Below, in pieces: positions 1 through 28,751 of a stretch of DNA of 28,751 nucleotides. The position numbers and the translations under genes are program-made. Numbering within the stretch: the stretch's first letter is position 1; every line of letters starts with the position of its first letter. Source of the DNA: a virus; the IMG/VR virus record IMGVR_UViG_3300046167_000171, positions 1 to 28,751 of that record, one strand, 5' to 3'. A model generated the notes under the pieces. It was not told where the DNA came from. It saw only the letters and a program-made list of their open reading frames with translations, and did no database searches.

Positions 1-50
1 ATCACTTTTCACAAAAAAGAAAAAATTATTCAAAACATAAGAAAAACTTA

Positions 51-84
51 TTGACAGTCTATGCAAATGAGATTCAATCTCAAT
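51..84 (+). promoter_or_regulatory. Putative late promoter with an overlapping palindromic operator
   Basis: A perfect -35 hexamer TTGACA lies at 51-56. With a 16-base spacer a weak -10 (TTCAAT, 4 of 6 matches) falls at 73-78. A perfect 7-1-7 palindrome, TGAGATTCAATCTCA, covers 68-82 and so sits on the -10. The shape resembles Fur-family operators (TGATAATNATTATCA or TGAGAATNATTCTCA types). This is the only clear promoter-like sequence ahead of the rightward late genes in the window. The -10 is weak and the promoter is inferred. Confidence 0.4.
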
Positions 85-195
85 AAATACTAAATGATAT
101 TGCGACTCAGTCTCATTTTTTTGATGGGGGGTGGGGAGTCAAGACACACACACAGTCGTATACATATATACATATATCAGCCCTTAAAAAAATTT
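85..195 (+). other. Low-complexity leader upstream of the small terminase gene
   Basis: This non-coding stretch holds a GACTCAGTC palindrome (104-112), a T-run, a G-rich block (GGGGGGTGGGG), an ACACACAC run and a TATACATATATACATATAT run. GACTC and GAGTC copies flank the T-run and G-rich block and could pair. No gene is supported: an upstream ATG at 94 is in frame with the terminase gene, but it would add a peptide encoded by these simple repeats. A packaging (cos/pac) site often lies beside the small terminase gene, but nothing here proves one. Confidence 0.35.
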
Positions 196-739
196 ATGCC
201 TCAAAAGCCCACAGACGACGAACTCGAACTCAAATCGAGCATACAAGAAGCCATCAAGGAGATAGCCGCCGACAAGGAGTTACAGAAGGTCAAGAGCTTG
301 TCTCGCCACAATCCTATGAAGGTCGCGGAGATATTGTACTTGTACAGCATCGGGAAAAGCCAGACGCAGATCGTCAAGAAGTACAACATACAACGCTCTA
401 CGGTGATACAAGTGCTAGTTGATTACGCCGACCACTTGGGACAATTGCGGGACGTAGCTGGTAAAATCGCGGCGAAGAACTATATGCAACTGAGTTCCTT
501 GGAGGAGGACCTAGTGGATAAGGTACGTGACAGATTGGAGAATGACCCAGAGATGGAAGGTCAGCTTCAGAGACCTCAAGGAGTTGTCTATAGCAAAGGC
601 TAACGCATTCCGGGAGACTATGACCACTAGAGGAGAGGCTACGAGCATATCGGAGGAGCGTAAGGTAATCACCCAAGAGGACTACGAGGATACCCTCAAG
701 GCAGCCAAGGAGCGTCTGGAGGCAATGAAACGAGGTTGA
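196..739 (+). CDS. Terminase small subunit (frame interrupted by +1 base near 562)
   Basis: Probable small terminase, the DNA-recognition subunit that marks phage DNA for packaging. The first frame gives a charged N-terminus and then a helix-turn-helix (around residues 40-80, with IGKSQTQIVKKYNIQRSTV), typical of TerS. That frame runs into a stop at 601-603. The second frame (through 739) continues the same helical protein (FRDLKELSIAKANAFRE, then a coiled-coil tail ending in KERLEAMKRG). Removing one base at about 562, in the context GGT-C-AGC, joins them into about 180 residues, a normal TerS length. ATG 196 is chosen over the in-frame ATG 94 because the extra codons come from simple repeats. 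It lies directly upstream of the large terminase region. The call rests on the HTH and the position; the interruption may be a sequencing error or a real mutation. Confidence 0.7.
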
Positions 740-769
740 CGATGCGGAGATAATTGAAGGAGTCAGACA

Positions 770-1021
770 ATGATTGATGAAGATTACGATGACCTCTTTG
801 ACCGCATCCGAGGAAACCTCGGCGAGCATTTTAGTAACTATATGTTTATAGTTATGGATGATGACGGAGATTTATTCTATGATTATACTAACCATAGGGT
901 AGGACGTATGCTTATCAGTGAAACCAAAGCAGATATGGACGGGGACTTAGATGCCTTGGACATAGTGTGGGACGCTGAAGCCGAAGAAGAGGAGGAAGCA
1001 GATGGAACTGACATTTTCTAG
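770..1021 (+). CDS. Small acidic protein between the terminase genes
   Basis: An 83-residue, strongly acidic protein of unknown function. It starts after a good ribosome-binding site (AAGGAG at 757-762) and ends in a Glu/Asp-rich tail (EAEEEEEADGTD). Its 3' end overlaps the start of the large terminase gene by 20 bases, so the two are probably translationally coupled. The central segment (FIVMDDDGDLFYDYTN) looks like a compact alpha/beta fold with an Asp cluster, but I cannot assign a family. Its place between the small and large terminase genes suggests a packaging accessory role, which is inference only. Unlike its neighbours, its frame is uninterrupted. Confidence 0.75.
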   Translation: MIDEDYDDLFDRIRGNLGEHFSNYMFIVMDDDGDLFYDYTNHRVGRMLISETKADMDGDLDALDIVWDAEAEEEEEADGTDIF

Positions 1022-2662
1022 GCATCCTTTCTTAGTACCTCCTACGGACGAGGAGATTGTTCTCTTAGCAGAGAAGGACCCAAAGTTACTAGAGGCTTTG
1101 TACCAAGCCCACGAGGGTAGGATACAAGCAGCTGAGGAAGATCCCTATACGATACGGTTTTGATTTAGCCGGATGGGAGAGAATGAGAACCAGTCTCAAT
1201 AAGCAGAACGAGTGCTTAGTTCTCGGCGGAAATAGAAGTGGTAAGACCACTGGGTGTGCGAAGATGGTTATGCAAGCCGTTATGGAGAACAATAACGGAC
1301 ACATAGTGTGCTTCAGTCAAAACGCAGATACTTCCGTGAAGGTACAGCAAGCGGCGATATGGGAGATGATGCCTAAGGAGTTCAAGCGAAAGACGAAGAG
1401 CGTAGATGGTTACATCAACTTCTCTATGCAGAATGGATTCACTGGGAGTTCGTTCATCTTCCCAGATACTAAGACACGTGTAGACTTCAAGACTTATACG
1501 CAGTACAGCAACAATCAGACGATTTTGGAGGGTTTCGAGTTCGGCTTCAAGAAGCCTAGTGGCTTGAACCTAGGTGCGTGGTTGGACGAATACTTGGGAG
1601 ATGCGGCGTTGGTAAACACTTACGATTTAGATTAGCTACCAGAGATGCTAAGATGGTGATTGGATTTACGCCGATTGATGGGTACACACCTTTTCATATC
1701 TGAGTACCTCAAGGGTGCCGAGACTTTACAGACTAGAGAAGCGGAGCTACTCAAGAACAAGAAGCTACCTATAGAGCAGTACAGTCCAGACAGAGATGCC
1801 GGGGTTGTGTATCTCCATTCGGACGAGAACCCCTTCGGCGGTTACGAACGTATAGCGAAAGACCTTCGAGGTCAGCCCAGAGGAGGAGATTATGGTTCGT
1901 GCTTACGGTATGCCCGTGAAGTCAATGACAAGTCTGCTACCATTATTTAACACAGAAGTAAATGTATTATCCGAAGTACCCAATAAATACGGAAGACAAT
2001 TTCCAGACATCACTGATAAGTCCAACTATAGTTGTTATCAAGTGGTCGACCCAGCCGGAGCAAGAAACTATGTTGCAATCTGGGCTGGAGTTGATAGAGA
2101 TAATAACGTCTTTATTAGACGAGAGTTCCCCGACCGTGATTCATACGGAGAGTGGGCAATTTTTGGCGATCCAAAGTGGAGATTCGGACCAGCCGCGAAA
2201 AAGGTGGGGTACAACGTAGAGGGCTACGTAGAGCTCTTCAAGGAAATAGAGGACGAGTTAGGGATAGAGGTAACGGAGAGAATCGGGGACTCCAGATACT
2301 TTGCTAGAGAGAATGAGAACAATGATGATTTGTTCACAGCCTTCTATGACTTTGGTATGAACTTCATTCCCAGTGACGGACGCACAGAGGAGTTAGGGAT
2401 CACTGCGTTGGACGAGTGGTTCAGTTACAACCCTAATGTACCAATAGATGAAGCCAACAAGCCTATGTGTTATATACACAAGGACTGCGGCAACTTAATA
2501 GATTCTTTAATTAATTACAACTCTAACGGAAAGATGGACGAACCCCTCAAGGACTTCTTTGATGTTATACGTTACTTACGTATGGCTAATTCCGGCGATG
2601 GTCCCGACCACATTGACGCTAGAGATTATCAAACTATAACATACACAAAAGGAGGCTACTAA
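1002..2662 (+). CDS. Terminase large subunit (ATPase/nuclease), four frame interruptions
   Basis: DNA-packaging motor: an N-terminal ATPase and a C-terminal RNase H-like nuclease. The start at ATG 1002 is supported by GGAGG at 991-995. Read as deposited the gene is broken. Four single-base corrections restore one protein of 552 residues: remove a base near 1149, add one near 1620, remove one T of the run 1691-1694, and remove one base near 1873. The repaired protein has Walker A GGNRSGKTT (about residues 75-83), Walker B-type AWLDEY (about 192-197), the motor motif GFTPIDGYTPF, and acidic nuclease positions in VVDPAGARNY, ERIGDSRYF and KDFFDVIRYL. The length fits the family. The last piece (from about 1874 to 2662) is open without interruption. 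Either the sequence here has errors or the gene is inactive; a programmed event would not need four shifts. Confidence 0.85.
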
Positions 2663-2663
2663 A

Positions 2664-3044
2664 ATGCCAAAGAAGAAATTAACAGCACTAGCAGAAGAAT
2701 ACGGCATACCTTTCGAGGAAGCCCTAGATTTAGTTTTCAAAGAACTAGAGGAAGATATGGTTACCGGAAGAGGTAAGAACACTTGGATTAACGACGACGG
2801 ACAGAGAGTCCTAGATGAGTTCATCTCTATGCCAGTCCTTTACAGAGGACCGGTGTTAAGTGAAGCCCCGAACCCTAGTTACATTATGGTTTACGTAAAG
2901 GAACTATCTAAGAAAGTTCCAGTAAAGATACCACTAAGGTACAAGGGAGCATTCCCTAAAGGGAAGGTTGTATACCTCGAAGCTGACAACAGCACAGACA
3001 ACCCTAAGTACAACTGGGTGAAGACACCTCAGAGGACTTACTAA
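2664..3044 (+). CDS. Small protein between large terminase and portal, function unknown
   Basis: A 126-residue protein starting 1 base after the large terminase stop, with an excellent Shine-Dalgarno (GGAGG at 2651-2655, 8 bases from ATG). The first 55 residues look helical and resemble a small winged or HTH-like unit (LTALAEEYGIPFEEALDLVF). The remainder is a beta-rich basic segment (VPVKIPLRYKGAFPKGKVVYLEA). I do not recognise the family. In podovirus-like genomes small genes here are often accessory to packaging or the head portal vertex. The position and the tight coupling to the terminase support a structural or packaging role, but the sequence does not prove one. Confidence 0.75.
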   Translation: MPKKKLTALAEEYGIPFEEALDLVFKELEEDMVTGRGKNTWINDDGQRVLDEFISMPVLYRGPVLSEAPNPSYIMVYVKELSKKVPVKIPLRYKGAFPKGKVVYLEADNSTDNPKYNWVKTPQRTY

Positions 3045-3045
3045 G

Positions 3046-3066
3046 TTGATACATATGATATTATAT
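3046..3066 (+). promoter_or_regulatory. Copy 1 of motif TTGAYAC-N6-TAWWATAY (before portal gene)
   Basis: Reads TTGATAC, six bases, TATTATAT, beginning just after the stop of the preceding gene and ending 10 bases before the portal ATG. The same spaced motif occurs before the scaffold gene (5916-5936) and before a connector-region gene (9392-9412). The spacing is far too short for an ordinary sigma-70 -35/-10 pair, so it may be a special late promoter or other signal. No Shine-Dalgarno precedes the portal ATG. Confidence 0.4.
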
Positions 3067-3076
3067 TAAATAAACT

Positions 3077-5146
3077 ATGCAAAGTGACTCAATTTCAGAA
3101 GCCCTTACTTACGTAGGGAAAGAGCCCGATATTAAAACTTTACGCTACGCCTATGACGAAACCGTTATAGAACTAGAAGCGTATTTCGATCTGTGCCGTA
3201 CAAGCTACGATGACAGACGTAATTGGTGGGCTGGTAAAAGCCGTGACCACAGAAAGCACGGAGCTGATGCATTCCCTTGGGAAGGTGCTGCTGATATGGA
3301 GGCACACACTATCGATGAAAGGATTACTCGTCTTGTATCTCTGTTTATGTCTTCTCTTAATCGTTCTAATGTAAGAGCGTTTCCGGTTGAGAGTACAGAC
3401 ATTCCAAGAAGTAAAGTAGTATCTAGTTTCTTGAAGTGGATGGTATCAAGTGGATACATTCCTAGATTCAAGAAAGAGATGGAACTCGGTGCTAATTATT
3501 TATTAGAGCGAGGTATCTTGATTACTTACGTAGGCTGGCACAGAGAGGACCGTAGATTCTTACAGCGTTTAGACCTTAATCAGATTGCTCAGATTGCCCC
3601 AGAGGTTGTTGAGCTCATAGCTGGTGGAGAGAACGATGACGAGTTAGTAGCTTTGTTGGAAGCAACATTTCCGGGAGTTACCAAGAAAAGAGCTAAGAAA
3701 GCTCTCAAGGATTTACGCAAGAACGGCGAAGCCGAGTTACCTATAGTTCGTAGACAAGTAGATGCCCCAGAGGTAAAGACACTTGCACCGGACGGAGACT
3801 TCTTCTTCCCTCCTTACGTTACGGACCCACAGCGTGCACCGTACTGTTTTTGGAAAACTTATTACACAGCTCAAGAGCTAGAGAATAAAGTAATCACGGA
3901 TGGATGGGATGAGGACTTCGTAGAAACGATGATAGACAAATATCGCGGAGTAAACATTGATAGCATCGAGAGAGAGCAAGAAGGACGTAGAAGTACATCC
4001 TTAACTGATAATGCTTACGAAGCAAATGAGTTAATTGAAATCGTGTACGGATACCAACGATTGATTGATCCCGAAGATGGTTCCGAGGGTATTTACTGCA
4101 CAGTCTTCCACAAGGAGTACAGTGAAGGCTACGCTAAGTTCGAGCTATTGAACGGTTACGAAGATTATCCAGTAATAGTAACAAAACTTTCTGAAGATAG
4201 TAAGAGGCTCTATGATACTCAAACTATTCCAGACATCCTTCGCGGCATTCAGAATCAAGTAAAAGTAGAAAGGGACTCACGTATTGATAGAAACAGTCTA
4301 GCCACTCTACCTCCGATTCTTCACCCAGTTGGTCAAGCACCAACAGATTGGGGTCCCGGAAGGATGATACCTTACCGCCGAAAGGGAGACTTGGACTTTG
4401 CTCCAACTCCTCCTTCACCAGTTGGTTCCATTGAAATAGAAAAGACAATGGAAGCACAAGCGGACAGACTTTGTGGATTGGATGAAACATCTCAGATCTC
4501 TCAAGTGCGTAAACAATTCTTAGTTGATAAGTTCCTTCAGCACTCCGCAGAGGTTTTACAGATGTGTTATAAATGCTTCCAGCGGTTTGGACCGGACTCA
4601 GTTTTCTTTAGAGTTACCGGATCGCCAGACCCCGTAGCTTTCAACAAGGGTAACCCAGATGAGAACTACGACATAATGATTTCATATGATGTCCTCAATT
4701 CGGATCCAGAGACTCAAGAGAAGAAACTTAATCAAATGGTTGCTCTCACGCAACTGGACCGCAGTGGTCGTATTAACATTGATAGCTTGCTTGATGCGGC
4801 TGCTAACAGCATTGATCCGGTACTCGCGGATCGCGTGCTACAACCTACAGAAGCAGCTCAAGAACAAGTTGTACGACAAGTAACAGATGACCTCGCTAAA
4901 ATATATGCTGGTATCGAAATGCCGGCACGTCCTAACGGTGCTCAAATTGCTCTTACTGTTATCCAGCAGTATACATCTCAACCAGATGTTACACAGCGAG
5001 CACAAGAAGATGAAGCATTCAGAGCACGTCTTGAGAAGTACGCTGGTCAGTACACCTTCCAAATGCAGCAAGCACAAAACGCCCAAATTGGTAGAGTCGG
5101 TACAGAGCCGGCTAAGATGGGAAACATTAACACACAAGAAATGTAA
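3077..5146 (+). CDS. Portal protein
   Basis: A 689-residue portal (head-tail connector) protein, which forms the dodecameric ring through which DNA enters and leaves. The long helical N-terminus carries the characteristic portal patch of Trp/Pro/Gly residues (DAFPWEGAADMEAHTIDERI, about residues 63-82) and then the hydrophobic helices that follow it in portals of this class. The centre has the usual loop and stem regions (ILHPVGQAPTDWGPGRMIPY), and the C-terminus is a Gln-rich helix (QMQQAQNAQ), a possible barrel segment. Length and location right after the terminase genes agree. No Shine-Dalgarno is visible; the start is the first ATG after the motif at 3046-3066. The reading frame is intact, in contrast to the adjacent terminase genes. 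Confidence 0.9.
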   Translation: MQSDSISEALTYVGKEPDIKTLRYAYDETVIELEAYFDLCRTSYDDRRNWWAGKSRDHRKHGADAFPWEGAADMEAHTIDERITRLVSLFMSSLNRSNVRAFPVESTDIPRSKVVSSFLKWMVSSGYIPRFKKEMELGANYLLERGILITYVGWHREDRRFLQRLDLNQIAQIAPEVVELIAGGENDDELVALLEATFPGVTKKRAKKALKDLRKNGEAELPIVRRQVDAPEVKTLAPDGDFFFPPYVTDPQRAPYCFWKTYYTAQELENKVITDGWDEDFVETMIDKYRGVNIDSIEREQEGRRSTSLTDNAYEANELIEIVYGYQRLIDPEDGSEGIYCTVFHKEYSEGYAKFELLNGYEDYPVIVTKLSEDSKRLYDTQTIPDILRGIQNQVKVERDSRIDRNSLATLPPILHPVGQAPTDWGPGRMIPYRRKGDLDFAPTPPSPVGSIEIEKTMEAQADRLCGLDETSQISQVRKQFLVDKFLQHSAEVLQMCYKCFQRFGPDSVFFRVTGSPDPVAFNKGNPDENYDIMISYDVLNSDPETQEKKLNQMVALTQLDRSGRINIDSLLDAAANSIDPVLADRVLQPTEAAQEQVVRQVTDDLAKIYAGIEMPARPNGAQIALTVIQQYTSQPDVTQRAQEDEAFRARLEKYAGQYTFQMQQAQNAQIGRVGTEPAKMGNINTQEM

Positions 5147-5147
5147 T

Positions 5148-5705
5148 ATGAATAGTTTAGAAGAAGTAATGCTTGGAGTAGTAACCGAGCCATCTGACAA
5201 TATATTACCTTCTAGTTTACCCCAAGGTAAAATACTAGGTTCTAAAAAACCAAAGGGTGAACCTATGTTTGATTCATTTCTTAGTGCAGCTACAAAATAT
5301 TTTGGAGATGATCCCGCTGTACTAGCTGGTCTTACTGGTAACGCTGCTGTAGAAAGTGCTTACAGCTTTGACCCCGCTCAAAAGCAAATCGGCGGAGGTA
5401 ATGGTTACGGAGTTTATCAATTCGATTTTCATAGACCCTATTATAACACATTTCTTAAAGAAAACAACCTTAAAGATAATGTCGATTCTCAAAACAAATA
5501 TGTTTACGAAAACATTTATGGAGATCTTCAAAATATTGTCGGCGAAGGGAACGCTAAAGCTCTTCAAGAAGCATTTAAAAGTGGAGATCCACAACTAATA
5601 AACGAAACATTTAGAACTAAATTTTTAAAACCCAAAAAGGAAAAAGCTCACACAGATAGACGTGCAGCTCAAACAGATTTTTATTTTAACAAATTCACTA
5701 AATGA
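5148..5705 (+). CDS. Phage-type lysozyme (peptidoglycan hydrolase), tail lysozyme-like
   Basis: A 185-residue enzyme resembling the phage tail lysozyme family (Phage_lysozyme2, PF18013). The central segment has the family pattern: a helix with LTGNAAVES, where Glu69 is the likely catalytic acid, then a Gly-rich loop and GGGNGYGVYQFDFHR. The following helices (residues 100-185) end in a lysine-rich tail. There is no signal peptide or membrane segment, so it needs a holin or is carried in the virion. ATG 5148 is chosen because it follows the portal stop by one base; the frame is open further upstream but only within the portal gene. Met40, just before the domain, is another possible start. It is the only peptidoglycan hydrolase I see in the window, so it could serve as endolysin, as a virion enzyme that opens the wall at entry, or as both. 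Confidence 0.75.
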   Translation: MNSLEEVMLGVVTEPSDNILPSSLPQGKILGSKKPKGEPMFDSFLSAATKYFGDDPAVLAGLTGNAAVESAYSFDPAQKQIGGGNGYGVYQFDFHRPYYNTFLKENNLKDNVDSQNKYVYENIYGDLQNIVGEGNAKALQEAFKSGDPQLINETFRTKFLKPKKEKAHTDRRAAQTDFYFNKFTK

Positions 5706-5926
5706 GTTTAGAAAAGGACTTACAATCACTAGGTAATCACGAGCACTTTGCTCGATTCCTAAAAGTAGTAGCAGAGCTTCGTGAAGAAACCATTGAAGAG
5801 CTACATAACGCAAGCAACGAACAGATACAACAAATATCTGGACGCATTCTGACATACGATCAGATACTACAAATGTGCGACTGGAGGAAACTCCAAGTTC
5901 GTTTTTCAGATAGGCTTGATACATAA
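5702..5926 (+). CDS. Small helical protein between lysozyme and scaffold genes
   Basis: A 74-residue, all-helical protein (SLEKDLQSLGNHEHFARFLK; ISGRILTYDQILQMCDW). Its ATG overlaps the lysozyme stop by 4 bases (ATGA), so translation is probably coupled. Short proteins of this character, with a gRilTYdqiL segment, are common between portal and scaffold genes of marine podovirus-like phages, and I read this as one of them. No function is established that I can name; assembly or head-connector accessory is the best inference. The stop codon lies inside the second copy of the 21-base motif (5916-5936), so the regulatory motif and the end of this gene share bases. Confidence 0.75.
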   Translation: MSLEKDLQSLGNHEHFARFLKVVAELREETIEELHNASNEQIQQISGRILTYDQILQMCDWRKLQVRFSDRLDT

Positions 5927-5936
5927 GTTATAATAC
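5916..5936 (+). promoter_or_regulatory. Copy 2 of motif TTGAYAC-N6-TAWWATAY (before scaffold gene)
   Basis: Reads TTGATAC, six bases, TATAATAC. It overlaps the stop of the preceding gene and lies 39 bases before the scaffold ATG. The TATAAT at 5929-5934 is a perfect -10 consensus; the best ordinary -35 (TTCAGA at 5905-5910, 18-base spacer) is weak. Downstream, a short CGCC/GGCG hairpin (5943-5957) and AGGAG (5961-5965) precede the start codon. Confidence 0.45.
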
Positions 5937-5975
5937 ATTTATCGCCATCGCTCGGCGTTAAGGAGTGCAAACATT

Positions 5976-7058
5976 ATGTCAAACGAAATCACAGAGGGAG
6001 TCGCTGAACCCTCAACCGAAACAACAGCGTCACAGTCAAATATGTCAGCAGCGGATTTTGTAAACCGCCGCTTGGGGCAACAGAATGAGGAAACTCAAGA
6101 AGTGGCTCCACCAGTTGAAGCAACAGATGAAGTAACAGAAGAAACCTTGGTCGAGAGTCCAGAGGTAGAAGCAAGTGAAGAAATCGTTGCTGAACAAACT
6201 GAAGAACCGGAAGGTTCCGAAGATGTTCTTTCACAGTTAGATCTAGATGATATGTCCGAAGACGATCTTCGAGAATTATCCGAAAAGCTAGGAAGTAGAG
6301 CAGTCGCTAGATTCGGTGAGCTCACAGCAAAACGTAAAGCTGCTGAAGCAAAGCTGAAAAAGATGGAAGCTCAACTGCAAAATAATAATCCATTAGAAAC
6401 TCAAGAAGTAGCCAATAATCCTTACGCATCAGTAGATACAGTACAAGGATTACAAGAAAAGGCGAAGGAAGTAACAGATGTCATAGAATGGGCAGAGGAA
6501 ACATTATTCAATGCAGATGGCTACGGACCCGAAGATGTAGTAACGGAAGTTGAAGGCAAGGAATTAACTAAGTCAGATGTGCGTAAGAGTTTACTCAACG
6601 CTCGTAAGGCTCGTGATAAGTACCTACCAGCTCAACTACAAACAGTTCAAAGAGTACAGCAGTCACATCAGCTCAAAGAAGCCTTTGATGTACAAGCCGA
6701 AAAGGATTTGAACTGGTTACAAGGAGACGACAATGACGTACGCAAAAGCTACGAAGCTATGATTGGAGATCCTAGATTCAATTCACTACGAGAAAAAGCA
6801 GATCCAGAAGTTGCAGCTCAACTTAACTATCTGATGGCTCACGCAGCGAATAGTATTTATGGACGTAAACCAGTCAAGGAAGCTCCGAAGTCAGCTACGT
6901 TGACACCTCCGAAAGCAGCAATATCTGCCGGAGCATCATCAGATAAAGGTGTGAATAAGTCCGTTAAGGCACTTAAAGACCTTAACCAACGGTTTAGACA
7001 TTCTGGCAACAAGAGTGATTTTGTAACTCTCAGAACACAACAACTTAAAAATCGTTAA
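5976..7058 (+). CDS. Scaffolding / capsid assembly protein
   Basis: A 360-residue protein placed directly before the major capsid gene, the usual position of the scaffold that guides procapsid assembly and later leaves. The N-terminal third is very acidic and low in complexity (many Glu, Thr, Val), with MSAADFVNRRLGQQ near residues 24-37. The middle is a long charged coiled coil (RAVARFGELTAKRKAAEAKL). The C-terminus is basic (KSVKALKDLNQRFRHSGNKS), as expected for the capsid-binding end of a scaffold. The start has a good ribosome-binding site (AGGAG at 5961-5965). Scaffold sequences diverge fast, so the call rests on composition, helicity and position. Confidence 0.8.
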   Translation: MSNEITEGVAEPSTETTASQSNMSAADFVNRRLGQQNEETQEVAPPVEATDEVTEETLVESPEVEASEEIVAEQTEEPEGSEDVLSQLDLDDMSEDDLRELSEKLGSRAVARFGELTAKRKAAEAKLKKMEAQLQNNNPLETQEVANNPYASVDTVQGLQEKAKEVTDVIEWAEETLFNADGYGPEDVVTEVEGKELTKSDVRKSLLNARKARDKYLPAQLQTVQRVQQSHQLKEAFDVQAEKDLNWLQGDDNDVRKSYEAMIGDPRFNSLREKADPEVAAQLNYLMAHAANSIYGRKPVKEAPKSATLTPPKAAISAGASSDKGVNKSVKALKDLNQRFRHSGNKSDFVTLRTQQLKNR

Positions 7059-7083
7059 ACACAAACGCAACCCATAAAACACT

Positions 7084-8085
7084 ATGGCATTCTCAAATAC
7101 ATATGATATAACAAATCCGGGATCGGCGGTTTCTAACAGAGAAGACTTGACAGATGTCTTGACAATTCTTGCTCCAGAAGAAACTCCAATCCTTTCCTCT
7201 GCTTCAAAGCAGAAAGCAAACGCTACATTCGTAGAGTGGACAGTAGACGCATTAGCTACTCCATCAACAGCCGGTATCGGTGAAGGTGATGACGTAGGTA
7301 CATTTACGGACCAGTTCGCTGGACGTGCACGTCTCGGTAACTACGTTCAGAAGTTCCGCCGCGACTACCAAGTATCTGACCTACAAGAAGCAGTTGATTC
7401 AGTCGGACCAGCTAAGATTGCTCAAGCAGAAGCTAAAGCAATTCGTGAGCTTAAACGCGACATCGAAGCAACTCTTGCTTCAGCTAATGACCGCCAAGCA
7501 GAAGATGGAACAAATCCGTACAAGCTTCGTGGTTTAGGTGACTGGTTAGATTCTGCTGGACCTTCAGACGTTCCAGCTGGATTCCGTACACCCGCTGACA
7601 GCATCTACACAACTACAGAAGCTGGATCTACAGCATTCAGTGAATCAACATTGAACGACATCATCGCTTCTATGTTCAAGGAAACTGGTTCAGTCAACGA
7701 CATTATGTTAGTTGCTGACACTAAATTACGCCGCGTTATCAGTGATTTCGCTCGTGTAACTGCTTCAGCCACAAACAATGTTCGTTCCGTAAACTATGAC
7801 GGTGGAGCTGGTGAAATCAAACTTACTGTTGATTTATACCAATCAGACCACGGTATCGTTTCTATCGTAAACGGTAACCCGGACTGTATGCCAGACTTCG
7901 GTTCATCTGCTGGTGAAGCTGGATACTTAATCAACCCAGAATACGTTGGTATTCACGAGTTAATCCCAATGGGATCAACACGTCTACCTAACCAAGGTGG
8001 TGGTGAGCGTGGCTACGTGGATTGTGCTCTTACATTAGGAGTATATCACCCACAAGCACACGGTGTTATCCAAGGAACTGCTTAA
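7084..8085 (+). CDS. Major capsid protein, SU10-like (DUF5309 type)
   Basis: A 333-residue capsid shell protein. The N-terminus (NREDLTDVLTILAPEETPIL) and the following segments FVEWTVDAL and YVQKFRRDYQVSDLQEAV are the hallmarks of the SU10-type major capsid family (HK97 fold). The later GLGDWLD, the acidic helix FSESTLNDIIASMFKETG and the C-terminal GGERGYVDCALTLGVYHP agree. Codon use looks biased, as expected for a highly expressed gene. There is no Shine-Dalgarno before the ATG; the leader is A/C-rich. A strong terminator follows at 8097-8134, so capsid transcripts probably end there in large part. A single capsid gene of normal length with no decoration domain attached. Confidence 0.92.
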   Translation: MAFSNTYDITNPGSAVSNREDLTDVLTILAPEETPILSSASKQKANATFVEWTVDALATPSTAGIGEGDDVGTFTDQFAGRARLGNYVQKFRRDYQVSDLQEAVDSVGPAKIAQAEAKAIRELKRDIEATLASANDRQAEDGTNPYKLRGLGDWLDSAGPSDVPAGFRTPADSIYTTTEAGSTAFSESTLNDIIASMFKETGSVNDIMLVADTKLRRVISDFARVTASATNNVRSVNYDGGAGEIKLTVDLYQSDHGIVSIVNGNPDCMPDFGSSAGEAGYLINPEYVGIHELIPMGSTRLPNQGGGERGYVDCALTLGVYHPQAHGVIQGTA

Positions 8086-8096
8086 TCCTTATATTC

Positions 8097-8134
8097 GGTA
8101 CGGGGGGCGAAAGCCCCCTATACCTTTTCTTTTT
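8097..8134 (+). terminator. Rho-independent terminator after the capsid gene
   Basis: A perfect six-pair GGGGGC/GCCCCC stem (8103-8108 with 8113-8118) is closed by a GAAA tetraloop. It is extended by a G-U pair, one mismatch and four outer pairs (GGTA/TACC), then followed by TTTTCTTTTT. It lies 11 bases after the capsid stop and is the strongest terminator in the window. Confidence 0.93.
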
Positions 8135-8148
8135 AACTTAAAACTATT

Positions 8149-8457
8149 ATGGATATTATTACGGACTTACCAAAGAATTTCACAGATGATGAAATCGATG
8201 CAGCATTTATGCAAGAGATCAAGAATGGTTTCAAATTAGAAAGAGAAACAGAACACGAGAGAGTAGCAGCTGCCGCTAAACAAGCAGCACACCTTAAGGG
8301 CACAACGCATCCAGTACTAGGGAAACCAGTAGCCACTATGCCGGCTCGTGAGTTCTTTAGACTTACAAGTAAGTACGGACACAAGGAGGTACACTCCAAA
8401 GAATTTTTAAAGCACTACAATAAAACATTTGCTGAACTTTCCCCTAATAAAATATAA
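8149..8457 (+). CDS. Small helical protein after capsid gene, unknown function
   Basis: A 102-residue, largely helical, charged protein (MQEIKNGFKLERETEHERVA, then AREFFRLTSKYGHKEVHSKE). It is the first gene after the capsid terminator, and its stop overlaps the ATG of the next gene by one base (TAATG), suggesting coupling. No Shine-Dalgarno is visible before the ATG. I do not recognise a family. Genes in this slot of podovirus-like genomes are commonly connector or virion proteins, and co-transcription with the adaptor gene fits that, but the sequence itself shows no diagnostic motif. Confidence 0.75.
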   Translation: MDIITDLPKNFTDDEIDAAFMQEIKNGFKLERETEHERVAAAAKQAAHLKGTTHPVLGKPVATMPAREFFRLTSKYGHKEVHSKEFLKHYNKTFAELSPNKI

Positions 8458-9395
8458 TGCAAGTAAAAAGTTATACAGATCTCAAAGCACTCATACAAGC
8501 GTTAGCCGGTGTGAGTTCTTTTACAACTGAAGAGGATTCTAAGATTCTTAGTTTTGTAAATCGCCGAGCTGCGGAAGCATATAACTTGAGTCCATCTTGG
8601 GCAAGATATTTAGTTTCTTCTGAAGAAAGAAAAATTTTTCCATTCAGTATATCTAATGTAACACAAAACACTCAGTTAAATCAAGCTTACGAAAATATTG
8701 GAGCAGCAACATATGCTTCTGGTATAGGGTATGATGTTTATAGAGGAGTAACGGATACTAGCTGTTTTCTTTATAAAACTAAAATAGCAACTGGTTTATC
8801 TAGCTACGATGCTTGGTTGGTTTCTAAAAATGCTACTCAACTTTCTACTGGAGCATCACCATCTGGTGGTACTGCATTATTTTATAGTGCTGAAGGATTT
8901 TTTAATGATAACCCATCAAATATAACAGATTGGGTTTCTGCTGAATCCGGAGATGTTATTTCAGTTAATGCTAAAATTTTAATACCTTATTCGCAGAGCG
9001 GTAAACCTACTGTAGGTGAATTTATACGAATACATAAGAATCAAGCATTTTTAAATAATTCATCTTTGGAGTACGATTTTTTCGTAGATGCAGAGGGTGC
9101 CAATATTTTAAACATAGCTAACCCTACGGACGGTTCAGCGTTTATAACTTATAAGAAAGAGCTTCCTATATTTACAGCGGATTCAACAGACTTACCACTT
9201 GAATTCTTTTACTTCGTAGCTCACGCAGCTTATGCAGACTTCTTGCGTATGGATGGTCAGCACGGTAAAGCTCTAACCGAAGAACAAATAGCTAAAAACT
9301 ATTTAGACATCGAGCTAGAAAAAATAGATATTCGTTCAAACAATAACTCAATCAATCACAAATTTTCAACTTACGTCAATCGACAAAGTCGTTGA
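8457..9395 (+). CDS. Head-tail adaptor-like protein with an inserted variable domain
   Basis: A 312-residue protein that I read as the head-tail adaptor (the layer below the portal, comparable to T7 gp11). The conserved-looking parts are the N-terminal helices (SYTDLKALIQALAGVSSFTT, FVNRRAAEAYNLSPSWARYL) and the C-terminal helices (FYFVAHAAYADFLRMDGQHG, EEQIAKNYLDIELEKID), which together would make the usual four-helix adaptor core. Between them, about residues 65-235, lies a Ser/Thr/Asn/Gly-rich beta-type segment that looks like an inserted surface domain. The order portal, scaffold, capsid, adaptor supports the call. It could instead be another connector or tail-completion protein; confidence is moderate. 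Confidence 0.6.
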   Translation: MQVKSYTDLKALIQALAGVSSFTTEEDSKILSFVNRRAAEAYNLSPSWARYLVSSEERKIFPFSISNVTQNTQLNQAYENIGAATYASGIGYDVYRGVTDTSCFLYKTKIATGLSSYDAWLVSKNATQLSTGASPSGGTALFYSAEGFFNDNPSNITDWVSAESGDVISVNAKILIPYSQSGKPTVGEFIRIHKNQAFLNNSSLEYDFFVDAEGANILNIANPTDGSAFITYKKELPIFTADSTDLPLEFFYFVAHAAYADFLRMDGQHGKALTEEQIAKNYLDIELEKIDIRSNNNSINHKFSTYVNRQSR

Positions 9396-9412
9396 CACTC
9401 AATGTAAAATAC
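9392..9412 (+). promoter_or_regulatory. Copy 3 of motif TTGAYAC-N6-TAWWATAY
   Basis: Reads TTGACAC, six bases, TAAAATAC. It overlaps the stop codon of the adaptor gene and ends only 4 bases before the next ATG at 9417, with no room for a Shine-Dalgarno. If it were a promoter, the transcript for the next gene would be nearly leaderless or would start inside the gene, so another role (processing or translation signal) is also possible. Confidence 0.35.
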
Positions 9413-9416
9413 TCAT

Positions 9417-9755
9417 ATGGCAAATTCATTCGTAACTAACCTTTATCCTATACCAAGTGGAACCGGAAATGACCACAGATTGACAGTTGATGCTACCGCT
9501 GGTGGCGTTCTGTTCTCTGGAGCAAACGATGATAACACAAGTGCCTTCGATTCATTGACTAAATATATCGCTATGGATGTCCAAGACGCTGATGTATTTA
9601 TGACATTCGATGGTAGTGCACCCACAACATCAAACGGTCACAAGTTATTCGCTGGTAGAAGTTATACCTTCAGCAAAGAGGCAGCTGTCAAAGCTAAGTT
9701 CATTCGCTCTGGTGGTACTTCCGCAAAGATTCACGCATCTCAGTTCACTAACTAA
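9417..9755 (+). CDS. Small beta-rich virion protein
   Basis: A 112-residue protein with alternating hydrophobic strands and Gly/Asn/Asp turns (GTGNDHRLTVDATAGGVLFS; ADVFMTFDGSAPTTSNGHKL), suggesting a beta-sandwich. No signal peptide, membrane helix or enzyme motif is visible. Small beta-sandwich proteins in this part of phage genomes are often head decoration, head-fibre or tail-completion proteins; which one cannot be told here. It starts 21 bases after the adaptor gene, under the third copy of the 21-base motif. Its stop overlaps the next ATG by one base, coupling it to the lectin-like gene. Confidence 0.7.
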   Translation: MANSFVTNLYPIPSGTGNDHRLTVDATAGGVLFSGANDDNTSAFDSLTKYIAMDVQDADVFMTFDGSAPTTSNGHKLFAGRSYTFSKEAAVKAKFIRSGGTSAKIHASQFTN

Positions 9756-11041
9756 TGTCTTCAGAACAACTAGCTGACGGAGTCAACCCTTTGGATGCTG
9801 AGTTGGCGGCAACTTGGGACTTACTTAAAGGATACTCTGGTAGAGATACCGATCTAGGAATAGCTCGTAGATTTGGTGGTGCTTCAGCGGCGTACTCATT
9901 GCGAGATATTGGTGCAATGAATGGAAAAGTTGTAAGAGTTCGTAGAGATAGTGATGCTGCTGAAGAAGATTTCTCAGCCAATCAAGTAGCAAGTGGAGCA
10001 TTAGAAACTTTTGTTATAGATGGTGCAAGTCAAAAAGGGTTAGACCAAAGCACTTGGCAAGCTACTGGAGTAGAAGGTGATTTTGTTTCAACTAGCACCG
10101 ATGGGTTTAGCTATCAAAATAGTTCTGGTACAGCATTTATTGGAGTTACACTTTCAGAAACATTAGCACTTAATGATTCGGTATTTGTTTCATTTAATGC
10201 AAGTGGTGTGGATATTCCAGATGAAAGTCCTCAAATTAGATTGAGAGATTCTGTTAGTGGAGGCAGTGCTTCATCTAGTCTTATTGGAGTAGTAAATAAT
10301 GGATTTAATTCATTTCAGTTAACTTACGACCAATCTAGCTATGCAAATGGAGATAATATAGTATTCTCCGAAGGTAATACTGGTGGTGGTACTGTAACTA
10401 TATCTGACTTTAAAGTATTTGGAGTATCTCGTAATGGTTTCGTGCAAACTTGGTACGACCAAAGTGGTAATGGTAATAATGCTAGTCAAGCATCAGCTGG
10501 ATCTCAACCATATATTATTAGTAATGGAAACCAAGTAACATTAGATAATGGTACACCATCAATTGCATTTGAAAGAATAACTGGTTCGGATAGTCTTTCA
10601 ATTAGTACTCCAATAGCAAATGAGCCATATACATTTTTTGCTACTACAGTAAATAATGCAAGTAATGCTTGGTTTAGATTATTTGGGGAATCTAATGCTG
10701 CTCCAACAGTCTTTTTGAAAAACAATAATAATATAGATTATACTCCTAGTGACTCAGATTCATCTGGTAATATATCTGCTGCTACAACTTCAGATAATAT
10801 TGTCTCTGGATTTAGTGGAGTAAATGGTGGTGCTGATGGAATATTAAGATTTAACGGAACAAATCTTAAAACAGATATTAGTAGAACGCAAGATGGGGAC
10901 TCAATAAGTCTAATAGGTAGATTTCCAAATAATGGAACGGGTTTTGCACACATTGAATCTCTAGTATTTTACGAATCTGATTTAACAGCGGACTTTGATA
11001 CAATAGAAAAAGAATTAGCACAACCAATTAATATTTTATAA
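9755..11041 (+). CDS. Lectin-like surface protein (arabinofuranosidase-B / LamG type), probable receptor-binding or head-fibre protein
   Basis: A 428-residue structural protein. The N-terminal part (residues 1-75) has AAYSLRDIGAMNGKVVRVRR followed by a short acidic stretch. After a beta-rich insertion (about residues 80-225), the pattern resumes with FVQTWYDQSGNGNNASQAS and a concanavalin-like half ending in HIESLVFYESDLTADFDTIE. The AYSLR...VRVRR...TWYDQSGNG series is the signature I associate with phage proteins related to the arabinofuranosidase-B catalytic domain and concanavalin A-like lectins. A sugar-binding role at the virion surface is likely; catalysis is not shown. The body is rich in Asn, Ser and Gly, like exposed fibres. 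Its location between connector genes and the lysis cassette fits a virion component. Confidence 0.6.
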   Translation: MSSEQLADGVNPLDAELAATWDLLKGYSGRDTDLGIARRFGGASAAYSLRDIGAMNGKVVRVRRDSDAAEEDFSANQVASGALETFVIDGASQKGLDQSTWQATGVEGDFVSTSTDGFSYQNSSGTAFIGVTLSETLALNDSVFVSFNASGVDIPDESPQIRLRDSVSGGSASSSLIGVVNNGFNSFQLTYDQSSYANGDNIVFSEGNTGGGTVTISDFKVFGVSRNGFVQTWYDQSGNGNNASQASAGSQPYIISNGNQVTLDNGTPSIAFERITGSDSLSISTPIANEPYTFFATTVNNASNAWFRLFGESNAAPTVFLKNNNNIDYTPSDSDSSGNISAATTSDNIVSGFSGVNGGADGILRFNGTNLKTDISRTQDGDSISLIGRFPNNGTGFAHIESLVFYESDLTADFDTIEKELAQPINIL

Positions 11042-11043
11042 CA

Positions 11044-11292
11044 ATGAGCGAAGAAACAATCAATTATTTAGTATACGACACAGAGGCTGATGCGATTGCA
11101 AGAGCAGACACAGAGGGTGCTAGACGAGGCTATGCTTACCACAGAGTAGGCTCTGGTACTCGTTATCACACTTACCCACAAGTAACTGCTGACAGCAAGT
11201 ACGCCCTTGTTGTAAACGGATACGAACTAACAGAAGATGAAGAGTCAGCTATTACAACTAGCGTCACCTTCCCGGAACCAGAGGAAGTCTAG
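11044..11292 (+). CDS. Small acidic protein after the lectin-like gene
   Basis: An 82-residue acidic protein with many Tyr, Glu and Ala residues (LVYDTEADAIARADTEGARR, then a Tyr/His-rich strand YAYHRVGSGTRYHTYPQ). It begins 2 bases after the preceding stop and ends 1 base before the next ATG. It has the look of the small folds that follow phage fibre genes and may be a fibre chaperone or a small virion protein, but this is inference from position. There is no membrane segment, although it heads the run of lysis genes. Confidence 0.7.
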   Translation: MSEETINYLVYDTEADAIARADTEGARRGYAYHRVGSGTRYHTYPQVTADSKYALVVNGYELTEDEESAITTSVTFPEPEEV

Positions 11293-11293
11293 T

Positions 11294-11452
11294 ATGGAAG
11301 AGACACTACAAAGATTATCCGTTGGTATCTTCGGCTGGATAGCCACGGATACAATACAGAACGTAGACCTTATGCTCGGAGTAGTGTCAAAATTTGTTCT
11401 GATCACTTTAACAGTTTTATCAATCTATAAACTATGGAGGGAACTTAAATGA
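11294..11452 (+). CDS. One-helix membrane protein, lysis-cassette candidate
   Basis: A 52-residue protein with one predicted membrane helix (VVSKFVLITLTVLSIYKLW, residues 30-48) and a short basic end (REL-K). The N-terminal half is amphipathic (LQRLSVGIFGWIATDTIQ). ATG 11294 is preferred over an upstream in-frame ATG inside the previous gene because it starts just after that gene's stop. Its stop overlaps the ATG of the holin-like gene by 4 bases, and GGAGG for the next gene lies inside its last codons. A paired small membrane protein beside a holin is commonly an antiholin, a second holin or a spanin part; no lipobox is present. Confidence 0.7.
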   Translation: MEETLQRLSVGIFGWIATDTIQNVDLMLGVVSKFVLITLTVLSIYKLWRELK

Positions 11453-11856
11453 CACCAGAATTATTAGCAATGTTAGGCGGTGGAGCCTCTGGCTTTATCT
11501 TTAAATTAGTAGGTACACTAGTACAAAATCAAGCAGCACTTACTAAAGGACTAATTGAAAAACAAAAAGCATCAGACGAAAGTGCCGATGCCGCAGCAAA
11601 AAGGGTAGATGCCTTTGGTGCTTGGACACGTAGAATTATTGTATTAACAGTTTTATTTGGCGTAATCATTGCACCATTTATTCTAGCAAATAGTGAATCC
11701 GGCGTTACCATAGCTACTGATTACAGTAATTGGTTCGGAATCTTCAAAGGTACAAATTACCAAACTCTTCACGGATACATCATTCTCCCCGAAATCAAGA
11801 CAGCCGTTATTAGTATAATCAGTTTCTACTTCGGAAGTGCAGCAGTAAGTAAATAG
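11449..11856 (+). CDS. Holin-like protein (3TM type)
   Basis: A 135-residue membrane protein resembling phage holins with three membrane segments (PF11351 type). Visible features are the Gly-rich N-terminal helix (ELLAMLGGGASGFIFKLVGT), a linker with SADAAAKRVDAFGAWTRR, the hydrophobic helix IIVLTVLFGVIIAPFILA (about residues 64-81), and a C-terminal hydrophobic helix (AVISIISFYFGSAAVS). Such proteins make the membrane hole that releases the endolysin at the end of infection. A strong Shine-Dalgarno GGAGG (11436-11440) sits 8 bases ahead of the ATG. The likely partner enzyme is the lysozyme at 5148-5705, unusually far upstream. Confidence 0.72.
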   Translation: MTPELLAMLGGGASGFIFKLVGTLVQNQAALTKGLIEKQKASDESADAAAKRVDAFGAWTRRIIVLTVLFGVIIAPFILANSESGVTIATDYSNWFGIFKGTNYQTLHGYIILPEIKTAVISIISFYFGSAAVSK

Positions 11857-11877
11857 TATGATCTGTAAACTTTGTAA

Positions 11878-12705
11878 ATGGATAAGCAAACTGCCAAAAA
11901 TAAACTCAAAGAATTGCGGGATTCTCTGTCCGAAGTCTTGGATGGAAAAGCCTATCAAGATTCTAAGGAGATTAAAGAGCAGTCTGCTGAAGCTATCAAG
12001 CAAGCTAGGTCAGCTGGTAAGCAACTTAAAAAGTCTCTTCTCGAAAAAGTAAAAGACCTTCCGGTTGTACAGAAGGTTAGCGAATTAGGAACTGCTGGTA
12101 GTGTCGCTGTAAGTACAGCCGCAGTTGCTCAGACAACGGTTGCCGTAGATCAAACAGAAGTCTTCGTGGCAAACATCGCAAACGATGTTATCGAAGAGCG
12201 TATCGAAGTTCCAATGTTCATTGATACCTTTGTTGATTTCCACGAGTTGAATGATTGGGGTCAAGTGGTTATCGCTGAGAAGATCGCTGCGGTTTCCGAA
12301 CAGTCACAGATTTCTCAACCAGCTGTTGACGCTCCGGACACCACACAAGAAACCTCTCCTTCTTCAAATAGTTCTTCCGCCGAAAGTTCCTCTCAAAGCG
12401 ATCAGCCACAACAAACTGATAAATCATCAGAGTCCCAAAGCCAAGAGCAAGAATCAAAAGAAGATAGTTCATCAGAGGAAAGTGAAGAGGTTAAAGAAAG
12501 CGATTCAGAACAAGATAAAGAAGATAAGCAAGAGAAAACCCAAGAACAGCAAACTGAAAGTAAAGACCAATCTCAAGAAAGTAATTCATCCTCTGAGACT
12601 AGCACAGAGTCCAATGATGTCAAGTCCGATTTACCCACAATAGAAACACCCTTTGAGCCAATGGATGGCGAGGTAAGCCCCCATCGGCAAGTATCACCAA
12701 TATAA
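11878..12705 (+). CDS. Long disordered Ser/Gln/Glu-rich protein with a small apolar segment
   Basis: A 275-residue protein of unknown function. Residues 1-60 are a charged Lys/Glu coiled coil. Residues 64-88 form a small-residue apolar segment (GTAGSVAVSTAAVAQTTVAV) that might cross a membrane. Residues 90-145 are acidic and look folded (FVANIANDVIEERIEVPMFI). From about residue 145 to the end it is low complexity, almost only Ser, Gln, Glu, Lys, Asp and Thr, and surely disordered. The ATG has no Shine-Dalgarno. It lies inside the membrane/lysis cassette, so a cell-envelope role (spanin-like or lysis control) is possible but unproven. A 64-residue frame overlapping its start (11858-12052) is rejected as a shadow. 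Confidence 0.7.
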   Translation: MDKQTAKNKLKELRDSLSEVLDGKAYQDSKEIKEQSAEAIKQARSAGKQLKKSLLEKVKDLPVVQKVSELGTAGSVAVSTAAVAQTTVAVDQTEVFVANIANDVIEERIEVPMFIDTFVDFHELNDWGQVVIAEKIAAVSEQSQISQPAVDAPDTTQETSPSSNSSSAESSSQSDQPQQTDKSSESQSQEQESKEDSSSEESEEVKESDSEQDKEDKQEKTQEQQTESKDQSQESNSSSETSTESNDVKSDLPTIETPFEPMDGEVSPHRQVSPI

Positions 12706-12707
12706 TA

Positions 12708-12878
12708 ATGGAATTTTTTAAATATATATTCGATAACTACAAAGACAATATGCTCGGTATAGCATTTGCCTACATTGGTATAATATCAATAGTAGTGATG
12801 TTTTTACCTAAGGATAACTTCATCTCTAAGCTCTTCAAAGAGTTTGCCTCAATCTTTACATCCCTTTTCAAAAAATGA
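12708..12878 (+). CDS. Small one-helix membrane protein upstream of the PEP-CTERM gene
   Basis: A 56-residue protein: a charged N-terminus (EFFKYIFDNYKDN), one membrane helix (MLGIAFAYIGIISIVVMFL, residues 15-33) and a Lys/Phe-rich amphipathic tail (FISKLFKEFASIFTSLFKK). Positive charges lie mainly after the helix, so the C-terminus is probably cytoplasmic. It follows the disordered protein by 2 bases, and its stop overlaps the ATG of the PEP-CTERM gene (ATGA) right after a run of six A. No lipobox or family motif is visible. Like the protein at 11294-11452, it may be a lysis accessory. Confidence 0.75.
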   Translation: MEFFKYIFDNYKDNMLGIAFAYIGIISIVVMFLPKDNFISKLFKEFASIFTSLFKK

Positions 12879-13156
12879 GCCACGAAGCCACAACACGTCC
12901 ACTAGCTATAACAAACTCTGATTACGATTGGGGAGATAACTTTGCATCAAATGATTACAACTATTTTTATGTACCTTCTATTCCAGAATGGGCATACAGT
13001 GAGTTCGATGGATTACTATACGAGGGAGTCCAATACAATTGGAACGAAGTGGATTACAGACTTTCAGTAGAATACAACAGCGTACCAGAACCAGCATTTG
13101 TTGGTTTATTTATGGGACTTTGTTTACTAGCATTAACACTAATAAAGAGGAAATAA
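12875..13156 (+). CDS. PEP-CTERM-tailed protein, phage-encoded
   Basis: A 93-residue protein ending in a classic PEP-CTERM sorting signal: VPEP (residues 70-73), one hydrophobic helix (AFVGLFMGLCLLALTLI, 74-90) and the basic cap KRK at the very end. In bacteria such tails are recognised by exosortase, which processes exported proteins for the outer envelope or for exopolysaccharide-linked matrix. The rest is rich in Tyr, Asp, Asn and Trp (SDYDWGDNFASNDYNYFYV) with no recognisable domain. Notably, there is no N-terminal signal peptide, which normal substrates have. It overlaps the previous gene by 4 bases. It could be a tail-anchored envelope protein, an exosortase decoy, or a substrate using an upstream membrane anchor. 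Confidence 0.78.
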   Translation: MSHEATTRPLAITNSDYDWGDNFASNDYNYFYVPSIPEWAYSEFDGLLYEGVQYNWNEVDYRLSVEYNSVPEPAFVGLFMGLCLLALTLIKRK

Positions 13157-13158
13157 CT

Positions 13159-13239
13159 ATGGACAAATACGGAAAAGGAAGTTGCGGCGAAAGAGTCGGT
13201 AAAGGTAAAGGTAAGATGAAGAAAGGCTACGGTAAGTAA
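13159..13239 (+). CDS. 26-residue Lys/Gly-rich mini-protein
   Basis: A tiny basic protein of 26 residues, mostly Lys and Gly with one Cys (MDKYGKGSCGERVGKGKG, then KMKKGYGK). An AGAGGA ribosome-binding site (13146-13151) precedes the ATG, and its stop overlaps the next start (TAATG). It opens a chain of six very small lysine-rich genes ending at 14158. Coding status is supported by the ribosome-binding site and the tight coupling, not by a known family. Confidence 0.65.
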   Translation: MDKYGKGSCGERVGKGKGKMKKGYGK

Positions 13240-13373
13240 TGCCCGGAGGACTTATATCGGTTGTAGTAATCGGAGACAAGAAGAAGGGTTCTTGTTGCCC
13301 AGCTTGTGCCGCCGAAAGTGAAGCAAAGGCTATACGCCGTCCTAGCGTAGGCTCAACACGTAAGAAAGTATAA
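13239..13373 (+). CDS. 44-residue basic mini-protein with a CCPAC motif
   Basis: A 44-residue protein: a short hydrophobic start (PGGLISVVVIGD), then Lys-rich GDKKKGSCCPACAAESEAKA with a C-C-x-x-C cluster that could bind a metal, and a basic tail (RRPSVGSTRKKV). It is linked to both neighbours by one-base TAATG overlaps, which is the main evidence that it is translated. No function can be assigned. Confidence 0.65.
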   Translation: MPGGLISVVVIGDKKKGSCCPACAAESEAKAIRRPSVGSTRKKV

Positions 13374-13510
13374 TGGCTAAGATTTGTAAAAAAGGAATCG
13401 CTTGGGCACGTAGGACTTTCGATAAGTATCCTAGTGCTTATGCTAATATGGCGGCTAGTAAGTACTGTAAAGATCCTAACTACGCCAAGAAATCTAAGAA
13501 GAAGAAATAA
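13373..13510 (+). CDS. 45-residue basic mini-protein (YPSAYAN type)
   Basis: A 45-residue, very basic protein with two Cys (ICKKGIAWARRTFDKYPSAY, then ANMAASKYCKDPNYAKKSKK). The YPSAYANxxAxKxC pattern is one I have seen repeatedly in small proteins of marine phages, so this is probably a conserved phage family of unknown role. It is coupled on both sides by TAATG overlaps. A nucleic-acid-binding role would fit the charge, as inference. Confidence 0.75.
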   Translation: MAKICKKGIAWARRTFDKYPSAYANMAASKYCKDPNYAKKSKKKK

Positions 13511-13755
13511 TGGGTGAGCTCAAAAAGTGGAGAGAACAAAACTGGGTACGAATCGGAATTGACGGTTCAATCAAAGGACCTTGTGGAACCTCAAAAGATA
13601 AGAAAAGACCAGACCGTTGTCTTCCAATGGCTAAAGCCAAGAGTCTCACTAAGTCTGAAAGAGCGGCTACAGCTCGCAAGAAAAAAGCTGGCGGAGCAAA
13701 AGGAAAACAATTTGTAAGCAACACACCAAAAGCAAAAGTAAGAACCAAGAAATGA
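13510..13755 (+). CDS. Small basic phage protein (WVRIG/GPCGTSKDKK family)
   Basis: An 81-residue basic protein. Its N-terminal part (LKKWREQNWVRIGIDGSIKG) leads into PCGTSKDKKRPDRCLPMAKA and then a Lys/Arg/Ala-rich helix (SLTKSERAATARKKKAGGAK). This arrangement, with two Cys about 13 residues apart and the SERAATARKKKA helix, is typical of a small protein family common in phages (I believe it is catalogued as a DUF; I am not certain of the number). The function is unknown. It lies in the chain of overlapping small genes, coupled to the next by an ATGA overlap. Confidence 0.8.
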   Translation: MGELKKWREQNWVRIGIDGSIKGPCGTSKDKKRPDRCLPMAKAKSLTKSERAATARKKKAGGAKGKQFVSNTPKAKVRTKK

Positions 13756-13916
13756 GTAAAGGAATGCCAATAATGAGGGACGATAAGAAAAAGTCCATAG
13801 GTAGATCATCTATCAAAGATAAAGGAACTAAGTACAATATGCCTACGCTTCCAGATAACTTTGATCTAGACAGACAGAAGGCTGTACAAGAAGCTCATAA
13901 AAGATATTTAATTTAA
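13752..13916 (+). CDS. 54-residue basic mini-protein
   Basis: A 54-residue charged protein (MSKGMPIMRDDKKKSIGRSS, then KDKGTKYNMPTLPDNFDLDR and a helical end QKAVQEAHKRYLI). It overlaps the previous gene by 4 bases (ATGA) and the next by 1 base (TAATG), which supports translation by coupling. There is no recognisable family, no Cys and no hydrophobic segment. Its function is unknown. Confidence 0.65.
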   Translation: MSKGMPIMRDDKKKSIGRSSIKDKGTKYNMPTLPDNFDLDRQKAVQEAHKRYLI

Positions 13917-14158
13917 TGGCAGATAAAAAGAAAATGAAGTGCAACGTACCTCGCCGAGATGTTCAAGGCGGCAAGAAGTTCGTAGTAAAAGCTTGTGAAG
14001 GTGGTAAAGAAAAGATTATTCGTTTCGGAGATGCGAATATGAAAATCAAAAAGAATATACCAGCTCGTAAGAAAAGCTATTGTGCTCGTAGTGCTGGCAT
14101 CAAAGGCAAAGGAAAGATGTCTGCCAACTATTGGTCAAGAAAGGCTTGGGACTGCTAG
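13916..14158 (+). CDS. Small basic phage protein (DUF5754-like)
   Basis: An 80-residue basic protein resembling a small phage family often labelled DUF5754. KKFVVKACEGGKEKIIRFGD is followed by ANMKIKKNIPARKKSYCARS and a C-terminal GKMSANYWSRKAWDC. The family pattern is a beta-hairpin carrying IRFGD, then an Arg/Lys-Ser helix and a final YWSxKxW. Four Cys residues are spread along it. It is the last gene of the small-gene chain and stops immediately before the ATG of the nozzle-like gene with no spacing. The family's function is unknown; its basic surface suggests nucleic acid binding, which is inference. Confidence 0.75.
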   Translation: MADKKKMKCNVPRRDVQGGKKFVVKACEGGKEKIIRFGDANMKIKKNIPARKKSYCARSAGIKGKGKMSANYWSRKAWDC

Positions 14159-16768
14159 ATGGCAAGATACGATACATATACACAATTTGATGACAGAATG
14201 CTCGAAGACCTAGATATGGGTTACGTAGGATTCAATAATCGTCTGCGTCCGGATCAATTACCAAAGGGTCTTCTAGCGGATAGTAAAAATGGTAGAATGA
14301 ATCAAGATGGCGAGTGGCAAGTTCGTAAAGGTATAAGTAATGTTCTTGCACCACTAGCTACTGGTGGATCTGCATTGACGCTTCCATTTACTTTAGATGA
14401 TGATTTAAGCGGAACTGCTTCAGTAGTAAGTAATGAATTAGTTATTACATTTGGTTCCGATCACGGTTTAGGAACGTCCGGTACAAAAGTTATAACGCTT
14501 TTCGATTTATCCGGTGCTACCATATCTCCAGCTACTACAACTGGAAACTATGAAGCTACTATTACTAGTTCTACTACATTGAAGTTAACTGACAAAACAT
14601 ATAGCTCAGCGTCCGGAACTATAGTAATAGGTGGTGCACAATTAGCTGGTACACCAACACTTTCTGACACTGATGTTAATGAAATATATGGTTCTTGTAT
14701 ATTCTCAGATCCCAATGATGATACAGAGAGTTACATTATGCTTGCGGCTAATACTAAGGTTGTAGCCGTAAAAGTATCGGATCCTAATGTTACCTACGAT
14801 TTAAGTTACCCCATTGGGTTTACTGTATCAGATGATGTAGATATGATACAAGCGTTTAATAAATTGTTTTTATTCCGCAAGGGTGGTAACGTATCCTTCT
14901 TTAAGGATTTGTCCGCTACAAATATAAACACTAGTCCGCAGTTAGAAAAAGTAGAAAGCGGAGAGTTCGAGCAACCACTAGAAATTGTATGCAATGAAGA
15001 TTTTGACTTTGCGGTCATAGAGAATATGGGAGTTGTGCACAAAAATCCCACATCTCTAAATGAAGGAGATGTAATATCAGTAGTCAGTGATAGGTTACAA
15101 ATTGCAACTGGTGTAGTCTCATCTGGATTGAAAATTGGTGAAAGGTTTACGGTAGCAAGAATATTTGAAGCTGGTAGTGCAAAGCCTATATCTGGCATAA
15201 CAAAAGGTACTCAAGTAGCCGATGGAGAGTATGAAAATAGGTTTCCAGTTACAGTGACTTGTACTGGTCACGGTTTTTCCGTAGGAGATCCCATTGATAT
15301 TACTGGAGTAACAGCAGTACACGGTGAAGAGAAGTTTGTTGCATCTGTGACAAATGCTAATGAATTTATTTACTATACTATAAGTTCATCGAGCCTTAGT
15401 AGTGTAGACCCAACTGTCGCATTAGCTGTAGGGTTTGAATTTTTCATAGACGCATCTAAAACAGATTCGCACGTGACAGAAGGAAATAGCTTACAATGCA
15501 CTCCAGTGTTTACCCAAGCGGTTTCTATCGGTTTAGGATTTACCCATATGCCGGCTCCAGAGTACGGTGTATATCACCAAAGAAGACTAGCGGTTCCTTA
15601 TAGGTATAGCGTAAGTGATGCTGAAGATACATATGCGGACCGCAAAATCTTTGATGAAATATTATTGTCTGACATTTTAGATACAGATACATACGACCAA
15701 GTATACGGACAATTTAGATTCAACGCCGGTAAATCCGATTTCAATGTAGGTATGCACTCATTCTCTGATGATAAACTTATTGTGTTTAATCGCAATAGTA
15801 TACACATTGTTGTCGGTAGCGGAAGTATAGCTGACGCGGCTGTGCAATTACTTACTGACGAAGTAGGATTACTAGCCAGAAAATCTGTCGTACAAGTAGG
15901 GAATCAAGTTCTATTCTTATCTGACAATGGTATATACGGAATGAACTTCATTGACTTATATAATCTTCGAGGCAATGATGTACCACTATCAGAAAGTATA
16001 AATAAAACAATATCTGATATAGATAAAGATAATGCAGATAATGCAGTTGCTGTTTATTTTGATAATAAGTACTATATAGCACTTCCTACAAAAACATTTA
16101 CTGACGGAAGTCCAAATTCAGAAGGAATAAATAATGTTTTATTAATTTATAATTTTTTAAATAAAAGCTGGGAATCAATAGATTCCGTAAGTAACACAGA
16201 TACTTCTGGGAATACTATCGGAAGATTTTCTTTTAGTAACTTACTCCTAGCCGGAAAGGGATCTAAGAGAGGTGTTTATGTAACTAATAAAGATGGCGGT
16301 GTGCATAAGCTCGAAGAGTTTGAGGACGGAATAGATAGAGTAATTACCGAAATTGCGGGAAGCCTAAAGAGCACTACGGTTCAAGGTTCTGCTACTACTA
16401 GAATGTTTACACTAGGCTCCATAGACAGAAAGAAATTCAACAACTTTGAAATGCACTTACAGTCTGGAGTGGATAGATCATCGGATGCAACAATATCAGC
16501 TACTACCGAAAACCTTGATTCCGAGCCAGCATTGGACTTAACTCCTAGTGGAAGCGTAGGAACAACATACGGACCTTTCAAAAATTCAGATGGTGTAGAT
16601 CAGTCCAACATACCAGCAAATGAAGATGTGTCCATCAGAGGACGCATCGGAAACAAAAGAGCTTACGGTATGCAGATTACCTTAAATAGTACTTTGGGTA
16701 GACCTAGGTTAAGATCCCTAAAGGTAGCTGGAGCTGAGACATTCCGCTCGACAAGTAGTGTACAATAG
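14159..16768 (+). CDS. Tail nozzle-like virion protein (T7 gp12-type)
   Basis: An 869-residue structural protein, probably the lower tail or nozzle component of a short-tailed phage. The N-terminus (NNRLRPDQLPKGLLADSKNG, then EWQVRKGI) is the pattern that starts many nozzle or tail-tubular-B-like proteins. The body is beta-propeller-like, with the typical segments VYHQRRLAVPYRY, FSDDKLIVFNRNSIHIVVGS, LLARKSVVQVGNQVLFLSDN and GIYGMNF. Two inserted beta units contain a GHG(F/L)-type turn (about residues 77-155 and 345-410); these look like small adhesion or E1-FCCH-like modules. The stop of the preceding gene abuts its ATG. It precedes the tail fibre gene, in agreement with the role. Confidence 0.75.
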   Translation: MARYDTYTQFDDRMLEDLDMGYVGFNNRLRPDQLPKGLLADSKNGRMNQDGEWQVRKGISNVLAPLATGGSALTLPFTLDDDLSGTASVVSNELVITFGSDHGLGTSGTKVITLFDLSGATISPATTTGNYEATITSSTTLKLTDKTYSSASGTIVIGGAQLAGTPTLSDTDVNEIYGSCIFSDPNDDTESYIMLAANTKVVAVKVSDPNVTYDLSYPIGFTVSDDVDMIQAFNKLFLFRKGGNVSFFKDLSATNINTSPQLEKVESGEFEQPLEIVCNEDFDFAVIENMGVVHKNPTSLNEGDVISVVSDRLQIATGVVSSGLKIGERFTVARIFEAGSAKPISGITKGTQVADGEYENRFPVTVTCTGHGFSVGDPIDITGVTAVHGEEKFVASVTNANEFIYYTISSSSLSSVDPTVALAVGFEFFIDASKTDSHVTEGNSLQCTPVFTQAVSIGLGFTHMPAPEYGVYHQRRLAVPYRYSVSDAEDTYADRKIFDEILLSDILDTDTYDQVYGQFRFNAGKSDFNVGMHSFSDDKLIVFNRNSIHIVVGSGSIADAAVQLLTDEVGLLARKSVVQVGNQVLFLSDNGIYGMNFIDLYNLRGNDVPLSESINKTISDIDKDNADNAVAVYFDNKYYIALPTKTFTDGSPNSEGINNVLLIYNFLNKSWESIDSVSNTDTSGNTIGRFSFSNLLLAGKGSKRGVYVTNKDGGVHKLEEFEDGIDRVITEIAGSLKSTTVQGSATTRMFTLGSIDRKKFNNFEMHLQSGVDRSSDATISATTENLDSEPALDLTPSGSVGTTYGPFKNSDGVDQSNIPANEDVSIRGRIGNKRAYGMQITLNSTLGRPRLRSLKVAGAETFRSTSSVQ

Positions 16769-16789
16769 TAATAAATAATTTAATAAGAT

Positions 16790-18476
16790 ATGTCTATTTT
16801 AATTAAAGGAAAAGAGTTTGGTCCAACCGAGCAAGTAACATCAACTAAGTTGGACGAATTGGTTGATAACGCGTCATTTACGGACACAAATGAAAATTCA
16901 GTAGCTTACATCGGTACTAGTGGTACGTGTTTACAAGGCGGAGGACTAGAGGTTACAAGTTTAGGTCAACTTCAAATAGCTGATTCTGGTGTAAATACTA
17001 GCGAAATATCCGATAGTGCAGTTACTACTACAAAGATAGCAAGCTCTGCTGTGACTACAGCTAAGATTGCAAATGCAAATGTTACTAACGCGAAACTAGA
17101 AACCAATGCTGTTACTACTGCAAAAATAACAGATGACGCAGTAACTCAAGCTAAAATAGCGGATGATGCAGTAGGGGCGGATCAATTAGCTTCAGACGCT
17201 GTTGTGACTGCATCTATAGTAGACTCTAATGTAACTACAGCCAAGATTGCAGATGCTAATGTTACTACTTCCAAGATTGCGGATGCTAATGTTACTACTT
17301 CCAAGATTGCCGATACCTCAATGTACGACTGTCAAGATTGCCGATACCTCAATTACGACTGTAAAGATTGCAGATTCAAGCGTTACAACTGATAAGATTG
17401 CAGATTCAAGCGTTACAACTGATAAGATTGCTAATTTAAATGTTACCACTGCAAAAATTGAAGATACCTCAATTACGACTGGAAAGATTGCTAATGACGC
17501 TATTACTACTGCAAAGATAGCAGACGATGTTGAACTTGGCGGAAACCCTACAACTACTACTCAAGCTGCCGCAGACAATTCAACTAGAATAGCTACTACA
17601 GCTTATGTTACTAGTGGTATAGCAAATGCACTTACCGGAAGCGGTGGTATATTTGGTACTATAGATTCAACAGCTGATTCAAACCCTAAGATTTTCTCTA
17701 AGAACTCAAGTGGCGATTACGACAGCGTAGCCCCAAGTGGCGATGTAGCAATGACTCAAGCTGGTGCATTTACCATTCAAGCCAATGCGGTAGAGGGAAC
17801 TATGCTTAATAGTAATACCGTAGATGATTATAGTATAGAGTTAAGCAGCAATACATTAAGTATAAAAGATGATGGAGTAACTACCGCTAAGATTTTAAAT
17901 TCAAATGTCACTAAAGCTAAGATTGAAGACGTAGCTAATATGAAGGTATTAGGTAACACTTCTGGTAGTGCCACAGCTCCTCAAGAAGTTACTATTAATG
18001 ATACAGATAATATGAGTGACGCGAGTGCTACTACGCTTGCTACCTCAGAAAGTATCAAGGCTTATGCTGATACTGCCGCAGAAAGCACTGGCGTAAAGGT
18101 AGCTACTTATGGATTAGCTAGTGGTAGCACAGCTAGTGATATTACTATACAGTTGACGGAACAAGCTGACCCGGACAATATTGCTAGTGTGTCTAGTGGA
18201 GTTATATCGATAGGTGCTGGTACCTATCTTATAAGATTTTATGGATATTACGATAGATATGCTGGAGAATATGATATTGATTATATAATTAATGATAGTA
18301 TTGTCGCAGATAGAAATATGGATTCTGATGCAGACTCTGGAACCTTCGTCTATGATTGCATCCATACAAATGCTTCTGGAACAGATACTATGCAAATAAA
18401 CCTTGACGAAATTGGCTCTTTCGCCGGAATTCGTTGGGAAAACGTTGGCGTTACTATAATGAAACTAGGATCTTAA
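16790..18476 (+). CDS. Tail fibre with decapeptide repeats and C1q-like head (frame interrupted by +1 base near 17323)
   Basis: Trimeric tail fibre for host attachment. The N-terminus (MSILIKGKEFGPTEQVTSTK) would join the tail. Residues about 64-245 consist of ten-residue repeats of the type VTTAKIADAN, a shaft-forming pattern. After a linker comes a C-terminal jelly-roll-like domain (SSGVISIGAGTYLIRFYGYY ... WENVGVTIMKL) resembling C1q/TNF heads. As deposited the frame stops at 17390-17392, leaving 200 residues. Comparison of the DNA repeats shows one extra G at 17323 (CTCAATGTACGACT against CTCAATTACGACT in the next copies). Removing it restores 561 residues. No Shine-Dalgarno is seen before the ATG. 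The break may be a base-calling error or an on/off switch of receptor binding. Confidence 0.8.
16980..17530 (+). repeat. 30-base tandem repeats in the tail fibre shaft
   Basis: About eighteen imperfect 30-base units encode the decapeptide pattern (VTTAKIAD with two variable residues). Adjacent copies such as GATGCTAATGTTACTACTTC and GATTCAAGCGTTACAACTGA are identical over long stretches, so slippage or unequal recombination could change the shaft length. The frame interruption at 17323 falls inside this block. Confidence 0.85.
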
Positions 18477-18485
18477 TAATTTAAT

Positions 18486-20453
18486 ATGAAGAACTTTTTA
18501 ATAGAATTTTTTAGACCTTTAGATAATCTCATCTTCAATTACCTCGTAAAGATGGGTGGTATTAAGCCCTTTTGGGAAGCAATAATTGGAGGAGCTCTTT
18601 CAGCAAGATCAGCTAGTAAAAGCCGCAAGTCTGCAGAAAAATCTGAGGCAAAATCACAAGCTCAAATAGATGAAGCCTTTGAAAAAATAAGAGACCCTAT
18701 TGAGATAATTCTAGAAGCTTACGGTCCAGAAGGATTGTACAGCGAAGAAGTTATGGGTTCAATACTTGGAGCTGAATCCAAGTTTATGGGTCCAATGACG
18801 GACTTACTTAAGGACTATGGTCAAACAATGGCTTTCGGCGAAGGTGGATTGGATGAATTATCCAAGCAGACTACTGAAAGTATTCTAAGCAGAATGCAAG
18901 AACTTGGACCGGAGTTCAGAGAAGCTCTCGAAGATCCAAGACAACGTGCTTTAGTCGAAGATCAGATCGAACGCTTCAAAACATCTTATGAGCAAACTGA
19001 AGCTAATTCAGCAGAAAGAGAAGCGGTTGCAAAAGAGTTTGATGCTGGATTAAAAAGTTCATTACAACAAGCTGGCGTATCAATAGATACTATAAAGCAA
19101 GCTGAAGTAGATTCCGCTAGACCTTTCTTAGAAAGAGTAGAAGGATTTGATACATCAAGAATTAGAGACTTTGACTTAGGGGCGTTAAAAGATTTTGATA
19201 CTAGTGCGTTAAAAGATTTTGATACTAGTGCGTTAAAAGATTTTGATACTAGTAGATTGAAAGATTTTGATACTAGTAGATTGAGAGATTTTGACTTCAG
19301 TGGATTAGAAAATTTAAGTTTCGATGAACTAAGGAACTTACCTATGGAGCAAAGCTCTGCGTTCTTAGGAGACATCCGAGGATTAACGGACGTAGAGAGA
19401 GCAGAAGCTGAAAGGCTTACAGAAGCCGCTAGAGGTCCTCTCGGCTTTGAATCCCTTCGTAGAGCAGAACAAGCCGCACGATCAGAAGGTGGTGCCTTAG
19501 GTAGACAGCTAGATGCTTCAGCAGTAGCAAGAGCTGCTTTAGGTAGAGAAGAAGCTGTTATGGCTCGTGAAGATAGAGCCGCTGCCGCACGAGCAAGAGC
19601 CGCTCAAATGGCTGGGCTTGGTGGCAAGTTAGGATTGTCTCAAGAATCATTGAGGGGTGACTTAGCTACTACAGCCGCAAAACTAGGATTAACTCAACAG
19701 CAACTACTATCGACACTTGGTTTAAGTGCAACCGAAGCTGCAGAGAGATTACGATTAGGAGCACTTGAATCTGGATTAGGTTTAGATTTAAGTGCAACCG
19801 AAGCTGCTACTAGACTTGGGTTAAGTGCAACCGAAGCTGCTACTAGACTAGGATTAAGTGCAACCGAAGCTGCATCCAGACTAGGATTAGGTGCAGAAGA
19901 GGCTGCATCTAAAATTGATCTATCCGCACTAGGACTAGGAGCCGAGCTCGGTTTAAGTTTAGATAAACTAGGTCTAGCGAGAGAAGAATTAGCAAGCAAC
20001 CAATTAATTAATCTAGCTAAACTTCAAGGAACATATGGGGCACAAGCTAGACAAGAAGCTTTGCAAGCTAGACAAGAAGGTAGAGCTGGATTCAGAGATG
20101 TATTTGAAGCATCTAGTGCAATGAGTGTCGATCCAAGTAGTATATTTCTTGGAGAAGCTGCCCCGGCATTTAATTTGTACTCAAGTATTTTGTCTCAAAC
20201 ACCGGGAACAATATTCACTGACCCCGGATTTGCCCTTAATATAGGTTCACAGTACGACACTACACAAGCTGATATACTATTAGGTGGAGCTGGTATATCT
20301 GCTTCTCAAGCCGCTGGAAAGTATAAGACAGCTGGAGATCAGTTCGGTACTGCATTAAATTTATTCGGCGGTATAGATTTCGGCGGAGGCGGTGGCGGAA
20401 GCGGAAGCGGTACAGTAAACCCAAATTCATTTAGCTACAATTTATTTGATTAA
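18486..20453 (+). CDS. Internal virion (ejection) protein with octapeptide and 11-residue repeats
   Basis: A 655-residue protein, first of three long helical proteins after the tail fibre, the usual site of DNA-ejection proteins in podoviruses. The N-terminus has an apolar stretch (PFWEAIIGGALSARSASKSR). Residues 60-215 are charged helix. Residues 221-284 are eight octapeptides of the type FDTSALKD. Residues 285-400 are Ala/Arg/Glu-rich helix. Residues 400-498 are nine 11-residue units of the type LGLSATEAATR, an amphipathic pattern that can lie on membranes or form long bundles. The C-terminus is Gly-rich (FGGGGGGSGSG) and ends in NSFSYNLFD. No enzyme motif is visible. The role as an ejection protein is inferred from position, helicity and repeats. 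Confidence 0.7.
   Translation: MKNFLIEFFRPLDNLIFNYLVKMGGIKPFWEAIIGGALSARSASKSRKSAEKSEAKSQAQIDEAFEKIRDPIEIILEAYGPEGLYSEEVMGSILGAESKFMGPMTDLLKDYGQTMAFGEGGLDELSKQTTESILSRMQELGPEFREALEDPRQRALVEDQIERFKTSYEQTEANSAEREAVAKEFDAGLKSSLQQAGVSIDTIKQAEVDSARPFLERVEGFDTSRIRDFDLGALKDFDTSALKDFDTSALKDFDTSRLKDFDTSRLRDFDFSGLENLSFDELRNLPMEQSSAFLGDIRGLTDVERAEAERLTEAARGPLGFESLRRAEQAARSEGGALGRQLDASAVARAALGREEAVMAREDRAAAARARAAQMAGLGGKLGLSQESLRGDLATTAAKLGLTQQQLLSTLGLSATEAAERLRLGALESGLGLDLSATEAATRLGLSATEAATRLGLSATEAASRLGLGAEEAASKIDLSALGLGAELGLSLDKLGLAREELASNQLINLAKLQGTYGAQARQEALQARQEGRAGFRDVFEASSAMSVDPSSIFLGEAAPAFNLYSSILSQTPGTIFTDPGFALNIGSQYDTTQADILLGGAGISASQAAGKYKTAGDQFGTALNLFGGIDFGGGGGGSGSGTVNPNSFSYNLFD
19146..19337 (+). 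repeat. 24-base tandem repeats (octapeptide FDTSxLKD)
   Basis: Eight in-frame 24-base units encode residues 221-284 of the ejection protein. The central copies (AAAGATTTTGATACTAGTGC and neighbours) are nearly identical in DNA, implying recent duplication; the outer units (FDLGALKD, FDFSGLEN, LSFDELRN) have diverged. Confidence 0.9.
19683..19979 (+). repeat. 33-base tandem repeats (11-residue LGLSATEAATR)
   Basis: Nine in-frame 33-base units encode residues 400-498. The core TTAAGTGCAACCGAAGCTGC occurs four times with almost no change (19722, 19788, 19821 and 19854). The 11-residue period with Leu/Leu on one face and Thr/Glu/Arg on the other is a hendecad amphipathic helix. Confidence 0.88.
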
Positions 20454-20455
20454 TT

Positions 20456-21523
20456 ATGTTTCAAAGAGGAGTATCACCAGTTAGACTATCTCAATTAGAT
20501 GTTCGCCCAGCAGTTGAAGCCGCTCAGATGGTTGCAGCCGCAAAGGCGAATCTAAATAGTAGTATAGGTCAATCAGTTCTAAAGTTTCAAGAGAAGCAAC
20601 AAGAAAAGAAACAAAAGGAAATGACGGTTAATGCTCTGAAGAGTTTTGCTCCGGGATTAAATGAAGATATGTATAAAGCTGCCGCCAATGATGATAGCGT
20701 TAAAGATAGTCTTATGTTATTTGGTAGAGAGCAAGCTAAGGCTGCTGCTGAATTAGAATTAGCTAAATTACAAGCACAGCAACCGCCGAAACTATCTGCA
20801 CAAGAAGAAAAGATACAGATTTTCCAAGATACTTTTAACCTTTCTAGACAAGATGCTGTTGATTTAGCACAAGGTACAAAGAGATTTATCACTGATCCAA
20901 TTACAAAGAAATCAGCTATAGTAAACATCAGAACTAATGAAGTTACACCAGTTGATGTTCCGCAAGAGGCACAAGATACTATTGTTAGTGATACAACTTT
21001 ACCAACAGAGGATTCTGCATCTAGTATAAATCTATATCAAATGGCTGAAACCACTACTGGTTTAGTTCCCTTGCTTTCCGCTAAAGCACAAGGTATTACC
21101 GGTCAATTAGGCGTAGATGTAGCCGATGAAGAACTATTAGAAAATATTCAAACTTTCAAAACTGCACAACAAGATATTATACGATCATTAAGAGCTAGTC
21201 CCAAAATCCTAGCAACTGAAATGAATCGTTTAGCTCAAGAGTTAGATATTAGCCCCGGTGCTTTTAAAGACGTAAAAACTTTAAGATCACAACTAAGGAG
21301 TATAGATAAATCAATAAACTCTAGAGTAGAAAATATTGAAAGATTAATAGCAGATCCAAACGCTTCAGCTGAAGATGTAAGAGGTGCAAGAAGCCTCAGA
21401 AATGATTTAATAAATTTCAAAAGAATCTTAGGTGTTCCAGTTGATAATGAAGTATTTCAAGGGACTTCAACTCAAGATTTATCAAACATAGGAAACATAG
21501 CTAATAAGTATTTGAATCAATAA
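20456..21523 (+). CDS. Second internal virion protein (helical, unknown detail)
   Basis: A 355-residue helical protein following the repeat-bearing ejection protein by 2 bases and overlapping the next gene by one base (TAATG). The N-terminal RLSQLDVRPAVEAAQMVAAA leads into a Gln/Lys-rich coiled coil (FQEKQQEKKQKEMTVNALKS). Residues 105-200 hold a more mixed, probably folded segment (QDTFNLSRQDAVDLAQGTKR). The C-terminal half is coiled coil (NRLAQELDISPGAFKDVKTL). No enzymatic motif, signal or membrane helix is visible. By position and character it is an internal core or ejection protein of the virion; its exact counterpart in T7 or P22 cannot be stated. Confidence 0.7.
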   Translation: MFQRGVSPVRLSQLDVRPAVEAAQMVAAAKANLNSSIGQSVLKFQEKQQEKKQKEMTVNALKSFAPGLNEDMYKAAANDDSVKDSLMLFGREQAKAAAELELAKLQAQQPPKLSAQEEKIQIFQDTFNLSRQDAVDLAQGTKRFITDPITKKSAIVNIRTNEVTPVDVPQEAQDTIVSDTTLPTEDSASSINLYQMAETTTGLVPLLSAKAQGITGQLGVDVADEELLENIQTFKTAQQDIIRSLRASPKILATEMNRLAQELDISPGAFKDVKTLRSQLRSIDKSINSRVENIERLIADPNASAEDVRGARSLRNDLINFKRILGVPVDNEVFQGTSTQDLSNIGNIANKYLNQ

Positions 21524-24192
21524 TGGATTTAACTAACGAACAACTTGCTGAAGCTCTAAGAAGAGCTGATGCTTTAGCACAACAAGGCGATGAGCAAGCT
21601 AAATTAGATGCCATCGCTTTATCGCAAGAGTATCAAAAAAGGGTATCACAGCCAACTGAAGTTACTACAGAAGAGCCTAAAGAACCTCAAGTAGAAGAGA
21701 GTCCTTCTGGCTTTATGCCTTTCTTAAATAAAAGTATAGCTACTGCATTTGGTGCTCCAGTAGACATTACTAACGCTGCGTTAAATCTAGTTGGTTTAGG
21801 TACAGATAGACCTATAGGAGGCTCGGAAAGCATTAGACAAGCTATGGGTATCGCTGGCATAAAAACCCCAGAAAGAGCTCCGGAAACATTTGTGGAAAGA
21901 GCTGGTCAAGTTGGCGGAGAGTTTGCGTCATTTATGATACCCGGAGCAGCGGCAACTAAAGCATTATCTCAAATTCCAGTAACAGCTGGAAGCAAACTTC
22001 AGACCGTTGGCAGACTTGCGACTCAAATGCAAGAAGAAATGATAAAAAGACCCGGAAGAGCATTGACCACCGAAACTCTTGCGGTTCCCGGAGTTGCTAC
22101 AGCAAGAACTATCGCAGAGGAAAATCAATTTTCACCTACTCAACAAATGCTTGCTGAAGTAGCTGGCGGTGTTACACCATCGGCACTAGTCTCAACGGCG
22201 GCTAAAATTAGCCCAACTCGTTTGACGGCAGTCGCATTGACTCCTTTTTTAAAGTCCGGTGCAAAGGCTAGAGCATCTCGAAGAGTTCAACAAATAGTTG
22301 CAGATCCAAAGGCATCCGCAAAACGCATTGAAGACTTAAAGGGTTCCGCACTTCTACCCGGAGCCAGAACAGAAGATGCTGGTTTAATGAACCTAGAGCA
22401 AGCTGTACTAAGAGAAGATCCACAGTTACAAGCTAGGATGACTGAAAAGCGTGCCGAAACTATCAATGATTTGAAGAAAGAAATCAGAAAGTCTGGTAAC
22501 GTTAAAAATACTAGAAAATTTTTAGAAGCTAGAATAAAAAGACTAAATAAGGCAATAGATGTTAGGGTAGAAAGAGCCGCAGAAGATGTAGAGCAATCTT
22601 TATTAGCACTTAATGCACAGAATTTAGATCCAATTACTGCAAAACAAGCATCTAATAAGGTAGTAAGAGACATATTAGAAGAAGCACTCGCTGATGGAAG
22701 AGTTCAAGAAGAAGAGCTATGGTCAGCTATACCTCAAGCACTAAAGGGAAAAACAAGTAATACTAGAAGTGCTTTACAAAAAGAAATTGATAATTTATCA
22801 ACTGCACAACAAGACGATATACCTATAATCGCTAGAACTATTATTGAAGCAGATGATTTTAAAGTAACTTCAGTTAAAGAAATAGATGGATTATATAGAA
22901 AACTAGGAGAAGAAGCAACTAGAGCAAGAGCTGCCGGTGACTTTAATAAAGCTAGAATTTCTGAAAATATTCGTAGTGCCATTCTTGCGGATTTAGATAA
23001 CTTTAGTGCAAAGGGTGCTGGAGCTGATTCGTTAAAAGCAGCTAGAGCTTACAGTAGACAACTCAATGAGAAGTTCAGACGTGGACCCATTGGTAACATT
23101 ATGGGATTCTCTCGTGAAGGTGGCGAAAAGATTGCTAGGGATTTAACTATTCCTACAATCATAGGTCCCGGCGGAGTAAAAGGTAGACTAGGAGTTGAAG
23201 CACTACAAAAGGCTGTCGATGACCCAACTGCATTAGAAGGTATTACAAATTACTTAAAGGCTGATTTTGCACAAAATGTTTTAGATCCAAACACTGGTAG
23301 AATAAATCCAGCTAGGTATGAAACATTCGTTCGCCGAAATGCAGAAATACTTGAGTTAGTTCCTTCTACGAAACAGCAACTAGCATCATCTAGAAGTGCC
23401 GAAGATGTTCTTAGAAGAGTTACAAAGAGAGGTGATGGTTTCCGTAAAGCATTTGATAAATCTTCAGTATCCGTCATATCAAGGTTGGTAAACGCACCCA
23501 TAGATCAAGAAATAAGAAAAGTTTTGGCTTCTACTGACCCAGTGGAATCTATGTCTTCTTTAGTAAGAGCTGCTAGTAAAGATAAAAGTGGTCAAGCTAT
23601 GGATGGATTAAAGTCTGGTCTAGCTGAACATTTGATAAATATTGCTTCAGTTCGTAAAACAGATGTTTTAGGAAGACCAATAATAGATGCTAATAAACTT
23701 AGAGCTCTGTTGCTTGACTCTAATTTCTCTGATCCTTTACGTAAAGTATTTACACCAAATGAAATGGCTGACATCACTAACAATGTTAAACAAATGGCGG
23801 CTCTTCAAAAACAAGCAGTAGCGAGAAAAGATGTTCCAATTATTGAAGACAGAGCTGGATTTATATTAGATAAGTTCGCAGCTATATTAGGTGCGAAAGC
23901 TGGTGCCAAGTTATCATCTACTGCCGGTGGTTCTATTCAGTCCGCAAATATCGGATCTCAAGCAGCTCGTAAGTTCTTAAATGGTATGGTTGCAGATAAG
24001 GCTAAGGCTATGCTAGTTGATGCTGTTCAAGACCCAGAACTAATGAAGGTTTTACTTACCCACAAGGTACCAAACAAAGCTAATGAAAGAGTAATACGTA
24101 ACTATATGCTTTCTCCGATTGGCTCTAGATTAGTCGATGAAGCTACTTTACAAGAAGCTAAGAGAGAAGCTCGCACAGAGGGTCGTAAATAA
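21523..24192 (+). CDS. Large internal virion / DNA-ejection protein
   Basis: An 889-residue protein, last of the late genes. The N-terminus (LTNEQLAEALRRADALAQQG and then LDAIALSQEYQKRV) is a short helical repeat common in large ejection proteins of marine podovirus-like phages, followed by an acidic linker. Residues 60-260 contain apolar, Gly/Ala-rich segments (FASFMIPGAAATKALSQIPV; MLAEVAGGVTPSALVSTAAK) that may insert into the host membrane. The remaining 600 residues are Arg/Lys/Glu-rich helices. No transglycosylase motif is seen, unlike T7 gp16. It probably travels inside the head and forms part of the DNA conduit at entry. Its stop is 4 bases from the converging terminator hairpin. Confidence 0.72.
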   Translation: MDLTNEQLAEALRRADALAQQGDEQAKLDAIALSQEYQKRVSQPTEVTTEEPKEPQVEESPSGFMPFLNKSIATAFGAPVDITNAALNLVGLGTDRPIGGSESIRQAMGIAGIKTPERAPETFVERAGQVGGEFASFMIPGAAATKALSQIPVTAGSKLQTVGRLATQMQEEMIKRPGRALTTETLAVPGVATARTIAEENQFSPTQQMLAEVAGGVTPSALVSTAAKISPTRLTAVALTPFLKSGAKARASRRVQQIVADPKASAKRIEDLKGSALLPGARTEDAGLMNLEQAVLREDPQLQARMTEKRAETINDLKKEIRKSGNVKNTRKFLEARIKRLNKAIDVRVERAAEDVEQSLLALNAQNLDPITAKQASNKVVRDILEEALADGRVQEEELWSAIPQALKGKTSNTRSALQKEIDNLSTAQQDDIPIIARTIIEADDFKVTSVKEIDGLYRKLGEEATRARAAGDFNKARISENIRSAILADLDNFSAKGAGADSLKAARAYSRQLNEKFRRGPIGNIMGFSREGGEKIARDLTIPTIIGPGGVKGRLGVEALQKAVDDPTALEGITNYLKADFAQNVLDPNTGRINPARYETFVRRNAEILELVPSTKQQLASSRSAEDVLRRVTKRGDGFRKAFDKSSVSVISRLVNAPIDQEIRKVLASTDPVESMSSLVRAASKDKSGQAMDGLKSGLAEHLINIASVRKTDVLGRPIIDANKLRALLLDSNFSDPLRKVFTPNEMADITNNVKQMAALQKQAVARKDVPIIEDRAGFILDKFAAILGAKAGAKLSSTAGGSIQSANIGSQAARKFLNGMVADKAKAMLVDAVQDPELMKVLLTHKVPNKANERVIRNYMLSPIGSRLVDEATLQEAKREARTEGRK

Positions 24193-24196
24193 TAAA

Positions 24197-24233
24197 AGCC
24201 CCCACCGAAAAACAAAACAAAACGGTGAGGGCT
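24197..24233. terminator. Hairpin between convergent gene arms
   Basis: AGCCCCCACCG (24197-24207) pairs with CGGTGAGGGCT (24223-24233), an 11-pair stem with one mismatch and an A-rich loop. On the - strand it is followed by TTTTATTATTT, making a good terminator for leftward genes. On the + strand no T-run follows, so it may only weakly stop the late transcript. Confidence 0.85.
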
Positions 24234-24266
24234 AGTAGATAATGGTTAACAATAAACCTAACTGCT

Positions 24267-24422
24267 CTAAGACATATTAGAAAGTAATTCTTTGAGGTAT
24301 TTCTTTTGCTCTTGTAACTCCTTGCGGCGTTCTTCAAGAGCCTCTATCCTATAGGACACAGTCCTTGATTCTTCACGGATAAGATTTATCCTAGTGTGCA
24401 GTCTCTCGATGTTATCGTTCAT
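24267..24422 (-). CDS. 51-residue coiled-coil mini-protein
   Basis: A 51-residue, highly charged helical protein (NIERLHTRINLIREESRTVS, then EALEERRKELQEQKKYLKEL) with a clear heptad pattern, so probably a coiled-coil dimer. It is the last gene of the leftward operon. Its ATG overlaps the stop of the preceding gene by one base, and the convergent terminator lies 34 bases beyond its stop. Short coiled-coil proteins of this kind can be regulators or spanin parts, but no signal or membrane segment is present. Its function is unknown. Confidence 0.68.
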   Translation of the reverse strand: MNDNIERLHTRINLIREESRTVSYRIEALEERRKELQEQKKYLKELLSNMS

Positions 24423-24568
24423 TAGCTCTTAGTTATTTGTAGGCTTAGGGTAAATTTCAAGAACCCTACTGATAGCCAAATAATTCTGTCCCCTTTGAGT
24501 CCATCAACCTCTACGAAGATAGAAGGAATGATATAGATTTCGGGCACCTTGAATATATGTAATCTCAT
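24422..24568 (-). CDS. 48-residue protein coupled to the nuclease gene
   Basis: A 48-residue protein (MRLHIFKVPEIYIIPSIFVE, then DGLKGDRIIWLSVGFLKFTL) that looks like a small beta fold. A start at 24568 gives an ATGA overlap with the upstream nuclease stop, the pattern used throughout this phage. The frame is open further upstream to an ATG at 24673, but that extension would lie wholly inside the nuclease gene and is less likely. No family is recognised. Confidence 0.65.
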   Translation of the reverse strand: MRLHIFKVPEIYIIPSIFVEVDGLKGDRIIWLSVGFLKFTLSLQITKS

Positions 24569-24972
24569 AAATGTAAAATAGTTGCGTCCTTTGCCGAGAG
24601 GTATCCTATTGGCTTCTCCGACTTCCCTTGTTTTGTGAACTCTGTGGAGTTCGGTAATAGTTTCGTAGTCCATTTGAAATCATAATCCTTTCTAGTTAAT
24701 TTGCTGATGTTGTAAAGATAAACAGTTTTGTTTACTTCCGTCAAGAAAATAAAATCCTTTTTAAGATTTTTTGCTATCTCCATATTGGAGTTGTACTTGA
24801 TGGCTTCTATGAACCACGGATCCCAAAATTCAGATCTGCACTTCACTTCGATAATGTATTTGTCACACTCGAAATCGAATGGACTAAACTGGTCTTCTGG
24901 TTCTATCAGAGTTCCCAGTTGGGGGTAGAGTTTTTCGAGTCCTCTTGCGACTGCTCTTTCTTTATCCTTCAT
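24565..24972 (-). CDS. PD-(D/E)XK nuclease (resolvase-like endonuclease)
   Basis: A 135-residue nuclease. An acidic helix (ERAVARGLEKLYPQLG) is followed by the PD-(D/E)XK core: Asp33 in PFDFE, and Glu42 and Lys44 in YIIEVKCR. The rest alternates helices and strands, ending in KPIGYLSAKDATI. Proteins with this layout cut branched or replicating phage DNA (Holliday-junction resolvase or exonuclease type), consistent with neighbouring DnaB and ERF genes. The ATG at 24972 has no Shine-Dalgarno. It lies 9 bases after a branched RNA structure (24982-25046) that begins at a predicted promoter start, so expression may be controlled by that leader. The ATGA overlap couples it to the next gene. Confidence 0.72.
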   Translation of the reverse strand: MKDKERAVARGLEKLYPQLGTLIEPEDQFSPFDFECDKYIIEVKCRSEFWDPWFIEAIKYNSNMEIAKNLKKDFIFLTEVNKTVYLYNISKLTRKDYDFKWTTKLLPNSTEFTKQGKSEKPIGYLSAKDATILHL

Positions 24973-25046
24973 AAATTAAAAGATGTAGGCGGCGAAAGGG
25001 AATATGATTAACCCACCACCGTCTTAATAGGCGGACTACCTACATC
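24973..25046 (-). promoter_or_regulatory. Structured 5' leader (possible cis-regulatory RNA or attenuator) of the nuclease gene
   Basis: On the - strand, GATGTAGG (25046-25039) pairs perfectly with CCTACATC (24989-24982). Inside, CCGCC/GGTGG (25034-25030 with 25020-25016, one G-U) form a second stem with a 9-base loop, and GGG/CCC (25014-25012 with 25000-24998) a weak third, so a three-way junction is possible. The closing stem is followed by TTTTAATTT and then the ATG of the nuclease gene. The layout could be an attenuator or a riboswitch-like element; I do not recognise a known class. Confidence 0.5.
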
Positions 25047-25051
25047 AAAGT

Positions 25052-25081
25052 ATTATATAAACAGACCTTTATTAGTGTAGA
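25052..25081 (-). promoter_or_regulatory. Sigma-70-like promoter for the nuclease gene and its leader
   Basis: On the - strand a perfect -10 TATAAT lies at 25057-25052, and TCTACA (4 of 6 matches to TTGACA) at 25081-25076 with an 18-base spacer. The predicted start, about 7 bases on, falls at the first bases of the GATGTAGG stem. The promoter lies in the last codons and stop of the helicase gene. Confidence 0.55.
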
Positions 25082-26387
25082 ACTTGAACTTACCTTTTAC
25101 GTCTCTCTCTCCTTCTCTGTTCTTTGCTACGTTGTACTTCATACTGATATAAGATCCTAATCCGTCAAGTCTTTTCGATGCTTCTATGTCATCATTTTCT
25201 GCCCACATAAGAATGATAACATCTGCATCATTCTCAATATCGCCGGAATCCTTGAGGTCGTAGATAGCTAGACCACCTTCTCTTCTGGCACCCTCACGGT
25301 TTACTTGAGAGAGGAGTAACACTCCTATGTTTAACTCAAGTGCAAGTTGCTTGATAGTGTGAGAGATATTGGCTACTGCATCGTTCTTTGATTGGTTCTT
25401 GTTACTGAATGGAATCAGCTGTAGATAATCTATTACCAATAGCTTTACTCCATATCTGCGAACCATAGTCCTAGCGTGAGAACAAAGCTCTCCAATGTTC
25501 TTGATGCTGTGCACTGTATAGATGGGCATATCCTTTAGGCTATCGCATCCTTCCCTAATCTTTTTCATCTTGTCATCAGCAATTACTTTGTCCTTAATTT
25601 GCCGTAGGTTCGCCCCGGATTTGCAAGTGAGGATACGTTTAAGGACTTGCTTTTGAGGCATCTCTAGGCTAAATACGCCGCATTTAGTGCCATCCTTGTA
25701 GGCTGATCGAGCTACAATATTTAGGGCTAACTGGGATTTACCACAAGATGTAGGAGCAGAGATAACCACAACCTCGCCGGCACCGATACCTCCGTTACCT
25801 AGCTTATCGTCTAAGTGTGGGATGTGGGTCTTGACTACGTCCTCTGTCCATTCGCCGGATAACTGTTGCTCGAACTCTGTTTGAAGTTCTTCAACGGCGT
25901 TACTAATGGTCATATCAAAACCAGTTGTGGTCTCTAAGTCCAAAAGACTACTCTCTACATCACCTCGGATTGTTTCCGTTTCTTCGGATTCGTCCTCGGC
26001 TTTCTCAAGAGCAACCTTGAAAGTTCTTATCATCTTGCGAAGGTTTGATTTCTCCTTCACAACATTGGCACAATTTTGAGCATCTAAAGTAGATGTGTGC
26101 TTTTCCATTAAAGTGCTTATCATTGTCATTCCGTCAACGTCCTCAAAGCTAGAGGAACGTTTAAGCTCCTCTATCAATGAGATTTCGTTTAAGGGTTCGC
26201 CCTTTTGGGCGAGTGAACTGACACTTTTAAAAACTAAGTTATGTCTAAAAAGATAAAAGTCATCTGCCTTTATCTTGTGAGCTATGCTGTCGTAGAAGTC
26301 ACTGCTTCCGTCAGCCAGACAGTGAGCAAGGACTCTCTCCTCGGCATCCACATTCTTTGGTATCTTTAATTCGTTTTCTTCCATCAT
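25053..26387 (-). CDS. dnaB: Replicative DNA helicase, DnaB family
   Basis: A 444-residue hexameric helicase that unwinds phage DNA at the fork. The N-terminal helical domain (IPKNVDAEERVLAHCLADGS, about residues 9-28, then DDFYLFRHNLVF) is the classic DnaB start. A linker follows (residues 110-170). The RecA-like domain has Walker A APTSCGKS (211-218), the catalytic Glu region VFSLEMP (238-244), Walker B LLVIDY (316-321), LLLSQVNR (357-364) and the C-terminal DLKDSGDIENDADVIIL (377-393). The length is normal for phage DnaB. The start is ATG 26387 or the next Met; no strong Shine-Dalgarno is seen. It overlaps the upstream small gene by 77 bases. No primase domain is fused. Confidence 0.95.
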   Translation of the reverse strand: MMEENELKIPKNVDAEERVLAHCLADGSSDFYDSIAHKIKADDFYLFRHNLVFKSVSSLAQKGEPLNEISLIEELKRSSSFEDVDGMTMISTLMEKHTSTLDAQNCANVVKEKSNLRKMIRTFKVALEKAEDESEETETIRGDVESSLLDLETTTGFDMTISNAVEELQTEFEQQLSGEWTEDVVKTHIPHLDDKLGNGGIGAGEVVVISAPTSCGKSQLALNIVARSAYKDGTKCGVFSLEMPQKQVLKRILTCKSGANLRQIKDKVIADDKMKKIREGCDSLKDMPIYTVHSIKNIGELCSHARTMVRRYGVKLLVIDYLQLIPFSNKNQSKNDAVANISHTIKQLALELNIGVLLLSQVNREGARREGGLAIYDLKDSGDIENDADVIILMWAENDDIEASKRLDGLGSYISMKYNVAKNREGERDVKGKFKFYTNKGLFI

Positions 26388-26538
26388 CTATTTGTTCTTT
26401 CATAACCCTTAGGCATTGTCCTAAATATCTAAGGTGATTCTTTTTTTCGCTTTCAATTTTGTTTTCAGTTGCCTCATTCTGTAAGTGTATTGCGAGGTCA
26501 ACTCCGTCATATAGATTGTTAAGAAGTTTATTAGTCAT
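26311..26538 (-). CDS. Small protein upstream of, and overlapping, the helicase gene
   Basis: A 75-residue charged helical protein (LLNNLYDGVDLAIHLQNEAT, then EKKNHLRYLGQCLRVMKEQI) with a short Cys-containing tail (ECGCRGESPCSLSG). Its last 25 codons overlap the start of the helicase gene in another frame. Because the helicase must start near its present ATG to keep the conserved N-terminus, the overlap is real if this gene is real. A TATGATAATAC sequence lies a few bases upstream of its ATG. The helical body looks coding; the Cys-rich tail, encoded within the overlap, may be only a by-product of the shared bases. Its function is unknown; coupling to the helicase suggests a replication role. 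Confidence 0.55.
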   Translation of the reverse strand: MTNKLLNNLYDGVDLAIHLQNEATENKIESEKKNHLRYLGQCLRVMKEQIDDGRKRIKDTKECGCRGESPCSLSG

Positions 26539-26568
26539 AGAGTATTATCATATCATTTGAGTCCATTT

Positions 26569-26922
26569 TTAGTTTTGTATATCGTCCAATTCTTTTGGTA
26601 ACTCGTTGTCCTCTATGGCTTTAACAGTCCATAGCCAACAAGCCATATTCCAAAGTACTGCCCCGAAGTGGTCTTCGGTAGCGTCCTTATCTCTGCATTG
26701 CATAAGATGTCTGTACGCCGCATCACAGTACCTAGAGGTAGGAATACCCTTCCTCCAATTATCAGCTCCGTACTTAGTAGCTCCGTCCTCGAAGCGTCTA
26801 GCCATTGCCATAATTGCACAAGTGGGTATCATACTGGGCATACCTTTGCCCTTCATAGAGTCTCGAACCGCCCCCGTATCGAAGGCGGTTCTAGCTCCAG
26901 AGTCTGGTAAAGTAGAAGACAT
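26569..26922 (-). CDS. dATP/dGTP diphosphohydrolase-like protein (DUF5664 type)
   Basis: A 117-residue protein of the family often annotated as dATP/dGTP diphosphohydrolase (PF18909). Visible family features are the N-terminal FDTGAVRDSMKGKGMP, the helix ARRFEDGATKYGADNWRKGI (residues 41-60), SRYCDAAYRHLMQC, EDHFGAVLWNMACWLW and a C-terminal LPKELDD. The acidic residues of the central helices would bind metal and nucleotide. Such enzymes adjust deoxynucleotide pools during phage replication, and relatives accompany the base-Z pathway in some phages. No purZ gene is visible in this window, so a Z genome is not supported here. Its ATG overlaps the DUF736-like stop by one base. Confidence 0.75.
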   Translation of the reverse strand: MSSTLPDSGARTAFDTGAVRDSMKGKGMPSMIPTCAIMAMARRFEDGATKYGADNWRKGIPTSRYCDAAYRHLMQCRDKDATEDHFGAVLWNMACWLWTVKAIEDNELPKELDDIQN

Positions 26923-27149
26923 TAGAAAGGATCTTCTTCAGTCGCTACTGCTTCTTTCTTAGTCTGCTTCTGAGATTCAGAAACTGATAGAGAGAAGTAT
27001 TTGCCAACCTTGTCACTTGTTTTAACCCAAGCGGCTAGTTGGTAGTCTGTGCCTCCAACGTTGATAGTTCCACGAAAGTCTGGTTGACGTTCGTTTTCTT
27101 TATCGTTCTTGAATAGGGCACCTTTATCTGTATTATCGTATTTACTCAT
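26922..27149 (-). CDS. DUF736-like small protein
   Basis: A 75-residue protein starting MSKYDNTDKGALFKNDKENE, then FRGTINVGGTDYQLAAWVKT and GKYFSLSV. This is the shape of DUF736 (PF05284) proteins: an N-terminal DNTNxGALFKN motif and a small beta fold carrying a single-strand-binding-like WxKxSxKxGxxYxSLSV segment. The C-terminal tail is Lys/Gln then acidic (EEDPF), reminiscent of the acidic tips of single-strand DNA-binding proteins. Its location beside the ERF annealing protein and before the helicase fits a role on single-stranded DNA, but the family's function is not settled. A TATAAT-like sequence lies in the AT-rich gap before its ATG. Confidence 0.75.
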   Translation of the reverse strand: MSKYDNTDKGALFKNDKENERQPDFRGTINVGGTDYQLAAWVKTSDKVGKYFSLSVSESQKQTKKEAVATEEDPF

Positions 27150-27173
27150 TGTTATTATTATTATATATTAAAA

Positions 27174-27659
27174 TTACATTAGTCCATCAAAGGCATCTGT
27201 CTTTTGGACTGCTTTGGTGGGTGTCTTAGATTTAGCAACGGCTTTCGGTTGGGACTTGCCGTGATCGTTAGTAGCGTCCGGGTCTTTTGTATCATCGATA
27301 CATAATAGACCATTGAGAGCGTACTTACGAGCGTAAGAACTAGCAGAGCCAGTAATCTGTGCATCGTCCATACCTTTCTTTACTTCTGCTTCACGAGCAA
27401 AAGCGGTAGTCTCGATGTAGTCATCTGTATCTGTGTTACCTAGTTTAGCAGTAGCCTTTACGTATACTCGTCCACCTACCTCAACAACTTCATCGATTAA
27501 CATTAAGGTAGCCTCGAACTTTGATAGTAGAGGTTTGACTGCTTCGAGAATGTCTTCAGCTGATCTGTATTTGTATCCGCCGAATTTATTCGTTTGCCCC
27601 TTAGGAGCTTTGAGATTCGTTTGAATCCCTTGTAGTTTTTGTGCTATGTTTTTACTCAT
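27174..27659 (-). CDS. ERF-family single-strand annealing protein
   Basis: A 161-residue recombinase of the ERF superfamily (PF04404). Residues 1-115 carry the family pattern: a helical start (IAQKLQGIQTNLKAPKGQTN), the motif FGGYKYRSAEDILEAVKPLL, strands with GRVYVKATAKL, and the diagnostic ITGSASSYARKYALNGLLCI followed by DDTKDPDA. The last 35 residues are a Lys/Pro/Thr linker with an acidic-hydrophobic tip (DAFDGLM). It promotes strand annealing in phage recombination and repair, probably with the nearby endonuclease VII-like and PD-(D/E)XK proteins. Its start overlaps the end of the endonuclease VII-like gene by 8 bases, suggesting an operon. Confidence 0.9.
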   Translation of the reverse strand: MSKNIAQKLQGIQTNLKAPKGQTNKFGGYKYRSAEDILEAVKPLLSKFEATLMLIDEVVEVGGRVYVKATAKLGNTDTDDYIETTAFAREAEVKKGMDDAQITGSASSYARKYALNGLLCIDDTKDPDATNDHGKSQPKAVAKSKTPTKAVQKTDAFDGLM

Positions 27660-28098
27660 AATTTCCTTTCAGTATTTTTTTGTATAAATCTGTTCTCTCT
27701 TTTGCGTTGGAACATTTCGAGATGTCGTCTCTGTTTGTGCCGAATTTTAAGAGGATGTCAAGTTGTAAATCCTTGTTTAGTGAAAAAAATCTTTTGTACA
27801 GTTGGCGGAATCCTTCTGGGTGAATCAAGCGAGTGTCTTCTTGTTCAAGATACGAAGCCATATTACGTAGGATAGTGGGCAGAGATGCCTTCTTAGCACC
27901 ACGAGAAAGCCTCTTGAAGGCGTTTTCTATACGACCCAGAAAGGCATTACCTTCTGATGACACAACGCCCCTTACAAAGCCACTGGTGTGGTCGTGATCT
28001 ACTACCCAATTCGAGGTTTTGTACTCAACAAGTGGGCATTTCGTGGGTGCATTCTTCTTTCTCCACTGTGCTAATTTACTTTGAGGTAGGTACTTCAT
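27652..28098 (-). CDS. Endonuclease VII-like protein with degenerate zinc site
   Basis: A 148-residue protein of the recombination endonuclease VII family (PF02945), which resolves branched DNA before packaging. The catalytic segment WVVDHDHTSGFVRGV (about residues 31-45) is intact, and Asn51 in GNAFLG matches the conserved Asn of the active site. However, the zinc knuckles normally flanking it are lost: CPLV (21-24) replaces C-x-x-C, and VSSEGN (46-51) replaces the second C-x-x-C-N. Only one of four usual zinc Cys remains. The rest (residues 60-148) is helical and may provide dimer contacts. It overlaps the HNH gene by one base and ERF by 8. Activity is uncertain. Confidence 0.75.
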   Translation of the reverse strand: MKYLPQSKLAQWRKKNAPTKCPLVEYKTSNWVVDHDHTSGFVRGVVSSEGNAFLGRIENAFKRLSRGAKKASLPTILRNMASYLEQEDTRLIHPEGFRQLYKRFFSLNKDLQLDILLKFGTNRDDISKCSNAKERTDLYKKILKGNYE

Positions 28099-28463
28099 TA
28101 GTAATCGTCTGTTAATCTATGGCAGTTAGCACACAGAAGCTCACACTTCTTTAGTTCTTCTTTCAGTAAATTAAAAGATGTTCTTAGATTCGATATTGTA
28201 TCCCTCTTTGTAGTGGGATCAATATGATGGCAATCAAATTGCTGGGACTTACCCTCGAATCCACATCGGTTGCATTTCCATCCGCCGAAATATTCCTCAA
28301 TGATACCTTGGTATCTTAAGGATTGTCCCTTGTTCTCACAAGTCTTACAGCTTGGCTTATATTTCTTTGTGCCGTTCGGCGTAGTACCATTTCCGTAGAA
28401 CTGGTCTAGAGGTAATTCTTCGTTGCAAGTTTTGCAAACTTTAGTATCAATAGTGGCTATCAT
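28098..28463 (-). CDS. HNH endonuclease with zinc ribbons
   Basis: A 121-residue HNH nuclease. An N-terminal zinc knuckle pairs CKTC (10-13) with CKTC (39-42). A second region has CNRC (64-67) and CHH (78-80), the latter being the catalytic HNH histidines in FDCHHIDP. A final CELLCANCHR (107-116) supplies the last metal ligands. The pattern is that of small phage HNH proteins that nick or cut DNA, either in packaging and recombination or as homing endonucleases. It lies directly upstream of the endonuclease VII-like gene (stop and start overlap by one base) rather than inside another gene, so a phage-function nuclease is somewhat more likely than a homing invader. Confidence 0.82.
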   Translation of the reverse strand: MIATIDTKVCKTCNEELPLDQFYGNGTTPNGTKKYKPSCKTCENKGQSLRYQGIIEEYFGGWKCNRCGFEGKSQQFDCHHIDPTTKRDTISNLRTSFNLLKEELKKCELLCANCHRLTDDY

Positions 28464-28660
28464 TATTCTGTGGGTAATTCGTTGACTTCTAGGATTTGTA
28501 CTCTAGCACCTTTCTTAGTTGTGCCGTATCCGTCTTTACTTGGTTTAGTAGGACAGATGTATTTAACTGCTTGGGCTTTATCATTTGCCCATCGAACTTG
28601 GTATCCTCGATAGTCCGATGGCATATCGAAGTGCCGGTATAATATTTCAAACTTTCTCAT
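28463..28660 (-). CDS. Small basic protein between methyltransferase and HNH genes
   Basis: A 65-residue protein (MRKFEILYRHFDMPSDYRGY, then QVRWANDKAQAVKYICPTKP) with mixed alpha/beta character, basic in the middle and acidic at the end (ILEVNELPTE). It overlaps the methyltransferase stop by 4 bases (ATGA) and the HNH start by 1 base, so it is probably translated from the same transcript. The short RWANDKAQAVKY helix looks like a small regulatory or DNA-binding fold, but I recognise no family. Confidence 0.65.
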   Translation of the reverse strand: MRKFEILYRHFDMPSDYRGYQVRWANDKAQAVKYICPTKPSKDGYGTTKKGARVQILEVNELPTE

Positions 28661-28751
28661 AGTACCCTTTTGATAAGTGTTTCAAATGCTTTAGCAGCAG
28701 TCTGTGGTACTACTCCATTTCCGAGAAGTCGAAGTCTGTCCACCCTACTGG
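28657..28751 (-). CDS. C5-cytosine DNA methyltransferase, C-terminal fragment (cut by window edge)
   Basis: Only the last 30 residues are in the window: SRVDRLRLLGNGVVPQTAAK and a short helix AFETLIKRVL. The RLRLLGNGVVPQ segment is the final conserved block (motif X region) of C5-cytosine DNA methyltransferases, which transfer a methyl group from S-adenosylmethionine to cytosine. Phage enzymes of this kind usually protect phage DNA from host restriction. The stop overlaps the next ATG (ATGA). The rest of the gene lies beyond the right edge, so neither its catalytic Cys nor its length can be judged. Confidence 0.75.
   Translation of the reverse strand, partial: SRVDRLRLLGNGVVPQTAAKAFETLIKRVL

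Follow-up and report, generated by a model that had tools for sequence, protein, structure and literature searches.

A phage gene whose product ends in a PEP-CTERM-like tail, the kind of C-terminus found on bacterial substrates of exosortase, raises the question of whether a phage may use the sorting machinery of its host. Such a gene was analysed in IMG/VR record IMGVR_UViG_3300046167_000171 (positions 1 to 28,751), and the whole 28,751-nt stretch is called the window below. The open reading frame, its coordinates and a tail made of a VPEP motif, a helix and a KRK end had been predicted from the DNA, and all were borne out by the ORF and its translation. The product, named PEP93, starts with MSHEATTRPL and ends with RLSVEYNSVPEPAFVGLFMGLCLLALTLIKRK, and its acidic N-terminal part is followed by VPEP, one hydrophobic helix and the KRK end. 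Most likely, PEP93 is an accessory protein that is displayed at the envelope and uses the exosortase address of the host, with putative processing. The features of the window are listed in Table 1.

Table 1. Features of the window discussed in the text
Feature	Position	Strand	Description
Endolysin-like gene	5178-5705		Phage_lysozyme2 domain (PF18013); between portal and scaffold genes
P135	11449-11856		Holin-like two-helix protein; phrog_38283, no assigned function
P275	11878..12705	+	First gene of the module; always adjoins TM56 (50/50 cassettes)
TM56	12708..12878	+	Second gene of the module; 56 aa, single helix, basic amphipathic C-terminus
ATGA stop-start overlap, TM56/PEP93	12875..12878	+	TGA of TM56 overlaps ATG of PEP93
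PEP93	12875..13156	+	Third gene of the module, short form; 93 aa, acidic N-terminal part, PEP-CTERM-like tail
PEP-CTERM-like tail VPEPAFVGLFMGLCLLALTLIKRK	13082..13153	+	Residues 70-93: motif, helix, basic end

The C-terminal tail of PEP93 and its relatives

Two scans of IMG/VR with PEP93 as query yielded 44 loci encoding relatives, and many more loci were obtained by scans with the neighbouring genes and with P275. The resulting set of third genes comprised 77 distinct products, 58 of them short (window-like) and 19 long (197-207 aa), after two further calls had been left out as artefacts. Signal peptides were scored by hydropathy and by eye, and the gene content of the cassettes was compared by BLAST. 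The curated cut-offs are 20.7 bits for PF07589 (Pfam) and 16 bits for TIGR02595 (NCBIfam).

The comparison with PEP-CTERM HMMs that had been proposed for this gene gave a divided answer, as the window copy remained below the cut-offs of both PF07589 (15 bits) and TIGR02595 (14.1 bits), whereas one relative, L248, exceeded both. PEP93 contains the Pro-Glu-Pro motif and a helix (residues 73-92) followed by the basic KRK end, and it lacks two other features of PEP-CTERM proteins, a score above a curated cut-off and an N-terminal signal peptide. The frame upstream of its ATG is open for 15 codons, none of which is a start codon, and a hidden upstream start or signal peptide was therefore rejected. 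Judged by its sequence, the window copy taken alone is suggestive of PEP-CTERM. In its structure model (pLDDT 70.3, pTM 0.37) all but the helix had low confidence, and no viral fold matched the model at E <= 0.001.

The family as a whole gave a clearer picture. The pattern of PEP followed by a hydrophobic stretch and a basic C-terminus occurred 58 times among the 13,840 distinct ORFs of the loci fetched first, and all 58 matches were module third genes or PEP-CTERM proteins of an uncultured Opitutae MAG described below. PEP was found in none of the other helix-anchored ORFs of these phages. The L248 product, which ends with VPEPSTYALLAGFAVLIFTMIKRRNK, scored 21.8 and 21.4 bits, and that of L178 passed the TIGR02595 cut-off with 16.3 bits. 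When a profile was built from the nine PEP-CTERM tails of the MAG only, ranks 1-21 of 6,001 phage ORFs were taken by module third genes, with a best E of 3.6e-10. The window-like tails matched this profile weakly (E about 1 and above), and their link to the strongly scoring tails is homology and a shared locus rather than score. By these comparisons the tail of the PEP93 family is of PEP-CTERM type, in agreement with the original prediction.

The third gene is under purifying selection, since dN/dS between close relatives was about 0.04-0.21. Only seven columns (G46, Y54, W56, E58, R62, Pro71 and Glu72) were invariant in 52 short forms. PE was present in all 77 distinct products and the complete PEP in 59 (53/58 short and 6/19 long forms), and the PEP-intact short forms were spread across deep branches. 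In the remaining 18 copies, 13 of them long forms, the final proline was replaced, giving IPES, IPEL, IPEM, IPEV, IPEA, IPEQ or VPEF. On the P275+TM56 tree the PEP label changed 8 times, at least 6 of these changes being forced by well-supported branches, while the helix and the basic end were retained. Retention of the helix with loss of the motif in relatives had been named as an observation that would speak against the PEP-CTERM reading; the family answers it in part, as PE was kept in 77/77 copies and the last proline was replaced in 18/77. Dependence on exosortase cannot therefore be assumed family-wide, and the repeated loss of this residue suggests that some versions use the tail merely as an anchor. 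Four distinct copies (L024, L037, L118 and L120) carry 20-30 extra residues after the PEP-type helix and end with a basic, possibly amphipathic C-terminus.

Module organisation and replacement of the ectodomain

The PEP93 gene is never found alone; it comes third in a module, after P275 and TM56. The conserved N-terminal domain of P275 includes a weakly hydrophobic stretch of Gly, Ala, Thr and Val (GTAGSVAVSTAAVAQTTVAV), and in the alignment this domain is followed by an extended linker rich in Ser, Glu, Gln and Lys and then by a C-terminal end that is again conserved. P275 matched no PHROG, and none of its Pfam matches was significant. TM56 was found by HMM in all module loci, and P275 co-occurred with it in 50/50 cassettes containing TM56. 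The three genes stay together while their position changes relative to P135 and to M81, a small basic gene, so the module moves as a block. A zero-offset ATG/GTG overlap was found in 61/79 distinct ORFs downstream of TM56, and 16/79 overlap by 21 nt more. From the sequence, the ATGA is predicted to couple TM56 to PEP93 by re-initiation. A -1 frameshift that would fuse TM56 to PEP93 and thus supply an export helix was rejected because the A-run before the ATGA is not conserved and is replaced in relatives (TTTAAACGATGAG, TTTAAGCGATGAG and TTTAAGAAATGAG).

The module is missing from the complete relative phage C75C1, whose portal is 75% identical and for which no publication was found in the literature search, and from four other relatives (L177, L192, L200 and L280). 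As all five keep P135, the module is accessory. It was present in 50/55 cassettes, a figure that does not represent prevalence because the sampling of cassettes favours close relatives. The same architecture had been proposed as a search target in phage databases, and none was found among 50,697 deposited phage genomes: tblastn with PEP93, P275 and the long form gave no match, nor did tblastn with a consensus PEP-CTERM tail, a short query that may be insensitive. No match to RNA families was found. P135 is conserved across the lineage, including C75C1, and is a candidate holin. In the module-lacking L278 (5421-6086) and L280 (413-1078), a 221-aa repetitive protein rich in Arg, Gln, Pro and Gly directly follows P135. 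Positions 13159-14158 of the window, which separate the module from the tail gene, hold a series of very small, Lys-rich and strongly basic proteins that is conserved in many relatives.

The lack of a signal peptide noted originally holds for the window copy and not for the family, as the 19 long forms begin with a hydrophobic, signal-peptide-like segment and combine a beta-rich ectodomain with the same type of tail. In the P275+TM56 tree, the window and L148, a long form, fall together (support 99/95), and their DNAs are 95% identical through P275 and TM56 as far as the stop codon of TM56. Beyond it the ectodomain regions cannot be aligned, and identity returns, at 89%, from inside the helix. 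L056, also a long form, branches in another part of the tree, among short forms. Sequence comparison thus indicates that the ectodomain of the third gene is replaced on a retained anchor. From the clean swap between the window and L148, it follows that the absent signal peptide is a trait of one interchangeable version of the third gene.

The flank on the N-terminal side of the helix is net negative and that on the C-terminal side net positive in 63/65 proteins. By the positive-inside rule, an N-out, C-in topology is probable for all versions of the third gene; the long forms must take that orientation because of their signal peptide, and the short forms that replace them are therefore predicted to be N-out as well. 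A model of the long form showed a beta-sandwich of moderate confidence (pLDDT 68.7). Its best structural match had a Z of 8.9 over 102 residues (rmsd 2.7), with a Foldseek E of 5.7e-3 for that chain; the best Foldseek hit had an E of 2.9e-3, and the best viral match was an unnamed 198-aa protein (E 3.9e-8). By this weak fold match, the ectodomain of the long form, and of that form only, weakly resembles beta-sandwich domains of the pre-peptidase C-terminal/collagen-binding type and other sandwich domains, from which it differs in having no sequence family match. No cellular homologue of it was found in 384 genomes of the MAG's class, in a search run without a positive control.

Probable host

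The original prediction took the tail to constrain the host to an exosortase-bearing bacterium, which is plausible. The portal of this marine-type, podovirus-like lineage gave a single match in the GTDB collection, a 10.1-kb phage contig with 76% identity in the uncultured Opitutae MAG. This MAG is a CONCOCT bin, and a lone phage contig placed in a bin points only weakly to a host. It encodes 2 exosortases and 9 PEP-CTERM proteins over the cut-off, and an exosortase was found in 74/94 sampled genomes of its class. Distant portal relatives (26-30%) were present in five other genomes of the class. A distant portal relative (28-30%), at G123:C1:3069871-3072006, lies in a 3.75-Mb contig of that class and is probably part of a prophage. 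The phage lineage thus probably infects Verrucomicrobiota, a conclusion held with moderate confidence and in line with the exosortase-bearing host group that had been anticipated. An exosortase-free host is nevertheless possible, since no exosortase match was found in 20/94 genomes of the class. No match to the module was found in the portal-bearing Verrucomicrobiota genomes, and a search for CRISPR spacers gave short matches of 23-33 nt, none of them within a repeat array. On the phage contig of the MAG (L117), the slot between portal and scaffold holds a different, lysozyme-like protein (5299-6042).

Sorting, anchoring and other explanations

PEP93 resembles the substrates of the PEP-CTERM/exosortase system (EpsH; PF07589, TIGR02595, PF09721; PMC1569441) in its C-terminal motif, single helix and basic end. 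Its exposed part is acidic and poor in K and R, as in PEP-CTERM proteins, and the probable host lineage is rich in exosortases and PEP-CTERM proteins. Unlike the single-gene operons of that system, PEP93 is phage-encoded and belongs to a coupled three-gene set; the window copy has no signal peptide, the last proline varies among its relatives and some of their tails are extended. The reading that we favour, tentatively and at a little under an even chance as a whole, is that PEP93 serves a three-gene membrane module as its exchangeable display subunit, is sorted by exosortase when its PEP is intact, and modifies the envelope. P275, TM56 and PEP93 would be translated together. On insertion, the acidic N-terminal part of PEP93 would come to lie in the periplasm and the basic end in the cytoplasm, so that the PEP motif would be on the outer side of the inner membrane, the site of exosortase action; the active site of the enzyme was placed at the periplasmic face by Haft et al. 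(PMC1569441). The short forms would insert N-out as reverse signal-anchor proteins, and the long forms would reach the same place via their signal peptide. Host exosortase probably recognises the tail of the PEP-intact copies and may pass their ectodomain to the cell surface, while copies without the last proline would remain membrane anchors. That this phage family sorts its own variable protein to the surface of the infected cell via host exosortase, and that the short form reaches the enzyme N-out without a signal peptide, appears possible but somewhat doubtful.

Several observations fit this favoured reading poorly. Loss of the last proline in 18/77 copies is not expected of a strict exosortase substrate, nor do the residues past the helix in L024, L037, L118 and L120 fit. 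An export signal is missing from the short forms but present in about 97% of PEP-CTERM proteins of bacteria (Haft et al. 2006, PMC1569441). The assignment of the host rests on one 10-kb contig in a CONCOCT bin and on portal relatives of 26-30%, with no spacer.

The chief rival of exosortase sorting, itself a rather doubtful explanation, takes the tail for an ordinary membrane anchor at the C-terminus, perhaps derived from a host PEP-CTERM tail, in which the P-E caps the start of the helix, the basic end sets the orientation and exosortase is never involved. The invariant PE with a variable second P, and the at least 6 changes of the last proline with helix and basic end kept, would agree with such an anchor, which the extended C-termini favour for part of the family. 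Against it speak the intact PEP in 53/58 short forms across deep branches, the textbook signal of L248 (VPEPSTYALLAGFAVLIFTMIKRRNK) over both cut-offs, the first places given to the family by the profile of the MAG's own tails, and the lack of PEP in other helix-anchored ORFs of these phages. A mere chance resemblance, with a tail-anchored phage protein happening to spell PEP, would be in keeping with the score of the window copy alone below both curated cut-offs; it is very improbable in view of the scores of L248 and L178, the invariant Pro71/Glu72, the background of 13,840 ORFs, the MAG tail profile and the conservation over 77 distinct copies.

The gene had originally been placed in a membrane/lysis cassette, and a lysis-associated (antiholin-, pinholin- or spanin-like) protein with TM56 and P275 as partners could be imagined, as three coupled small membrane proteins adjoin the holin-like two-helix P135. 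Such a role is unlikely: C75C1, L177, L192, L200 and L280 keep P135 without the module, the module shifts its position relative to P135, the endolysin-like gene with its PF18013 domain is elsewhere in the window, and swapping of ectodomains would be unusual in a lysis component. The lysis part of that description was thus not supported. The suggested competition for exosortase could take the form of a decoy, in which the short form without export signal occupies the enzyme and so alters the matrix or surface of the host. The small, tail-dominated short forms with PEP intact in most of them would suit a decoy, yet long ectodomain forms with a signal peptide stand at the same locus on the same kind of tail, and the N-terminal part of the short forms is itself conserved (G46, Y54, W56, E58 and R62 invariant). 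A decoy is consequently quite improbable. Since many relatives are full proteins that have signal peptide, ectodomain and tail, competition was not supported as the principal role.

Among the roles suggested originally, placement of a protein in the host envelope agrees best with the ectodomain swap and the predicted N-out topology. As close relatives exchange the exposed part and keep the anchor and the partner genes, modification of the envelope of the infected cell, for example for superinfection exclusion, would be the likeliest role. Superinfection-exclusion membrane proteins of phages are small, accessory, non-essential and variable envelope proteins. PEP93 is likewise small, accessory, variable and phage-encoded, and no sequence relation to them was found; exclusion is perhaps its function, which is a guess based on its accessory nature and on the swapping of ectodomains.

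The PEP-CTERM system is already known, and what is new here is that PEP-CTERM-like tails occur on a membrane module that is encoded by phages and swaps its ectodomains. No earlier report of a phage-encoded PEP-CTERM protein was found in those parts of the literature that were covered. Most of what is known about sorting by exosortase comes from bacterial genomes, and its role for the cell is little understood. A phage family that keeps, exchanges and sometimes loses the tag provides natural variants for the requirements of exosortase, such as the residues of the PEP motif and the need for a signal peptide. Verrucomicrobiota have barely been cultured, and the module may offer a handle on their phages and is a candidate system for envelope-based exclusion or remodelling.
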